Source of the DNA: an uncultured bacterium
GTDB lineage: Bacteria; Cyanobacteriota; Vampirovibrionia; Gastranaerophilales; Gastranaerophilaceae
Reading direction: 5' to 3'
Assembly (NCBI GenBank): GCA_946622415.1
Contig: CAMOPX010000005.1
Location: 1-64,000, forward strand
Length of the DNA: 64,000 bases
Notes under the pieces: generated by a model
Databases searched by the model: none
Told to the model about the DNA's origin: nothing
Seen by the model: only the letters and a program-made list of their open reading frames with translations
Program-made: the position numbers and the translations under genes
Part shown: piece by piece, positions 1-64,000 of the stretch
Position numbering within the stretch: the first letter of the stretch is position 1
How the letters are laid out: each line of letters opens with the position of its first letter

Positions 1-88
1 AATTGAAAATTTCCACGTCGCCTGAGTACGATTCCGCTCTGTCCGTCAGACTTCATCAGTCTGACGTCACGAGCTTCATACACTTATG

Positions 89-138
89 CCCGAATCTTCG
101 TTCATTAAGCGCTTCGCGCTAAATTCACTTGATTCGGG
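89..138. repeat. REP-like palindromic repeat, copy A
   Basis: A 50-base imperfect palindrome. The outer arms cccgaatc and gattcggg are complementary, and an inner agcgc/gcgct pair brackets a short loop. On the minus strand it closely matches a second copy at 59914-59960 (shared core gtgaatttagcg ... gcttaatgaacgaagat). The bases on the far side of both copies also look related. No coding potential is seen. Whether it is a REP/MITE-type element or part of a structured RNA is inference. Confidence 0.6.
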
Positions 139-140
139 TT

Positions 141-176
141 ATCAAAAAAGACTACACTTGATAAGCAGTGTAGTCT
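141..176 (-). terminator. Rho-independent terminator of the SLH protein gene
   Basis: A perfect 10-bp stem, agactacact (149-158) with agtgtagtct (167-176), and an 8-base loop. On the minus strand it is followed by a run of six T. It lies about 50 bases past the stop of the leftward SLH gene. Confidence 0.8.
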
Positions 177-228
177 AAAACTATCGTTAGTTTTTCTTTA
201 TTATTTATAAAATCTGCAAAATGCAGTT

Positions 229-2184
229 TTAGTATTCACCGAATGCGATTGTAATTTTTTCTTTCGGATTAACTTTTGAAATAGGATTTCCATACGGATC
301 AACAAGGTATGTCAGTTCATCGCCGGTTGTTTGGAATAATCCCATTGTTCCTGTTAATGCGGTTCTTGTTAAATCAACAGGGGCTTTCAGGGTTGTTTTA
401 ATACCGTCTTGATAGCTTCTTCCTGCGGCTTTAAATTTTCCGCTTAATAATTCCGATGTTCCGACACCTGTTTGGTCTAATAAGCCTTCAGCTGCATTGG
501 ATAATCCTATGGCAGCACCACCTATGGTTCTTCCTGCGGTACCTATTAATGTTCCCGCCCAAGTGAATGGCATTTGAACAAGTCTCATTGCACCGTTAAT
601 TTCTTTTTTCCTTTGTACTTTTGCGGTTAATATTTGTTTTGGTAACATTGCCTTACATCCCTTGCAATCTATAATTTGATTGAAGGATAATCTTATGCTG
701 CCGGCATTGTTTTTTGTAGGTCTTGTTACTTCAACAATTTTACCTCTAACGGTTGAACCGCACGGGAAAGTTTTTCCGTCGATTGTAATTTCAGAAGTTG
801 TTGTTGCAGCGAATTGTTCTCCGACATTAACGTGTTTTGCGTTAATAATATCGTTCATAGTTAATTCAAGGGTAGGAATTGTGATTCTTTGTTCTTTTTC
901 TATGAAGGTTTTACCGCCTAAATCTTGCGTTGCGGTTTTTGTTGATTTATCGTAACCGCCTGCAAGGCGCATTCCTTGTAACATTGCACTTGTTTCGGCA
1001 CGGGTTGCTTTATCGTTCGGTCTTATGTAATCTTGGTTGCGTTCATTTTTTAATGCACCGTTTTCAATAGCTTTTGCAACGCATTCTCTTGCCCAGCAAG
1101 GTACTTTTCCGCCATCTTTGTATTGTGACAATATTTCATCTGCTTTAGCGGAATCCATCGGACAATTTATACCTTTTGCCATAATTGTTAGTGCTTCGCT
1201 TCTTGTAACGTTATCATTAGGTGCAAATGTGTTTGGGGTTTTGCCTGCAACCATATTTTCGCTTGCGGCTTTTGATATGTAATTGTGTGCCCAGTGCGAT
1301 GACGGAACATCTCTGAATGTCAATGTTTCACAATTTGATGTTGTATCAAGGTTATATCCTTTGACAACCATTGTTGCAAGCTCGGCTCTTGATACTTTTC
1401 TGTTTGGTTTAAACATTCCGTCAGGATATCCTTCCAGTACACATTGTTCCGTTAATCTGTTGATATCGGATGCAGCCCAGTAGCTATCAAATACATCGGG
1501 ATATTGTTGAGATGTTATATCGGCTGCAGCTCCTGTCATACCTAAACATCCGCAAGGTTCTTTTGTTACTTTAATTATATCCATATGAGTGGATGATGAT
1601 ACGTTTTTCGGACAATCGCAGTTTAATTTTGGTATTTCTTCCGAACTGATAATCGGAGTAGCTGCGCCTGTCGGACATCCGCAGCCGCATTCAACCGGAA
1701 CACCTTTGTATTTAGGTGTTAATAAAGATTCATTTATGGTTGCGTTATTTAAATCTTCACCTACCTGTGTTGTGTTGGAGTTTGAATAAATTGCACTCGG
1801 ATAAGCATAAGTTTGATGATTGTAAGGTTGTGTTTCTACACATGGAGCTGCTGCACCTGTGTTACAACCACAATCTTCTTTTTGTACTTTATTGCATCCG
1901 CAATCAGATTTTTCTTTTTTACAAGGATCTGTTGGTACTGCTGCTCCTGTTTCACAATCGCAATTTTTCTTTCTAAAAGGATTAAAACTTTTTTTCTCGC
2001 AATCGCAATTTTTCTTTTTACATTTTGCACATGTTGCATTATCCGGTGTTACGATTTCGGATGTTGATTTATTACAGTCACAATCGGTATTTAATGGACA
2101 CGCTCCTAGTGTCATAGGTACCGTTAATGCAAAAGCGCAGAATGTCATTGTTGCGCCTGATAAAAGCATTCTTTTTATAGTCAT
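229..2184 (-). CDS. Cysteine-rich SLH-domain envelope protein
   Basis: A 651-residue exported protein. A signal peptide covers residues 1-28 and ends LGAC, which could be a lipobox with Cys29 as the lipidated residue. Residues 30-220 carry many CDC, CGC and NCDC clusters, four of them followed by TGAA-type segments (near 79, 109, 172 and 217). Three SLH domains follow (about 230-277, 288-338 and 352-408), recognisable by phrases such as GYPDGMFKPN...SRAE and APNDNVTRSE. The C-terminal 230 residues are unassigned. SLH domains bind cell-wall polymers, and in cyanobacteria they anchor outer-membrane porins to peptidoglycan. No beta-barrel region is obvious here. A strong ribosome site (aaaggagg) precedes the ATG. 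Probably monocistronic with the terminator at 141-176. The function of the cysteine region is unknown. Confidence 0.85.
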   Translation of the reverse strand: MTIKRMLLSGATMTFCAFALTVPMTLGACPLNTDCDCNKSTSEIVTPDNATCAKCKKKNCDCEKKSFNPFRKKNCDCETGAAVPTDPCKKEKSDCGCNKVQKEDCGCNTGAAAPCVETQPYNHQTYAYPSAIYSNSNTTQVGEDLNNATINESLLTPKYKGVPVECGCGCPTGAATPIISSEEIPKLNCDCPKNVSSSTHMDIIKVTKEPCGCLGMTGAAADITSQQYPDVFDSYWAASDINRLTEQCVLEGYPDGMFKPNRKVSRAELATMVVKGYNLDTTSNCETLTFRDVPSSHWAHNYISKAASENMVAGKTPNTFAPNDNVTRSEALTIMAKGINCPMDSAKADEILSQYKDGGKVPCWARECVAKAIENGALKNERNQDYIRPNDKATRAETSAMLQGMRLAGGYDKSTKTATQDLGGKTFIEKEQRITIPTLELTMNDIINAKHVNVGEQFAATTTSEITIDGKTFPCGSTVRGKIVEVTRPTKNNAGSIRLSFNQIIDCKGCKAMLPKQILTAKVQRKKEINGAMRLVQMPFTWAGTLIGTAGRTIGGAAIGLSNAAEGLLDQTGVGTSELLSGKFKAAGRSYQDGIKTTLKAPVDLTRTALTGTMGLFQTTGDELTYLVDPYGNPISKVNPKEKITIAFGEY

Positions 2185-2304
2185 ATTTCCTCCTTTATTG
2201 GCATTTGGTTATTATTCACAAATAAAACAAAATGTATGTTAGAATTATGCTTTTATTTTCTTTGTGTTTCATTACCAAAAAAGGTTATCCGAAATACTAA
2301 TTTT

Positions 2305-3081
2305 TTATTTTAATTCCGTCAAATTTATTTCCTGTTGAATATCAAAAAACAACTTCGCACTTTGCCTGAATGTTTCCGGGTCTTTTGATACATGGAATGA
2401 AATTTTGCCTTTATCTTTTTGGGGATTATAAATTTCCTTTTTTACAATTTCCGCTAAACAAATTGCAGGGTTATAGTATTCCGTATCAACAATATCTTTA
2501 AATATATTAACCAAATAGGGATAATGTGTACAACCCAGTACAATTCTTTTTGCATCTTTTGCAATTTGAAGTTTTGATTTTATTAATTCTATTGAAGATT
2601 TTTCATTATATAGTCTGTTTTCAACAATTTCAACAAAGCCTGTGCAATCAATTCCTATTATATTCAGGTTATTATTATATTTTTTGATTTCCGTTTCATA
2701 TTTTTTTGAATTTATTGTTGCTTTTGTAGCTAAAATTGCAACAATATCATTATTTTTTAAATTTTCCTGAATTGATTTTGCAACGGTTTGAATTAAAGGA
2801 AAAATTCTTAATTTGCCTTCAAAATCTGCTTTTAATTTATCATACGCAACAGCGGATGTTGTATTACATGCAAAAACAACATTTTTTACGTTATTTTTGA
2901 CAAAAAAATCCAAAATTGCTTTTGTGTAATTGTATATTTCTTCAGGGCGTTTGGTTCCGTATGGAACATTTTTTGTATCACCAAAATAGATATAATCTTG
3001 ATTTGGCATGAGCTTATACATTTCAACAAGTACGCTTAAACCGCCAACCCCGCTATCTAATACTCCTATTGGTTTATTCAT
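2305..3081 (-). CDS. murI: Glutamate racemase
   Basis: 258 residues, usual length for the family. It converts L- to D-glutamate for the peptidoglycan stem peptide in the cytoplasm. The N-terminal DSGVGG motif (residues 9-14) and the two catalytic cysteine contexts, FACNTTSA (near 71) and LGCTHYP (near 183), are all present. The start codon overlaps the stop of the upstream amidase gene (TAATG), so the two are almost certainly co-transcribed and translationally coupled, joining precursor synthesis with wall remodelling. Confidence 0.95.
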   Translation of the reverse strand: MNKPIGVLDSGVGGLSVLVEMYKLMPNQDYIYFGDTKNVPYGTKRPEEIYNYTKAILDFFVKNNVKNVVFACNTTSAVAYDKLKADFEGKLRIFPLIQTVAKSIQENLKNNDIVAILATKATINSKKYETEIKKYNNNLNIIGIDCTGFVEIVENRLYNEKSSIELIKSKLQIAKDAKRIVLGCTHYPYLVNIFKDIVDTEYYNPAICLAEIVKKEIYNPQKDKGKISFHVSKDPETFRQSAKLFFDIQQEINLTELK

Positions 3082-5120
3082 TATTTTACCTTTAAATATT
3101 CAAGAATTCCGTCTACAATTGCTGTTGCTACTTCTTCTTGCCTTTGTTTTGTCATTAGTTTTTCTCTTTCAACAGGGTTTGAAATAAATCCCATCTCCAT
3201 AAGAACACTTGGTGCTTCTGTATGATTTATAACATAAAAACGAGATTTTATCACGCCTCTATCTTTTGTATCCCATTTTTTTAAATTTTTATCCGATGAA
3301 AATATAGCATGCATTGTATTAGCAAGTTCAAGACTGTCATCTTTATAATAATGGACTTCTAAACCATAGGTAACATTTTGTACTGTTGAATTGGCATGGA
3401 TTGAAACATATATATCGGGTGAAATTTCATTTGAATAATTAACTCTGTCCTCAAGAGGAATAAATATATCTTCGCTTCTTGTCATATAAACGTGAACATT
3501 TTTTTTCTTTAGTTTTTCTTCAACCATTTTTGCAACCTTAAGATTTAAATTCTTTTCATAAACAACACCGCCCCCGATTGCTCCGCAATCCGTACCGCCA
3601 TGACCGGGGTCAAGAACGACTTTTTTCAATGCGCTTATTGTGGTTGATTCCGGTTTTTTCTTTTTTGGTTCTTTATAGATTATTTTTGAATTATCTTCTT
3701 TTGGTACATAAACAACATTTATATTTCCTGATTTTGATTCATCTTTTTTGTAATTTTTGTCTTTTGAAAGTGCATCTTCCTCGGGTATTTTCCCTGCTGC
3801 CGCTATTTTTTCTTCTTTTGATGCAATTATAATAGCATCTTCATTTATTTTTTCCGCTTGCGGTTTTTCTTTAAAACAGAGTTTTATTGATTTTGCATTA
3901 CTTTCTACGTTTGCATAAGAGAAGTTTAAATTTTTAGAAGGGATAATGTATCTTGTTTTGTCTTTTGATATTTTCATTGTTTGAATATTCAAGTCTGAAT
4001 TTTTAAGAAGTTTTTTTAATGCGGTTTCATCAAAATCCGGTAAATTATTAATATCCAAATAATAACTGTCATTTAATTCAAAAATATCGTAAGCAACGGA
4101 TTTATCGAAATTTAAATCAAAAATATAATATCCGTTTTCATTTTTGGTTAAGTTGTATGAAAGAAGCTTTGCATTATTAAGGGCAAAAGAAGTATTTAAA
4201 ACATGACTTCTGTGAGAAATAAATAAACTTTGGTTATCCGGAGAAATTACGGCTCTATAATCTTTTAAACTTTCTCCGAGTATCGTTAGTTTTATTTTTT
4301 TATCGTTAAGTTTATTTATTGCAAGAGTGGCTTTTGTATTTTTTACGGCCCCCGGAATATTGTATGTTTTATTTTCAAGTGTCGGTATTATATTACTGCT
4401 ATCAAGTATAATTTCCGCTCTCGTATTGTTGTCAAAATATTTAATTTTTTGAAGCGAAATTTCGCCTATACCTTTTAAAATAAGACCTTCCGAATTTTGT
4501 GTAACTAGAGACAAATAGTATTTGTTTTGCAATTTGGGAATAATTTCAAGTTTATAGTTGTTACTGTTAAAAATAATATCTGTTGCCGTATTTTGTACAA
4601 CGGCAGATTTATCCATATCTCCGGATAAAGTATAAAATTTATGCTGAATTGAATTTTGTACAAGTTGATTATTGTATTTTACGATTATATTTTTTCCATC
4701 CGAATACGTTTTAAAATTCGGTAAATCTTTAGCATTATTTAATGTGAAAACTACTCTGACGATATCCGTATCATGTTGTAAAAGGTCAATTCTGTTTACA
4801 ATTTTGGAATTTTTAAGTTTATAGTATCTGCTCCCTTCGGGAAGTGTTGAATTTGGTATATCGATAACATATCCTGCGGGATTAGACAGAGTAAAGGTTG
4901 TTATATTATTAATCAAATTTAGGGAATCGGATTTATCGGGAACGGGTACATAAACGCCTGTAGTACTATCTCTAAAATCTCCTTTTCCTCTAATTAAAAC
5001 TGTTTTATCGGAATTATCGAGTACTAAATCATGCACCTGAAAATTTGCAGCAAAACATGCGCTTTGTATAAAAAACGCAATAATAAACAATATAATTGCT
5101 GTTATATTTTTAAAAGACAA
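3081..5120 (-). CDS. N-acetylmuramoyl-L-alanine amidase with AMIN-like N-terminal region
   Basis: 679 residues. A signal peptide (about 1-25, ending CFA) leads into roughly 450 residues of beta-rich sequence resembling repeated AMIN domains, then a charged linker. The C-terminal amidase_3 zinc hydrolase domain covers about 497-677. Zinc and catalytic residues are visible in DPGHGG, the Glu of YEKNLNL, SIHAN and LMEMGFISN. It would cleave the lactyl-amide bond between MurNAc and L-Ala in the periplasm, for cell separation or wall turnover. The start is TTG, six bases after a gagg ribosome site. It is the first gene of a two-gene operon with murI. Confidence 0.92.
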   Translation of the reverse strand: MSFKNITAIILFIIAFFIQSACFAANFQVHDLVLDNSDKTVLIRGKGDFRDSTTGVYVPVPDKSDSLNLINNITTFTLSNPAGYVIDIPNSTLPEGSRYYKLKNSKIVNRIDLLQHDTDIVRVVFTLNNAKDLPNFKTYSDGKNIIVKYNNQLVQNSIQHKFYTLSGDMDKSAVVQNTATDIIFNSNNYKLEIIPKLQNKYYLSLVTQNSEGLILKGIGEISLQKIKYFDNNTRAEIILDSSNIIPTLENKTYNIPGAVKNTKATLAINKLNDKKIKLTILGESLKDYRAVISPDNQSLFISHRSHVLNTSFALNNAKLLSYNLTKNENGYYIFDLNFDKSVAYDIFELNDSYYLDINNLPDFDETALKKLLKNSDLNIQTMKISKDKTRYIIPSKNLNFSYANVESNAKSIKLCFKEKPQAEKINEDAIIIASKEEKIAAAGKIPEEDALSKDKNYKKDESKSGNINVVYVPKEDNSKIIYKEPKKKKPESTTISALKKVVLDPGHGGTDCGAIGGGVVYEKNLNLKVAKMVEEKLKKKNVHVYMTRSEDIFIPLEDRVNYSNEISPDIYVSIHANSTVQNVTYGLEVHYYKDDSLELANTMHAIFSSDKNLKKWDTKDRGVIKSRFYVINHTEAPSVLMEMGFISNPVEREKLMTKQRQEEVATAIVDGILEYLKVK

Positions 5121-5257
5121 ATTATTCCTCTTTATTAATATTATTTTATCATTAAGTTTGTAAAAGTTTCTAAATCAGATTACCGAATTTTATGATAAAA
5201 ATAATATCTGATAGCAATACAATAATTTTAAAAAATAAAAAATTATATTATAAAAAT

Positions 5258-5524
5258 CTAAACAGATGTCTTTTGTTTAATATATGCCGCTAAACATGTT
5301 GCAAGCTGATCGGGACAGCTTGTGGGTTTTGAGCCGCAGGTTATACCTTTTAATTTTTCCGCTACATCATTAATATTCATTCCGATAACTAAACTTCTGA
5401 TGCCTTTTAAATTTCCGTTACATCCGCCGATAAATTCAACATCAACTATAACATCATCTTCTAATTCTATATTCATAATTTTACAGCATGTGCCTTGTGT
5501 TTGGTATTGTATTGTTTCTTTCAT
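5258..5524 (-). CDS. TSCPD-domain protein (TIGR03905-like)
   Basis: 88 residues from the ATG at 5524. That start is preferred over an in-frame one 33 bases upstream because aaggaga lies six bases before it. The sequence carries paired cysteines (GTCCK, ITCGSKPTSCPDQLA) and the TSCPD signature. This small domain also occurs at the C-terminus of B12-dependent ribonucleotide reductases. The stand-alone family has no firmly assigned role; metal binding through the cysteines is inference. It is divergent from the downstream LD-carboxypeptidase gene. Confidence 0.8.
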   Translation of the reverse strand: MKETIQYQTQGTCCKIMNIELEDDVIVDVEFIGGCNGNLKGIRSLVIGMNINDVAEKLKGITCGSKPTSCPDQLATCLAAYIKQKTSV

Positions 5525-5586
5525 AAACTCTCCTTTTTGCTTATAAAATTCTACCATATAACTGTTTTAATGGCCAAATTTTAATG

Positions 5587-5592
5587 TATAAT
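5587..5592 (+). promoter_or_regulatory. -10 box giving a leaderless mRNA
   Basis: TATAAT ends six bases before the ATG at 5599, so the expected transcription start falls on the A of the start codon. No ribosome-binding site is present. The box also occupies codons 2-3 of the longer open frame beginning at 5584, which argues against that earlier start. Confidence 0.6.
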
Positions 5593-5598
5593 CTTGTT

Positions 5599-6417
5599 AT
5601 GAATAAAATTAAAACATTGGCTCTTGTTACGCCGAGCGGAAATATTAGGGATTATGAAGATATAAATAATAAAATTGAAATATTAAAGAAGTATTTTAAT
5701 GTTAAAAAATTTTATGATGAAAATGTATCTTACAACTACTTATCCGATTCGGATGAAAACCGTGCAAGATATTTTGAACAGGCTTTTTTGGATGATGAAA
5801 CAGATATTGTACTATCTATTAGAGGCGGGTACGGTGCAATAAGAATTGTTGATAAAATTGACTATAATAAAATAAAAAATCAAAATAAGATTTATTTGGG
5901 TTCATCCGATGCAACAATTTTATTGTGTGCATTATCAAAAAATACAAACATAAAATGTTTTCACAGCTTAATGATGACAAACGGTTTTGTTGAAAATATT
6001 GAAAAAAATATTGAAATTATTAATTCTGAACGTTTTGATATAAATTTTGATACTATAAAAAAAGGTAATTTAAAAGGAAAACTCTGGGGCGGAAATTTGT
6101 CGAGTTTGGTTAGTTTGATGTCGGATGATTCTTTTATTCCTGATGATGATATCATTCTTTTTGTTGAGGATTTGAATGAACCTTTGTATAAAATTGATAA
6201 AATGTTATTTGAGATATACAGAAATAAACAATTAAAAAATAAAATTAAAGGAATAATATTCGGAGATTTTTATTTGGATGATAATGAAATAATGCCGTTA
6301 TTAAAGGAATATTCGGAATTTTTTAATGTTCCTGCGGTTGTAACAAAAGATATTACACACAAAATGAATAACATGACCGTTCCTTTTATGAAACATACAG
6401 ATATAAATGCGTTTTAA
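5599..6417 (+). CDS. LD-carboxypeptidase (peptidase S66, LdcA/MccF type)
   Basis: 272 residues, slightly shorter than typical LdcA (about 300). It would remove the terminal D-Ala from the muropeptide tetrapeptide during cell-wall recycling in the cytoplasm. Visible family features are LVTPSGN at the N-terminus, the nucleophile context GSSDAT with Ser103, the Glu in LFVEDLNEP (near 190) and a His in DITHKMNN (near 254), matching the Ser-Glu-His triad. An in-frame ATG at 5584 is rejected because the TATAAT box lies inside it. A MccF-like role in peptide-antibiotic immunity is the alternative. Confidence 0.87.
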   Translation: MNKIKTLALVTPSGNIRDYEDINNKIEILKKYFNVKKFYDENVSYNYLSDSDENRARYFEQAFLDDETDIVLSIRGGYGAIRIVDKIDYNKIKNQNKIYLGSSDATILLCALSKNTNIKCFHSLMMTNGFVENIEKNIEIINSERFDINFDTIKKGNLKGKLWGGNLSSLVSLMSDDSFIPDDDIILFVEDLNEPLYKIDKMLFEIYRNKQLKNKIKGIIFGDFYLDDNEIMPLLKEYSEFFNVPAVVTKDITHKMNNMTVPFMKHTDINAF

Positions 6418-6433
6418 TTTTGACCTTTGGTGT

Positions 6434-6439
6434 TATAAT
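6434..6439 (+). promoter_or_regulatory. Extended -10 promoter for the bifunctional nuclease gene
   Basis: TGTTATAAT, a perfect extended -10 element, with an expected start about 17 bases before the gene. No convincing -35 box is seen. A ggaaaa ribosome site follows. Confidence 0.6.
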
Positions 6440-6462
6440 TAAAACAAGAAAAGGAAAAACTC

Positions 6463-6975
6463 ATGATAGAAATGAAAGTTATGGGCATAGCTCTTGATAC
6501 TCGTACAGGTTCGCCCATTGTAGTATTAAACGATTTGGATAACAGACGTGCTTTACCTATTTGGATAGGGTCGGTTGAAGCGAGTGCAATAATAAGAAAA
6601 ATAGAAAATATTCAATCCTCTCGTCCTTTGACCCATGATTTAATAATTGATATTGCAAAAAACACTGAATATACAATAACAAAAGTTGAAATTAATGATG
6701 TTCAGGAACAAACGTATTACGCATCAATCTACATGTTTAATGAAAAATTAAATAAAGAGCTCTCGATTGATTCAAGACCTTCTGATGCTATTGCAATAGC
6801 TCTAAGAGCAGATGTTCCCATTTATGTTACGGATAATGTTCTTGCAACCGGTCTTGTTTCTACTGATGTTGAAAAAGACGAGCAGGAAGCGCAAGAATTT
6901 AAAAACTTTATTAAAGACGTAAAGCCTTCTGATTTTGAAAAGCTATTGAAAAAGAATTTTGAGTCTGATCAATAA
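6463..6975 (+). CDS. Bifunctional nuclease family protein (DUF151/BFN)
   Basis: 170 residues. The BFN/DUF151 domain (about 3-135) is recognisable from the start VMGIALDTRTGSPIVVL, the segment ALPIWIGSVEASAI and the conserved SRPSDAIAIALR. Plant members have reported DNase/RNase activity; bacterial roles are poorly defined. The C-terminal 35 residues are acidic and charged. It is probably a single-gene unit with its own extended -10 promoter. Confidence 0.88.
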   Translation: MIEMKVMGIALDTRTGSPIVVLNDLDNRRALPIWIGSVEASAIIRKIENIQSSRPLTHDLIIDIAKNTEYTITKVEINDVQEQTYYASIYMFNEKLNKELSIDSRPSDAIAIALRADVPIYVTDNVLATGLVSTDVEKDEQEAQEFKNFIKDVKPSDFEKLLKKNFESDQ

Positions 6976-7118
6976 GCTTATCTTATTGGAGCTGAAGGTA
7001 AATTGTGTTTTTCTGTAGTTGCTTATAATTTCATATAAACCTACGGAATAAGTTGTTGCAAATTTTTTATTATCCATGGTATTTTATTAATGTAAAATTT
7101 AGAAAAGGCAATAAAAGT

Positions 7119-7328
7119 ATGACAAAAATTTCAAAAGATATGGGAATTATGGAAATTGTTACATCTCACCCTGAAACACTGGAAGTGTTTGCAAAATTCG
7201 GAATGGGTTGTATCGGTTGCGCTGCTGCAAGATTTGAAAATCTGGAAGCCGGCGCAAAAGTTCACGGTATTGACGTAGATGAAATGGTTAATGCCATGAA
7301 TGAGGTTATTGAAAAGAACCAAGCATAG
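7119..7328 (+). CDS. DUF1858 domain protein (redox-disulfide type)
   Basis: 69 residues from the ATG at 7119, which follows an aaagg ribosome site. The longer in-frame start at 7053 adds an unrelated stretch. It matches DUF1858, the small domain associated with hybrid-cluster proteins: MTKISKDMGIMEIV, a CxxC pair in GMGCIGCAA, and the helical tail GIDVDEMVNAMNE. The CxxC is presumed redox active or metal binding. No hybrid-cluster protein gene is nearby, so its partner is unknown. Confidence 0.85.
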   Translation: MTKISKDMGIMEIVTSHPETLEVFAKFGMGCIGCAAARFENLEAGAKVHGIDVDEMVNAMNEVIEKNQA

Positions 7329-7412
7329 CCATACATAAAAAATTACTAGACAATTAATTTTTTTTGTTGTATTATTCTTTAGTACCTTTGGTACTTGAAA
7401 ATATTACATTTT

Positions 7413-7502
7413 GCCCTGGTGGTGGAATCGGTAGACACGTCGGACTTAAAATCCGATGAGGCTAATAACTTCGTGCCAGTTCAAGTCTGGCCCAGGGCAC
7501 CA
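7413..7502 (+). tRNA. tRNA-Leu (anticodon TAA)
   Basis: A 90-nt class II tRNA. The 7-bp acceptor stem gccctgg/ccagggc, anticodon loop cttaaaa (TAA), long variable arm and T-loop ttcaagt are all present. Discriminator A and CCA are encoded. Confidence 0.97.
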
Positions 7503-7533
7503 TTACCTCTTTAAAATTAATATAATTCATAAT

Positions 7534-7566
7534 AAAAAATCTCTTAAAATAAAGAGATTTTTTTTA
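7534..7566. terminator. Bidirectional terminator between tRNA-Leu and nadA
   Basis: A 12-bp stem, aaaaaatctctt with aagagatttttt, and a 6-base loop. T-runs lie on both strands, so it can serve both the rightward tRNA and the leftward nadA. Confidence 0.85.
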
Positions 7567-7588
7567 TTTATATTATCTTAAAATACCT

Positions 7589-8506
7589 TTAAACCGTAAT
7601 TGTAAACATTTTTTCAATACACCTTGTTGCTTTTTTAGCAATTTCAGGGTCTATTGTTATTTCGTTATTTTCGGTTTTTAAAGTTTCATAAATACATTCT
7701 AAAGTATTAAATTTCATATTGGGACAGATTATATTCTCATTGATTAAAATAAATTCCTTGCCCCAGTTTTCTTTTTTCGAATCTCTGTTTAATCTGTCAA
7801 CTACCCCTTTTTCTGTAGCTATTATATATTTTTTATAGTTTGTTTGCTTAGAAAATTCCATTATTTCCTTAGTTGAGCCGACAAAATCAGCGAGTTTTGA
7901 AACTTCTTTATGACATTCGGGATGTGCCAAAATGAGTGCATCGGGATGATTTTTTCTTGCAAGTTCAATATCTTCTTTTCTTATTCTTAAATGCGTTGGG
8001 CAGAAGCCGTTGAAGGTTGTAATTTTGATATCGGGAAGTTTTGATTGTACATAACTTCCTAAATAAGTATCGGGAACAAAAAGAACCTCTTTTTCTCCTA
8101 AATTTTTAACGACTTCAACCGCATTTGAACTTGTACAGCATACATCACATAAAGCTTTAACTTCTGCTGTTGAATTTATGTAACAAACAACAGGGATATT
8201 CGGATGTTGATTTTTAAACAATTGTAAATTTTCAACATCAATCATATCTGCCATAATACAACCGGATTTAAGGTTAGGCAGAAGTACTTTTTTGTTGGGT
8301 GATAATAATTTTGCACTTTGTGCCATAAAATAAACACCCGCAAAAAGTATTATATCTGCATTTGTTTTTGATGCCATCTTGCTTAAATAAAAAGAATCGC
8401 CTACATAATCCGAAACCTCATCAATTTCTACTCTTTGATAGCAGTGAGTTAAGATTATTGCATTTTTTTCTTTTTTTAATTTGTTGATTTCTTGAATTAA
8501 ATCCAT
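7589..8506 (-). CDS. nadA: Quinolinate synthase A
   Basis: 305 residues from the ATG at 8506, preceded by aaaggt. The frame opens 99 bases further upstream but that part has no ribosome site and does not resemble NadA. The 4Fe-4S enzyme condenses iminoaspartate with dihydroxyacetone phosphate to quinolinate for NAD synthesis. Cluster-type cysteines are seen in SGCIMAD, HPECHKEV and ICPNMKFN. The usual HYYQ near the N-terminus reads HCYQ. nadB and nadC are not in this window. It is divergent from bioB. Confidence 0.93.
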   Translation of the reverse strand: MDLIQEINKLKKEKNAIILTHCYQRVEIDEVSDYVGDSFYLSKMASKTNADIILFAGVYFMAQSAKLLSPNKKVLLPNLKSGCIMADMIDVENLQLFKNQHPNIPVVCYINSTAEVKALCDVCCTSSNAVEVVKNLGEKEVLFVPDTYLGSYVQSKLPDIKITTFNGFCPTHLRIRKEDIELARKNHPDALILAHPECHKEVSKLADFVGSTKEIMEFSKQTNYKKYIIATEKGVVDRLNRDSKKENWGKEFILINENIICPNMKFNTLECIYETLKTENNEITIDPEIAKKATRCIEKMFTITV

Positions 8507-8675
8507 AATACCTTTTGCTTTGTATATAAATGCGAAGTTTCTGTATTTCTTAATTAAACTACAATCGTTTTGGGTAGTCAATTCTTTTGTTTTTTTACTT
8601 AACAATTGATGGCTGTTATATTGTTTTTGTGTTATATCTATGTTTGGCTATTATTTTATTTTAGAAAGGCTAATA

Positions 8676-9596
8676 ATGAATAAAGATGAATTATCAAAGT
8701 TGTATGATATGAATTTGGATGAATTAATAGAAAAAGCTTCTAAAGTTACAAAAGAAAATTTTGATAACAGTGTTGAAGTTTGTTCAATAATTTCAGCAAG
8801 AACAGGAAAATGTAATGAAAACTGCAAATACTGTTCTCAAAGTTCTCATAACCATGCAGAAATAAAGTGCCATCCTTTATTATCGGTTGAAGAAGTAAAA
8901 GCTGCTGCACTTAAAGCAAAAGAAAACGGTGCAACAAGATTCTGTATTGTTACATCAGGAAGAAGCGAATCGGGAGATGATTTCAATAAAATTCTTGAAA
9001 TGATGAAGGCGGTATCTTCTATTGAAGGTTTGCATTGTTGCGCTTCTTTGGGATTGTTATCCGAAGAACAAATAATTAAAGCAAAAGAAGCAGGACTAGA
9101 AAGATTTAATCATAATATTAATACATCAAAAAGATATCATAAAGAAATTTGCACAACGCATAATTTTGAAGACAGAGTTAATACCGTTAAACTTCTTTCA
9201 AAACATGGAATTGAACCTTGCTGCGGTGTGATTCTCGGTATGGGCGAAACAAAAGAAGATAGAATTGATATGGCGTTATCGTTGGCGGAATTAAATCCAA
9301 AAACGGTTCCGATAAATGTTTTGAACCCGATTAAAGGAACACCGTTAGAAAACTATGGTGATAAAATCACTGAAGAAGAAGTATTAAGAACGATTTGTAT
9401 ATTTAGAATTGCAATGCCTAAAGCAATACTCAGATATGCAGGCGGAAGAAATGTAAGACTTTCAAAAGAAACACAAAAACTCGGCATTATAGCAGGTGTG
9501 AACGGACTGCTTGCCGGTGATTATTTGACAACAGAAGGCGTTGAAACAAAAGAAGACAAAAAAATGTTAAAAGAACTCAATATGGTAATGGCATAA
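8676..9596 (+). CDS. bioB: Biotin synthase
   Basis: 306 residues. It is a radical-SAM enzyme that inserts sulfur into dethiobiotin. The SAM-cluster motif CNENCKYC gives Cys46, 50 and 53, and ARTGKC, RFCIVTSGR, FNHNINTS and AGGRNVRLS match BioB throughout. The ATG at 8676 follows agaaaggc; an in-frame ATG 36 bases earlier lacks such a site. It is followed 13 bases later by mnmA, so the two probably form an operon. bioA is located separately at 46100-47455. Confidence 0.95.
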   Translation: MNKDELSKLYDMNLDELIEKASKVTKENFDNSVEVCSIISARTGKCNENCKYCSQSSHNHAEIKCHPLLSVEEVKAAALKAKENGATRFCIVTSGRSESGDDFNKILEMMKAVSSIEGLHCCASLGLLSEEQIIKAKEAGLERFNHNINTSKRYHKEICTTHNFEDRVNTVKLLSKHGIEPCCGVILGMGETKEDRIDMALSLAELNPKTVPINVLNPIKGTPLENYGDKITEEEVLRTICIFRIAMPKAILRYAGGRNVRLSKETQKLGIIAGVNGLLAGDYLTTEGVETKEDKKMLKELNMVMA

Positions 9597-9609
9597 AAAG
9601 CGGGGAAAG

Positions 9610-10710
9610 ATGACAAATAAAACTGTTCTTGTCGGATTATCGGGCGGCGTAGATAGCTCTGTATGTGCTGCTATGTTAAAAGAAAAAGGTTACAATGTAA
9701 TCGGTGCCACTATGGCGATATGGGGCGACAGAGATATTAAAGGTATGGCTTTTCAAGAAGGCAGAAAAAACGCCTGCTTTGGTCCCCATGAAAAAGAAGA
9801 CATAGATTCAGCAAGAAAAATCGCACAGCAATTAGATATCCCTTTTCATGTTTTTGATTGCGCTTCTCAATATGAAGAAATTGTTTTAAAACATTTCAAA
9901 TCCGAATATATACAAGGAAGAACCCCAAATCCTTGTATCTGGTGTAATGCACTTGTTAAATTCGGTGTTTTACCTCACATGGCAAAATTAAATAACGTTG
10001 AATTTGATTATTTTGCGACAGGTCATTATGCAAGAATTGAAAAAGAAAACGATAATTACATTTTAAAAAGAGGTAAATATTCAAAAAAAGACCAATCCTA
10101 TTTTCTCTATCGTTTGACACAAGAACAATTAAAATCCACCATTCTTCCTTTAGGTGATTATAATAAAGAGGAAATAAGAAAAATCGCAGCATCATACAAT
10201 CTTGATTCTGCGGATAAACCTGACAGTCAGGATTTTTATGAAGGCGATTATAATGAACTTTTAGGCGTAAAAGAAAAAGAAGGTAATATTGTAAATACGG
10301 AAGGAAAAATCCTGGGCACTCATAAAGGTATTTGGAATTATACAATAGGACAAAGAAAAGGAATCGGAATTGCGGCGAGTGAACCTATGTATGTTCTTGA
10401 GTTAAAAAAAGACACAAATGAAGTTGTGATTGGTCCAAAGGATAAAACCTTTAAAAATATTCTTTTTGCTAACAGGTTGAATATTATCTCTCAAAACAGA
10501 TTTGATGAATTTAATAACGTAAAAAATAAAGTAAAAGCAAAAATCCGCTCAACCCAAAAACCGACCGAAGTTTCTTATGAAATAATTGATTCTGATACTA
10601 TAAAAATTACGTTTGATGAATACCAAAAATCCATTGCAACAGGTCAGTCAGTTGTTCTTTATGATGAAGATATCGTTATTGGTGGCGGTGTAATAGATAG
10701 AGTGGAATAA
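9610..10710 (+). CDS. mnmA: tRNA-specific 2-thiouridylase
   Basis: 366 residues, normal length. It activates U34 of tRNA-Lys/Glu/Gln with ATP and adds sulfur. The PP-loop SGGVDSS (11-17), the segment GRTPNPCIWCN with Cys109 and Cys112, and YTIGQRKGIGI are all clear. The second catalytic cysteine, normally in a DSxxxCF context around residue 200-210, is absent: the segment here is PDSQDFYEGDY, with Tyr at the expected cysteine position. It may therefore belong to a variant subfamily. A ggggaaag ribosome site sits just before the ATG. It is co-transcribed with bioB. Confidence 0.9.
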   Translation: MTNKTVLVGLSGGVDSSVCAAMLKEKGYNVIGATMAIWGDRDIKGMAFQEGRKNACFGPHEKEDIDSARKIAQQLDIPFHVFDCASQYEEIVLKHFKSEYIQGRTPNPCIWCNALVKFGVLPHMAKLNNVEFDYFATGHYARIEKENDNYILKRGKYSKKDQSYFLYRLTQEQLKSTILPLGDYNKEEIRKIAASYNLDSADKPDSQDFYEGDYNELLGVKEKEGNIVNTEGKILGTHKGIWNYTIGQRKGIGIAASEPMYVLELKKDTNEVVIGPKDKTFKNILFANRLNIISQNRFDEFNNVKNKVKAKIRSTQKPTEVSYEIIDSDTIKITFDEYQKSIATGQSVVLYDEDIVIGGGVIDRVE

Positions 10711-10808
10711 TATTAATAATTGTTAATAATTTGTAATTTTTTAAACAATTTTTTATTTTTACCGTTTTTAATATACCTGTATGAAATTTATTAACGAAAG
10801 AAGTAAAA

Positions 10809-11300
10809 ATGGATTTTTATTCAACTATATTAAAAAATGGCGGCAAATGGCTTAATGATGGCAGTGCCTGGAGAGATATTGTTTCAAAAGACGGCACCAA
10901 AGTTATACGCCAAATTGCTAAAGCAGGCGGCGAATGCGCAATCGATGTTTTTCAAAAATCGGATAATACGGTTATTTCGTCTTTTAGAAAAACAATGAAA
11001 CCTGATGGAGTATCTTTTTTAATAAAAAGTTTCAATTATACCAAAGGTGCAGGAACAATACAAAGTGTCTTAAAACTCGAAAATAAAAGCTCTTTTATGC
11101 AAACTCTTTTTAAAACCGATGCAGCAGGTAAAATTAAACCATCGGGTGATTTTTTAAGCAAAGCGGAAGATCAAATAAAAAGAGGCAAGGTAACATTTTT
11201 CCCTATTGGAAATAAAATTGATTCAATGAACCAAGGTTTAGTTCAATATACAAAAACTTTTAATAAACTTTTCGGAAAGCAGGAATCAAAGATATTTTAA
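10809..11300 (+). CDS. Hypothetical protein
   Basis: 163 residues, not recognised. There is no signal peptide, membrane segment or cysteine motif. The composition is lysine-rich, with a glycine-containing N-terminal half (NGGKWLNDGSAW, KAGGECAID) and a basic C-terminus. A purine-rich site (gaaagaag) lies before the ATG. About 100 bases separate it from mnmA, so it is probably an independent unit. Codon use matches its neighbours. No function is proposed. Confidence 0.6.
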   Translation: MDFYSTILKNGGKWLNDGSAWRDIVSKDGTKVIRQIAKAGGECAIDVFQKSDNTVISSFRKTMKPDGVSFLIKSFNYTKGAGTIQSVLKLENKSSFMQTLFKTDAAGKIKPSGDFLSKAEDQIKRGKVTFFPIGNKIDSMNQGLVQYTKTFNKLFGKQESKIF

Positions 11301-11345
11301 TATATGTACTAAATATAATAAGAGAATTAAATTTCAATAATCAAA

Positions 11346-11795
11346 TTATTTTTCTAAATAACTTTTAAACTTTTTATCAACATCAAAATAATATCCGCAT
11401 TCATCCAGCATTGTAACACCCTGATAGATTAATTCCTGAATTGCGTCGGGGTATTTTCTGCAAAAAAGCGGTCGCAGATAATAAATTCTGCATTTATTGT
11501 CTTTTGTTATGTGTTTACATTCAAAGGTTAACGCTCCGTTTTGGAAATCTTGTTTGTCTTTAATAACCCCTGAAATTTTAAAATTCCTATAGTATTTATA
11601 TTTCTTTTGCATCTGCTTAAACAATTCTTCCGATTTAACATAGCCTTCTTCCGTTGAAAAAAGAATGTTTCTGCAGCATGCTCCGCATTTTTTACATTTG
11701 CCTTTTCTTATGTATTTTGAGGAAAAGAGTTTATTGTATATATCTAAAATCATATCCTCGATAAAATTTTTAATTGTTTTAAATATATTATTCAT
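11346..11795 (-). CDS. YkgJ-family cysteine-cluster protein
   Basis: 149 residues from the ATG at 11795, which overlaps the stop region of the upstream gene by 8 bases. An ATG 21 bases earlier is also possible. The Zn/Fe-binding signature of this family is present: CKKCGACCR near residue 34, then CRIYYLRPLFCRKYP and a final DECGYYF. Members are small putative metal-cluster proteins of unknown function. Translational coupling to the secreted protein at 11788-12228 is likely. Confidence 0.8.
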   Translation of the reverse strand: MNNIFKTIKNFIEDMILDIYNKLFSSKYIRKGKCKKCGACCRNILFSTEEGYVKSEELFKQMQKKYKYYRNFKISGVIKDKQDFQNGALTFECKHITKDNKCRIYYLRPLFCRKYPDAIQELIYQGVTMLDECGYYFDVDKKFKSYLEK

Positions 11796-12228
11796 CAATA
11801 ACCATAAAACCTTCAAGATTTAGCCAGTGGTTTAAGTCTGTTATATCAAAAATTTGCAGATAATATCTACCTGTTTCATGTAAAACAAAATAATCACTAA
11901 AATAGTATTTATCTTTTAATTTTACCGTTTGATTTTTAATTCTTGTGTATCCGCCAAAATTAGCTTTTTCATCCTGTTTTATAATTTGATATTTTAAATA
12001 TTCGGATTTAAAACCATTAGGATTTTGTATTAAAAAATAAATTCTGCTGCCTTTTTTAAAGTACCTGTCTGTTTGAATTTTTTCATCAAAAGAATCATAG
12101 ATTAAAGGATTTATATGAGATAATATTAAATCCGTTTTAACCTTTTTTTTGCCGAAACTATATGCAGGCATGAATAAAAGCATATTTACAATTATTAAAT
12201 TGATGATTATTTTTATCATTTTATTCAA
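11788..12228 (-). CDS. Hypothetical exported protein
   Basis: About 146 residues. The frame opens with TTG at 12228; an ATG at 12219 is an equally good start, and neither has a clear ribosome site. A hydrophobic signal segment (residues 5-25) ends near SFG. The remainder alternates charged and aromatic residues as a beta-sandwich would (SRIYFLIQNPNGF, ETGRYYLQIFDI). It lies directly behind the TPR protein gene and overlaps the YkgJ gene, forming a three-gene leftward operon. No family recognised. Confidence 0.6.
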   Translation of the reverse strand: MNKMIKIIINLIIVNMLLFMPAYSFGKKKVKTDLILSHINPLIYDSFDEKIQTDRYFKKGSRIYFLIQNPNGFKSEYLKYQIIKQDEKANFGGYTRIKNQTVKLKDKYYFSDYFVLHETGRYYLQIFDITDLNHWLNLEGFMVIDE

Positions 12229-12231
12229 TTT

Positions 12232-14088
12232 TTATTCAACCGGAGATTCTGCTTCTGCCTTAACTTCTTCTTTGGTTTCTTCTTTGGTTAACTTTTTAAT
12301 ATGATTTATAACCTGAGATTTTAAGCCTTCGTCACCCGTTAAGCCGATAAAAATGTTATATGCTTCAAGCGCCTTTTGTTTGTCATCAGAAGCTTCATAA
12401 ATAAGTGCCATAAGATAATAATAATCAGCTTCATTATTGTTTATGCTTAAAGCTTCTTTTACATTTGATTGAGCCAGATTGTAGTTTTTGAGTTCATAAT
12501 TAATCAAGCCCTTATTATAATAAAGCTTATCGTTATTTTTATCTTCTTCTATTGCCTTATCTAATACATCTAACGCCAAATCGTAATCTTTTAATTCATA
12601 TAATACCTGTGCATAATGCGCTAATGCTGTTGTATCGGTATTATCAAGTTGAATTGCTTTTTCGTAGTAATCTTTTGCATATGTATTCATATTTAATGCT
12701 AAAGATGTATCCGCTAATCCAATATAAACCCTATAATCGTCCTTTGTTGAAGTTAAGAGTTTATTATAAATTGCTCTTGCTTTTTTGTATTCGCCTTTGG
12801 AATAAAGATTTTGTGCAGTCATGATTTCATTTGTTATCATGTCGTTATTGATATCAATTCTTGAAATACCTTGTTTAGAAAGTGTTTCATCATCAACTTT
12901 TGCAAGTTGATTATATATTTCTGAAGCTTGCGTGTAATTACCGAGTTTTGTATCAACTACGGCTTTATTATATAAAGCAATAACATTTGTTTTATCAAGT
13001 ACAAGAACTTCATTATAGTACTTAAAAGCTTCTTCGTATTTTTCGTTATCCTGATAAGTTCTTGCAAGTTCAAGCTTAACCGCAGAATCGTTCGGTTTTA
13101 ATTTGTTTACGTTTTCGAGTACTTGAATTGCTTTTCCATAATCTTTTTTGTCAAGGTAAAGTTTTGACATATTGATATATGCTTGAACAGAATCGGGATA
13201 TTCCGCAATAAATGCTTCATATTGAGAGATTGCTCTATCGTATTGTTTCTTTTGAGTTAATAAAACAGCATAATCAAATCTGATTGCATTTAACTCGGGG
13301 TCTAATTCAAGAGTTTTTTGAAAAGAAGCCATTGCTTCATCAAATTTATCCTGCTTCATTTGTACAACACCGAGGTTTGCGTAGCTTAAAGAATCATTTT
13401 TATTGATTCCTATTGCACTTTTAAAGGCAATTTCCGCTTTTGTATAGTCGCCTTTTCTTAATAATGCAAGACCGTAATTTGAATAATCTCTGAAAGTTTC
13501 AGGGTTATTTCTTAAAGCCATTGCAAAATATTCAATCGATTTGTCATAATTTTGTTCTTCAAGATAAATATTTGCAATCGCGCTCTGTCCTTCTAAATTA
13601 TTCGGATAACTTTCCAAAAATTTATTATAAGCTTCTATTGCACCTTGATTATCACCTAAAAGGTTTCTTGCGTTAGCAATATTTATGTAGTTATATTTAT
13701 AGTCGTCAACCAGTGTTTGTGCTTTTTCGTAGCTTTCAAGACCGTTTTTATAGTCGTATTGCTGCATGTACAAATTTCCGAGACTGATATATAAGAATCC
13801 GTCTCCTTCTCTTAAAGAAATAGCTTTCTTATATGCGTTAATCGCTTCTTGAGTTTGATTTAAGTTTTCATATAAGCCTGCTATTTTAATATTCAAAATA
13901 GCATCATCCGGAGAATACACAAGCGCCTTTTTGACATAATCAAGTGCCTGCTGATAATTTCCTGCTTGTTCTTGCGCTATTGCACTGTTGTAGAGTTTGT
14001 ACGACTGTGAACTCATCTTTGCGTATGCAGGTACCATTGCAGAAAGTATAACTGCGGTACTCAATGTTAAAATAAATTTCTTGTTCAT
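12232..14088 (-). CDS. Exported TPR-repeat protein
   Basis: 618 residues. A signal peptide (1-23, ending AYA) is followed by about fifteen consecutive tetratricopeptide repeats (about 26-600). They show the usual W/L-G-Y-A-F/Y-A-P spacing, for example GNYQQALDYVKKALVYSPDD and KGDYTKAEIAFKSAIGINKN. The acidic tail is rich in Glu and Lys. TPR arrays form superhelical protein-binding scaffolds, so this one is probably a periplasmic or surface scaffold. It is the first gene of an operon with the exported protein and YkgJ gene downstream, and is divergent from another TPR gene 120 bases away. Confidence 0.87.
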   Translation of the reverse strand: MNKKFILTLSTAVILSAMVPAYAKMSSQSYKLYNSAIAQEQAGNYQQALDYVKKALVYSPDDAILNIKIAGLYENLNQTQEAINAYKKAISLREGDGFLYISLGNLYMQQYDYKNGLESYEKAQTLVDDYKYNYINIANARNLLGDNQGAIEAYNKFLESYPNNLEGQSAIANIYLEEQNYDKSIEYFAMALRNNPETFRDYSNYGLALLRKGDYTKAEIAFKSAIGINKNDSLSYANLGVVQMKQDKFDEAMASFQKTLELDPELNAIRFDYAVLLTQKKQYDRAISQYEAFIAEYPDSVQAYINMSKLYLDKKDYGKAIQVLENVNKLKPNDSAVKLELARTYQDNEKYEEAFKYYNEVLVLDKTNVIALYNKAVVDTKLGNYTQASEIYNQLAKVDDETLSKQGISRIDINNDMITNEIMTAQNLYSKGEYKKARAIYNKLLTSTKDDYRVYIGLADTSLALNMNTYAKDYYEKAIQLDNTDTTALAHYAQVLYELKDYDLALDVLDKAIEEDKNNDKLYYNKGLINYELKNYNLAQSNVKEALSINNNEADYYYLMALIYEASDDKQKALEAYNIFIGLTGDEGLKSQVINHIKKLTKEETKEEVKAEAESPVE

Positions 14089-14208
14089 ATTGCTATTTTA
14101 AATGCACAATATTAAAATGCAACTTTGAAAAGAAAATTTACCTTTTCGTTTATTCATTTTTTGTTTTTTTATAGTAAAATAATTTTAATTAACATGAGGT
14201 AGGATTAT

Positions 14209-16743
14209 TTGAGAATTTTTAATAAACATTTTATTTCTGTTCTGTTTTGTTTACTTTTTTCATTTTGTGTGTTATCAGAGTATTCTTTTGCACAAGACAC
14301 AAAAAGTTCTGAATTTGATACTCTGAGAGCGGAAATGTCTTATCTGAAAGATAAAAATTCCCCTGAATACATTAAATCTAAACAAAAATTAGACAGAATG
14401 GCTTCTCAACATAGGATTCCATATACTAAAGACGACAGATTTAAAGATGCAATCAGATTAATTCAGGAGCAAAAATTCAATGCTGCAATATATGAATTGA
14501 ACAGTTTGATTGATGAAAATTATAATAAATCAAGATGTTATGAATTATTGGGTGATATTTGTTACAATTCTAAAAAACCCGCCAGAAAAATTGTTCAATA
14601 TTATAAAAACGCACTTCAATATGACCCAAATAATACGTCAGTACTTTTAAAATTATCAAAAATTTATCTTGCCGAAAACAAAAACATCATGGGCATGGAA
14701 TATTTATCAGCTTTAATAGACAGCACTGATGATTATTCAATACTGAGCAAGGTTGAAACCCTTATATTAAACTCCGCCACACCTGTTAATAAATACGAAG
14801 TAAATAATTTTTATGAAACTCTGGGTAACGTACAAGTAAAATTGGGCAAAAGAGAAGATTCATACAGAAATTTTTCAAAGGCTCTTCAAGCTAACCCGAA
14901 TGACATATATTTAAAATATTATCTTGTAAATTTACTCTATGATGATAATTGTCCTGAAGATGTTGTAAAAGTAATTAATGCAATTCAACCCGAAAAACCT
15001 GTTGACACGCAATTAAGAAACACAAAAGCCAAGGCTCTTGCAATGGCGGGTGATGTTAATTCAGCATATAAGGAATATGTTGATATATTAAGGCAAAATC
15101 CCTCATCAAAACAGGCAAAATACGGAATATATAAATTACTTGAAAACAGACTTTCTCCTACTCAAATTCTTGCAAAAATCAATTTTGACAATTTGAGTTA
15201 TGTTGCAACAAAAGAAGAATGTATTAAATTCGCTAAATTTTTAGACCAATTTGATGACGTTGCGGGTTCTAAAAAATATAGAAATCTTGCTTATCAAATG
15301 CAAGAAGAAGAAAGACGTCAAATAGAATACAGGCAAGAACAAGAAAGAATCAGACAGCAAGAACTTGCTTTAGCGCAACAAAGACAAAGAGAAGAAGCTG
15401 AACGCAAACGTCAATTAGAACTTCAAAAACAAAAAGAACTCGAATTAAAAAAACAAAGAGAATATGAACTTCAACAAGAAAAAATAAGAAAACAAAAAGA
15501 AGAACAAGCCGCAAAATTAAAAGCTCAAAAGGAAGCGCAAGAAGCTAAATTAAAAGCGCAACAGGAAGCTTTAAGAAAACAAAAAGAAGCGCAAATTGCA
15601 AAACAAAAAGCACAGCAAGAAGCTTTAAGAAAACAAAAAGAAGCACAAGAGGCTAAGTTAAAAGCTCAAAAAGAAGCGCAAATTGCAAAACAAAAAGCGC
15701 AACAAGAAGCTTTAAGAAAACAAAAGGAAGCACAAGAAGCTAAATTAAAAGCTCAAAAAGAAGCAGCTGAAAAGAAAAAACAACTTGCAATTCAAAAGCA
15801 AAAAGAATTAAAAGAACAGGCTGAAAAACAAGCCCAAATCAAAGCTGAACAAGAGCGAATCAGACAAGAAAAATTAAAAGAACAGAGAGAAAAACAACTT
15901 GAGGCTGAAAGAATCAGGCAAGAAGAGCTTAGAATACAAAGACAGGAAGAAGAAGAGCGACTTGCAAAAATAAAGGCAGAACAGGAAAAAGCAAAAAAAG
16001 AAAAAGAACAAAAAGAATACACACAAAGAAAAGCCTCTCAGGAATTAAAAGCTTTTCAAGCTAAAAATCCGACAAAGTATTCCGAATATTCTAAGGCAAT
16101 AACAAATTACCTGAAAACCGAACCAAAGGATTCCGCCCTTTATCAGGCTGTCGGTAATACCTATAGGCTAATGGAGTGTCCGACCTCTGCTATTAAATAC
16201 TACAAAGAAGCGATTAAATTATCTCCTGCGGATTCTGATTTGTATTATAATTCTGCACTTTCATATATGGAATTAAATAGTTTTGAAACCGCGTATAATA
16301 ATTTGGATAAGGCAATTAAACTTGAACCATCTAATACTAAGGCTAAAAACCTCATGCCTTTTGTAAGGCAAAAGCTTGTAACAAGATACATAAATGATGC
16401 ATATTCTAAATTTGAAGCGAAAAATTACATTAATGCTTCAACAATATTGGACGAAGGTATTAAAAAGATACCCGATAGCGCACAATTATATTATTATAGA
16501 GCATTATCCTATGATGCCATGAATAGAAATGCGGCAGCTATTATTGATTTACAAAAAGCTGTTAATCTTGACCCTTCTTTATATATGGCATTTTATCAAC
16601 TGGGAAAATCTTATGAAAAAATTAAAGATGAAAGAAATGCTCTGGTTGCTTATGAAAGATTTTTGTCTATCGAACCTGATGAAAAAGAACTTATAGATGA
16701 AATTCAAAAGAAGGTTGTAATTTTGGGTCAAAAATATTACTAA
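14209..16743 (+). CDS. TPR / coiled-coil / TPR exported protein
   Basis: 844 residues, starting at TTG shortly after a gaggtagg ribosome site. A signal peptide covers 1-28 (ending SFA). TPR-like helices fill about 75-330. A very long charged coiled coil, made of near-identical KAQ/KEAQ/ALRKQ segments, spans about 365-610, and further TPRs span about 625-835. The layout suggests an extended periplasmic rod linking two binding platforms. The coiled coil is encoded by internally repetitive DNA (15520-15770), so its length may vary between strains. Followed by kdsB after 23 bases. No specific partner can be named. Confidence 0.85.
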   Translation: MRIFNKHFISVLFCLLFSFCVLSEYSFAQDTKSSEFDTLRAEMSYLKDKNSPEYIKSKQKLDRMASQHRIPYTKDDRFKDAIRLIQEQKFNAAIYELNSLIDENYNKSRCYELLGDICYNSKKPARKIVQYYKNALQYDPNNTSVLLKLSKIYLAENKNIMGMEYLSALIDSTDDYSILSKVETLILNSATPVNKYEVNNFYETLGNVQVKLGKREDSYRNFSKALQANPNDIYLKYYLVNLLYDDNCPEDVVKVINAIQPEKPVDTQLRNTKAKALAMAGDVNSAYKEYVDILRQNPSSKQAKYGIYKLLENRLSPTQILAKINFDNLSYVATKEECIKFAKFLDQFDDVAGSKKYRNLAYQMQEEERRQIEYRQEQERIRQQELALAQQRQREEAERKRQLELQKQKELELKKQREYELQQEKIRKQKEEQAAKLKAQKEAQEAKLKAQQEALRKQKEAQIAKQKAQQEALRKQKEAQEAKLKAQKEAQIAKQKAQQEALRKQKEAQEAKLKAQKEAAEKKKQLAIQKQKELKEQAEKQAQIKAEQERIRQEKLKEQREKQLEAERIRQEELRIQRQEEEERLAKIKAEQEKAKKEKEQKEYTQRKASQELKAFQAKNPTKYSEYSKAITNYLKTEPKDSALYQAVGNTYRLMECPTSAIKYYKEAIKLSPADSDLYYNSALSYMELNSFETAYNNLDKAIKLEPSNTKAKNLMPFVRQKLVTRYINDAYSKFEAKNYINASTILDEGIKKIPDSAQLYYYRALSYDAMNRNAAAIIDLQKAVNLDPSLYMAFYQLGKSYEKIKDERNALVAYERFLSIEPDEKELIDEIQKKVVILGQKYY
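15520..15770 (+). repeat. Intragenic repeats encoding a coiled coil
   Basis: Near-identical in-frame units encode segments such as KAQQEALRKQKEAQ and KLKAQKEAQ, present two or three times with a longer period of about 29 codons. Reading frame is kept throughout. Such repeats can expand or contract by slippage. Confidence 0.75.
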
Positions 16744-16766
16744 ATACCCTATAATGAGAGGAAGAA

Positions 16767-17498
16767 ATGAACAAAACCGTAATAATTATCCCTGCCAGAT
16801 ACGGCTCCACCAGATTACCCGCAAAACCTCTGCTAAAGGTTAATAATAAACCGATAATTCAATATGTATATGAGGCGGCTAAAAAATCAAAATTAGCGGA
16901 TGCTGTTATTGTTGCAACTGATGATGAAAGAATTAAATCAGCAGTTGAAGAATTTGGGGGAGTTTGTGAAATGACATCCGCAGAACATAAATGCGGTTCG
17001 GATAGAATTGCGGAAGTTGTTTCACGTCATATGGAATTTGATAACATTTTAAATTTGCAGGGAGATGAACCCCAGATTACCCCCGAGGTTATTGATTTAG
17101 CAATTAATGCGTTAACAAATGATAAAACGGCAGATATTTCAACGCTTGTTCGTGAAATAAAAGATGAAAATCAAATCAATAACCAGAATTGTGTTAAATG
17201 TGTGTTTGATAACAATAATAATGCGCTTTATTTTTCAAGATGTCCGATTCCTTATAAAAGAAATCCTAATGAATCTCCTTATTATGCGCATATCGGAATA
17301 TATTGTTACAAAAAAGATTCGCTAATTAAAATGACCAAAATGAATCAAACAAATTTAGAAAAACAAGAAAGTCTTGAACAATTAAGAGCTTTACAAAACG
17401 GAATGAAAATCAAAGTGGCAATTACTGATTTAAATCCTGTTGGTATAGATACAATGGAAGATTACGAAAAATTTAAAAGCATTGTAGAAAATAATTAA
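16767..17498 (+). CDS. kdsB: 3-deoxy-manno-octulosonate cytidylyltransferase (CMP-KDO synthetase)
   Basis: 243 residues, typical length. It activates KDO with CTP for lipopolysaccharide inner-core assembly. The nucleotide-binding start IIPARYGSTRLPAKPL, the metal-binding loop LNLQGDEPQI (near 94-103) and the C-terminal GIDTMEDYEKF are diagnostic. An agagga ribosome site precedes the ATG. The gene implies an LPS-bearing outer membrane. The bidirectional terminator that follows separates it from the convergent rplL. Confidence 0.95.
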   Translation: MNKTVIIIPARYGSTRLPAKPLLKVNNKPIIQYVYEAAKKSKLADAVIVATDDERIKSAVEEFGGVCEMTSAEHKCGSDRIAEVVSRHMEFDNILNLQGDEPQITPEVIDLAINALTNDKTADISTLVREIKDENQINNQNCVKCVFDNNNNALYFSRCPIPYKRNPNESPYYAHIGIYCYKKDSLIKMTKMNQTNLEKQESLEQLRALQNGMKIKVAITDLNPVGIDTMEDYEKFKSIVENN

Positions 17499-17525
17499 TA
17501 AGCTAAAAATAAAAATAGAACAAAA

Positions 17526-17556
17526 AAATAACCGTCCTTAAATAGGACGGTTATTT
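17526..17556. terminator. Bidirectional terminator between kdsB and rplL
   Basis: A perfect 13-bp stem, aaataaccgtcct with aggacggttattt, and a 5-base loop between convergent genes. Confidence 0.88.
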
Positions 17557-17574
17557 AACTTTCTTTTGAATCAA

Positions 17575-17955
17575 CTATTTGATTTCTACAGTAGCGCCTG
17601 CTTCTTCTAATTTAGCTTTGATTTCTTTAGCTTCTTCAGGTTTTACGTTTTCTTTAATCGGTTTAGGTGCGCCATCAACTAAATCTTTAGCTTCTTTTAA
17701 GCCAAGACCTGTGATTTCACGAACAACTTTAAGTACCGGAATCTTGTTAGCACCGGCATTAGCCAATACAACAGTAACTTCTGAAGGTGCGTCACCTGCA
17801 GCTTCAGCACCACCTGCAGCAGGAGCTGCAGCAGCAACTGCAACAGGAGCAGCAGCAGAAACGCCGAATTTTTCTTCCATAGCTTTTACTAATTCAGCAG
17901 CTTCTAATAATGTTAATTTTTCAATTGATTCTAAAATTGTTTCTACGTTAGACAT
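17575..17955 (-). CDS. rplL: 50S ribosomal protein L7/L12
   Basis: 126 residues. It forms the ribosomal stalk with L10 and recruits translation GTPases. The N-terminal dimerisation region, the flexible Ala/Gly hinge (about 38-58) and the C-terminal globular domain ([18 protein letters not shown] ... [12 protein letters not shown] ... GATVEIK) are all typical. A gaaaggt ribosome site precedes the ATG. It lies 39 bases after rplJ in the same operon. rpoB does not follow; the terminator at 17526-17556 does. Confidence 0.98.
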
Positions 17956-17994
17956 TTTTATTACCTTTCATAATTATTATAGTGTACTTTTAAT

Positions 17995-18513
17995 TTATGC
18001 TTTTTGTTTTGCAACGGCATCAATTGCTCTAACAAGAGCAGACATAACGCCATTTATGCTGTATACTAAGCCGCTTGCGGGCGAATTGATAGAACCGAGC
18101 ATTTTTGCGTAAAGTTCTTCTCTGCCGGGCATTGAAGCGAGTTTTTTAGCTTCGTCAGCTGTAAGTACTTTGTTTTCAAGTACTGCACCAAGGATTTCTC
18201 CTTTTTTGTTTTCTTTTATGAATTTTGCTAAAACCTTTGCTGATGCAACTTCATCACCAAAACCAAATGCAATTGCAGTGGGGCCTGTCATTAATTCTGA
18301 AATTGCTTCAAAATTTGTTCCTTTTGCTGCAACTTTACATAATGTGTTTTTAGTAACGGTTAAATCAGATTGAGCTGCTTGTAAACCGCGTCTTAATTCC
18401 GTGATTTCTTCAACGGTAAGACCTCTATAATCGGCAACTACCGCAACTTTAGCATTTTCAAATTGTTTTTTGTAATGTTCAATTTTTTCATTTTTGAATT
18501 GCTTAGTTGACAT
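17995..18513 (-). CDS. rplJ: 50S ribosomal protein L10
   Basis: 172 residues from the ATG at 18513, which follows aaaggaga. The frame stays open through the leader up to 18681 but that part is not L10. L10 anchors L7/L12 to 23S rRNA. Recognisable segments are VVADYRGLTVEEITELR, TVTKNTLCKVAA and the C-terminal helix that binds L12 dimers. It is the first gene of a two-gene operon with its own promoter (18677-18704) and an attenuator-like hairpin in the leader. The usual upstream genes rplK and rplA are missing. Confidence 0.97.
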   Translation of the reverse strand: MSTKQFKNEKIEHYKKQFENAKVAVVADYRGLTVEEITELRRGLQAAQSDLTVTKNTLCKVAAKGTNFEAISELMTGPTAIAFGFGDEVASAKVLAKFIKENKKGEILGAVLENKVLTADEAKKLASMPGREELYAKMLGSINSPASGLVYSINGVMSALVRAIDAVAKQKA

Positions 18514-18554
18514 TTGAAAAATTTCTCCTTTCTGTTGGACTTCGCAAAAATTGA

Positions 18555-18589
18555 CAATAAAAAAGTTTTGCGAGTATAGTACGCAAAAC
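18555..18589 (-). promoter_or_regulatory. Attenuator hairpin in the rplJ leader
   Basis: The leader of about 157 bases contains an 8-bp stem, gttttgcg with cgcaaaac (18565-18589), followed on the minus strand by six T. This is the shape of an intrinsic terminator before the first gene. L10 leaders in many bacteria bind the L10-L12 complex to control transcription or translation. A leader-binding fold was not verified here. Confidence 0.65.
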
Positions 18590-18676
18590 AGCTCAAATAA
18601 GTGTATTATAAAACTTTTTGAACCTGGATTGGATATTAAGATGAAAACATCACCAATCGTCTTTGGTACTGTATTA

Positions 18677-18704
18677 ATCATATAAAATCATAAATAATTG
18701 TCAA
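18677..18704 (-). promoter_or_regulatory. Promoter of rplJ-rplL
   Basis: A perfect TTGACA (18699-18704) and TATGAT (18677-18682) with a 16-base spacer. The expected start is near 18670. One of the best sigma-70 type promoters in the window. Confidence 0.85.
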
Positions 18705-18758
18705 CAGGTTAAAAATTTCTTTAATTTTTATTGAAACATTTCTTAATATTTTCAAAAA

Positions 18759-18815
18759 ATTTAGCAATATTTTTTTTCAGGTATTTTTTTTATTGTGTCA
18801 AAAATATTGCTAAAT
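18759..18815. repeat. 16-bp perfect inverted repeat upstream of the sigma factor gene
   Basis: atttagcaatattttt at 18759-18774 is exactly complementary to 18800-18815, with a 25-base T-rich loop. It lies between the divergent rplJ promoter and the sigma factor gene. It could be an operator, a hairpin RNA or a terminator-like insulator; the sequence does not decide. Confidence 0.6.
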
Positions 18816-18893
18816 AAAAGTTAACATTTTGATGGATTTGCTTTATTTATTTAATAAAGCATGGTAGAATAACAACCCTAGTAGAAAAGAATT

Positions 18894-19523
18894 ATGCAAA
18901 ACACAAAAGAAAAAGTTCTTAAAGATATTCATTTAAAACAGTATGCTGATTTGATTAATAAAATAGCTAAAGTGGAATATCGCTTTGTCGGAGTTCAGCA
19001 TTTAATAGAATACGACGAATTGGTCAACATTGGTTTTCAAACAATAAACATACTTTGTGAGCAAAAAGATTTTGATACATATAATGAATCATATCTTTCA
19101 ACTGCTATTAAATGGGCAATAAGAAATGAATTAAGAACCAGATATCGCTGGTACGGTGTTAAATATAATACATCTAAAGTTCAATTGAATGAAAGCGAAC
19201 AATATGAGCTTAGAGAAGCTATTTACAAAGCTGTTTTGTCAACGGACGAATTGTATGATTCCGAAAAAACATACGAAGTAAAAGATACAAAAAAAACACC
19301 GGAAGAAAATTGCGAATTTTCAATGCTGTCATCTTCTTTAAAGAATGCTGTCATGACATTACCTAAAAGAGAAAGAGATTTGATTGAATCAAAATTCTTT
19401 AAAGAAAAGAAACTCCATGAAATTTCGGATGAATTTTCTATTTCTCAAAGTAGAATTTCAAGAATAATAAAATCCGGATTAGATAAATTAAAAGATGAAT
19501 TGATTAAAAACGAAGCAATTTAA
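18894..19523 (+). CDS. RNA polymerase sigma-70 family factor (small alternative type)
   Basis: 209 residues. The N-terminal half resembles sigma region 2 (EYDELVNIGFQTINIL ... YLSTAIKWAIRNELRTRYRW), where the region 2.3-2.4 helix would open and read the -10 box. The C-terminal half is region 4, with a helix-turn-helix (LPKRERDLIESKFF ... HEISDEFSISQSRISRIIKSGLDKL). Region 1 and most of region 3 are missing, so it is an alternative factor rather than the housekeeping one. No anti-sigma gene is adjacent. The promoter recognised is unknown. Confidence 0.85.
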   Translation: MQNTKEKVLKDIHLKQYADLINKIAKVEYRFVGVQHLIEYDELVNIGFQTINILCEQKDFDTYNESYLSTAIKWAIRNELRTRYRWYGVKYNTSKVQLNESEQYELREAIYKAVLSTDELYDSEKTYEVKDTKKTPEENCEFSMLSSSLKNAVMTLPKRERDLIESKFFKEKKLHEISDEFSISQSRISRIIKSGLDKLKDELIKNEAI

Positions 19524-19524
19524 T

Positions 19525-20739
19525 TTATTCAAAATATTTTTTATCCTTCAATTCATCGGGCATAAATTGTTGAACATAGTCGGGATTGTTGTGCGTATAG
19601 ACATAACCTTCGCCAAAGCCGTATTTTTTAGCGGATTTATAATGCGAATCTCTCAAATGCATCGGAGGCAAATAATCTAAACCTGATTTTATGTCGGCAA
19701 TTGCGGAATCAATTGCCATAATTGCTCTATTAGATTTCTTTGCTTTTGCTACAAATTCAACTGCTTGAGCGAGTGTGATTCTTGCTTCGGGCATTCCTAA
19801 ATGTTCTACGGCCCTCAATGCGGCTTCTGCAATAAGCAATGCTCTAAAATCCGCATTTCCGACATCTTCTGATGCTACAACAATAAGCCTTCTTGCAATA
19901 AATCTCGGATCTTCTCCGGATACTAACATTTTTGCAAGATAATATATTGCAGCATTAGCATCAGAACCTCTTAAACTTTTTTGAAAAGCGCTTGCATAAT
20001 CGTAATGAGAATCTATTGAATATCTGACAGAGGATTTTTGGAGAAGTTCTTCTATTGTGTTTTTTTCTATTGTTTCACCTGACGCAAAGTAGCTGTTTTC
20101 TATTGCATTAAGGCAATATCTTGCATCCCCTGAAGATAATTCAACAATTAAATCAAGCGCTTCATCAGATAATTTTTTTTCACCATACTGTCTTTTTAAA
20201 TATTCAAAACCTTTTAAAGTAATTTTTTTAATTGAATCCTTATCAATAGAATTAAGCATTATTACCTGTGCTCTCGAGATTAAAGCGGGAACTGTATGGA
20301 ATGAAGGATTTTCCGTTGTTGAACCTATAAAGAAAAAAAGTCCGGTCTCGATATATGGCAACAATGCATCCTGCTGTGTTTTTGAAAATCTGTGGATTTC
20401 ATCTATAAAAACAATTGTTTTTATACCCTCTCTGAGTTTTATTTTTGCATTTTGCGCAGTTTCTTTTATTTCCTTTACACCTGAATTAACAGCAGAAAGT
20501 TCAACAAAATCCGCATTATGAAAAGAGGCGCATAGTCTTGCAAGCGTAGTTTTTCCGCACCCCGGAGGGCCCCATAGAATAAAAGAAAATAATCTTTTTG
20601 CCATTAATAATTTGTAAAAAGGGGAATTAGGATTAATTACTTTTGTTTGTCCCAAATATTCATCCAGCGTTTTTGGGCGCATTAATTCCGCAAGAGGTGT
20701 TTGTTTGTTATTATTTTCTAATGTATCAAATAAATTCAT
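19525..20739 (-). CDS. rarA: Replication-associated recombination protein A (MgsA/RarA/WRNIP1 type AAA ATPase)
   Basis: 404 residues. It is a clamp-loader-like AAA+ ATPase acting at stalled replication forks. Visible are LAELMRPKTLDEYLGQ, Walker A WGPPGCGKTT (near 55-63), Walker B IVFIDEIHRF, sensor IGSTTENPSF and the C-terminal tetramerisation region (GEDPRFIARRLIVVASEDVG). The start codon overlaps the stop of the upstream paralogue-family gene (ATGA), so it is translationally coupled to that gene, an unusual partner. Confidence 0.95.
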   Translation of the reverse strand: MNLFDTLENNNKQTPLAELMRPKTLDEYLGQTKVINPNSPFYKLLMAKRLFSFILWGPPGCGKTTLARLCASFHNADFVELSAVNSGVKEIKETAQNAKIKLREGIKTIVFIDEIHRFSKTQQDALLPYIETGLFFFIGSTTENPSFHTVPALISRAQVIMLNSIDKDSIKKITLKGFEYLKRQYGEKKLSDEALDLIVELSSGDARYCLNAIENSYFASGETIEKNTIEELLQKSSVRYSIDSHYDYASAFQKSLRGSDANAAIYYLAKMLVSGEDPRFIARRLIVVASEDVGNADFRALLIAEAALRAVEHLGMPEARITLAQAVEFVAKAKKSNRAIMAIDSAIADIKSGLDYLPPMHLRDSHYKSAKKYGFGEGYVYTHNNPDYVQQFMPDELKDKKYFE

Positions 20740-21368
20740 CTTAACTGTTCTTTATAAGCTTCTGTTGCGTGATTTATTCCGTTTAATAAATTATTAAGTT
20801 CTTTTTTATCTTTATAATCACCATTAATTAATTTAAAAAACATATCTGTCGCATAAGATACATTTTGTATGATTATTAAATCTTCAGGTGAAAATTGTTT
20901 GACAAGGTCAAAATTTTCCATTGCTTTTGGGACAAGTTTTTTTTGCTTTTTTTCAAACGGAATCAAAATATCTGCCAGTATTGAATCATCTATTGCGGCT
21001 AATTGCTCTTTAGACAATTGTTGCAGTTGGTCGTACCTTAAAGGAGTTTTTAAAAATAGACGGTCCTTTACTGTTGAATATATAGGCGCTACTCTTTTGG
21101 CAAAAATTGCATCCTCGTTAAGACGAATTTCATAACGAATCTTTGCCATTTTAATTCTTTTATTAAATAATTCTTGATTTTTTTCATCAGAATTTAAAAT
21201 GTTTTCCATAAATTCATCATCACACAAACCTTTGTCGCTATCAGACAATGAAAATGAATCATTTGGCATTGAAATTGTTGTTTTATGGACAGGTATGGCA
21301 TTAAAATTTCTTTTGTTAAAATTTAGTGTCGATTTAACGGGTGTTATAAATTGTGTTTTTTTAATCAA
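20736..21368 (-). CDS. Paralogue-family protein 1 (unrecognised family)
   Basis: About 210 residues from the TTG at 21368, which lies seven bases after agggag. The frame opens 48 bases earlier without a ribosome site. The N-terminus ends in a phenylalanine motif (TLNFNKRNF). The C-terminal part shares three blocks with the two genes upstream: a helix (KRIKMAKIRYEIRL), then YDQLQQLSKEQLAAIDD, then VKQFSPEDLIIIQ. No catalytic signature is visible and the two LS-E blocks look like helical repeats. Coupled to rarA by a 4-base overlap. Function unknown. Confidence 0.7.
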   Translation of the reverse strand: MIKKTQFITPVKSTLNFNKRNFNAIPVHKTTISMPNDSFSLSDSDKGLCDDEFMENILNSDEKNQELFNKRIKMAKIRYEIRLNEDAIFAKRVAPIYSTVKDRLFLKTPLRYDQLQQLSKEQLAAIDDSILADILIPFEKKQKKLVPKAMENFDLVKQFSPEDLIIIQNVSYATDMFFKLINGDYKDKKELNNLLNGINHATEAYKEQLR

Positions 21369-21461
21369 AACTTTTCTCCCTAATTGGTATATTTCTTTAA
21401 ATAAAAAATGCAACAAAAGATTTAATTGATTTTGTCAGCTTTACAATTTTATAAACAAATA

Positions 21462-21492
21462 AAAAAAAACACAAGGATTTTCTTGTGTTTTT
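21462..21492 (-). terminator. Terminator after paralogue-family gene 2
   Basis: An 11-bp or longer stem, aaaaacacaag with cttgtgttttt, with a 6-base loop and a long T-run on the minus strand. It separates gene 2 from gene 1, so gene 1 and rarA form a separate unit. Confidence 0.85.
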
Positions 21493-21517
21493 TAAAAAAT
21501 ATTTTAAATTTTTAAAT

Positions 21518-22138
21518 TTATTTTGAATTTTTTTCTATGCCTTTTTTGATAGCATCTATATATTGGTCAAGTCCAAAGGATGAATTGAAATTTCCTTCCA
21601 AAATATTTTCAAGCATTTTTCTTCCCATAGGCATTTCTTGTATAATAATAATTTCCTCGGGCGATAACGTTTTTAGCCAATCAAATTCTTTTATCTCTTC
21701 TTTGGTGTATTTATCTAAAATACTTTTTAGCGTAATATCGTCAATTGCGGCTACTTGTTCGTCTGATAATGTTGAAAGCTGTTTGTATCTTATTTCTGAT
21801 GGCATTTCGCCGCTTAAATTTGCAAGTGAAGAAGCTCTTGATTGCAAAGTTATTCCGTTTGCTAATCTTGAAGTGTATAAATCTTTTGCATGTTTGATAT
21901 TTTCTTTTATTCTCGCATTAAATTCATCACTTGTTTCAGGCGTTCCTAAAGCAGGCATTTCTTGAGATTTTGTGATATTTGCTTCTCCCAAAATACCTAA
22001 AGCAGTCAAAGCAGTTTCAAGTCTTTCCTGACCATTTTTAATTTGTTCAAATGCTTGTCTTGCTTCTTTTTTTTGTTGATTAAAATTTCCGTATTCCGGA
22101 TTTGGAAATACAAGAGCAGGTGATGTAATATTATTCAT
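21518..22138 (-). CDS. Paralogue-family protein 2 (unrecognised family)
   Basis: 206 residues, with a strong aaggaa site before the ATG. The N-terminal half is a predicted helical, charged region (KKEARQAFEQIKNGQERLE). The C-terminal half carries the family blocks YKQLSTLSDEQVAAIDD, LKTLSPEEIIIIQ and a terminal helix LDQYIDAIKKGIEK. No signal peptide or membrane segment. It lies 20 bases after gene 3, so the two share an operon that ends at the terminator 21462-21492. No function is proposed. Confidence 0.72.
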   Translation of the reverse strand: MNNITSPALVFPNPEYGNFNQQKKEARQAFEQIKNGQERLETALTALGILGEANITKSQEMPALGTPETSDEFNARIKENIKHAKDLYTSRLANGITLQSRASSLANLSGEMPSEIRYKQLSTLSDEQVAAIDDITLKSILDKYTKEEIKEFDWLKTLSPEEIIIIQEMPMGRKMLENILEGNFNSSFGLDQYIDAIKKGIEKNSK

Positions 22139-22158
22139 TTTTCCTTCTTTCTGTTATT

Positions 22159-22962
22159 TTACAGTCGACTTATGTATAACATCATAGTGTCAAGTGCGTA
22201 TCCGTTTGTTTCGTTTTCCAGCATATCGAATAAAATATTTCTTCCTTGTTTATCTGCCTGAGCTTTTATTAATTGTTCAGGTGATAGGGATTTTAACAAT
22301 TTCATATTTTTTAACTTGGCAGAGTTGTTATTACTGTATACAAGGCGGTCTATCGTTTTATCGTCCAATGCTGTGAATTGCTCTTTTGCTAATGTTTTTA
22401 ATTGCACTATTCTTATTTTAGATGATTTAGCATCTTTGTTTTTCGGATTATCAGCACCTTGTACTTTTTTTATTCTCTCAAGAAAGCCTGTTCTGTCATC
22501 AAGCCTTGATTCATATTCTATTTTAGCTTTTGCAACTCTTTCTTGAAATTCCGCTTTTGCTTCTGATAAAGTTTTTATGGTTTTTGGATTTCTTGCTATG
22601 TCACTTTCGACTTTTTGTGTTTCTTGTACAGTTTTATCTAAAGATTTGCCGGCAGCTTTGCTGAGAGCTGAATCTGCGAGTGCATCTGCTGATTTTGGAT
22701 TGATTTCTGTTTTTTGTATCACATCACTATTTTTTTGTACTGTTGTATTAACTGCTTCTTGGATAGGTTTTGTGCTTTTATTTTTCACAAAAACCCCGAT
22801 TCCTATTCCTGCTGCAGCAAGAGCACCCAATACAACCAATGTCTTTTTGAGCTTTGATTCTTGGTTGGGTATGTAAAATGTTGAATTGTTTATTTTTTTG
22901 TACTTGTATTTAGTACTTTTTGTATTTGTATTTCCTGTAAAACTAACGTTTTGAATTTGCAT
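22159..22962 (-). CDS. Paralogue-family protein 3, membrane-anchored
   Basis: 267 residues. The N-terminus has the MQIQNVSFTGN motif seen in other proteins of this window, then a membrane helix (about 40-59, LVVLGALAAAGIGIGVF), a long low-complexity helical region, and the family blocks VQLKTLAKEQFTALDD and LKSLSPEQLIKAQ in the C-terminal 100 residues. An agaggt ribosome site precedes the ATG. It differs from its two paralogues in having the anchor. It is the first gene of the operon with gene 2. Family and role unknown. Confidence 0.72.
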   Translation of the reverse strand: MQIQNVSFTGNTNTKSTKYKYKKINNSTFYIPNQESKLKKTLVVLGALAAAGIGIGVFVKNKSTKPIQEAVNTTVQKNSDVIQKTEINPKSADALADSALSKAAGKSLDKTVQETQKVESDIARNPKTIKTLSEAKAEFQERVAKAKIEYESRLDDRTGFLERIKKVQGADNPKNKDAKSSKIRIVQLKTLAKEQFTALDDKTIDRLVYSNNNSAKLKNMKLLKSLSPEQLIKAQADKQGRNILFDMLENETNGYALDTMMLYISRL

Positions 22963-23103
22963 ACTTACCTCTTGTTGATTTGCAGTCTTTAGTATAACGT
23001 CTATGATTATGATATTTTGATATTTTTTCGTACTTCATTTACAAAACTTTACAACAATCATTGTTTTCTCTGGTATAAAATAATTGTTATATTGGAGTTT
23101 AAA

Positions 23104-24351
23104 ATGAAAAAAACTGTTTTATTTTGGTTGTTTATTATATTTTTGCTTGCTGCGGGATTAATTGCGGTTACTTATTTTCAAAAAGACAGAAGCAAAAAGC
23201 TTGTTTTTTGGTCAATACAATTAAAGCCTGTTTATGAAAAGCAGATGTATGATATTATAAAGGTTTTTGAAAAAAATCATCCTCAATACAAGGTTGTTTG
23301 GGTAGATATTCCGATACAAGAAGCTCAAAAAAGAACCCTTGCTTCAATATTATCATCAAATCCACCGGATATTGTTAATTTGAATCCTGATTTTTCAATT
23401 ATTTTGGCTCAAAAAAATGCGCTTTATAATTTTACGGAAAAGGATGCAAACGATTTTTTGCCTGCGCTCGTAAATAAATTAAAATACAAAGGAAAAATAT
23501 ACGCTCTGCCATTTTACGCCACGAGTCCCGTCACAATATACAATAAAGAAATTTATAATAAATGCGTAAATTCAAGTTTTATCAAATCTTATTCTGAGCT
23601 TGATAAAATATCCAAAAAACTTAAAAACTGTTCTAAAATTCCGGTATTTTCAGGCAGTATAAATGAAAACGATAATTTATCAAAAATTTTAAACAAATAT
23701 AATGTTTATGATTTAAATTCGGATTATCAGCTTCAAAAAACGATTGAAATATATTCTCTTTTTAACGGATTATATAAATCCAACGAATTACCGAAAGATA
23801 TTCTTTCAATTAATCACAGAGAAAATATTGAGAAATATATGTCTAATCAGGCATTGATTATTGTTGCAGGTTCTAATTTTATAAACATGATTAAACAAAA
23901 TGCACCGGAAATTTATTCAAAATCGGAAATATCGCAACAACTGACGGGTGATAATGAAAAATATGATGTTTCGCTTATGAATCTCATTATTCCTTTAAAA
24001 TCAAAAAATAAACAAATGGCGCTTGAATTTATTAAAATATTAACAGAAAAAGATAATCAGCTTGAATTTGCAAAGATAACCAACGTTTTGCCTGCAAATA
24101 AATATGCTCTAAATAATGATTATTTTAAAAACTGCTCATCTGATTTATATGAAAAATCAAGATGTGTCGGTGCAAAACAGCTGAATAATTTGGTTCAAAA
24201 AGATTTCGGCGACGAAAATAAAAAGTTGATTAATGAAAAAATTAATAAGGTATTGGAAGAAATACTTTTGAATGACAGTGTAAATCAATCACAAATCAAA
24301 GAAAAAGTTGAAAAATTATCCAAAGAAGTAAAATTGCTGCAATCAATGTGA
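23104..24351 (+). CDS. Extracellular solute-binding protein (ABC sugar type, family 1-like)
   Basis: 415 residues from the ATG at 23104 (ggag seven bases upstream); the frame opens earlier without a site. A hydrophobic N-terminal segment (4-22) acts as a signal or anchor; no lipobox cysteine is seen, so it may stay membrane-tethered. The rest matches substrate-binding proteins: VFWSIQLKPVYEKQMYDIIKVFEKNHP, SSNPPDIVNLNPDFS and YALPFYATSPVTIYNKEI. It would capture a sugar or similar solute outside the membrane. No permease or ATPase genes are adjacent, so the transporter is encoded elsewhere. Confidence 0.82.
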   Translation: MKKTVLFWLFIIFLLAAGLIAVTYFQKDRSKKLVFWSIQLKPVYEKQMYDIIKVFEKNHPQYKVVWVDIPIQEAQKRTLASILSSNPPDIVNLNPDFSIILAQKNALYNFTEKDANDFLPALVNKLKYKGKIYALPFYATSPVTIYNKEIYNKCVNSSFIKSYSELDKISKKLKNCSKIPVFSGSINENDNLSKILNKYNVYDLNSDYQLQKTIEIYSLFNGLYKSNELPKDILSINHRENIEKYMSNQALIIVAGSNFINMIKQNAPEIYSKSEISQQLTGDNEKYDVSLMNLIIPLKSKNKQMALEFIKILTEKDNQLEFAKITNVLPANKYALNNDYFKNCSSDLYEKSRCVGAKQLNNLVQKDFGDENKKLINEKINKVLEEILLNDSVNQSQIKEKVEKLSKEVKLLQSM

Positions 24352-24362
24352 CTTGCAGCAAT
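24333..24362. terminator. Hairpin at the end of the solute-binding protein gene
   Basis: A perfect 10-bp stem, attgctgcaa with ttgcagcaat, overlaps the stop codon between convergent genes. There is no strong T-run, so termination is probable but not certain. Confidence 0.5.
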
Positions 24363-24390
24363 TAATTATATATATAAAAAATAAAACTTG

Positions 24391-24663
24391 TTAATTTTTA
24401 CCATTAAGACTTTTAACGGAGTTATTAATGCCTTTTAAGCATTTAACTGCCAATATTATTGCGGCAGTTATGACACCTGCTCCTATAGCGGTTTCTTTGG
24501 TAATATTGTTTTCTTTTAATTTATTGGTAAATTCAAAAGAATCTTTGTTTTCCGTTATTTTTGTCTTTGCAAAATTTGTAACACCTTTTACCGTATCAGT
24601 TGTATGGCTGCCGATATCATTCAGTGTTCTTATTATATTGTTTCCTACTTGTTTAATTTCCAT
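24391..24663 (-). CDS. Small membrane protein
   Basis: 90 residues, not recognised. There is one hydrophobic helix near the C-terminus (about 56-74, TAIGAGVITAAIILAVKCL), preceded by an amphipathic region. It starts four bases after the stop of the gene at 24668 and must be co-transcribed with it. It could be a helper or partner of that larger membrane-associated protein; this is inferred from position only. Confidence 0.6.
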   Translation of the reverse strand: MEIKQVGNNIIRTLNDIGSHTTDTVKGVTNFAKTKITENKDSFEFTNKLKENNITKETAIGAGVITAAIILAVKCLKGINNSVKSLNGKN

Positions 24664-24667
24664 TTTT

Positions 24668-25321
24668 TTATGCCACTATATTTCCTACTGCTGTCAGCAC
24701 TTCTCCCAGTGCGCCTAAACTGCTTTGTGTTTGTTTATATGCTGAAACATTTTTTTCTAAAACGTCCTTAACTCCATTTCCATTTGTATCAGCTTTAAGA
24801 ATCTCAGGTGTATTTTTAATCATTGCCGCAACGCCGACAGCTGTAGTTGCTAATTTTGTTGGATTGTTAATTTTAGAAACTTTGTTTGATACGGCTGAAG
24901 CAGCTTTTGAAATGAGTTCTACAGACTTTTTCATAAATTTGTTTGAAGCTTCATTATTTAAAATTTCACTGCCTTTTCCTTTTAATGCTTGTCCTAATTT
25001 TGATGCATTTCCGGCTACAAATCCTGCAAACTCGCTTGCATATTTGCTTGTATATTTATTTGAATTTACAAGCTCAATTGCGGCTTTTGATGTACCTTTT
25101 CCTATTGCAAAAGGAATTACTGCCGCACAAATTAATGCAATTGCTGATTCAACAGGGCTTTTTATAACAGGTTGTTTTGAAGATGAAATTTCTAACGTAT
25201 CACCATCCTCGTATTCCTGATAGTCGCTATATCTGCTTGCTATATTTGCTAATGTTTCAATATTATCATCTGTAATATTTGATGAGAAATTTGGTGATGA
25301 ACCTATTGCACTAACTTGCAT
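24668..25321 (-). CDS. Membrane-associated protein with an EF-hand-like loop
   Basis: 217 residues. The N-terminus MQVSAIGSSPNFSSN fits the short F-containing motif found on other proteins here. A hydrophobic stretch at about 60-76 (SAIALICAAVIPFAIG) is followed by Ala/Lys-rich helices. Near the C-terminus DTNGNGVKDVLE fits a calcium-binding EF-hand/dockerin-type loop with ligands at positions 1, 3, 5, 9 and 12. An excellent aaggaggt ribosome site precedes the ATG. First gene of a two-gene operon with a palindrome inside its promoter. Family unknown. Confidence 0.68.
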   Translation of the reverse strand: MQVSAIGSSPNFSSNITDDNIETLANIASRYSDYQEYEDGDTLEISSSKQPVIKSPVESAIALICAAVIPFAIGKGTSKAAIELVNSNKYTSKYASEFAGFVAGNASKLGQALKGKGSEILNNEASNKFMKKSVELISKAASAVSNKVSKINNPTKLATTAVGVAAMIKNTPEILKADTNGNGVKDVLEKNVSAYKQTQSSLGALGEVLTAVGNIVA

Positions 25322-25387
25322 TTGAAAACCTCCTTGGGATTTTTATCTACACCTGTATAAACACTAAACATATTTTTATTTGCTATT

Positions 25388-25417
25388 TTTATAACATATT
25401 TTTACATATGTTAACAA
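25388..25417 (-). promoter_or_regulatory. Promoter with operator-like palindrome for the 25321 operon
   Basis: TTGTTA (25412-25417) and TATAAA (25388-25393) with an 18-base spacer. An 8-bp perfect inverted repeat, taacatat (25392-25399) with atatgtta (25406-25413), fills the spacer and touches both boxes, as a repressor operator would. Confidence 0.6.
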
Positions 25418-25548
25418 TTGGTATATTTTCTTATTTTATCTTATTCTATATGAAATAAAAATGCAAATAAATTTTTACTTGAAATAATAAATTTTTTTGT
25501 TAGTATTGAGAATAGGTTATTGAACTTTAAAAAGAAATAAATTGGACT

Positions 25549-25620
<72 letters not shown>

Positions 25621-25853
25621 AATATTTCTGAAGAAACATTGACAATCAGGATTCAAACCCAAGGTTTCTACCTCTAAAGAATTTGCTCAAATACTTTCGC
25701 ATTTTCTTCGGCAGAGTCTCCGGGCTATTTATTTGTTTCAAATTTTTAAAGCTTTTAACCAATCTCTATTCTCTTATTTTTAATATTAATTTAATATTAA
25801 GGTTAGAAAATTATTAAGACTAAACAAAGCTGTTATTGCTGGGATGAGTTATT
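25621..25853. other. Intergenic region between tRNA and tolC-like gene
   Basis: 233 bases without a gene. The stretch 25640-25730, read on the minus strand, contains ggtttgaatcc and other tRNA T-arm-like pieces but no complete cloverleaf, so it may be a decayed tRNA. The AT-rich part after 25740 presumably holds the promoter of the secretion operon; no clear -35/-10 pair was identified. Confidence 0.4.
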
Positions 25854-27209
25854 TTGAATAAAACATTTATACATATTATTCTTATATTAATATTACAATT
25901 TTTTTCTTTAACTTTTGCGATTGACGATATTAAACTGGAAGAAAACACTTCTGAAATTACAGTACCAAAGACCGCAAGTATTACATTCGATGAAGTTTTT
26001 AAAAAAGCTATTAATCATTCATACGATATCACGATTGCTGATTTCGACGTATTGATTTCAAAAACCGGAATAACATCTGCAAGAAGTGAATACTTCCCTA
26101 AACTGAGTCTTTATATGGGAACCGAATATACCCATAATTATTCCAGCGGCATGAATATTGTAACAACTGTCGGCGAAATGTTTATCAATCCTTATACACG
26201 TTATCAATCCGTTATGGGTATTACATTAAGTTATAACGTTTTCGACTTCGGTGTAAGACGAGGAAGATTGGATTTAGCAAAGGAAGATGTCGAGCTTAAA
26301 AAAATGCAGGAGATGGAAGCTGTAAGAGAACTTGAGCTTAATATAATTGATATATATACTAAAATTCTTGTTGCAAAACGTCAGCTTGATTTGGAAAAAG
26401 AAATTTTGGATTTAAATTCAAAAAATCTTGAATTATCGAAAAGATTATACAAGGCAAAAGTAATTTCAAAAACAGATTTGAATGATGCTGAATTTAAGGT
26501 TTCTCAAACTCAAAGCCAAATTGCAGATTTAAAGAAAATTTTAGCTGAAAATCTCGTATGGCTCGGATTTTACACACAAGATAAATATGATCCCGAAAAT
26601 ATTAAAATTGCCGAAATTGATAAAGTTAAATTTAATCCTTCCGATAATGTTGACTATACAAAATCTTTAACTTGGAAAATATACGAAAGTGAAATCAAGA
26701 AAAAAGAACTTGAATTAAAAATTACAAAAAGACAAAACTTTCCAAAAGTAAATGCATACGGAAGATATTACATGTATGGTTCCGATTATTCAAGCTACCC
26801 TGACGCTTGGGATGATTTTGGTCCTTCAAGTTATTCAATCGGTATTGGCGCTACAGTGCCTGTTTTTGACGGTTTAGTTAATTATGCTGATATCAAAAAA
26901 GCTAAACTGGAACTTCAACAAATGTATGTTAAACGAGACAAGGCCGTTGCAGAGTGGACTACAAGATTATCTGTTTTGAGAAGCAATGTTATTTATCTCG
27001 ATGAACAGTTGAATCAAAACTTGAGTTCTATTAAAGAATTAACTGAAAAAGAAAAATCGAAACAAAAACTCTTATCCAAAAAAGTAATCATGCCGATTGA
27101 ACTCAATCAGGCAAAAGTTGAACTTTTAGAAACGCAAATTGAAAAACAAAAGAACAGTATAACATTGAATTCTATTACAAGAGCAATAGATGCTCTAACG
27201 AGATATTGA
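25854..27209 (+). CDS. TolC-family outer-membrane efflux/secretion channel
   Basis: 451 residues, starting at TTG after ggatgag. A signal peptide (about 1-22) is followed by the duplicated long-helix and short beta-strand layout of outer-membrane factors. Visible features include ARSEYFPKLSLYMGTEY, YNVFDFGVRRGRLDLA, the coiled-coil helices around 160-230 and 370-440, and a second half with GIGATVPVFDGLV. It would form the exit duct across the outer membrane for the ABC exporter and HlyD protein encoded directly downstream. Confidence 0.88.
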   Translation: MNKTFIHIILILILQFFSLTFAIDDIKLEENTSEITVPKTASITFDEVFKKAINHSYDITIADFDVLISKTGITSARSEYFPKLSLYMGTEYTHNYSSGMNIVTTVGEMFINPYTRYQSVMGITLSYNVFDFGVRRGRLDLAKEDVELKKMQEMEAVRELELNIIDIYTKILVAKRQLDLEKEILDLNSKNLELSKRLYKAKVISKTDLNDAEFKVSQTQSQIADLKKILAENLVWLGFYTQDKYDPENIKIAEIDKVKFNPSDNVDYTKSLTWKIYESEIKKKELELKITKRQNFPKVNAYGRYYMYGSDYSSYPDAWDDFGPSSYSIGIGATVPVFDGLVNYADIKKAKLELQQMYVKRDKAVAEWTTRLSVLRSNVIYLDEQLNQNLSSIKELTEKEKSKQKLLSKKVIMPIELNQAKVELLETQIEKQKNSITLNSITRAIDALTRY

Positions 27210-27218
27210 GGAAAATAA

Positions 27219-29432
27219 ATGCCTGAGAATGAAAAAAATCAAGAACTAAATCAAAAACAAACTCAACAATCACAAGCGCAAGCTCAAGAAAAAGAGCAAG
27301 AGCAAGAACAAGAAAACGAACATGTAAGAGTAAACACAGGTCTTGTTGCGCTTGATATTGTTGCAAAGATGAATAACTACAACATAGATATGCATGGTGT
27401 AGTGAGAGAATACGGGATAAATACGGAAGAAATTACATCGGAAGAAATCATAAGAATTGCCAAAGATAACGGTTTTAAAGCAAAATTAAAAAATATCAAA
27501 CTCAAAGATATTCCGCAAAAATATCCTGTTCCTGCAATATTACAATACAAAGATGACAGGTATTTAATTTTACTCGGAATAAAACAAGATGAAGAAATGG
27601 CGCTTATATTAGAGCCTTTGGCACATCAACCGAAACCGTTGAAGCTTGATGAATTACAAGATTCAATTAAAGATGAAATTATTTTCCTTTCGCATAAAAA
27701 TCTTCAAACCGATACAAAATTTGGTTTTAAGTGGTTTTTTAATGAAATATTAAAATACAAAAATTTAATCGGACAGGTTTTATTGGGTTCATTTGTAATT
27801 CAACTTTTCGGACTTGTAACACCTTTGTTTACTCAGGTAATCTTGGATAAGGTCTTATTACACAGAACCATATCAACCTTGAATGTTATCGGATTTGCAT
27901 TTTTGGTTGTGAGCGGATTTGAATTTTTCCTTAATTTATCAAGAAATTATATCTTTATTCATACAACAAATAAAATTGACGCAAAACTCGGTTCAAAATT
28001 ATTTAAACACTTATTCAGATTGTATTATGTATATTTTGAAAACAGACAAGTAGGTAATATCGTTGCCCGTGTTCGAGAACTTGACAGAATCAGAGAATTT
28101 ATTACGGATAAATCCGTATCTGTTTTAATTGATTCATTCTTCTCTCTTGTATTTGTTGCGATTATGCTTGTTTATAGTGTTAAATTAACTTTAATCACAC
28201 TAACATTCGTTACATTGACAGCAATACTGTTCTTAACCGTTACACCCGAATTGAGAAGCAGATTGGAAGACAAATTCCAAATGGGCGCTCAATCAAATTC
28301 TTACCTTGTTGAAACTGTTACGGGTATTCAAACCGTAAAATCACTTTCTATTGAAGGTGCAATCTTTAGAAAATGGGAAGAAAAACTCGGAAAATATTTA
28401 AAATCCAGCTTTAATCTTGCAATTATGGGTAATTTTACGGGTTCGTTATCAAACCTTCTGCAAAAATTAATGACAATATCAATACTCTATCTTGGTGTTT
28501 TGCTTGTTATCGAAAACAAACTTACGGTAGGTCAATTGATTGCATTCCAAATGTTTGCGGGACAATTCTCTGCACCTATGCTCAGACTTGTTAATTTGTG
28601 GAACGAATTTCAACAAGCCTTATTGGCGGTTGACAGAATCGGCGATATTTTGAATAGTCCTCTTGAATTGCAGGATAGAAATGCAATTACATTATCAAAT
28701 GTAAAAGGCGATATTAAAATTGATAATTTATCGTTCAGATATAACCCCTCGTACCCCTGTGTTTTGAAAAATGTAAACTTAAATATTCCGTCAGGCATGA
28801 AAATCGGTTTGGTCGGCAGAAGCGGAAGCGGAAAATCTACACTTACTAAATTAATTCAAAGACTTTATTATCCGACCGAAGGAAGTATCTATATAGACGG
28901 CGTGGATATCAGAAATATTAATCCAATTTGGCTCAGAGGTCATATCGGTGTTGTGCTTCAAGAAAATTACCTCTTTTCAGGTACTATTAAGGAAAATATT
29001 TCACTGCCAAGACCTAATATTTCTATGGAAGGCATTATCCAAGCGGCAAAAATCTCGGGTGCGCATGAATTTATTTCAAAGCTGCCAAAAGGTTATGACA
29101 CCGAGGTTGGTGAACGTGGTTCAAGTTTATCCGGCGGACAAAAACAAAGAATTGCAATTGCAAGAGCTTTAATTACCAACCCTAGAATTTTAATATTTGA
29201 CGAAGCAACTTCAGCGCTTGATTATGAATCGGAAAAAATAATTAAAGATAATTTAGGTTTGATTACTCAAGGCAGAACAACAATAATTATCGCGCACAGA
29301 CTTTCGACAGTCAGAGATTGTGACGTTATTGCTTGTTTTGATGACGGAAATCTTGTTGAAGTCGGAACCCATGATGAACTTATTCAACGTGAAAGCTACT
29401 ACAGAAACTTATATTTAGCACAGAATGAATAA
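27219..29432 (+). CDS. Type I secretion ABC exporter with C39-like domain
   Basis: 737 residues. An unusual Gln/Glu-rich N-terminal tail (about 1-36) leads into a peptidase C39-like domain (about 37-160). The cysteine of active C39 peptidases is replaced (VNTGLVALD), so it should bind substrate without cutting, as in HlyB. Membrane helices span about 175-450. The nucleotide-binding domain has Walker A GRSGSGKST (near 532), signature LSGGQKQR (near 637) and Walker B ILIFDEATSALD. A gagg ribosome site lies ten bases after the TolC-like gene. The substrate is not encoded in the adjacent genes. Confidence 0.93.
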   Translation: MPENEKNQELNQKQTQQSQAQAQEKEQEQEQENEHVRVNTGLVALDIVAKMNNYNIDMHGVVREYGINTEEITSEEIIRIAKDNGFKAKLKNIKLKDIPQKYPVPAILQYKDDRYLILLGIKQDEEMALILEPLAHQPKPLKLDELQDSIKDEIIFLSHKNLQTDTKFGFKWFFNEILKYKNLIGQVLLGSFVIQLFGLVTPLFTQVILDKVLLHRTISTLNVIGFAFLVVSGFEFFLNLSRNYIFIHTTNKIDAKLGSKLFKHLFRLYYVYFENRQVGNIVARVRELDRIREFITDKSVSVLIDSFFSLVFVAIMLVYSVKLTLITLTFVTLTAILFLTVTPELRSRLEDKFQMGAQSNSYLVETVTGIQTVKSLSIEGAIFRKWEEKLGKYLKSSFNLAIMGNFTGSLSNLLQKLMTISILYLGVLLVIENKLTVGQLIAFQMFAGQFSAPMLRLVNLWNEFQQALLAVDRIGDILNSPLELQDRNAITLSNVKGDIKIDNLSFRYNPSYPCVLKNVNLNIPSGMKIGLVGRSGSGKSTLTKLIQRLYYPTEGSIYIDGVDIRNINPIWLRGHIGVVLQENYLFSGTIKENISLPRPNISMEGIIQAAKISGAHEFISKLPKGYDTEVGERGSSLSGGQKQRIAIARALITNPRILIFDEATSALDYESEKIIKDNLGLITQGRTTIIIAHRLSTVRDCDVIACFDDGNLVEVGTHDELIQRESYYRNLYLAQNE

Positions 29433-29446
29433 AAAGTAAGGTAAAT

Positions 29447-30493
29447 ATGAAAAAAATACTTAGTAAAATCAAAAACTTTCTTATATATAGAGAAAATGAC
29501 GCCCATGAATTTGCGCCGATATTAACGGAAATTGAAGATAAACCTGTTAATCCTTTGGGAATGACTGTTTTTTGGCTTGTTATATCATTTATTTTGATTG
29601 CTGCACTTTGGATGTATTTTGGCAGAATTGATGTTGTTGTTACAGCACCCGGAAAAGTTATCCCTGCAGGTGAAGAGAAATTTGTACAATCTTTGGAAAA
29701 AGGGGTTATGCGTTCTTTATATGTAAAAGAAGGCGACTATGTACAAAAAGATCAGGTAGTTGCAATTGTTTCTCCTGCTGATTATGAGCCCGGTTTAGAA
29801 TTAAATAATTTAAGAGCTCAAGAAAGAGAAACACTCGAACAATTAGCGTCATACAGGAAAAGACTCTCTATTGCATCCGAACAAAGAGCAAGATTAGCTT
29901 CTGTTTTGGATATAATTCCGCAAGACAGATATAATGACATACAAAACGAGTATAATTCCGTTAGTCATGAAATCGGAAGATTGAACGCACAACTTTATGA
30001 AATAAGAAACAAAAGAATACAAATCGAAAAAATGAAACAAATATTAAAATCCCCAACCGAAGGCTATGTCGGACAGATATTTGTTCACACTGAAGGCGGT
30101 GTCGTTCAGCCTGCAGAAAGAATACTTTCCGTTATACCAAAGGATACAAAGCTTCAAATCAAAGCAACGGTATTTAATCAGGATATCGGCTTTGTAAAAC
30201 CTGATATGCCTGTTACCATAAAATTAGATACCTATAATTTCCAAAAATACGGAACATTGGATGGTGTTGTTAAAGTAGTTTCGCCTAACAGTATCCAAGA
30301 TGAAAAACTTGGTTCGGTTTTTGAAACATTTATTGATTTAAAAAACACGGAACTAATGGTTGAAGGAAAAACCGAACGAGTAAAAATCGGTATGTCTACT
30401 ACAAACGAAATTAAAATAGGCAAAAGAAGAATCATTGAGTTCTTTATTTATCCGATAATAAAATACTTGGATGAAAGTATAAAAGTCAGATAA
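29447..30493 (+). CDS. HlyD-family membrane fusion protein
   Basis: 348 residues. One N-terminal membrane helix (about 42-60) is followed by the split biotinyl-lipoyl domain (TAPGKVIPAGEEKFVQSL ... VKEGDYVQKDQVVAIV), a shortened coiled-coil hairpin (about 115-195) and the beta-barrel part (LQIKATVFNQDIGFVKPDMPV). It bridges the ABC exporter and the TolC-like channel across the periplasm. It begins 14 bases after the exporter gene with an aaggt site. The hairpin is shorter than in E. coli HlyD. Confidence 0.9.
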   Translation: MKKILSKIKNFLIYRENDAHEFAPILTEIEDKPVNPLGMTVFWLVISFILIAALWMYFGRIDVVVTAPGKVIPAGEEKFVQSLEKGVMRSLYVKEGDYVQKDQVVAIVSPADYEPGLELNNLRAQERETLEQLASYRKRLSIASEQRARLASVLDIIPQDRYNDIQNEYNSVSHEIGRLNAQLYEIRNKRIQIEKMKQILKSPTEGYVGQIFVHTEGGVVQPAERILSVIPKDTKLQIKATVFNQDIGFVKPDMPVTIKLDTYNFQKYGTLDGVVKVVSPNSIQDEKLGSVFETFIDLKNTELMVEGKTERVKIGMSTTNEIKIGKRRIIEFFIYPIIKYLDESIKVR

Positions 30494-30527
30494 AAGTAAT
30501 AAATGCTTAATATAATGATTTAAACAC

Positions 30528-30555
30528 TTGATTTTTTTTATTTATTTAATATGAT
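30528..30555 (+). promoter_or_regulatory. Promoter of rpmB
   Basis: TTGATT (30528-30533) and TATGAT (30550-30555) with a 16-base A/T spacer. The expected start is near 30562, about 27 bases before the gene. Confidence 0.65.
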
Positions 30556-30588
30556 TAGATTATCAAATACTTATGAAAGGATGTAGAA

Positions 30589-30780
30589 ATGTCAGTATAT
30601 TGCGAAATCTGTGGTAAAAAATCACTTAAATCTGCAAAGATTTCGTTCTCTCATAAACAAAATGTTCACAGACAATTACCGAATTTGCAATCAGTTAAAG
30701 TTAGATTAGCAGATGGCTCGGTTAAGAGAATGTCTGTTTGTACATCTTGTATAAGAGCGGGAAAATTCACGAAAGCATAA
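30589..30780 (+). CDS. rpmB: 50S ribosomal protein L28 (zinc-ribbon form)
   Basis: 63 residues. It has CEICGK near the N-terminus and CTSC near the C-terminus, the four-cysteine zinc-binding version of L28, with the conserved SHKQNVHRQLPNLQ. A gaaagga ribosome site precedes the ATG. It has its own promoter and terminator, so it is a single-gene unit. Confidence 0.95.
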   Translation: MSVYCEICGKKSLKSAKISFSHKQNVHRQLPNLQSVKVRLADGSVKRMSVCTSCIRAGKFTKA

Positions 30781-30810
30781 GCCTTTTTATGTGATTAAAT
30801 AATTTTTATT

Positions 30811-30845
30811 AGACGGTTGAGCACATGTTTTCTTCCGTCTTTTTA
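30811..30845 (+). terminator. Terminator of rpmB
   Basis: A stem agacgg/ccgtct (30811-30816 with 30835-30840), 18-base loop, then five T. An in-frame ATG of the next gene's frame lies inside the loop, which supports the later TTG start for that gene. Confidence 0.65.
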
Positions 30846-30875
30846 AATAAATATATTGTATTCGGAGAAAATTTA

Positions 30876-32060
30876 TTGAGAATAGGTATTTACTTGGGAG
30901 ATATTAAAAAACCGGCTTCAATGGGCGGTTTGACATTAGAACTTTCTTTTGTAGATGAACTTTTAAAAAGAGATACAAACCATGAATTTGTTTTTTATTA
31001 TTTTGGAAAAAAGGGAATTTTTGAAGATAAGGAAAATATAAAATTTGTTTCTTTAAATTATTACAAAAAACCTATATTTTCTTTTACACCTTTTCATATT
31101 TCTTTTGCAAAAGCACCTTTTGTATCTTTGAATCACAGACTCAAAAATGACAATATAAACGTGGTTTATTTTCTTACTCCCTATTTGTTTGAGCATATCG
31201 AAATACCATACTTTGCAGTAATAAGAGAAGTTGCACACAGGATATTGCCTCATTTTCCGGAATACAGTACAAATGCTGTTTTTGAAAAAAGAGAAAAGAA
31301 ATTAAAATTATTTTTAATGGGTGCATCAAGAATAATTACATGTAATCCCATTGTAAAAAATGATATAAAAGTTTTATATGATATTATTGATGAAAATATA
31401 GAAGTGATTTCCCTTCCATATCCTAACTGGGTTAAAAATTCTAATGAAAATTCTGAAATTTTAAAAAAACATAATCTCTCTAAAAACAGTTTTATTCTGT
31501 ATCCTGCTTCTTTCTGGACTCATAAAAATCATATTCGTCTTATTTTGGCGGCGCAAATTATTAAAGAAAGAAATATGAATCTAAAGGTTGTTTTTTCGGG
31601 TATAGACAGAGGAAACAAAAAATATCTTTTAAATCAAGTGCAAAAACTGGATTTGACGGAAGATGTTTTGTTTTTGGATTATGTTGAACAATCAGAACTC
31701 ATGGCTTTATATAAAAATGCGTTTGCGGTTGTTTATCCTTCTTTAGCCGGGCCGGATAGCATAGTTGCTTTGGAAGCAATATATTTTAATTGCCCTGTTT
31801 TAATATCAAATCATTTGGGTTATAATTATCAATTGAAAAATTCCGCTCTTTATTTTAACCCGTTGGATGAATCAGACATTTTGGAAAAACTCGATGAATT
31901 AACGAATACAGCCTGCTTGGATGAACTTATATCGAACGGAAAGATATTGATAAACGAAAATCAATGTAAATATTACATAGATAAATTTTTAAATTTGATG
32001 GATGATTTTTATCTGACACGTCAGTGTTGGTCGCTAAAGGAAAGTTATAATAACAAATGA
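30876..32060 (+). CDS. Glycosyltransferase, GT4-like (family 1)
   Basis: 394 residues from the TTG at 30876, eight bases after ggag. The longer frame starting at 30825 runs through the rpmB terminator. The N-terminal Rossmann half begins RIGIYLGDIKKPASMGGLTLE. The C-terminal half has the GT-B pattern: YPASFWTHKNHIRLILAA, VVFSGIDRGNKKYL, and PSLAGPDSIVALEAIYFNCPV, with the acceptor/donor Glu in the last. It probably adds a sugar from an activated donor to an envelope glycan. The ATG of the next gene overlaps its end. Confidence 0.85.
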   Translation: MRIGIYLGDIKKPASMGGLTLELSFVDELLKRDTNHEFVFYYFGKKGIFEDKENIKFVSLNYYKKPIFSFTPFHISFAKAPFVSLNHRLKNDNINVVYFLTPYLFEHIEIPYFAVIREVAHRILPHFPEYSTNAVFEKREKKLKLFLMGASRIITCNPIVKNDIKVLYDIIDENIEVISLPYPNWVKNSNENSEILKKHNLSKNSFILYPASFWTHKNHIRLILAAQIIKERNMNLKVVFSGIDRGNKKYLLNQVQKLDLTEDVLFLDYVEQSELMALYKNAFAVVYPSLAGPDSIVALEAIYFNCPVLISNHLGYNYQLKNSALYFNPLDESDILEKLDELTNTACLDELISNGKILINENQCKYYIDKFLNLMDDFYLTRQCWSLKESYNNK

Positions 32061-33313
32061 TAATTGCAATAATATTGATTCTTTTATTAATTTTACTGAT
32101 TTTGACGGTTTGTTTTGTATTATGGAAAATAAAAAACAACAAACCCGAAACAACAATCACAGATATTGTATCGTTGGGTGACTATTTGTCAAAACGAGAA
32201 TTTGATGTGGGTGAAATGCACACAATAAACAAATTTTTGACTATTGCGGTTAACTCAAAAGAAAAAAGATTTGCAATAATCAGAAACTTTAATCCCAAAA
32301 ATCCCGATAATACTATTTTTGTTGAGTTTCCGCTTTTGTTTATAACAAAAATTAAATCGACAAAAATGTCTTGCGAATTAACATATTTAAATGATTCAAA
32401 CGAAGAAGTTTTAAAAATTTCTCCCGCAAATGCAGAAGTAAAGAAATTTTTGCACAGAATTTTTAAAAAAGTAAATTTTTCAGTTATTGAAAAAAAATAT
32501 CCCGATACTAAATTTGATATTGTAACATCAAGTGATTGGCAGTGTAATTATATTTGGGCATTTTCTTCTTCAAGATGCGTGTTTGTGTATTATGATATTG
32601 AAAAACAGTTCGTTTCTCATGAAATTAATTTATTGAAAACAAATATGACTCTTGATACAAAGTATTCTTATTTTGAAATGTCAATATACAACATAAATCA
32701 ACAGCTTTTGGCGTATGAAAATGATTTTTTTGATGATATGTATTCGGCTTTAATTTCAAAAATTAAAGAAAAATATGCCTGCATTATGAAAGAGGTTTTA
32801 TTTTACGATAATAACAACAATGTTGTATTTCTCTCTAACGGTATAAATTCGCTTCAAACAATTAATCTGGATACAGTTGATGAGGTTTATTATTTAGATA
32901 ATAAATTGTCGTTTAAAATTATTCAAAATGAAAAAATGATTAATTATGTGGCATCAAAAGAACTTATTAATCAATTTCAGGATTTTGTCATAAATTTGAA
33001 TCTTAAACAAATTGCTCACAATTTTAATTATTCTTCCGATAAATTAATTAACACTTCGGAAAACACAAAACTGATAATTGATTACACAAGAAGCAGGATT
33101 GTATACTGTGCAAATTTAAATTCTCTTTCAAAATTCAGCTATTATACAATAGGATTTGATTCAATTAAAGATATCGAATACCATAAAAACGGGAGAAATA
33201 TCTTTCTTAGAATTTACGTTAACAAAAAAGATATCATAGATATTTCTTGCAAAAAATCGGAAGTTGCATACTACATCCTTGCGCAAATAAAGATAATCTT
33301 AAATGAACAATAA
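32057..33313 (+). CDS. Hypothetical membrane-anchored protein
   Basis: 418 residues. A single strongly hydrophobic N-terminal helix (2-24) is followed by about 390 soluble residues, rich in alternating hydrophobic positions with no recognised motif. Two repeated PH-like stretches are possible, for example KRFAIIRNFNPKNPDN and RSRIVYCANLNSLSKFSYYTIGFDSIKDIEYH, but this is a guess. It overlaps the glycosyltransferase gene by four bases and must be its operon partner. It faces the convergent DUF2229 gene with almost no gap. Function unknown. Confidence 0.65.
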   Translation: MIIAIILILLLILLILTVCFVLWKIKNNKPETTITDIVSLGDYLSKREFDVGEMHTINKFLTIAVNSKEKRFAIIRNFNPKNPDNTIFVEFPLLFITKIKSTKMSCELTYLNDSNEEVLKISPANAEVKKFLHRIFKKVNFSVIEKKYPDTKFDIVTSSDWQCNYIWAFSSSRCVFVYYDIEKQFVSHEINLLKTNMTLDTKYSYFEMSIYNINQQLLAYENDFFDDMYSALISKIKEKYACIMKEVLFYDNNNNVVFLSNGINSLQTINLDTVDEVYYLDNKLSFKIIQNEKMINYVASKELINQFQDFVINLNLKQIAHNFNYSSDKLINTSENTKLIIDYTRSRIVYCANLNSLSKFSYYTIGFDSIKDIEYHKNGRNIFLRIYVNKKDIIDISCKKSEVAYYILAQIKIILNEQ

Positions 33314-33316
33314 AAA

Positions 33317-34354
33317 CTAAATTCTTGATAAAATTTCTTCTTCTTTTTGTCTTTGCTTTAGAATTTTTGCACGTTTGTTGCGGTATAACATATCGCAAAA
33401 AGCTTCCAACCTTGTAACAAAGCCTGCTTCTCCCGTATGTTCATCAATTGTTAAATTTAAAAGGGGTTTTGCAAAATTCTTTGCTTTTCTTTTAATATCT
33501 TCTATCATCAAACTGTCAGGACCGCAGCCAAAAGCCGTTATTGTAATAATACCGTCTATTTTTTCATCTTGAAAATAGTGTCCTGCGCATCCTGTCATTT
33601 CGTATTGATTTGCCCAGTATAAATTTGCATTCAAACAATTCATTCCGCCGTTTAATTGTTCTTTTGTGAGCTGGTATGAATTGTATACTCTGACATCCAT
33701 TTTCTCCAGCTTGTTTGAAACATCCATGCAGACACGTTTATCGTATATGTTATAGCCGTGACCGATTAGAGCTACACTTATTGTTTTTTCTTCTTTTTTC
33801 GGCGGTATAATAACCTGTCCGTTCTTTGCATATTTTAAAGCTTCATCAAAATCGAGTCCGTTTTGTACCATTACATTAAAATTATTTTGAACGATAGAAC
33901 CTGCGTTTTGCGCGGCTTCGATTTTATTTAAATCTTTAATATCAAATTGATGAGCAATTTCAACTAAAAAATCAAACCAAGTTTTGTTTTTTTCAGACAT
34001 ATCATATGTTGCTTCTATTAAATTAAAGTCTTTTGCAACAACATTTCTGATTAAATCGGGCAACCCTCTGATTTTAGAGCAATTATATATTTTTGGTGCT
34101 ATAGATTGAATTGAAGGTACAAATATATTTTTGACACCTTTTTCAATCAAATTCAAAACGTGACCGACATAAACCTTTATCGGAAGGCATGTTTCCGTAA
34201 CAACAAGAGAAGCTCCGTCTGATATGGTCTTTTTAGTTGTAGGATTTGATAAAATTATCTCGATTCCTAAATTTGTAAAGAATCCATACCAATACGGAAA
34301 GTAATTGTAGTAGGACATCGCCTGCGGAATGCCGATTTTCATTTCTTTTTTCAT
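33317..34354 (-). CDS. DUF2229 protein, acyl-CoA dehydratase activase-related
   Basis: 345 residues. The family is found fused or linked to the ATP-dependent activator of 2-hydroxyacyl-CoA dehydratases in anaerobes. Typical features are KIGIPQAMSYYNYFPYWYGFF, the cysteine contexts TETCLPIK, NCSKIRG and AFGCGPDS, and LTIDEHTGEAGFVTRLEAF at the C-terminus. The cysteines suggest an iron-sulfur cluster. No activase domain (ASKHA type) or dehydratase gene is in the window. An aaggt site precedes the ATG. Its physiological substrate cannot be inferred. Confidence 0.85.
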   Translation of the reverse strand: MKKEMKIGIPQAMSYYNYFPYWYGFFTNLGIEIILSNPTTKKTISDGASLVVTETCLPIKVYVGHVLNLIEKGVKNIFVPSIQSIAPKIYNCSKIRGLPDLIRNVVAKDFNLIEATYDMSEKNKTWFDFLVEIAHQFDIKDLNKIEAAQNAGSIVQNNFNVMVQNGLDFDEALKYAKNGQVIIPPKKEEKTISVALIGHGYNIYDKRVCMDVSNKLEKMDVRVYNSYQLTKEQLNGGMNCLNANLYWANQYEMTGCAGHYFQDEKIDGIITITAFGCGPDSLMIEDIKRKAKNFAKPLLNLTIDEHTGEAGFVTRLEAFCDMLYRNKRAKILKQRQKEEEILSRI

Positions 34355-34492
34355 CTTTTTACCTTAATTTTACTGTATTTATCATACATCAAAAATAAAC
34401 TTGTTCTGATTCTTTTTTAAATTTTTGTTACGTTTTGACAATTTTTTTCTGTCAGATGTTTTAAAGTAATATATGATGAAGTTAGGGAAATT

Positions 34493-37405
34493 ATGTCTTA
34501 TCAATATATAAATTCAGGATTTATACAGGGATTACCGCAATATCAGCCGAATTTGCCGCAAATGAATCAAAATGTCATACCGAATCCTGTGTATGTTAAC
34601 CCTTATGATTCAAGTATTTATAACAGTAACGGCGTAATTTATCCTTTTAATAATCCTGTTTATCAACCGAAAATTTCTCAAAACTACACATATTTAGGAC
34701 AAATTAAATCCCCTAACAACGATACTGTTTCTCTTTTTCAATTAAAATCGGGTCAAAAAGTTGCCATAATGCCCAGAAAAGGACAAGCAACAATAGTAAA
34801 AACATTCCTTAATGCCGGTTCTATGAATGAAATTGATAAATACAGAGGCATCAGCCATACCATAGAACATATGTTGTTCAAGGGTTCAAAAAAATTAAAA
34901 GACGGTGATGTGTTTAAATTAACTGGTCTTATGGGTGCAAGCACAAACGCATCTACTGATTACGCTCAAACTGACTATTATATAAATGCACCTTTTATGG
35001 ATAAGAATGATTTGTCTAAAACAATCGAAATACAAGGTGATATGATAAGCTCGCCCTCTTTTGATTCCGAATCATTAAGACTCGAAAAAGGCCCGATTTG
35101 TTCGGAAATCTCTATGATGAATGACGATGTCGGTACTGTTGCTTATGACAGATTAATCAGGAATTTATTCAGAATTGATTCATTATCAAAAAATATGGTT
35201 GCAGGTTCAATTGATACGGTTCAAGGTCTAAAGAGAGATGACCTTGTTCACCATCATGAAACCTTCTATTCTCCTTTGGATTTATATACGGTTGTTATCG
35301 GAGATGTTGATGTAGATGATACAATAGATTTAATATCTAAAAATTTCGCCATAAAACCAACACTTAAAAATTCCGCAACTAAATTCAAAGTTGATTTAAA
35401 TCCTATTGATACTCCAAAAAGAGAAGATATAAAAAGTACTAAAACAAATAATACTACGGTTATGTATGGCTTTTCAGGTCCGAAGCCTCAAGATGCAAAG
35501 TCATTTGCAATATTGCGTATGCTTCAAACCTATTTGCCAAATTTTTCAGGTTCGTATCTTAAAAAAAAGTTGGAAGATATAAATGGTGAATTTGGTTTAA
35601 CATATCAAAAAGTCGGTTTAAATTCAACAGACCCTTATGCACTTGTTGGCGTAATGGATGTAAATTCTAAAGATGAGCAAAAGGGTATTGATATTTTTTA
35701 TGATGCAATACAAAAACTACAGTCCTATCCTTTGTCTGATGCTGATTTAACGGCTATAAAAAATAATTTGTATAAGGATTTAGAATATTCTTTATGTAAC
35801 AGTTCCGAATGCTGTAATATGTTAGGCGAAAGCCTTATGAACGGTTCTGATTTGTTTGCAAGTTATAGACAAATAATTGATTCAATTACACCCTATGATA
35901 TACAAAATTTTGCAAGAAGCTACTTTGATTTAAATAAAGTTTCGATGGTTGTTGTGCACCCGGCTTCTGTTTCTGATGATGAAATAAACTCTAATTATAA
36001 CAATTCAAAATATTCTTTTTCAAAATTAAATTCCAAAAAACCAAAAAGTGTAGTTTCTTTTTGCGGAAATCCGAGAGTTTCAACTGAAACAATCAGAGAA
36101 TATAAACTGCAAAATAACACTCATCTTGCAATAAATGATACTGATTCAAAAGTTTGTGTGTTTGATTGGAACGTCAATACACCGCCGATAAAACCGAAAA
36201 ATCCGAATATTCCTGCAGTATTGTCATATTTATTCCAAAAAGGTTCAAAATTCAGAACGCAATCCGAAATTGAAAGCTGTAAAGAATTTAACGGAATCAC
36301 ATCAGCAATAAGCGTAAATGGAAGAAGTATTCAAATTACGGCAGATTGTTTGCCTAAAAATGCTGCAATGACGTTAGAATTAATGAATGAATTAATGTAT
36401 AACCCAAGATTTACGGAAGAAGATTTTGAAAATGCAAAAAAATATGTTAAAGATATGTTGATTGCGGGTCAAAAAGATGCTTCATCAAACTTATTAGACA
36501 GTTTATATCCAGGATATTTCCCCGGAATAAATCAAAAACTGAAAAAGATTGACGAACTAAAATTATCCGATGTTGTAGAGTTTTACAATAAATTAATGGC
36601 GAATGCTTCATCATCATTTGTTGCTACTTTGCCTTTAAAAGATGATTCAACATTATCTCATACCGTTATTGATTCTCTTAATTCTTCTAATAATAAATTT
36701 CAGGATTCTACACCGAAATTGACCCCGATGTATGTTGCAAACCCTGAACCTAATGTTGTTTATGATACGGACGATTTGAATCAAGCACAAATATATAAGA
36801 GCTACAAGTTCCCGTTATCAGGTAATATCGACGACGAAGCGAAATTTGAGCTTGTAAACGAAATACTGGGCGGAAGTGCTAATGCCCGTTTGTTCCAAGA
36901 TTTAAGAGAACAACAAAATCTTGCCTACAGTGTTTATTCAAATATCCAATCATTTGAAAATACAGGTATTTTGACTTTGCAAATTTTAACAACAACCGAT
37001 CATAAAGACCAAAATCAAACAACGTACGATAATGTTCAAAAATCTCTTGATGGTTTCAAAATGCATACCGATAAATTATGCAACGAGCTTGTATCTGATG
37101 AAGAATTGTTTGCTGCAAAAATGAAATTAAAACAAAATCTTTTTGCTTTGTGCCAAAATCCTGTATCCGAAACAGAACTCATTACAATGAATATGATGGA
37201 GCCGTTCGGAATAAAAAGAATCGATAAATATTTAGACGCAATTGAAAGAGTAACTAAAGAAGATATTCTTAGAACTTCAAGATTTATTTTTTCTCAAAAT
37301 CCGACAATATCTATTCTTGCAAGCCCCGATACAATTGATTCACAAATGGAATATCTGAAAACTCAAGGAAAAATAGAAAAATCAGGTAACAGTGCAACTT
37401 CTTAA
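34493..37405 (+). CDS. M16 (insulinase/pitrilysin) family zinc peptidase
   Basis: 970 residues. An unusual N-terminal tail rich in Pro, Asn, Gln and Tyr (1-60) precedes two M16 halves. The first half has the inverted zinc motif HTIEH (122-126) in GISHTIEHMLFKG and a downstream Glu in RLEKGPICSEI. The second, inactive half (about 520-950) has the conserved LGGSANARLFQDLREQQNLAYSVYS. No signal peptide is evident, although the tail may matter for location. It probably degrades peptides. A gttaggg site lies before the ATG; followed 24 bases later by the ldpA-like gene. Confidence 0.92.
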   Translation: MSYQYINSGFIQGLPQYQPNLPQMNQNVIPNPVYVNPYDSSIYNSNGVIYPFNNPVYQPKISQNYTYLGQIKSPNNDTVSLFQLKSGQKVAIMPRKGQATIVKTFLNAGSMNEIDKYRGISHTIEHMLFKGSKKLKDGDVFKLTGLMGASTNASTDYAQTDYYINAPFMDKNDLSKTIEIQGDMISSPSFDSESLRLEKGPICSEISMMNDDVGTVAYDRLIRNLFRIDSLSKNMVAGSIDTVQGLKRDDLVHHHETFYSPLDLYTVVIGDVDVDDTIDLISKNFAIKPTLKNSATKFKVDLNPIDTPKREDIKSTKTNNTTVMYGFSGPKPQDAKSFAILRMLQTYLPNFSGSYLKKKLEDINGEFGLTYQKVGLNSTDPYALVGVMDVNSKDEQKGIDIFYDAIQKLQSYPLSDADLTAIKNNLYKDLEYSLCNSSECCNMLGESLMNGSDLFASYRQIIDSITPYDIQNFARSYFDLNKVSMVVVHPASVSDDEINSNYNNSKYSFSKLNSKKPKSVVSFCGNPRVSTETIREYKLQNNTHLAINDTDSKVCVFDWNVNTPPIKPKNPNIPAVLSYLFQKGSKFRTQSEIESCKEFNGITSAISVNGRSIQITADCLPKNAAMTLELMNELMYNPRFTEEDFENAKKYVKDMLIAGQKDASSNLLDSLYPGYFPGINQKLKKIDELKLSDVVEFYNKLMANASSSFVATLPLKDDSTLSHTVIDSLNSSNNKFQDSTPKLTPMYVANPEPNVVYDTDDLNQAQIYKSYKFPLSGNIDDEAKFELVNEILGGSANARLFQDLREQQNLAYSVYSNIQSFENTGILTLQILTTTDHKDQNQTTYDNVQKSLDGFKMHTDKLCNELVSDEELFAAKMKLKQNLFALCQNPVSETELITMNMMEPFGIKRIDKYLDAIERVTKEDILRTSRFIFSQNPTISILASPDTIDSQMEYLKTQGKIEKSGNSATS

Positions 37406-37428
37406 TTTTTTATTGTAATATATTATCA

Positions 37429-38325
37429 ATGAATAATAAATTTCTTGATTTTTTAAATAAAAAAAACTGTTTTAAGCTTATTCTTGGTGCTAATAATCAA
37501 GATATAAAAGCTATAGATGAACTTGTTGAAATATATTATAAAGCAGGGTGCAGATTTTTTGATATTTCCGCTTCATCTGATATCTTTAATATCCTGGATA
37601 ATAAATATAATGATATTTTTATATGCATAAGCATAGGAGTATCTGATGATATGCATTTTTCAAAATGCAAAATAATTAATGATAAATGTACTAAATGTGA
37701 AAAATGTATAAATGTTTGTATTCAAAATGCAATTGATAAAGATTTCAAAATTCAAAAAGAAAAATGCATAGGCTGCAATAAATGCAAAAATCTTTGCCCG
37801 AATAATGCTATTGAAAATTATTTTTCTCAAAACGACTGGGATTTTGAATTATTAAATAAAGCACCCTGTGTTGAATTGCATATTTCAACAAACAATAAAG
37901 AAGAAATTTATTCAAAATTTAAATTACTGCACGAAAATTATAAAGGAATAATCAGCATTTGTTTAAATAGAAAAATGTTATCGGATAGCGAAATTAAAGA
38001 AACAGTGTCCAAGCTTTTAAATGTAAATAAAAATATAATTATACAAGCAGACGGAAATCCGATGTCGGGCGGATGTGATGATTATAATACGACTCTTCAA
38101 GCTATAGCATGCGGTGATTTTATAAGAAAGAATTTTAAGGATATCCCTTTGTTTTTGTCGGGCGGAACAAATTCAAATACAGCTAAATTAGCTAAAATGC
38201 TGGATATTGATATAACGGGAGTTTCTATCGGAAGCTATGCAAGGCATATTGTTAATAATCAAAATTCTATGCAAGATAAAATTAATTCAGCTAAAAATTT
38301 AATTGAAAGCGTGACGAATGTTTAA
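37429..38325 (+). CDS. ldpA: LdpA-like iron-sulfur protein
   Basis: 298 residues. Two adjacent ferredoxin motifs (CTKCEKCINVC and CIGCNKCKNLC, about 87-125) would hold two 4Fe-4S clusters. The flanking parts match LdpA of cyanobacteria, where it is a redox-responsive input factor of the circadian clock: NCFKLILGANNQDIKAIDELV, AGCRFFDISAS, IIIQADGNPMSGG and LFLSGGTNSNTAKLAK. No photosynthesis or kai gene is in view, so the role here must be different or more general. A TAATAT box seven bases before the ATG suggests a leaderless start. It overlaps the downstream aldolase gene by eight bases. Confidence 0.78.
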   Translation: MNNKFLDFLNKKNCFKLILGANNQDIKAIDELVEIYYKAGCRFFDISASSDIFNILDNKYNDIFICISIGVSDDMHFSKCKIINDKCTKCEKCINVCIQNAIDKDFKIQKEKCIGCNKCKNLCPNNAIENYFSQNDWDFELLNKAPCVELHISTNNKEEIYSKFKLLHENYKGIISICLNRKMLSDSEIKETVSKLLNVNKNIIIQADGNPMSGGCDDYNTTLQAIACGDFIRKNFKDIPLFLSGGTNSNTAKLAKMLDIDITGVSIGSYARHIVNNQNSMQDKINSAKNLIESVTNV

Positions 38326-39253
38326 GATTTTAGATTGCACCCTAAGAGATGGCGGATATATTAATAATTGGGAATTTGGTGAAGATAATATTAAAAATTA
38401 TCTTGAATGTATTTTAAGTACGAATGTTGATTATGTTGAAGCAGGTTTTCTTGTTGAAAAACCTGTTACCATAAATCAATCTTTATATAACGATGTTTCA
38501 GATATTACGTTTAATTCGGATAAAATCACTCTGATGATGGCATACGGAAAATATAAAGCCAAAAATTTACCTCATAGTTCGTTATCTTCGGTTAAAAATA
38601 TAAGATATATATTTAAACACAAAGAAATTAATCCTGCACTAAGCGAAATCAATATCGTAAAAGAAAAAGGCTATAATTTATTTATTAATCCAACATTCAT
38701 CAGCACCTATGATAATAAAGAAATTTCCGATTTAGCAGAAAAAATAAATTTAATTAAACCCTTTTGTTATACAATTGTTGATTCAATGGGTGTTTTGGAT
38801 AAAAAGAGATTTGTTCATATTTTTAATTTATTTAACGATAATTTGTGTTCTGATATTGCTATCGGAATCCATTTGCACAATAACTTAAATTATATTGATG
38901 AGAATATAAAAGCTCTTTTGAATATCAAAACAAAAAGGACTGTTATTCTTGATGCTACTCTATCGGGGATAGGCAGGGGCTCAGGCAATCCTGTTTTAGA
39001 AAATTATATTAAAATAAGTAAAAATGCAAATATTTATTTAAAAAATACAATAGATAAATTTTTATCCGTGAATAAACAAAAATACAAACTTGCTGCCCTA
39101 AATAACTGCCACCCTTGTTATGCGAGTTATTTAATTAAAAACAATATTGAGGATAAAATGTCAGCTTCTATATTTCAAAGTATCCCTTTAGAATTTAAGA
39201 CCAATTATAATAGAGCGGTAATAGAAAAAATTGTCGGTGAATATAAATTGTAA
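38318..39253 (+). CDS. DRE-TIM metallolyase, 4-hydroxy-2-oxovalerate aldolase-like
   Basis: 311 residues. An HMG-CoA-lyase/aldolase-type TIM barrel with the N-terminal metal and base motif LDCTLRDGGYINNWEF, the conserved IVDSMGVLD, metal-binding histidines in IHLHNNLN and the glycine loop GIGRGSGN. The usual reaction is cleavage or formation of a C-C bond next to a 2-oxo acid, but the substrate cannot be told. It overlaps the ldpA-like gene by eight bases, so it is probably translated with it. No acetaldehyde dehydrogenase partner is present. Confidence 0.82.
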   Translation: MFKILDCTLRDGGYINNWEFGEDNIKNYLECILSTNVDYVEAGFLVEKPVTINQSLYNDVSDITFNSDKITLMMAYGKYKAKNLPHSSLSSVKNIRYIFKHKEINPALSEINIVKEKGYNLFINPTFISTYDNKEISDLAEKINLIKPFCYTIVDSMGVLDKKRFVHIFNLFNDNLCSDIAIGIHLHNNLNYIDENIKALLNIKTKRTVILDATLSGIGRGSGNPVLENYIKISKNANIYLKNTIDKFLSVNKQKYKLAALNNCHPCYASYLIKNNIEDKMSASIFQSIPLEFKTNYNRAVIEKIVGEYKL

Positions 39254-39256
39254 TTT

Positions 39257-39988
39257 TTAAATTTTATCTGTTTCATTTGATACCCCCAGTCCAAAAAGTG
39301 CAAAATCGTATTTAACAGGGTCGTCTTCATCAAAATTTTTCAAATTTTCGGTTAATTCGATTACCGCTTTCATATCATCTTGTTTTCTTTTTAAAAGATT
39401 AAATTTTCTTGAAATCTTGGATACATGGGTATCTAAGGGAATTAATAATTCTGATTTTTTTATGTTTTTCCATATTCCAAAATCAACCTCACCACTTCTA
39501 ACCATCCATCTTAAAAACATGTTTAACCGTTTCATTGCGGAATTGTTTTCGGGTTTTGCAAACATAAAACAAAAACCGGTGGAGTCGGAACAGGATGAAT
39601 TTTGATAAAAATATTCAGTAATTTTATTTAGTCTGTTTTTTGATATGCACAATTCTTCAAGTGTACATTTATCAATATAATAAAGCTTATTTAATATTCT
39701 CAAAAGCTCCAATAAATCCCTGCTTTTTATAAATCTATAAACAAATTCATCAAGATTAAATTTTTTATAATCTTTTATCAGCTCTGACGGTGTATTGAAT
39801 TGTGAAAAAATGAATTCCAGTTTTTTAATAAACATTTCTCTTTTTCCGAATGCAAAAAGAGATGAAATAAATGCAGAAATTTCAATATCCTCTTTCTCTT
39901 TATATTGATGAGGAAATTGAATCGGATCAGAGGATATAAAATCTTTTGTTTCGTATTTTTTTACGAGATTGTCGAGTAATTCTTTCAT
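39257..39988 (-). CDS. TIGR02757 (DUF2400) family protein
   Basis: 243 residues. The N-terminal YKEKEDIEISAFISSLFAFGKREMF and the central LNMFLRWMVRSGEVDFGIWK ... LIPLDTHVSKISRKF are characteristic. The fold is related to helix-hairpin-helix base-excision glycosylases, but the function is not established. It is the last gene of the leftward operon that starts near 44079 or 43219, three bases after tadA. A direct DNA-repair role is only an inference from the fold. Confidence 0.85.
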   Translation of the reverse strand: MKELLDNLVKKYETKDFISSDPIQFPHQYKEKEDIEISAFISSLFAFGKREMFIKKLEFIFSQFNTPSELIKDYKKFNLDEFVYRFIKSRDLLELLRILNKLYYIDKCTLEELCISKNRLNKITEYFYQNSSCSDSTGFCFMFAKPENNSAMKRLNMFLRWMVRSGEVDFGIWKNIKKSELLIPLDTHVSKISRKFNLLKRKQDDMKAVIELTENLKNFDEDDPVKYDFALFGLGVSNETDKI

Positions 39989-39990
39989 TG

Positions 39991-40431
39991 TTATTTGTTT
40001 CTTAAATTTTTAAAATATTCTTCTAAAACTTTATTACATTTATCTTCTTTTATTCCGCCGAAGATTTTTATTTTGGAATTAGCAAGTTTGTTGAGTTTTA
40101 AAACGGAAAAACCGCCGTATTGTGTATCAAATGAGCCGAAATATAGATTTTTAATTTTGGAATTAATAATCGCCCAAGCACACATTGGACAGGGTTCTAA
40201 AGTTACATACATATCGCAATCGGTTAAGTATTTATTATTTAATTTTTGATTTGCTTCATTAATTGCTAATATTTCAGCATGTGCGGTAATTAAATTCGAT
40301 TTTTCTCTTTCGTTGGTTTTGATTGAAATTATTTCGTTATCTTTTACAATCATTGCTGCTATCGGAATATCCGCTTTTTCTTCTTTTATTTTATTTATTA
40401 AGATATCAAAATAGTTATTTAACATAGTCAT
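39991..40431 (-). CDS. tadA: tRNA-specific adenosine deaminase-like cytidine/adenosine deaminase
   Basis: 146 residues. The zinc-deaminase signature is complete: His51 and Glu53 in TAHAEIL, with Cys81 and Cys84 in EPCPMCAW. TadA converts A34 to inosine in tRNA-Arg(ACG); other deaminases such as guanine deaminase share the motif, so the substrate is likely but not proven. The start lies inside the 3' end of the histidine kinase gene, in another frame (ATGACTATG allows two starts). Part of the NfeD-like/two-component operon. Confidence 0.85.
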   Translation of the reverse strand: MTMLNNYFDILINKIKEEKADIPIAAMIVKDNEIISIKTNEREKSNLITAHAEILAINEANQKLNNKYLTDCDMYVTLEPCPMCAWAIINSKIKNLYFGSFDTQYGGFSVLKLNKLANSKIKIFGGIKEDKCNKVLEEYFKNLRNK

Positions 40432-42052
40432 TAAATTTCAAAATTATTGTAAATTCATCTTTGCAAACAAGCTCAATGTCTATTTTCATATTTTCGGCGA
40501 GTCCTTTTACTATATAAAGACCTAAGCCTGTTCCTCTTGTTGTTCTGGTTAATTTTGAATCTGCTCTTATGAATTTTTCGAATAATTTTTCTTTTATTTC
40601 ATCACTTATGGGGTCACATTTATTAGTTATTTTGACAATCGGACAATCGGCTTCATTTTTTGCTTCTATTCTAATCGGACTATCATCTTTGTTGTATTTA
40701 ATTGCATTATCAATAAGGTTGATTAGTATTTGTTCTAATCTGTATTCATCTGCCCAGACGAAATTTAAGTTTTCGTCTATATCTGTATCAAATGAGGCTT
40801 CTTTGGTGCTCAGATATTCGATTGCTCTATTTATAATATCCGCTAAATCTGTTTCTTGTATATTAAATTTTAGACTGTAACTTTCAAGCTCCGGTATAAC
40901 AAGTAAATCTTCAACCATATTGGATAATCTTTGTGCTTGCTGTTTTATAACTTGAATTGATTTGGTTTTTGTTTCTTCATCAAGCACGATATCTTTTCTT
41001 AATAACCTTGAACTGTAACCTATTATAGAGGTTAGCGGCGTTCTGAATTCATGACTTGTTGCATTAACCAGATTTTCTCTGAATTCATTTAATTTTTGAA
41101 GCTCTTTATTTTTTTCTTTTAAATCTTTGTACGATACTTTTATTTTATTTGCCATATAATTAAATTCTTTTGCGATAAATACCGTTTCATGGGGTGTGAA
41201 GATGCTTTTTATAAGGTGAATTTTTTTATCGTAATTACCTTTAGAAACTGCCGTTATGCCTTTGAATAATTGTCTTATATTAATATAAAGATAATAAGTA
41301 TATAAACTTACAACAAGAATAATAAATAATGCTGCAAAAGTAAGCGATAGTATTATTCTTTTTCTTGCTTTAGTGATTGTATTTGCACTCACTTTTTTTG
41401 TTGTATCTACAATAACTGTCCAATTCGGGTTTTCCAGTTTATAATAAACTTTTGGTACGTTTTTCTTTTTTCCGAAAAATCCTGTTTCTTCATCGTTGTT
41501 TTCATCAATATCATTAATAATACTTAAGTTTGGGTTTTCCTTTACGTTTGTTGATAAAAGCGTTTTTGTTTTGTTATCAAAAATATAAACATCCCTGCCT
41601 TTAAGTACGTCTTTATTTAAAAGAGAATTAATTATGTCTACGTTTATTTCTGCAGCAAGCGAATATTTTGCGTCAATATTAGAAACAAGTGTTATTTCGC
41701 CGTTTGAATAATTATATTCCGCAGGAAGTTTGTTTTTTTCGAGTACTCTTATATTTTTGAATATTTTTGTCTGTTGTTCAATTTCATTGAAATACCGAAG
41801 TTTATCCATTGCATTGGGCATGTAGTTGAAGCTTGAAGCAATACGATTTAATTGCAGCTGTGATAAATCGATATATTTTTCATAGGAATCCCCTATAAAA
41901 TTAGCCATCAGGTACGTTGTATTCTGAAGCTCATTTCTTACGGATTGCTGAGAAATATTTGAAATAATTAACCCTATTGTAATAAACGGGATTAATACGG
42001 CTAATATAAGAACTATTGTGATTTGTTCTACTATTTTTAATCTTTTTAACAT
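40415..42052 (-). CDS. Sensor histidine kinase (membrane)
   Basis: 545 residues. Two membrane helices (about 12-31 and 229-251) enclose a periplasmic sensor domain of about 195 residues, possibly Cache-like. HAMP-like region, dimerisation helix with the phosphoacceptor His near 334 (ATSHEFRTPLTSIIGY), then the HATPase domain with N, G1 and G2 boxes (LINLIDNAIKYN, TRTTRGTGLGLYIV). It overlaps the response regulator gene by seven bases and is its evident partner. The signal is unknown. Confidence 0.93.
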   Translation of the reverse strand: MLKRLKIVEQITIVLILAVLIPFITIGLIISNISQQSVRNELQNTTYLMANFIGDSYEKYIDLSQLQLNRIASSFNYMPNAMDKLRYFNEIEQQTKIFKNIRVLEKNKLPAEYNYSNGEITLVSNIDAKYSLAAEINVDIINSLLNKDVLKGRDVYIFDNKTKTLLSTNVKENPNLSIINDIDENNDEETGFFGKKKNVPKVYYKLENPNWTVIVDTTKKVSANTITKARKRIILSLTFAALFIILVVSLYTYYLYINIRQLFKGITAVSKGNYDKKIHLIKSIFTPHETVFIAKEFNYMANKIKVSYKDLKEKNKELQKLNEFRENLVNATSHEFRTPLTSIIGYSSRLLRKDIVLDEETKTKSIQVIKQQAQRLSNMVEDLLVIPELESYSLKFNIQETDLADIINRAIEYLSTKEASFDTDIDENLNFVWADEYRLEQILINLIDNAIKYNKDDSPIRIEAKNEADCPIVKITNKCDPISDEIKEKLFEKFIRADSKLTRTTRGTGLGLYIVKGLAENMKIDIELVCKDEFTIILKFNDYVK

Positions 42053-42783
42053 TCAAATTTTCCAAACGGTGTTAATTTATAACCTACATTTACGACAGTA
42101 TGAAGGTATTTCGGGTTTCTGGTGTTTTGCTCTATTTTTTGTCTCAGACCGCCCACATGGACTCTTACCATTCTGACATCTTCATCGCTGTCATAACCCC
42201 AAACTTCGTTCAGTAAAGTGGCAAGTGTCACGGGTGTATTTATGTGCTGCATAAGACAATATAAAATTTCAAATTCCGTCGGTGTGAGTTTTATTTTTTT
42301 ATCTAAAACGACGGTTTCAAGGCTATCCGGTAAAATTTCTATATCTCCAGCTCTCAATATTTCTTTTGAATTTTTGGTTTCTGCGTTGTTACCTCGTCTC
42401 AAGAGCGCTCTTATTCTGAGCAGTACTTCTTGTATTTCAAAAGGTTTAATCAAATAATCATCCGCACCGCAATCAAATCCTTCGGTTTTATCTTCTATTG
42501 TGCCTTTTGCGGTTAACATAAGAATTGGTGTATTGGGCTTTGCAATTCTAATATTTTTGCAAACATCATAACCGTTCATCTTTGGCATCATTACATCCAA
42601 TAAAATCAGGTCATAATTGTTTTCAAGTGCTTTTTGAAGCCCTTCTAAACCGTCTGTTGCAAAATCAACATTATACCCGCTCGATTCTATATCAAAAACC
42701 AAAAGCTCTCTTATTTGTTTATCATCATCTACAATAAGAAGTCTTTTGTTTGTTTTTTGGTGTTGTTCTGATATGTTGTTCAT
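42046..42783 (-). CDS. OmpR/PhoB-type response regulator
   Basis: 245 residues. The receiver domain has the acidic pocket DDD (19-21), phosphoacceptor Asp63 in LILLDVMMPKMNG, Thr in MLTAKG and Lys in YLIKPFE. A winged-helix DNA-binding domain covers about 145-240 (LTPTEFEILYCLMQH ... VRVHVGGLRQKIEQ). It should be phosphorylated by the kinase encoded immediately downstream. It starts one base after the NfeD-like gene stop. The target genes are unknown; autoregulation of the operon is plausible. Confidence 0.94.
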   Translation of the reverse strand: MNNISEQHQKTNKRLLIVDDDKQIRELLVFDIESSGYNVDFATDGLEGLQKALENNYDLILLDVMMPKMNGYDVCKNIRIAKPNTPILMLTAKGTIEDKTEGFDCGADDYLIKPFEIQEVLLRIRALLRRGNNAETKNSKEILRAGDIEILPDSLETVVLDKKIKLTPTEFEILYCLMQHINTPVTLATLLNEVWGYDSDEDVRMVRVHVGGLRQKIEQNTRNPKYLHTVVNVGYKLTPFGKFEC

Positions 42784-42784
42784 A

Positions 42785-43219
42785 TTATTTTACCCTGACA
42801 TTTAGTATCATATTTTCATTTGATACTATTTCCACGTTGCGTCCTGCTTTTATTTCTTTATCGTTTATACTCTTTGCTCTCCATAATTCATCATTGTATT
42901 TTATTTGGCCAATTCCGTCTATGGACAGTTTTTTTCCTATATCCTTTGTGACTGTCGCATATTTTCCTATGCAATTGTTTAATTTTTTCGCTCTTAATTC
43001 ATCTTGTTCTTCTTTTTTTAATATTACGTTTACCAAAAAATTAAAGCACAAATAAAAACCGACAAACGATAATACGGTTAATTTTAAATCGTTTCCGAAT
43101 TTATAAGATATTATTGAGCAAAAACCGCTTGTTAGTGCCAAAACGAGATAAATATTTTTGTTTTCATATTTATCTGAAATTAGAAATAAAATACACAATA
43201 TAACCCAAAGAATATACAT
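42785..43219 (-). CDS. NfeD-like membrane protein
   Basis: 144 residues. Two or three membrane helices (about 1-20 and 24-67) are followed by a small OB-fold-like domain with the NfeD pattern GKYATVTKDIG...GIGQIKYNDELWRAKS...IKAGRNVEIVS. NfeD proteins usually pair with a flotillin/stomatin-type protein to organise membrane microdomains or with a serine protease; neither is encoded nearby. An agaggt ribosome site precedes the ATG. It opens the tight run NfeD, regulator, kinase, tadA, TIGR02757. Confidence 0.8.
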   Translation of the reverse strand: MYILWVILCILFLISDKYENKNIYLVLALTSGFCSIISYKFGNDLKLTVLSFVGFYLCFNFLVNVILKKEEQDELRAKKLNNCIGKYATVTKDIGKKLSIDGIGQIKYNDELWRAKSINDKEIKAGRNVEIVSNENMILNVRVK

Positions 43220-43272
43220 TTATACCTCTGTTATGATATAAATTATATTTTTAAAATGAATGGTGTCAAACG

Positions 43273-44079
43273 CTATCTTGTGTTTTTAGTTGAATTTTTA
43301 ACAAAATTTATAACTACAATTTCGGGTTTGCAGTTGAATCTTCCTTTTAATCCGGTTGTGCCTAACCCTTTTGTTATCAGCATCGTATTCATTCCCGGTT
43401 TGACAATACCTTTATCAAATTTATATTTAGATGATGATATAATCGGCGGAGTAAAAGGAATAACGATTTGACCGCCATGGGTGTGGCCTGCGAGAATTAA
43501 ATTGTATTCATCCATTATATTGTAGTAAACATCAGGATTATGAGTAACAAGAATCCTTGGTTTGCTTGTTCCCCTTGCTGCTTTTGCTGCTTTTATTGTT
43601 CTTGTGGTCGCATCCGCATACCCTACGATATTAATATATCTTCTGTTTACTGCGGTTCTTGCCGCACTGTTTTCAAGAACCTTTATTCCGTTTTTTTGAA
43701 GACTTTTTGCTATTTCTTGTCCGTTAGCGTACCAATCGTATTCACCCAAAACCGTAAATACAGGTGCGTCTATAAGAGAAATTTTGGTTGCCATAGTATC
43801 AGGATCCATCATTTCTTTATAATTTCTGCTGGGTGCATAATCTCCGCCGTTTATTACGATATCCGGTTTTTGGTCATTTATTAATTTTATAATTTTATCA
43901 AGACGCTTATAGTCGGATTTTCTCAAGTGCAAATCCGAAAAGAACACAATTTTTACATTCGCAAGAGCCCTGTCTTCTATCTCATAATTTTTTACTTCTA
44001 TTGCGTTTGGCTCTATGATAAATGTCCGAATTAATATAAATATTACTACAATTATAGCTATAATTTGTTCTTTAGACAT
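43273..44079 (-). CDS. Metallophosphoesterase (YaeI/YkuE-like)
   Basis: 268 residues. One N-terminal membrane anchor (5-22). Metal-binding blocks are FFSDLHLRKSD, VINGGDYA, VTHNPDV and LILAGHTHGGQI. The usual GNHD block reads LGEYDWY, losing the Asn ligand and the His. The anchored members act on membrane-linked phosphoester substrates such as UDP-sugar lipids, but the substrate here is unknown. It lies 53 bases upstream of the NfeD-like gene on the same strand and may lead that operon. A TAGTAT box six bases before the ATG hints at leaderless transcription. Confidence 0.83.
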   Translation of the reverse strand: MSKEQIIAIIVVIFILIRTFIIEPNAIEVKNYEIEDRALANVKIVFFSDLHLRKSDYKRLDKIIKLINDQKPDIVINGGDYAPSRNYKEMMDPDTMATKISLIDAPVFTVLGEYDWYANGQEIAKSLQKNGIKVLENSAARTAVNRRYINIVGYADATTRTIKAAKAARGTSKPRILVTHNPDVYYNIMDEYNLILAGHTHGGQIVIPFTPPIISSSKYKFDKGIVKPGMNTMLITKGLGTTGLKGRFNCKPEIVVINFVKNSTKNTR

Positions 44080-44208
44080 ATAATTATACTATCATGTTTT
44101 GTCTTTTCTATCGCTCTTTTTAAAAAAAATCATAGAAATTATGTATTGAATCTTAAACCTGCTATTTAATAATGTTTTTTTGTGCTATTCTGTTAATTGG
44201 GAGTATTT

Positions 44209-45450
44209 ATGCAGGAATTAAATAATTATTTATTTTCAGATTATAAAACTGATGAAAAAAATCCAAAGTGGCAAAATGCGATTACAAGATTAAATGTTTT
44301 ACCAAATAAACCTTTTGATATTCGTTCGCCTTTTGATAGGGACGGAACAAGAATTCTGCATTCAAATGCCTATAGAAGATTAAAGCACAAAACTCAGGTA
44401 TTCTTTGCAACAAATAATGACCATGTGTGTACAAGAATAGAACATGTAGGTCACGTTGCAAGTATTTCAAAAACAATTTCAAAAGCTTTAGGCTTAGATG
44501 TTTCTTTAGCGGAAGCGATTGCTTTGGGACATGATTTGGGACACAGTCCTTTTGGTCATCACGGGGAAAAAGTTATTGAAAAAATTATGCACAAAAACGG
44601 GTTTAACCAACCTTTTTGGCATGAAAAAAATTCACTGCGTTTTGTTGATTTAATAGAAACACTTCCTAACTACAGCGGATTTAAAGAAAACCTTAATTTA
44701 ACTTATGCTGTTCGTGACGGAATTGTTTGTCACTGCGGAGAAGTTAACGAAAACTCCATAAAACCGAGAGATGAATTTTTTGATTTAAATGAAATCGAAA
44801 AGGGAAAGTGTATGCCCTATACTTATGAAGGCTGCGTTGTTAAAATTTCGGATAAAATTGCTTATTTAGGGCGTGACATAGAAGATGCATATAATTACAA
44901 ATTCTTTGATAAAGAAGATATGTTGACATTGAAACAACTTGCTCAAGAAGTTATGAAAAAGAAAATTAAATTTAAAGATGTAAATACTTCTTCTTTAATT
45001 CATGAATTTATAACGAACCTTTGTAAAAATTCTAATCCAGATATCGGTTTAACTTTTTCATCGGAATATTACGATATGATGAAAAAAATTAAAAAATTTA
45101 ACTACAAAAAAATCTATTCAAATCACAGATTTGAACCTTTCATGAATTATGCAACACTTGTTATAAATTCATTATTCGACTTTTTAAATGAATACTATGA
45201 CGGACGAAATACTTTAACAAAATTAGCCAAATATCAAAAATTTTATCCCACTTTATCTCTTGATTTTTCGGATTGGTTGATAAAATATTCCAATATAGAC
45301 GAAAGACTCCATAAGTTAAGAAAGTACAGAAATATAATCATATATGATATTAATGACGTTATGGATTACAAACAAGCGATAATTGATTATATTTCGGGTA
45401 TGACCGATTCATATGCTATAAAAGCTTATAATGAGCTAATTGAATTTTAG
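44209..45450 (+). CDS. dgt: Deoxyguanosinetriphosphate triphosphohydrolase-like HD protein
   Basis: 413 residues from the ATG at 44209, preceded by gggag; a frame-opening TTG 12 bases earlier overlaps that site. The HD-domain metal ligands are in RIEHVGHVASISK, ALGHDLGHSPFGHHGE (HD near 107) and DKIAYLGRDIEDAY. The family removes triphosphate from dNTPs, usually dGTP, and balances nucleotide pools. The N-terminal RTSFDRDGTRILHS-like segment is present as SPFDRDGTRILHSNAYRR. Confidence 0.92.
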   Translation: MQELNNYLFSDYKTDEKNPKWQNAITRLNVLPNKPFDIRSPFDRDGTRILHSNAYRRLKHKTQVFFATNNDHVCTRIEHVGHVASISKTISKALGLDVSLAEAIALGHDLGHSPFGHHGEKVIEKIMHKNGFNQPFWHEKNSLRFVDLIETLPNYSGFKENLNLTYAVRDGIVCHCGEVNENSIKPRDEFFDLNEIEKGKCMPYTYEGCVVKISDKIAYLGRDIEDAYNYKFFDKEDMLTLKQLAQEVMKKKIKFKDVNTSSLIHEFITNLCKNSNPDIGLTFSSEYYDMMKKIKKFNYKKIYSNHRFEPFMNYATLVINSLFDFLNEYYDGRNTLTKLAKYQKFYPTLSLDFSDWLIKYSNIDERLHKLRKYRNIIIYDINDVMDYKQAIIDYISGMTDSYAIKAYNELIEF

Positions 45451-45482
45451 CAATTTTTTTTATGTTTTGGTTTTGTTGATGT

Positions 45483-46103
45483 ATGAAAATAAATTCAATA
45501 AATAACCTAAATTTTGAAAAACGACTTGTTGCAAAAGCAAAGATAGGACAAAAAGATAATCCTAAAAAAGTAAAAATTTTCCTTATGGACGATGCTGAAG
45601 ATTATTACGAGCTATTCGATAAACTAAATATGCCCGATTGGAAGAGTGGTTGTTATCAAACAGCGTTTCTTCATTCTTTTGCCTGTGAATATGTAAATGA
45701 AAGTTTTCCAAAATCCGATTTTTTTGTTATGGAAAACAATAAGGGAGAAATTGTAACCTTTGCAAATATTACTCACAATTGTAAAAAAAAATCAAGAGGT
45801 GCACATTTAAATTTAATTGAAACTTCACCTGCATTAAAAACATTTAGTCAGGCTAATAAAAATAGAAAATATAAATATGCCGGCGAAACAATGATTGCTT
45901 TATTGGTAAAATTTGCAAAAAAATACAAAGAAAGTTTCATAGATTTGTATTATGATGAAGATGCAAAAGATTTTTATCGGAAACACTGCAATTTTGATGT
46001 TGACGAAGCCAGTGGCACTGCAAAATTATCTCAAGATAGCTATGATAAAATTTTAAAAAGTAATGCAAAACACATAAACAATAGTTTAAAGATATTAGTT
46101 TAA
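45483..46103 (+). CDS. GNAT-like acetyltransferase with F-motif N-terminus
   Basis: 206 residues. Residues 80-180 look like a GNAT fold: FFVMENNKGEIVTFANI, then YAGETMIALLVKFAKKYKESFIDLYYDEDAKDFYRKHCNF, where the last part is typical of GNAT motif B. The acetyl-CoA loop is not canonical, so activity is uncertain. The N-terminus MKINSINNLNFEKR is nearly the same as that of the unrelated AAA ATPase at 58429-59811. Between the dGTPase gene and the convergent bioA; no partner is obvious. Confidence 0.6.
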   Translation: MKINSINNLNFEKRLVAKAKIGQKDNPKKVKIFLMDDAEDYYELFDKLNMPDWKSGCYQTAFLHSFACEYVNESFPKSDFFVMENNKGEIVTFANITHNCKKKSRGAHLNLIETSPALKTFSQANKNRKYKYAGETMIALLVKFAKKYKESFIDLYYDEDAKDFYRKHCNFDVDEASGTAKLSQDSYDKILKSNAKHINNSLKILV

Positions 46104-47455
46104 AATTCTTTTAAAGTTTCAATTGTGCATTCCTTTGCAACTTTAACCGCAAAATCCATATCTTCTTTTTCCATAATCAAGGGAGGATTAAAATATATAA
46201 CATCTCCCAATGGTCTTAAAAGTACGCCTTTTTTAAGTGCTTTTTTATATATTTGATATCCGAGACGTATTTTTGAATCAAAATGAATTTTGTTTTTCTT
46301 GTCTTTTACGATTTCTATAGCATTAATCAATCCTATCGAGCGGACTTCTCCTACATTATCAAGATTTAAAAAGTTTTCTTTTATTAAATTATTAAAATAC
46401 GGCGTTGTCGATTTTAATTGCTCTTGGATTTTACCTTCTTTAAAAATATCCAATACCGCTAAAGCACAACTTGCGCCTAAAGGGTTACCGGCATAAGTAT
46501 GAGAGTGCATAAAGGCTTTTCCTTTAGAATAATCATCATAAAATGCCTGATAAATTTTATCCGTTGTAACAACCGCTGCCATCGGCATATAACCGCCTGT
46601 CAAACCTTTTGAAATACACATAATATCCGGTGATACTCCGGCATGGTTAAATGCAAACATTTTTCCCGTTCTGTAGAATCCTGTTGCAATTTCATCTGCT
46701 ATAAGGTGAATATCGTATTTATTACATAATTCTCTTAATTTTTTCAGATACAATGCAGGATAAATCTTCATACCGGCTGAACCCTGTAACAACGGTTCAA
46801 CGAGTATGGCTGCCGTTTCATCTTTATATTTCTCAAAAGCTTTTTCTGCATAACAGAAACATTCGCATGAACAATTGTCACGATTTTTATTAAAAGGACA
46901 ATGGTAACAATCGGGTGCTTGAACTCTTATTATATCCATTAATATCGGTTTATAAATTTTTGTATAAAGGTCGCATGCACCTGCAGATAGTGCTGCCAAT
47001 GTTTCCCCATGGTATGCATCAGTTAATGCCATAAAACGGGTTTTCTTTGTTTTTCCTGTTTGTTGAAAATATTGAAAACTCATTTTCATTGCCATTTCAA
47101 TAGCGGATGAACCGTTATCGGAATAGTTAAATTTTGATAAACCTTGAGGAACAATCTGTGCTAATCTTTTTGAAAGTTCTATTATCCCTTTATGGGAAAA
47201 ATTTGCAAAAATAACATGCTCTAATGTTTTTGATTGTTTTTGCAAGGCTTCTGATATCTTAGGATTACAATGCCCAAGTAAATTACACCACCAAGAAGAA
47301 ACAACATCTTTATAACATTTTCCTTCGATATCATAAAGGTTTATTCCTTTTCCATGGTCTATTATTATAGGCGGAAGTTCTTCATAGTCTTTCATTTGAG
47401 AACACGGGTGCCATATATACTTTAAATCTTCTTTTTGCCAATCTTCTAAATTCAT
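46100..47455 (-). CDS. bioA: Adenosylmethionine-8-amino-7-oxononanoate aminotransferase
   Basis: 451 residues. A class III PLP aminotransferase that makes 7,8-diaminopelargonate for biotin. Characteristic are WHPCSQMKDYEELPP, VSSWWCNLLGH, DAYHGETLAALS, IADEIATGF and the PLP lysine near 282 (CISKGLTGG). A cysteine-rich insert (about 180-198, reading CYHCPF then NCSCECFC) is not needed for the basic fold and might bind a metal. It lies far from bioB and ends four bases into the convergent GNAT-like gene. Confidence 0.93.
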   Translation of the reverse strand: MNLEDWQKEDLKYIWHPCSQMKDYEELPPIIIDHGKGINLYDIEGKCYKDVVSSWWCNLLGHCNPKISEALQKQSKTLEHVIFANFSHKGIIELSKRLAQIVPQGLSKFNYSDNGSSAIEMAMKMSFQYFQQTGKTKKTRFMALTDAYHGETLAALSAGACDLYTKIYKPILMDIIRVQAPDCYHCPFNKNRDNCSCECFCYAEKAFEKYKDETAAILVEPLLQGSAGMKIYPALYLKKLRELCNKYDIHLIADEIATGFYRTGKMFAFNHAGVSPDIMCISKGLTGGYMPMAAVVTTDKIYQAFYDDYSKGKAFMHSHTYAGNPLGASCALAVLDIFKEGKIQEQLKSTTPYFNNLIKENFLNLDNVGEVRSIGLINAIEIVKDKKNKIHFDSKIRLGYQIYKKALKKGVLLRPLGDVIYFNPPLIMEKEDMDFAVKVAKECTIETLKEF

Positions 47456-47517
47456 AATTTTGTCCTTCCTTTTTTATTCTAGCACCTAAATTTTTTTGCT
47501 ATTTCTTTTTTAAGTTT

Positions 47518-47547
47518 TTGACTTTTAAAGTATATGTAATCTATAAT
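47518..47547 (+). promoter_or_regulatory. Promoter of the flhA operon
   Basis: TTGACT (47518-47523) and perfect TATAAT (47542-47547) with an 18-base spacer. The start is expected near 47554, about 19 bases before the TTG start codon. The boxes are housekeeping type rather than sigma-28 or sigma-54 type. Confidence 0.75.
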
Positions 47548-47572
47548 GTAGATTGAAAGACTGGGTAGAAGT

Positions 47573-49675
47573 TTGGGGAAATTAAAGGACATATTACAAA
47601 ATAACGATATTGTTCTGGCAATAGGCCTTGTTACTATTGTGCTCATGATGATTATCCCAATACCTGCTCAGTTATTGGATTTGTTATTGACTCTCAATAT
47701 TTCTCTATCCGTTTTAATTTTACTTGTATGTCTTTATACTAAAGAACCCCTGGATTATTCAAGTTTTCCTACCATTCTTCTTATTGCGACATTATTCAGG
47801 CTTGGCCTTAATGTTACATCTACCCGTCTTATTTTGTTGCAGGCTAATGCAGGTTCTGTTATTGAATCTTTCGGACAATTCGTAATTGGCGGAAATTATG
47901 TTGTCGGTGCGGTTATATTTATCATACTTGTTATCATTAACTTTATGGTAATTACGGGTGGTGCCGGTCGTGTAGCTGAAGTATCGGCAAGATTTACATT
48001 AGATGCAATGCCGGGTAAACAACTTTCTATCGACGCAGATTTAAATTCAGGTCTTATTGATGAAGCTGAAGCCAAAAGGCGAAGAAAGAACCTTCTTAGA
48101 GAAGCGGATTTTTACGGTACTATGGATGGTGCTTCTAAATTTGTTAAAGGTGATGCGACGGCAGGTATTATTATTACCGCAATAAATATAGTAGGCGGTT
48201 TGATAATAGGTGTTGTGCAATTAAAAATGCAGGCAATGCAAGCATTATCTACATACACAATATTAACGGTCGGCGATGGTCTTGTTTCTCAAATCCCTGC
48301 TTTAATCATTTCAACTGCCACAGGTTTAATTATTTCTCGTGCTTCGGGTTCCGATAATTCTCTTGCGGAAGACATTAAAGCAGAAATGTTCGACAATCCA
48401 AAGGTTTTGGGCATTATTTCAGGCTTGCTTTTATTTATGGGTATTGTCCCCGGCATGCCGACTATTCCGTTTATTGCCATTTCTGCAACAGCAGGCGGTT
48501 TTGCATTTAAGAAATTTAAACAAAAACAAGAAGCTGAGGCGAAAGCAAAACAACAGGAAAAAGAAGCTAAAAAACAGGAAAAACTCGGTAAAAAGCGTAA
48601 AAAAGCAACAAGAGAATCAGTGCTTGAACTTTTAAATATAGAAACTTTGGAAATTGAAATAGGTTATAGGCTTGTCGGTCTTTTAGATATTGAAAAAGGC
48701 GGAGATTTGTTGGATAGAATATCTCAAATAAGAAGGCAAACTGCTCTCGATTTGGGTATTGTGCTGCCTTCGATTAGAGTTCGGGATAATTTGCAGCTTC
48801 CGCCAAATACATATCAAATTAAATTAAAAGGTGTTACGGTTGAAACAGGTGAAGTATATATAAACAGAAGCCTTGCTATGAATTCAATGGGTGGTGCGGA
48901 TGACCCTAACGTTACGGGTATCAATGCAATAGAACCGGCTTTCCACTTGCCTGCGATTTGGATTTTGGATAAAGATAAAGAATATGCAGAATCCGTCGGA
49001 TATACGGTTGTTAGTCCTTCTGCCGTAATTTCTACTCACTTAACAGAAATTATCAAGAAAAATGCGGCTGAAATATTAACCAGAGCTGATGTTCAACAAT
49101 TAATTGATAATTTAAAGAAAGAAGTAAATGAAACCTATGTTAACGATTTAATGAAAGAAATCACGACTGCCGATGTTCAACAAGTTTTACAAAATTTATT
49201 AAAAGAAAGAGTTTCTGTTCGTGATTTAAAAACAATATTGGAAACTATGAGTTTGCAATATAAGATTAACAAAAACTATAACTATTTAACCGAACAAATC
49301 AGAATGGCTTTATCGAGAAGTATATGCAAACAAAACCTGTCTGACACGGGAGAACTTTTTGTTATTACTATGGCACAGGATGTTGAAACAGAAATCGCTA
49401 AAGGTATTAATCCTGATGGTGAAAGCCTGACTGTTCCCCCTGATTTTGTGCAAAAATTGATGCAAAGCTTGAATACTGAGTTTGAAAATGCAATAAAAAA
49501 TACCGGAAATCAACCTGTTATTTTATGCTCTTCACCCATAAGGTTGATTTTTAGACGATTAATTGAAAGAACGTATCCACAAATCACAATTATGTCTTAT
49601 AATGAAGTTACGAACAATGTAAAAGTTAAAACTGTGGGTATAATTCGAGTTAGAGCAGTATCTGCTTCTAAGTAG
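47573..49675 (+). CDS. flhA: Flagellar export gate protein FlhA
   Basis: 700 residues, full length for FlhA. About eight membrane helices fill residues 12-320. The family signature around 140-162 contains RFTLDAMPGKQLSIDADL, followed by EAKRRRKNLLREADFYGTMDGASKFVKGD. A Lys-rich linker (about 320-345) leads to the cytoplasmic four-subdomain ring (about 346-690). It is the energy-coupling gate of the type III export machinery. The start is TTG. No flhB, fliP/Q/R or other flagellar gene is in this window. It leads an operon with cyclic-di-GMP genes. Confidence 0.95.
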   Translation: MGKLKDILQNNDIVLAIGLVTIVLMMIIPIPAQLLDLLLTLNISLSVLILLVCLYTKEPLDYSSFPTILLIATLFRLGLNVTSTRLILLQANAGSVIESFGQFVIGGNYVVGAVIFIILVIINFMVITGGAGRVAEVSARFTLDAMPGKQLSIDADLNSGLIDEAEAKRRRKNLLREADFYGTMDGASKFVKGDATAGIIITAINIVGGLIIGVVQLKMQAMQALSTYTILTVGDGLVSQIPALIISTATGLIISRASGSDNSLAEDIKAEMFDNPKVLGIISGLLLFMGIVPGMPTIPFIAISATAGGFAFKKFKQKQEAEAKAKQQEKEAKKQEKLGKKRKKATRESVLELLNIETLEIEIGYRLVGLLDIEKGGDLLDRISQIRRQTALDLGIVLPSIRVRDNLQLPPNTYQIKLKGVTVETGEVYINRSLAMNSMGGADDPNVTGINAIEPAFHLPAIWILDKDKEYAESVGYTVVSPSAVISTHLTEIIKKNAAEILTRADVQQLIDNLKKEVNETYVNDLMKEITTADVQQVLQNLLKERVSVRDLKTILETMSLQYKINKNYNYLTEQIRMALSRSICKQNLSDTGELFVITMAQDVETEIAKGINPDGESLTVPPDFVQKLMQSLNTEFENAIKNTGNQPVILCSSPIRLIFRRLIERTYPQITIMSYNEVTNNVKVKTVGIIRVRAVSASK

Positions 49676-49682
49676 GTGGTAT

Positions 49683-50291
49683 ATGAAAAAAATTTTATCA
49701 GTTACAAAAGATTTTAAAATAATTCCCGAAAATTTTAAAAATTCAGGCGAATTGGAAATTCTTGAAATAACCGACGACTATATAAAAGCAAGAGTTTTAT
49801 TGGAACCCAAACAAAATATTGAAGATTATTCTGTTGGTGTTAACGTAGAAGTTTTCGGCTCTAACGATTTAGGATTGATTTATTTTGAAACAAAGATTAT
49901 AAAAAGAGAAGATGAAGTTATATACATAAAAACCGTTAGCGACTACAGTATTATTCAAAGACGTGAATATTCACGTGTGTTATTGAAAAAAGGAACCGTA
50001 AATTTTGTTGATTTAGCAGAAGATGCCGTCGTTAGCATTGATGATATTTCAGCAGGAGGAATGAAATTTTTATCTAAAGAAAATCTTGCGCTTGAAAAGC
50101 AGTATAAGATTGAGATTTGTTTGTCAAACAATATGAATATAAATTGTACCTTCCAACCTGTAAGAATCAATAAAGTAGGAAACAATTTTTCTGTTTCAGG
50201 AAAATTTGTTGATTTGGAGAACCTCGACAGAGTTGTACTCGTGCAGTACGCATTTAAAATCAAAATGGAAGAACAAAATAAAGACAGTTAA
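49683..50291 (+). CDS. PilZ-domain cyclic-di-GMP receptor (YcgR-like)
   Basis: 202 residues. The N-terminal half resembles the YcgR-N flagellar brake domain (beta-rich). The C-terminal PilZ domain has both ligand motifs: QRREYSR (near 93-99) and DISAGGMKF (near 121). It should bind cyclic-di-GMP and slow or alter flagellar function. An aggtgg site precedes the ATG, eight bases after flhA, which supports a link with motility. Confidence 0.88.
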   Translation: MKKILSVTKDFKIIPENFKNSGELEILEITDDYIKARVLLEPKQNIEDYSVGVNVEVFGSNDLGLIYFETKIIKREDEVIYIKTVSDYSIIQRREYSRVLLKKGTVNFVDLAEDAVVSIDDISAGGMKFLSKENLALEKQYKIEICLSNNMNINCTFQPVRINKVGNNFSVSGKFVDLENLDRVVLVQYAFKIKMEEQNKDS

Positions 50292-50293
50292 TT

Positions 50294-50644
50294 ATGAATG
50301 AGAGTATATATAAAGACGGAAAAATAAATTATTCAAAATTTTTATCGGCGCTTTTTTCTTCCGTGTCGATGTTTGTTTTGGCAATGTTATGTATTTTAAA
50401 TAATTTATCGCTTGATTTATATAGTACTTTTTTATTATTAAAAGTTACGGTGCCGGGAGCTCTTTCCTTTTGGGTTTTAGGTTATGTAATCGGAAAAAAA
50501 CTTGACGGTTTGAGTAATAATGTCGTGGTAAAGAAGGCTGAAAACGAACAAAAAGCCTATGAAATACCAAGCATGTTTGGCCCTGTTGAACCTCAAACCG
50601 AATTGTCTGATACGGAGGAAACTGATGTTCAAAAAGAAGAATAA
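50294..50644 (+). CDS. Small two-helix membrane protein
   Basis: 116 residues, not recognised. Membrane helices lie at about 14-36 and 45-66. The C-terminal 45 residues are acidic and soluble (TELSDTEETDVQKEE). It begins three bases after the PilZ gene stop and its end overlaps the start of the kinase gene by about 20 bases. Position suggests a component of the same motility or signalling system. Confidence 0.7.
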   Translation: MNESIYKDGKINYSKFLSALFSSVSMFVLAMLCILNNLSLDLYSTFLLLKVTVPGALSFWVLGYVIGKKLDGLSNNVVVKKAENEQKAYEIPSMFGPVEPQTELSDTEETDVQKEE

Positions 50645-52259
50645 GAAAAAAGAAAATATTAAAAAGCAAAAAACAATAAAGCTTGCTTCTTACCTTTCAA
50701 TACTTATCAGTTTTCTTATTTTGACTGTTGTTACTTTGTTTGCTTTTTATACATCGTTGAGCGTTAAAGACATTGCATCAGAATACGAAGGGCAAATTGC
50801 CGAATTAAGACAATTGATGTCCAGAATGGTATTACAATCATTAAATGCTGATAGTAAAAAGAAAGATTTTTCTACTACAAAATCAATAATTAATTTATTA
50901 ATGCACGATGATATGCTTGCATATGCATATATCGAAGACACAACCACAAATCAAACCGTGCATTTAGACCCTGACGATGCAGCAAATTCTACTATTAATA
51001 AAAAATACGATATAAATCTAATCGATCCTATGGAGTATAGCTTGTCTGATAAATATACTCTTTATTTGGGTGTTCCAAAGTCATTTACCTATGAACAATA
51101 TTTGGATAAATCTTTAAGGAGATTGGTTTTTGCATTACCTGTGTTTATATTCTTGGGTGTGCTGATTGCTTTAATTGCAGCTTCAATAATTTCTAAACCT
51201 ATTATCAAACTTTCTCATGCTGCAAAGAAAATTTCCGGCGGTGATTTTGATGCAAAACTTGAAAGTACTAATTTTGATGAAATAAATGACTTGATATATT
51301 CATATAACGAAATGATTTTCCAATTAAACGAATTGTATCAATCGTTGGAATTAAAAGTGCAAGAACGTACTATTGCACTCGAAACAGCTAATTACAAATT
51401 AAAAGAAACTCAAGCAATGATGGTGCATAGTGAAAAAATGCGTTCGTTAGGCGAACTTGTTGCAGGTATTGCACACGAAATCAATAATCCTGTCAACTTT
51501 ATTCATGGCAACATAATGATTTTGCAAAATTATGCCGATGACTTATTCAAACTTATTGATTTATACGAAGAAAATAATTCAAATTTCCCTGTTGATATTA
51601 AGACAAAAATTGAAGCTTTAAAAAAACAAATCGATATCGATTTCTTACGCGGTGATATAAAAGATTTAATCAAAAGTTGTATTGAAGGTACACAAAGAAC
51701 AAAGAATATTGTACTTGATTTGAAGAATTTCTCAAGAATGGAAGAAATGGTTGTGAGCCAAATTGATATTCCAAAAGAAATTGATACAACGTTAAATATT
51801 TTAAATAATAAATATAAAAACAGAATTACGGTTGTAAAAAATTATTCGCCTGAAGTACCAAAAATTGAAGCATATGGCGGACAATTAAATCAAGTATTTA
51901 TGAATATTTTAGATAATGCACAAGATGCAATGGGTGAATCAGGCACATTAACAATAAATCTTGATAAAGTAGATGACAAGATAAGGCTCGAATTTATTGA
52001 CACAGGTGCCGGTATACCCGAAGAAAATCTTAAAAAAGTGTTTGACCCGTTCTTTACAACAAAACCCGTGGGCAAGGGTACAGGGCTTGGTATGAGTATT
52101 TCATACAGAGTTATTAATGACCACCATGGCACAATTAATGTTGAATCAAAATTGGGCAAAGGTACTAAATTTACTATAATACTTCCTATTAATCAACCTT
52201 TAAAAGAACAATTGACGGAAGAAAAAGCTAACGACACTAAAGATAATATCGGAGAATAA
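50625..52259 (+). CDS. Sensor histidine kinase with HAMP domain
   Basis: 544 residues from the ATG at 50625, preceded by acggagg; the open frame extends 66 bases further upstream into the previous gene. A highly basic N-terminus, membrane helix (about 21-45), extracytoplasmic region (about 46-165), second helix (about 167-192), HAMP (about 193-245), phosphoacceptor His near 284 in GIAHEINNPVNFIHGNI, and an NtrB/ZraS-type ATPase domain (QVFMNILDNAQDAM, GKGTGLGMSISYRV). The likely partner is the HD-GYP regulator encoded two bases downstream. Confidence 0.93.
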   Translation: MFKKKNKKKENIKKQKTIKLASYLSILISFLILTVVTLFAFYTSLSVKDIASEYEGQIAELRQLMSRMVLQSLNADSKKKDFSTTKSIINLLMHDDMLAYAYIEDTTTNQTVHLDPDDAANSTINKKYDINLIDPMEYSLSDKYTLYLGVPKSFTYEQYLDKSLRRLVFALPVFIFLGVLIALIAASIISKPIIKLSHAAKKISGGDFDAKLESTNFDEINDLIYSYNEMIFQLNELYQSLELKVQERTIALETANYKLKETQAMMVHSEKMRSLGELVAGIAHEINNPVNFIHGNIMILQNYADDLFKLIDLYEENNSNFPVDIKTKIEALKKQIDIDFLRGDIKDLIKSCIEGTQRTKNIVLDLKNFSRMEEMVVSQIDIPKEIDTTLNILNNKYKNRITVVKNYSPEVPKIEAYGGQLNQVFMNILDNAQDAMGESGTLTINLDKVDDKIRLEFIDTGAGIPEENLKKVFDPFFTTKPVGKGTGLGMSISYRVINDHHGTINVESKLGKGTKFTIILPINQPLKEQLTEEKANDTKDNIGE

Positions 52260-52261
52260 AA

Positions 52262-53332
52262 GTGGATAAAAGATACAGAATACTTATTGTAGATGATGAA
52301 GATGATAATTTGGCTTTGTTATACAGAACTCTTCGTTCGCGATACGACGTAACAAAAGCACATAGCGCAATTGAAGCTCTTGAAATTTTAAACACTCAAA
52401 CCTTTGATTGCATCTTGTCTGATCATAAAATGCCAATTATGGACGGTGTTGAATTTTTAAAAAGAGTAAACGAAATTCAACCAAAAACGATGCGTTTATT
52501 GGTTACTGCATATTCGGATGTTAAAATTTTAATTGACGCAATCAACTATGCAAAAATCTATAGGTACATCAAAAAGCCCTATTCTCCGGATGAATTATTA
52601 ATGATTGTAGAATCAGCTCTTGAATGTTATCAATTAAAGATTGACAACGAAAACTTGATTAACGATTTAAAAGATTTGTTCTCGGGTACTGTAAAAGCAA
52701 TTATTGAAGCACTTGATGCAAAAGATTCGTTTACATTGGGCAGAAGCAGAAGAGTTGCTTTTTATGCTGCAAAAATTGTAAGCAAACTTGCACTCAACCC
52801 AACCGAGGTTAGTCAAATTGAACTTGCGGGATTGTTGCATGATATCGGTATGATTGGGGTTGCAGAAAGTATTTTGAATAAAACTCAAAAGTTGTCCGAT
52901 GAAGAATATGAAAAAATCAAAATGCATGTTCACTATAGTGTAAAAATCTTGGAAGATATTAAACAACTATATGATATAACTGAAATTATAAAGTACCACC
53001 ATGAATATTATAATGGTTGCGGTTATCCGTACGGCTTAAAGGGTGAAGAAATTCCTTTAGGTTCTCGTATTATTGCTATAGCTGATGCGTTCGATTCAAT
53101 GGTTTCAAATCGTGCATACAGAAAAAGTTTAACACCCGATGAAGCCATGGAAATAATTAAACAGTGCGCAGGAAAACAATTTGACCCGAATTTGGTACAA
53201 ATTTTTGAAGCCGTTTTACCTGAGGCATTGAAAGAATTAACAGAACATGAGCAAGATTTTAAGAAGAATGTTTTATCTTCGGATATTCAAAATGAAGTAA
53301 GTTCAAACATAGCTCTTAATCAGCAAAGCTAA
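52262..53332 (+). CDS. Response regulator with HD-GYP cyclic-di-GMP phosphodiesterase domain
   Basis: 356 residues, starting at GTG after ggagaa. The receiver domain has Asp11/Asp12 and phosphoacceptor Asp54 in ILSDHKMPIMDG. The output domain (about 135-325) is an HD-GYP hydrolase: LLHDIGMIGV (near 193), KYHHEYYNGCGYPYGLKGEEIP (HHE near 245) and AIADAFDSMV. It should degrade cyclic-di-GMP, so it opposes the signal read by the PilZ protein of the same operon. Last gene before the hairpin at 53356-53393. Confidence 0.94.
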   Translation: MDKRYRILIVDDEDDNLALLYRTLRSRYDVTKAHSAIEALEILNTQTFDCILSDHKMPIMDGVEFLKRVNEIQPKTMRLLVTAYSDVKILIDAINYAKIYRYIKKPYSPDELLMIVESALECYQLKIDNENLINDLKDLFSGTVKAIIEALDAKDSFTLGRSRRVAFYAAKIVSKLALNPTEVSQIELAGLLHDIGMIGVAESILNKTQKLSDEEYEKIKMHVHYSVKILEDIKQLYDITEIIKYHHEYYNGCGYPYGLKGEEIPLGSRIIAIADAFDSMVSNRAYRKSLTPDEAMEIIKQCAGKQFDPNLVQIFEAVLPEALKELTEHEQDFKKNVLSSDIQNEVSSNIALNQQS

Positions 53333-53355
53333 TTGTTATTTTAAATTTTTTCAAC

Positions 53356-53393
53356 ACAAAATCTACCTAACAGAATTGATAGGTAGATTTTGT
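53356..53393. terminator. Hairpin between the HD-GYP gene and the small exported protein gene
   Basis: A perfect 13-bp stem, acaaaatctacct with aggtagattttgt, with a 12-base loop, located between two convergent genes. No long T-run follows, so termination is likely but not as certain as elsewhere. Confidence 0.65.
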
Positions 53394-53407
53394 TATAAAT
53401 AAGATTT

Positions 53408-53695
53408 CTATTTGTTTCTTCTGAAAATACTTCTTCTGAAAGGAATCCAAGTTTTTGTTGCTGTATTGGATGTGAAGTGTCCTGAATTAACTACTTTTGA
53501 TGTAAAAGATTGTTTTTCGTTTTCTGATTCCACTTCTTCAACTTCCTTGAATTGCTCATCGCTGATGTTGAATGAATTTTCATCAAAGTTGTAATCGTAA
53601 TTTGTGTCGTTGTACGTATTCACTTCTTTTGCGGCAATACTTTGAGGATACAATAGTAATGCACTGAACATAAGTAATGTTATGATTTTAAGCAT
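53408..53695 (-). CDS. Small exported protein
   Basis: 95 residues. A signal peptide (1-22, ending IAA) precedes an Asn/Asp/Glu-rich middle and a basic C-terminus (RRSIFRRNK). A strong aggagg ribosome site lies before the ATG, indicating real expression. No family is recognised. A charged, disordered periplasmic or surface protein is likely. Confidence 0.65.
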   Translation of the reverse strand: MLKIITLLMFSALLLYPQSIAAKEVNTYNDTNYDYNFDENSFNISDEQFKEVEEVESENEKQSFTSKVVNSGHFTSNTATKTWIPFRRSIFRRNK

Positions 53696-53776
53696 GTTCG
53701 CCTCCTAAATATAAAATACCATTTATTTTAAAAAAATCAACAAAAATTAATAAAAATTTAAATTTGTTAACACCTG

Positions 53777-54235
53777 CTATTTTGCAATATATTCTATGTA
53801 TTTTTCGAGTGCCTTATATCCTTCTTGAAATTCTATACTTCTGTTAGAATTCATTGAAAGTCTTAAAAATTTAAGTTCTTTAATTCTTATTTCAAACAAC
53901 TCATTTGCATATACGCCAAGTAATATATCTCCGCCGTTTGCCCAGTTTTTCAATTGTTCGATTTGCTTATTGATTTGCGAAATTGTGCTGTTTTCTAATG
54001 TCGCAAACCCATGACGAGATAGAGTTGTTTTATCTGAATTTGTAATCGGAATCGGTGCTGCGCTGTATCCGAAAATTCTCTTAATAAGCATATAATTTGC
54101 GGCAAGTTGTTTATGCTTTGCAGGCACTTGTGACCTTGCAAGTACAATTGCCGTATTTAAATTAGCATAGTATTCATTTGTATTTGAATTTATTTGCCAA
54201 CTACCAATACAATTTGTACTGCTGCTTTTATACAT
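53777..54235 (-). CDS. Hypothetical protein
   Basis: 152 residues, not recognised. It appears helical, with repeated amphipathic segments (NLNTAIVLARSQVPAKHKQLAANY, IELFEIRIKELKFLRLS as printed ELFEIRIKELKFLRLS) and a final YKALEKYIEYIAK. One cysteine; no signal or membrane segment. A tgggagtg site precedes the ATG. A four-helix-bundle protein is possible from the heptad pattern, but this is only a guess. Confidence 0.55.
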   Translation of the reverse strand: MYKSSSTNCIGSWQINSNTNEYYANLNTAIVLARSQVPAKHKQLAANYMLIKRIFGYSAAPIPITNSDKTTLSRHGFATLENSTISQINKQIEQLKNWANGGDILLGVYANELFEIRIKELKFLRLSMNSNRSIEFQEGYKALEKYIEYIAK

Positions 54236-54412
54236 TTATCACTCCCACTAAAACTTAAATCATTGTCATCTCTTATTATAGATAAAAAATTGAAGAAATA
54301 TATTTTTTAATAAAAATTTACTTAATTTGAAGTAGTACTATCGATAATCGAATTTGCTTAAATTTTTAAAATATGTTCTAATTATTATTGTATTTTTAGA
54401 AAGGCAATTATT

Positions 54413-54883
54413 ATGGAAAGAACTTTTGTTGCAATTAAACCGGATGGTGTAAAAAGAGGATTGATAGGTAAAATTCTGCAAAGATTTGAGGATAAATCAT
54501 ATAAAATCGTTGCTATGAAGTTAATGAATGTTACACCTGAAATTGCAGCAAAGCATTATGAAGAACATTTCGGAAAGCCTTTTTATGAAAAGCTGATAAG
54601 ATTTATTACTTCAGGACCGATTGTTGCGATGGTAATTCAAGGCAATAATGCCATAAAAGGCATACGTCATATTGTTGGTTCAACAAACCCTGATGACGCT
54701 GATGTGGGTTCAATCAGAGCGGATTATTCTTCATTCTCTACAACTAATATTGTCCATGCTTCAGATTCTACTGAATCTGCTGCCAGAGAAATTGCACTTT
54801 ATTTTAATGAAAATGAAATTTGTGATAACTATACAAATATGTTTGAGCTTGTGGTTAATGAACTGGGTGGTTTCAATCAATAG
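54413..54883 (+). CDS. ndk: Nucleoside diphosphate kinase
   Basis: 156 residues, a few longer than usual. It transfers the gamma-phosphate of ATP to NDPs through a phospho-histidine. TFVAIKPDGVKRGLIG at the start and the active-site His in NIVHASDS are present; the preceding segment is GSIRADYSSFSTT in place of the common GTIRGDF. An agaaagg ribosome site precedes the ATG. The next gene, tgt, starts directly at its stop codon. Confidence 0.95.
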   Translation: MERTFVAIKPDGVKRGLIGKILQRFEDKSYKIVAMKLMNVTPEIAAKHYEEHFGKPFYEKLIRFITSGPIVAMVIQGNNAIKGIRHIVGSTNPDDADVGSIRADYSSFSTTNIVHASDSTESAAREIALYFNENEICDNYTNMFELVVNELGGFNQ

Positions 54884-56411
<1,528 letters not shown>

Positions 56412-56536
56412 AAGAGAATTATAACTTAAATTTTAACAAAAGTTAATATTAAAATATCAATTAATAAAAATATGTTGACTTCAAATATTGTTTATAGTGA
56501 AATAGATAGTACAGTAACTATTATTAAGGGGAAAAT

Positions 56537-56917
56537 ATGCCTACAATTAACCAATTAATTAAAAACGAAAGACAAAAAATTAAAGATAAGACAAAATCAC
56601 CGGCTCTTACAGCTTGTCCTCAAAGACGTGGTGTTTGCACAAGAGTTTATACAACAACTCCGAAAAAACCGAACTCCGCAATGAGAAAAGTTGCCCGTGT
56701 ACGTTTGACTAACGGATTTGAAGTTACTTCATACATCCCGGGTATCGGACATAATTTGCAAGAGCACTCTGTTGTGCTGATCAGAGGCGGCAGGGTTAAA
56801 GACCTTCCCGGTGTTAGATATCATATTATACGTGGTACATTAGATACTCAAGGTGTGGCAAACAGAATGCAATCACGTTCAAAATATGGTGCTAAGAAAG
56901 CTAAAGCTAAGAAATAA
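56537..56917 (+). CDS. rpsL: 30S ribosomal protein S12
   Basis: 126 residues, typical length. It lies near the decoding centre. The conserved [20 protein letters not shown] and [14 protein letters not shown] loops carry the wild-type lysines at the two classical streptomycin-resistance positions. An aagggg ribosome site precedes the ATG. A likely -35 (TTGACT at 56475-56480) lies about 60 bases upstream; the -10 is not clear. Followed 17 bases later by rpsG. Confidence 0.98.
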
Positions 56918-56934
56918 GAAAGGTTAAATTAATA

Positions 56935-57405
56935 ATGTCCAGAAGATCAAAACCTGCAAAAAGAGTTCCGGCTCCGGATCCTATATATAACAGTGTAGAT
57001 ATCGCAAAATTCATCAACAGATTAATGAAAAAAGGTAAAAAATCTGTTGCGCAAAGAATTTTCTACACAACAATGGAACAGGTTCAACAAAAAACAAAAT
57101 CAGAACCTATAGAAACATTCAAAAAAGCTCTCACGAATGCTACTCCGTTAATCGAAGTTAAAGCACGTCGTATCGGTGGTTCAACATATCAAGTGCCGAT
57201 TGATGTTAAACCCGACAGAGGAAACGCTTTAGCATCTCAATGGATTATTGAAGCAGCAAGAAAAAGAGGCGGAAAATCCATGATAGAAAAATTAACAAGC
57301 GAAATTATGGATGCTTCAAATTCAGTTGGTTCAGCTGTTAAGAAAAAAGAAGATACACATAAAATGGCTGAAGCAAATAAAGCTTTTGTTCATTACAGAT
57401 ACTAA
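56935..57405 (+). CDS. rpsG: 30S ribosomal protein S7
   Basis: 156 residues. It starts assembly of the 30S head. SRRSKPAKRVPAPDPIYNS, VARRIFYTTMEQ-like AQRIFYTTMEQ and YQVPIDVKPDRGNALASQWI are typical. An agaaagg site precedes the ATG. The str-operon order normally continues with fusA and tuf, but here a terminator follows directly. Confidence 0.97.
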   Translation: MSRRSKPAKRVPAPDPIYNSVDIAKFINRLMKKGKKSVAQRIFYTTMEQVQQKTKSEPIETFKKALTNATPLIEVKARRIGGSTYQVPIDVKPDRGNALASQWIIEAARKRGGKSMIEKLTSEIMDASNSVGSAVKKKEDTHKMAEANKAFVHYRY

Positions 57406-57424
57406 TCTATTAATCAAAAATATT

Positions 57425-57455
57425 AAAAAGCTCTGGTTAAACTCTGTTAACACAG
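57425..57455 (+). terminator. Terminator of rpsL-rpsG
   Basis: A stem aaaaagctctg with cagagcttttt, extended inside by gttaa/ttaac, followed by a T-run. It closes the two-gene ribosomal operon. Confidence 0.85.
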
Positions 57456-57466
57456 AGCTTTTTTAA

Positions 57467-57494
57467 TTGTTATATATTACAATTTTTGTATAAT
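57467..57494 (+). promoter_or_regulatory. Promoter giving a leaderless radical-SAM mRNA
   Basis: TTGTTA (57467-57472) and perfect TATAAT (57489-57494), spacer 16. The -10 box ends exactly six bases before the ATG at 57501, which puts the transcript start on the start codon. No ribosome site exists. Confidence 0.65.
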
Positions 57495-57500
57495 AAAAAT

Positions 57501-58436
57501 ATGTCTGACAAATTTATTGATTTTATAATTACTCAAAAATGTACATACAAATGTGCTTATTGTTCTCAATCCAAAAATCAAACAAAAAATAAATCTTCTG
57601 CAAGCGATTCTGTTATTAATGCTTTTTTATCTTTTTTAAACCATATTTCAAAAGATTTTGAGATTACAATTACAGGCGGAGAAGCTATGCTTCATCCTCG
57701 TTTTTTTGAATTGATAACTAAAATAAAAAATTTGGGTTTTAAAATTAATTTAATTACTAATTTTTCTTTTGAAATCGAAAAATATAAAAAAACTTTTGAT
57801 ATTTTAAATGATTCTTTAAACAGATTTGATATAAGTTTTCATATTGATGAAATACTAAAAAAATACAAAAATCCGAATGATTTATTTTCAAAATTGTCTG
57901 ATTTTCTTAATTTAAAACCTGATTCAACAAGTGTTTGTTTTTTTATTCCCTTGTTTGATTTAACGAATGAAAAAGAAAAGTATATTGATTCAATTCTTTC
58001 GTTTGCGCATGCTAATAATATAGATTATGAATTTCAAAATATAAGATTTTTAAACAAATATGTAAATAAAAAAACAGGCAAATATAAAGTTCAAAATAAA
58101 TCTAAAAATTGTTATTCTAATCTTTGTTTTTCAGGGTGTAAAAGTGCCGTCATTTATGAAGATGGAAATGTATACAGGTGTTATTCTTCAAGATTTACAA
58201 AATCAAATTATTTAGGAAATATAAAATCATCTGATTTTAAATTAAACAATGTCTCTCTGCCTTGTGTTTTTAAATCATGTATGTGCCCAAAACCGCTTTT
58301 GTATAATCAGGTGACCGATAAAAAAGATCGATTAAAAACAATTATTTTACAAGGAATTAATTTTATTTATTTACCATATTTATTTATAAAAAATCTTGAA
58401 ATAGTAAAATCGAAATTAAAACAGTATTTTAATTAG
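57501..58436 (+). CDS. Radical SAM protein with C-terminal cysteine-rich domain
   Basis: 311 residues from the ATG at 57501. The SAM-cluster motif CTYKCAYC gives Cys14, 18 and 21, and the second motif TITGGEAML starts near 57. The C-terminal 100 residues hold further cysteines (CYSNLCFSGCKSAV ... YRCYSS ... CVFKSCMCPK) resembling a SPASM/twitch auxiliary-cluster domain. Such enzymes modify peptides or mature cofactors, but no precursor peptide gene is obvious here. It overlaps the 3' end of the convergent AAA ATPase gene by eight bases. Confidence 0.85.
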   Translation: MSDKFIDFIITQKCTYKCAYCSQSKNQTKNKSSASDSVINAFLSFLNHISKDFEITITGGEAMLHPRFFELITKIKNLGFKINLITNFSFEIEKYKKTFDILNDSLNRFDISFHIDEILKKYKNPNDLFSKLSDFLNLKPDSTSVCFFIPLFDLTNEKEKYIDSILSFAHANNIDYEFQNIRFLNKYVNKKTGKYKVQNKSKNCYSNLCFSGCKSAVIYEDGNVYRCYSSRFTKSNYLGNIKSSDFKLNNVSLPCVFKSCMCPKPLLYNQVTDKKDRLKTIILQGINFIYLPYLFIKNLEIVKSKLKQYFN

Positions 58437-59811
58437 GTGCACCAAAACCAATTCTTCTTTTTTCTGCTCTTTTATAGGAATTGTCGTTAATTTTTTCAAA
58501 GTTGCAATCTTTAATCGCTTGTCTTACGGTATCAATTGTTATTTCACTTCTGGAATTTCTTCTTGCAATTTTTGCTGATTTAGCGATTATATGTACAATT
58601 GAGCGGTTAGAATAACCTGTTAATTCTTTTGAAATTTCGCTTAGTGCTTCTTCGTTTTCCGATAACGATTTACCTTTTTCAATTTTTCCCAATTTTTCTT
58701 TTAAAAGACCTTTAATGCCTTTTTCATCATATAAGCCAAAATATATTTCCGATTGAAATCTGTTTAATAATGCCGTATCTATAAGATTTCTTCTGTTTGT
58801 TGCTGCAATTATAATAATATTATTGTCTTTTGCTTCTTGAATTAATTTTAGAAGCGATGATGTTGTTTTTAAATTTTCCCTCGAACTGCCTGCGTAATTT
58901 TCTCTGCTCATGCCGATGGAATCAATTTCATCCATAAACAACAGAACGGGTTTACCGTCTTTTTTTGCTGTTTTTGCTAAATAATCAAAAGCTTTTTGTA
59001 TATTAGCGGGTGTTTCATTTACATATTTAGAACCGATTTTTGATATATCCATTTTATACATTTTTAATCCGGATTCACTTGCTAATGCTTCAGTGAGATA
59101 TGTTTTTCCGCATCCCGGGGGACCGTAGAAAAATAGTGTTGCGCAAGGTTCAATACCATACTCTTTCTTATCGAGTTCTTTTAATTCAGGATGTCTTATA
59201 TAATCAAGTATTTCTTCTTCCAGTATTTGTTTTGTTTCTTCCATACCAACAACATCTGCCAAACTTTTCGGAGATGAATTAGTCGGATAAAATTCTGTCA
59301 ATAAATCGTCTATTGCTTCATCTTCATTGTTTGGTTTGCTCGTATCTGCTGTTTTTATAAGCTTTAATTTTCTTGGTTTTTGTTCTGTTGTTGTTTCCCC
59401 TGGTTCATCAGTCTCTGCCTCTTGTGATGATAATTTTTTGCAAAGGTCGTTTCTCCAATAAAATTCCTCTGCTACCCTTGTCATTTTATCTCTTTCATAT
59501 CCATACTCTTCAATTGATTCTTGCCTGTAATTAAGTTTAGGGAAATATTTTTCCATAAATTTAACTATATTTAATTTTAGACCCATAAGACATTCGGTTA
59601 ATATTTTATATTCGTCGGATTGTGTGTTACTTTGATTTTCGTATAAAATTACTCTATCTTCCATTCTAAGTGCATTTTCTTCTAAATCAAGAAGAGTATC
59701 TGCTATAGCCAAGTCTTTTTCCTTTACCAACAGCAGATAAGACTTAACTCTATTATGATAGTTTTCGTTATATGTGAACGAAATGGGTCTTGAAATTGAA
59801 TTTATTTTCAT
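58429..59811 (-). CDS. AAA+ ATPase (FtsH/Cdc48-like module)
   Basis: 460 residues. An N-terminal region of about 195 residues starts MKINSISRPISFTYN, the F-containing motif also seen on unrelated proteins here. The single AAA domain has Walker A GPPGCGKT (near 229-237), Walker B LLFMDEID (near 288), sensor IIAATNRRNLID and arginine finger in LLNRFQSE. No zinc-protease domain or membrane helix follows, so it is not FtsH itself. It probably unfolds or remodels an unidentified protein partner. A gagg ribosome site precedes the ATG. Confidence 0.85.
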   Translation of the reverse strand: MKINSISRPISFTYNENYHNRVKSYLLLVKEKDLAIADTLLDLEENALRMEDRVILYENQSNTQSDEYKILTECLMGLKLNIVKFMEKYFPKLNYRQESIEEYGYERDKMTRVAEEFYWRNDLCKKLSSQEAETDEPGETTTEQKPRKLKLIKTADTSKPNNEDEAIDDLLTEFYPTNSSPKSLADVVGMEETKQILEEEILDYIRHPELKELDKKEYGIEPCATLFFYGPPGCGKTYLTEALASESGLKMYKMDISKIGSKYVNETPANIQKAFDYLAKTAKKDGKPVLLFMDEIDSIGMSRENYAGSSRENLKTTSSLLKLIQEAKDNNIIIIAATNRRNLIDTALLNRFQSEIYFGLYDEKGIKGLLKEKLGKIEKGKSLSENEEALSEISKELTGYSNRSIVHIIAKSAKIARRNSRSEITIDTVRQAIKDCNFEKINDNSYKRAEKRRIGFGAPN

Positions 59812-59877
59812 TTTTCCTCGCTTTTAAAATTATAAAGCTTGTGAATAATTTTTTTTGCTAGTATAATAAAATTGTAG

Positions 59878-59911
59878 TTGAAAACTTAATATTAAAAATC
59901 GGGACGTAGCG
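59878..59911 (+). repeat. Promoter-plus-5'-tRNA fragment, copy 1
   Basis: Starts ttgaaaacttaatatt and ends with cgggacgtagcg, the first 12 bases of tRNA-Pro, then runs into a REP-like palindrome in place of the D-arm. The same arrangement recurs at 60095-60130 and at the intact gene (60195 onward). Confidence 0.75.
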
Positions 59912-59913
59912 TA

Positions 59914-59960
59914 CCCGAATCGAGTGAATTTAGCGATAGCTTAATGAACGAAGATGAGGG
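59914..59960. repeat. REP-like palindromic repeat, copy B
   Basis: Close match, on the opposite strand, to the element at 89-138. It keeps cccgaatc at one end and an altered gatgaggg at the other, with the shared core gtgaatttagcg. It follows the truncated tRNA-Pro 5' fragment directly. Confidence 0.6.
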
Positions 59961-60094
59961 CATGACTGTGCGGAATAAACGACAAAACGTTGAGTTTTGA
60001 CGTTTATGTAGTCCTTAGATAGTCGCCGTTGCGAAGTGAAGCGTTAGTGAAACGAGCGAAGAAATCTTTGATTTCACAGGCGAAAAAATAAAAA

Positions 60095-60130
60095 TTGAAA
60101 ATTTAATATTCAAAATCGGGACGTAGCGCA
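60095..60130 (+). repeat. Promoter-plus-5'-tRNA fragment, copy 2
   Basis: Starts ttgaaaatttaatatt and ends cgggacgtagcgca, the first 14 bases of tRNA-Pro. It is 95 bases upstream of the intact gene and 217 bases downstream of copy 1. Bases 60131-60190 are unrelated to tRNA. Confidence 0.75.
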
Positions 60131-60211
60131 CAGTTGGCGAGCGTGTCGATGCCAAAGAAAAAAGTAGCAGCGCTAACAAGCTGCCAATAATAAAAATTTA
60201 ATATTCAAAAT

Positions 60212-60288
<77 letters not shown>

Positions 60289-60291
60289 TTT

Positions 60292-60324
60292 AAAAGAACA
60301 GACATAATCGTCTGTTCTTTTTTA
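60292..60324 (+). terminator. Terminator of tRNA-Pro
   Basis: A perfect 12-bp stem, aaaagaacagac with gtctgttctttt, 6-base loop, and a T-run. Confidence 0.88.
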
Positions 60325-60380
60325 ATGACAATGGTTTACCCCAAGGATGTCGCTTACGCTCCACACTACTTCGTAGTATA

Positions 60381-60409
60381 GTGCCATTTTTGTGCCATTT
60401 TCGTGCCAC
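60381..60409. repeat. Triple gtgcca direct repeat
   Basis: gtgcca occurs three times in 29 bases with T-rich 5-base spacers (60381, 60392 and 60403). Regular short direct repeats of this kind next to a tRNA resemble arm-type binding sites of tyrosine integrases. No integrase gene is present. Confidence 0.5.
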
Positions 60410-60424
60410 TTTTATAATTTTTGA

Positions 60425-60430
60425 TATAAT
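60425..60430 (+). promoter_or_regulatory. Extended -10 box of the 42-residue membrane protein
   Basis: TGATATAAT, an extended -10 element, ends six bases before the ATG at 60437. As at 5599 and 57501 the transcript would begin at the start codon. Confidence 0.5.
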
Positions 60431-60436
60431 ACAGAT

Positions 60437-60565
60437 ATGTTTAATGTTAAATTTGCTAATATAATTAAAATATTTAAAATTATAGGAAAAGGCATATTGA
60501 TACTTTTGTTTATGGCAATGTTACCTTTTATTTATGCGTTTATTTGCGGTTTTTTTGTTGATTAA
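60437..60565 (+). CDS. Very small membrane protein (42 residues)
   Basis: 42 codons: a basic amphipathic N-terminus (MFNVKFANIIKIFK) and one hydrophobic helix (about 17-39, GKGILILLFMAMLPFIYAF). It ends in FVD. It is located between the tRNA-Pro and the exported protein gene. Support comes from the extended -10 box and the coherent membrane-protein composition; there is no ribosome site. It could be a toxin-like or accessory peptide of a decayed element. Confidence 0.45.
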   Translation: MFNVKFANIIKIFKIIGKGILILLFMAMLPFIYAFICGFFVD

Positions 60566-60632
60566 TTATTTCGCATTTACTGATTTTTTGGTATGATAAC
60601 AAAGTGGTAAAGAATTTTTCAAGGATATGACT

Positions 60633-61040
60633 ATGAAGAAATTATCAATTATCTTGTTGTTATGTCTAAACTGCTGTTTTGCTTCAAAATGGGTTGATAT
60701 TTTTGAAAATCAATACCTTGATTTTGATTCAATTGTACCAACTTATACAACTAATGTTATAAGTTTTTGGATTAAGAAATATCCTGCAAACAAAAAAGAA
60801 AAATTTGAAAACAAAAAGTATTTATTTTCAGTTCATAAAATGGATATCGATTGCAAAAATAAAAAATCAAGAATCAGTGCAACTGCGGTATACGATAAAA
60901 ACAGAAAACTGATATACAATACAGAAGAAGTATCTAATTGGGATTTAATAATTCCTGATACGTATGCTGACGGTTATTACAGATTGTTTTGTTTAATTCC
61001 TTTTTCAGATAATCCTTTAATAAATAAATCTAAACAATAA
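60633..61040 (+). CDS. Exported protein resembling surface-adhesin protein E
   Basis: 135 residues from the second ATG at 60633; the first (60627) lies against the aagga ribosome site. A signal peptide (1-16, ending CFA) is followed by a pattern like the small Adhesin_E domain: KWVDIF, YLDFDSI, VISFWIKKYP, MDIDCKNKKSRISATAVYD and IIPDTYADGYYRLFCLI, with two cysteines able to form a disulfide. The match is by pattern only. It lies within the tRNA-Pro-flanked segment and may have arrived with it. Confidence 0.6.
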   Translation: MKKLSIILLLCLNCCFASKWVDIFENQYLDFDSIVPTYTTNVISFWIKKYPANKKEKFENKKYLFSVHKMDIDCKNKKSRISATAVYDKNRKLIYNTEEVSNWDLIIPDTYADGYYRLFCLIPFSDNPLINKSKQ

Positions 61041-61113
61041 TTTGTTTGTAAAACTATTAATATCCGCATTTTTACAAAAAATTTTAAATTTTTAGACAAA
61101 AATAGCCTGAAAG

Positions 61114-61160
61114 TCGCATGGGGACGTAAGACCCACAGGTTCAAATCCTGTCGTTCCGAT
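61114..61160 (+). pseudogene. Decayed 3' half of tRNA-Pro
   Basis: From acaggttcaaatcctgtcg onward it equals the tRNA-Pro T-arm and acceptor strand, with one change (gcagg to acagg). Upstream, 61119-61134 still aligns loosely with the anticodon-loop region (atgggg versus ttgggg), but the D-arm and acceptor 5' strand are lost. It cannot form a tRNA. Confidence 0.65.
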
Positions 61161-61709
61161 TTTTTATTTTATAAAAAATCGTTCTTTGCACGCACGTTGT
61201 TTGAGTATTTCGTTTCACTCAAACTCAAACTAACTGGCTGCATACCTTTCTTGTATGGCTCAAATAAATTTTCGCCTACAATCTCGGCACAGGTTGAACC
61301 TACGGTAAGTCTTGAACATCGAAAAATTAATCGCTATGCTCAAATTTTTCTGATATTCTGCGACATACTTTATCTCTAGCGTTCGTAAACTCACGCAGAG
61401 CTAAAGCAAAATCCTGTCGTTCCGATTTTTTATTTTATAAAAAATCGTTCTTTGCACGCACGTTGTTTGAGTATTTCGTTTCACTCAAACTCAAACTAAC
61501 TGGCTGCATACCTTTCTTGTATGGCTCAAATAAATTTTCGCCTACAATCTCGGCACAGGTTGAACCTACGGTAAGTCTTGAACATCGAAAAATTAATCGC
61601 TATGCTCAAATTTTTCTGATATTCTGCGACATACTTTATCTCTAGCGTTCGTAAACTCACGCAGAGCTAAAGCAAAATCCTGTCGTTCCGATTTTTTATT
61701 TTATAAAAA
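61143..61709 (+). repeat. 266-bp tandem duplication starting at a tRNA 3' end
   Basis: Two complete, apparently identical 266-base units (about 61143-61408 and 61409-61674) and a partial third of about 35 bases ending at 61709. Each unit begins with aaatcctgtcgttccga, the last part of tRNA-Pro, followed by an 11-bp hairpin (cgattttttat/ataaaaaatcg). The remaining 200 bases carry no convincing gene. The partial copy stops two bases before the stop codon of the next gene. Confidence 0.9.
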
Positions 61710-61710
61710 C

Positions 61711-62235
61711 TTATTTTTCTTTTTCTTCTTTTTTTGTATATCCGCCCCACCCAAGTAGCATTTCTGCCATATCATATAATTCATCTACATTTATATTTTC
61801 TCCGTCGGGAGAATTTGGGTCAGAATAGTGTTGAGCTGCTCTTTCAAAATTATCAAGCACCTTTCCTGACGGTGTTGTTTCTTCGTATGTGTTGTATGTA
61901 TTTTTTTCATGTGTATTCTTGAGCTCGGTTTCATTTAATTTATACAATTTATCATAAATTTCCCATAGTTCTTTTTGATTTACTTCCGGTGAATCTTCTG
62001 TTGAATACTTTCCCAGTAAATCAATTGCTTCTAAAGTTTTGTATTCAAGTGTAGTTTTAACTTTACCCGTATTTTGTATTTTTTTTGTAAATACTTCTTC
62101 TGTATCACTATTTGGTCTTTTAAGACTTACTTTAAAAGATCCTGTTCCTAAATCTGTAAGTAATATTGCATTTTTTTTATAGTCAAATCCATATGTAAAT
62201 ATGTTACTATTGTTGTTTTGTATTGGTTCTGACAT
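61711..62235 (-). CDS. Hypothetical protein
   Basis: 174 residues, acidic and Asn-rich, no signal peptide. The central part is helical (TLEYKTLEAIDLLGKY, LWEIYDKLYKL). Near the C-terminus SDPNSPDGENINVDEL looks like an imperfect calcium-binding loop, then LYDMAEMLLGWGGY. A ggaaggaaag site precedes the ATG. Its stop codon abuts the partial third copy of the tandem repeat, so its 3' end may have been reshaped by that event. Not recognised. Confidence 0.6.
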   Translation of the reverse strand: MSEPIQNNNSNIFTYGFDYKKNAILLTDLGTGSFKVSLKRPNSDTEEVFTKKIQNTGKVKTTLEYKTLEAIDLLGKYSTEDSPEVNQKELWEIYDKLYKLNETELKNTHEKNTYNTYEETTPSGKVLDNFERAAQHYSDPNSPDGENINVDELYDMAEMLLGWGGYTKKEEKEK

Positions 62236-62347
62236 TTTGCGCTCTTTCCTTCCTCTATAAAATTACTTGTTATATTTATAAAGTTTTTTAAAAGGAAAAG
62301 ATTGATATAATTTTTATTGTTATAAATTTTTGTTACAAGGATTTGAA

Positions 62348-63481
62348 TTATTTTTTATTGTTTAAATTGCGTCTGTTGCTTAAATTAAATAAAATATCCA
62401 TATTATCTACAGGTATATAGAGTTGTTTTTTGTATGTACCTCTCAATAAATTTTTATCAAACGCAAATTTAATAGAAACGGTTTCGCCTGTAAAATCTTC
62501 AGGCAGAGGCTTGAATGGTGCACTTTTTGCAATAGCTTCAAGCGCTGAATTATCTACTTCTTCTACTCCTGAACTTTCTTTAATTTTACAATTTATTAGG
62601 TTTCCGTCTCTATTGATTGTTATTGTAGTCATAAATTCTCTGTATGGTGCGATTTTTGGCGGGTTCCAATTGGCTCTGATTGTTTGTTTTAAATATTCCA
62701 TATACGGAGTCCAATCGGGTTTTTTTGAATCAAGTGTTAGAGTTGTTGTTTGAATATTGTATGCATTATTGTTAAATACATATTTAATCGGAATAAAGTT
62801 ACCGCTAAATTCGTCTTCTATGGGTTTAAAAGGTGAACTTTTTATTATTGCATCAAGTGCCGAATTGTCAATCTCTTCTATTCCTGATGATTCTTTGATT
62901 TTGTAATTTACCAATTCGCCTTCTTTATTTACTTGAAACGTTAAAACCGTTCTGCTGTTTGTTTCTGTAGATGGTGGAGTCCAATTTGTTTTTATATTTT
63001 CATCTAAATCTTTTAAATAAGTTTTCCAATCCGTTACTTTTGCGCTAAAAGCAGCCTCTGCAATTTTTGGTTTTAATTCTATTGCTTCTTCCAGATTGTA
63101 TTTAAATTTATATTCGACTTGAAGTGAATCGCCTTTGTAATTATTTGGTAAAGGTTCAAACGGGGATGATTTTTCAATGGCTGAAATTGCTGCTCTGTCA
63201 GCTTCTATCAAACCTGATGATTTAACCGTTTTTGAATTGATGAGGTTTCCTTCTTTTCCTATATTAAATTTAACAACGATTTCATCCGTATTTGTAATTT
63301 CAGGCGGATTCCAATTTGCTTCTATTTTTTTATTAACGTTATCAATATAAACTTGCCAGTTTATTTTATTTGTTTGTTGATTATTAATTTTTAAAAGCTC
63401 GGCGGGATTGTTTTCATATTCAGCTTGAACATTGAACGTTAATAATAAATTTATGAATAATAATATAATAATTTTTTTCAT
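62348..63481 (-). CDS. Exported protein with three TonB/TolA C-terminal domains
   Basis: 377 residues. A signal peptide (1-20, ending VQA) is followed by three homologous units of about 100-110 residues (about 42-130, 150-240 and 255-345). Each has the pattern W..Y...(L/V)...I..NW.PP, then NxxGxLxNxKxxxSSGxxExDxxAxxAIxKSxPFxPLP. This is the TonB C-terminal fold normally present once, at the end of a membrane-anchored energy transducer. The triple form without a long periplasmic spacer is unusual. It probably binds peptidoglycan or outer-membrane partners. Confidence 0.8.
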   Translation of the reverse strand: MKKIIILLFINLLLTFNVQAEYENNPAELLKINNQQTNKINWQVYIDNVNKKIEANWNPPEITNTDEIVVKFNIGKEGNLINSKTVKSSGLIEADRAAISAIEKSSPFEPLPNNYKGDSLQVEYKFKYNLEEAIELKPKIAEAAFSAKVTDWKTYLKDLDENIKTNWTPPSTETNSRTVLTFQVNKEGELVNYKIKESSGIEEIDNSALDAIIKSSPFKPIEDEFSGNFIPIKYVFNNNAYNIQTTTLTLDSKKPDWTPYMEYLKQTIRANWNPPKIAPYREFMTTITINRDGNLINCKIKESSGVEEVDNSALEAIAKSAPFKPLPEDFTGETVSIKFAFDKNLLRGTYKKQLYIPVDNMDILFNLSNRRNLNNKK

Positions 63482-63933
63482 GTAAACAATTCTATAATCT
63501 AACTTAAATATATTATACTATAAGCTCTGTTAAAATTTTATTTTTATATACTTTTTCTATCTTTAGGTATATCTTTTTATCTTATTCAAATTTTTTCTAA
63601 CATGATTTATCATGAAAAATGATTTTTCCAACCATAAATATAAAATAAATGAAATTTTTTGTTAACTAATGTAAAGTTGAATGTCAATGTGAATACACAA
63701 TGTTCGGTAAATATAAAAAAATAATTATAAAATTTTGGTCACTAAACTAAATAATGTAAGACAAACTTCAAAAAAAATGTTAATATAGACAAGCAACTGA
63801 AAAGAGAAATAATTATAAATAAAAAATAATTCGTAACAAAACTTAAAAGAAGCATTAAATGTAGTAAATAAATTTTTAAAAAATGTTTTATAAAATATAG
63901 GTAATAGTGTGTAATTATTGTTGGAGGAAAACT
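63482..63933. other. Long AT-rich intergenic region
   Basis: 452 bases between divergent genes. It must contain promoters for both. No tRNA, convincing hairpin or gene was found; a 71-codon leftward frame here is rejected as low-complexity AT-rich sequence. Confidence 0.6.
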
Positions 63934-64000
63934 GTGACAATTAGTGTGAATAATCGCAAGAAAACAGCAAAGAAGTCTTTTGATGAATTAGTTAGTGATT
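63934..64000 (+). CDS. Start of an unidentified gene (truncated by window end)
   Basis: A GTG start six bases after ggagga, followed by 22 codons with a basic start (TISVNNRKKTAKKSFDELV). The frame runs off the window. A basic, lysine-rich N-terminus is all that can be seen; the family cannot be assigned. Confidence 0.55.
   Translation, partial: MTISVNNRKKTAKKSFDELVSD

Follow-up and report, generated by a model that had tools for sequence, protein, structure and literature searches.

The gene at positions 229–2184 of the minus strand encodes what is best read as an SLH-anchored envelope protein of the Gastranaerophilales, whose disordered and probably disulfide-bonded head carries a short linear motif recurring throughout the order, a reading that may be given a probability of roughly 0.5. 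The window (the whole 64,000-nucleotide stretch that was analysed) is the beginning of a contig within a 1.88-Mb draft genome, and the 651-residue exported protein was delineated from the list of open reading frames, its translation, its Pfam SLH match and its relatives. On the same strand a signal peptide (residues ~1–28, positions 2101–2184), recognised from the sequence and from orthologue comparison, is followed by a Cys-rich head (residues 29–226, positions 1507–2100), delineated from composition, AlphaFold modelling and orthologues and mostly predicted to be disordered, by three SLH domains (residues 226–413, positions 946–1509, from Pfam and VIA-align) and by the remainder of a VirB10-like domain (residues 427–651, positions 232–906, from alignment, models, Foldseek, profile comparison and VIA-align). 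A terminator-like hairpin lies past the gene end (positions 149–176, minus strand, identified by pattern match). Positions 1500–2100 of the window, read on the minus strand, correspond to residues 29–228 of this open reading frame, and it is here that the initial annotation had placed a Cys-rich region of CDC and CGC pairs ahead of three SLH domains, a description that proved accurate in position and, but for one detail of the phrase, in content.

The only Pfam family above its cut-off in the 651-residue protein is SLH (PF00395, three stretches, 107.2 bits against a cut-off of 20.8, E = 3.8e-31), with Arrestin_C remaining sub-threshold. SLH domains 1–3 bear SRAE, TRSE and TRAE motifs, respectively, and the broad pyruvyl transferase family PF04230 is present in all six genomes tested. 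A paralogue with 29% identity (L002, G000:C15:41240–42379) covers the SLH and C-terminal part and has neither the Cys-rich head nor a TG(A/G/F/M)A word, and at another locus (L112) two adjoining genes of the SLH protein cluster, at 2370–3782 and 3983–5827, suggest a tandem duplication.

A match to the SLH protein was returned by 56 of 57 other related genomes (58 including the window's own), the best matches in G048 and G057 lying mainly over the SLH part and probably not representing orthologues. The 76 loci examined belong mostly to Candidatus Gastranaerophilales, the remainder to unclassified or 'Cyanobacteria' bins. For conservation counts, 156 sequences were reduced to 153 with a recognisable start and to 118 distinct ones; once two truncated window-gene copies had been taken out, 116 remained, on which codons, G-x-A-x-P sites and first phrase counts were tallied, and excluding the partial copies L202 and L225 left 114. 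Residue-level conservation was read from a 39-sequence alignment, composed of the window protein and 38 sequences of its wider family, hand-picked from 72 usable loci and all sharing at least 45% identity with it. Upstream in the window, the two genes scanned with Pfam are murI and an AMIN-amidase. These were rejected as operon partners, since they accompany the gene in none of the 76 loci (upstream sequence being limited to 3 kb or less in nine), and no other neighbour is constant, the commonest neighbour cluster appearing in 22 of the 76. Type IV secretion genes are not found among the two scanned neighbours, the flanks of the other orthologues having been clustered without names.

Cysteine accounts for 10.9% of residues 27–227 (22 residues), and its nine C-x-C pairs (CDC at residues 35, 60, 75 and 189, CGC at 95, 105, 166, 168 and 211) compare with 2.4 expected, a number reached in one of 20,000 composition-preserving shuffles, none of which produced two TGAA words. 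This composition is a property of the family: head cysteine reaches at least 5% in 111 of 114 orthologue sequences, with a median of 9.35% (range 2.5 to 14) versus 2.3% downstream of the head. Summed over the 114 heads, C-x-C occurs 412 times (205 expected) and C-x-x-C 383 times (202 expected), versus 24 occurrences of CC where 204 were expected. Cysteines 29, 37, 52, 55, 60, 62 and 107 are at least 90% conserved in the 39-sequence alignment, and in other families the spacing shifts to C-x-x-C and to a Pro-rich 'PCDPC' arrangement. AlphaFold modelling based on the 39 sequences gave pLDDT below 50 for residues 1–189. At the DNA level the head is underlain by no tandem array, save one 9-base unit in two copies. 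Had the repeat been absent from all orthologues, as the initial annotation allowed, it would have represented a strain-specific low-complexity expansion; a search of related SLH proteins instead located TG(A/G)A in 114 of 114 heads, and such an expansion was rejected because orthologues throughout the order keep both head and phrase, the latter without a tandem array. A possible lipobox, also proposed at the outset, did not withstand comparison. The lipobox pattern matched by LGAC is found in two of 28 same-genus sequences (L001 and L027, among L001 and L005–L031), the other 26 reading F-(A/S)-(A/S)-C at this site, and although the pattern occurs somewhere within residues 9–42 of 40 of 116 sequences, the distant sequences inspected among these match beyond the signal peptide. 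The lipobox-like LGAC is not a family feature, and the conserved lipobox by which lipoproteins are recognised is absent here.

The redox setting of the order bears on how these cysteines may be used. VKOR (PF07884) was detected in six of six genomes tested, and all five proteins scanned, including the 404-residue protein of the window's genome with its CPYC motif in the DSBA domain, are VKOR-DsbA fusions. The fusion of the window's genome (L232, G000:C1:88130–88549) is a candidate disulfide-forming enzyme of this gut lineage. Another gut bin, 'Clostridium sp. CAG:768', may also belong to Gastranaerophilales. The VKOR-DsbA of that bin complements E. coli dsb mutants, according to a published study (PMC12453122). 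Disulfides in the head are plausible, given these fusions and a cysteine spacing in which C-x-C and C-x-x-C occur about twice as often as expected and CC less often. Only 42 of 114 heads contain an even number of cysteines, so that some of these are likely to be free or to engage in intermolecular bonds.

A second feature of the head is a phrase that the initial annotation gave as four copies of TGAA(A/V/T)P. Four TGAA words are indeed present and three continue with proline: TGAAVP at residue 79 (positions 1933–1950), TGAAAP at residue 109 (1843–1860) and TGAATP at residue 172 (1654–1671). The fourth departs from this form, reading TGAAAD at residue 217 (1519–1536), directly ahead of SLH1. 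All four are on the minus strand and were read from the sequence, the last two also from the 39-sequence alignment, in which T172, G173 and A175 of the third phrase and T217, G218 and A220 of the fourth are invariant, and many of the columns flanking them vary. A conserved QTYAYP element (positions 1798–1815, minus strand) has invariant Q124, Y126, Y128 and P129 in the same alignment. Across the family TG(A/G)A is present at a median of three copies per head (1 to 9), and in the final 25 residues ahead of SLH1 the word is TG(A/G)A in 97 sequences, TG(M/F)A in 13 and begins with a residue other than Thr in four (n = 114). It is apparently the amino acids rather than the DNA that are kept, since every synonymous codon is used among 354 phrase copies and the third bases are less self-complementary than expected, even though GGNGCNGCNGCNCC by its nature reads the same on both strands. 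Phrase codons broadly but not fully resemble those of the genes themselves (with ACT at 8% versus 26% and GGC at 39% versus 26%), and on the same two grounds of codon diversity and third-base complementarity a DNA-level element such as an uptake word or palindrome was judged unlikely. Such codon diversity suggests that selection has acted on the phrase as amino acids.

This phrase also extends beyond the SLH gene. Of 146 genomes in the order, 72 contain the pattern TG(A/G)A(A/V)P(I/V), as opposed to two and five of the 146 for control patterns in which the same codons were reordered. A hand tally divides the 72 genomes into 41 in which a match in another gene was read, four with an unread match, and 27 with matches in the SLH gene only. 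Of 194 genomes drawn from the phylum, 109 fall outside the order; together these yielded 32 matches, versus 58 for the backward-read pattern (hand-counted), and thus no enrichment. The 72 do not include the window's own genome, whose phrases have other endings (P-T, P-C, P-I after a T, or D); a looser pattern finds three phrases in its SLH gene and one antisense chance match (C10:8312). This match, together with one cluster of four and two single antisense frames, was left out of the carrier counts, such frames arising because GGNGCNGCNGCNCC is self-reverse-complementary, or by chance.

After segments shorter than 90 residues and SLH-like ones had been dropped, the non-SLH carriers formed about 14 groups without mutual blastp similarity at E = 1e-4, the group sizes being slightly high as several genes are represented by two loci (L181/L194, L171/L226, L173/L227). 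By visual assessment, on which the linkers were also identified, six groups have a signal peptide and five do not, and in three the 5' end is missing. The six comprise three groups of small exported proteins, most of them containing Cys, one exported group of about 325 residues, a secretin and an LTXXQ-like Cys-rich protein, and the phrase copies often lie within stretches rich in small residues. Above Pfam cut-offs, carrier L203 matches Secretin (E = 1.6e-38), L208 DUF6973 and L149 DUF5649, with L148 falling below the LTXXQ cut-off and nothing above cut-off for L170, L173, L177, L197, L181, L146 or seven further carriers. Secretin copies of the phrase, of which there are often two, are located in a Gly-rich linker, for example STGGAAPIKGFMTGAAS. 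Of 31 secretin loci, 23 passed the extraction filter, and 20 of these contain a (T/S/M)G(A/G/S)A match (outside the linker in L253, with a double TGFAS in L259 missed by the pattern). Across the secretin loci (L203, L213, L235–L262) paired TG(A/G/F)A(A/S) words are frequent in a fast-changing Gly-rich linker before the core. The LTXXQ-like exported protein (L148:1103–2041, plus strand) combines a long Cys repeat of the CDCDKKSPCD type with one PTGAAVPV, and a protein of about 300 residues without visible signal peptide (L177, L178, L220, L142, L143, L153, L154, L156), for which L177 shows no clear Pfam family, has TGGAA(P/S)-like words in its Gly/Ser-rich middle.

As it is kept across the order and recurs in unrelated proteins, the phrase probably serves as a common tag, for docking or for modification, and not as random filler. 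Taken further, and with somewhat less assurance than the main reading, T-G-(A/G/F/M)-A-(A)-(P) may tentatively be considered an order-wide linear motif served by a common receptor or modifying enzyme, a shared envelope-assembly code in which a disulfide-linked SLH protein with a VirB10-like ring domain would be a main carrier; the secretin, the small Cys-rich exported proteins, and LTXXQ-like and adhesin-like proteins would, on the same tentative footing, be its other carriers. In a literature search that covered subscription papers and preprints thinly, spellings of the phrase turned up only in a mycobacterial peptide study.

Structural models shed light on the part of the protein that follows the head. 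With the 39 sequences as input, AlphaFold modelled the SLH triad well and the C-terminal beta domain fairly, and Foldseek ranked the SLH domains of Sap and SpaA highest, followed by ComB10, CagY, TrwE and the X. citri VirB10. VIA-align superimposed residues 226–411 on 3pyw with Z = 20.0 (176 residues, rmsd 2.8). For residues 193–650 the match was 3jqo_b, a chain of the type IV secretion system (T4SS) outer-membrane complex, at Z = 9.0 (106 residues, rmsd 3.4, 10% identity), and a second model (residues 187–651) matched the same chain at Z = 8.9 (107 residues, rmsd 3.5); since values of 7 to 8 are common in models without a clear match, the VirB10 assignment relies on the consistency of the T4SS matches and on a profile link. 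Further T4SS chains follow down to Z = 6.0 in the first model, unrelated entries not exceeding 4.4 bar one SLH-bearing cytochrome, and in the second down to 5.9 (other VirB10 relatives 5.9 to 8.7), the next entries scoring 5.6 and 4.0. The profile link joins the C-terminal part to small exported TrbI-like proteins found in the order (probability 95.8, E = 6.9e-9); among them L278 scores above the Pfam TrbI cut-off. These form an exported family of about 250 residues (L278, L279, L283–L285, L287, L290–L293 and G000:C17:29476–30012) with Gly-rich C-terminal segments, found in the window's genome and in many relatives. Large cyanobacterial TrbI proteins were set aside as relatives, giving no significant profile match to the C-terminal part. 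The part following the SLH domains, with one strand preceding them, is thus predicted to adopt the fold of a VirB10 C-terminal domain. Strands at residues 193–210 (positions 1555–1608, minus strand) align with the start of that domain at moderate confidence, based on the model and VIA-align, and because the alignment spans the SLH triad, the latter looks to have been inserted into the VirB10-like domain after its first strands. Residues ~525–633 have pLDDT below 50 in both models, so that the part corresponding to the VirB10 antenna is not reliably modelled, and the invariant glycines within it (G544, G548, G551, G555 and G556 in the 39-sequence alignment) offer only a suggestion of a membrane-spanning hairpin. 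No long coiled coil and no large barrel can be seen in the two models, although residues 525–633 are too uncertain to judge.

Several other explanations have to be weighed against this reading. The initial annotation had left the chemistry of the head between disulfides and metal-thiolates, and while the former alternative gained plausibility from the VKOR-DsbA fusions and the cysteine spacing, the latter, in which C-x-C pairs would bind Zn, Cu or Fe to form a metal-loaded wall layer, now appears very improbable. Dense C-x-C pairs are a metallothionein trait, and nine of them give the head a comparable density. However, the spacing drifts across the order, the protein has no metal-binding Pfam domain, and the two scanned neighbours are the wall genes murI and amidase; as the order has VKOR-DsbA fusions, disulfides are likelier than a metal store. 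Quite unlikely as well is that the head is a neutral, repeat-tolerant linker in which slippage and drift have propagated the cysteines and TGAA words. Its predicted disorder and a copy number varying from 1 to 9 would suit such a filler, but this does not account for third and fourth phrases invariant in 39 sequences amid many variable flanking columns, for the lack of a tandem array, for the rarity of reordered words of the same composition, or for recurrence of the phrase in other proteins.

For the role of the phrase, the main rival is O-glycosylation, by which an order-specific periplasmic enzyme would modify the phrase Thr in flexible linkers and the SLH protein would be a glycoprotein, possible but on balance not expected. 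In its favour, Thr occupies 191 of 230 G-x-A-x-P sites in a region with 6.8% Thr overall (197 when Ser is included), and the copies often lie among small residues. As described for Neisseria (PMC3643930), PglL O-glycosylation likewise uses short sites, mostly in flexible linkers of many exported proteins and with Pro near some of them, there on Ser. The phrase is far stricter than those sites, however; Thr is missing at 39 of the 230 (six have Ser and 33 neither), and five of the roughly 14 non-SLH carrier groups lack a visible signal peptide, which also makes any purely periplasmic tag ill-fitting. As for the C-terminal part, it is rather unlikely that the protein is part of a wall-anchored outer-membrane channel, of a secretion or pilus-like type, whose periplasmic cap would be the Cys-rich head. 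VirB10-family scores of Z 6.0 to 9.0, above unrelated entries (at most 4.4 in the first model and 5.6 in the second), and the profile link to the small TrbI-like proteins are consistent with a channel. Yet Pfam TrbI (PF03743) gives no match to the window protein at E = 1 or better, the large cyanobacterial TrbI proteins give no significant profile match, the neighbours are murI and amidase, and a Z of 9 at about 10% identity denotes a shared fold at most.

The preferred reading is therefore that of an exported structural component of the Gastranaerophilales envelope. Its SLH triad would bind a peptidoglycan-linked wall polymer, as other members of the SLH family do, and its VirB10-like domain would, judging by the predicted fold, probably form a ring or a platform on the outer-membrane side. 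Cysteines of the ~190-residue disordered head may be oxidised by VKOR-DsbA, and the resulting disulfides, within the head, to neighbouring molecules or both, could stiffen or cross-link it. The T-G-x-A-(A)-(P) words would most likely be recognised by a common order-specific partner or modifying enzyme, the same phrase apparently being reused across the order in the linkers of several other proteins.

In known diderm systems, OmpM of Veillonella and SlpA of Deinococcus are SLH tethers that probably link the outer membrane to the wall, and are described as combining an N-terminal SLH domain with a coiled coil and a beta-barrel in the outer membrane (PMC10628300, PMC9388160). The window protein shares with them a diderm host and an SLH domain that, by its family, would bind the wall, yet appears to be of a different design, with a Cys-rich disordered head followed by three SLH domains that are predicted to lie within a VirB10-like domain. 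With Sap of Bacillus anthracis and SpaA of Paenibacillus alvei it has in common three SLH repeats per chain, reflected in the superposition on 3pyw, but the remainder of the protein differs and its host is diderm. The C-terminal domain of VirB10, ComB10, CagY and DotG, which forms the type IV secretion ring, is echoed in the predicted beta fold, but in the window protein an SLH triad appears inserted past the first strands and the Pfam TrbI family is not reached, and the two scanned neighbours are free of T4SS genes. Within a literature search in which subscription papers and preprints were thinly covered, neither VirB10 combined with S-layer homology and SLH, nor Gastranaerophilales combined with S-layer homology, nor Cys-rich SLH envelope proteins were found.

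Gastranaerophilales inhabit animal guts, and as their records are mostly metagenome-assembled genomes, their envelope is largely unexplored. If the reading offered here is true, a conserved protein in which SLH and VirB10-like domains are combined would provide a novel link of the wall to the outer membrane, in a diderm lineage beside the cyanobacteria, and the reuse of one word in unrelated linkers across the order suggests a modification or docking system that may so far have gone unrecognised.
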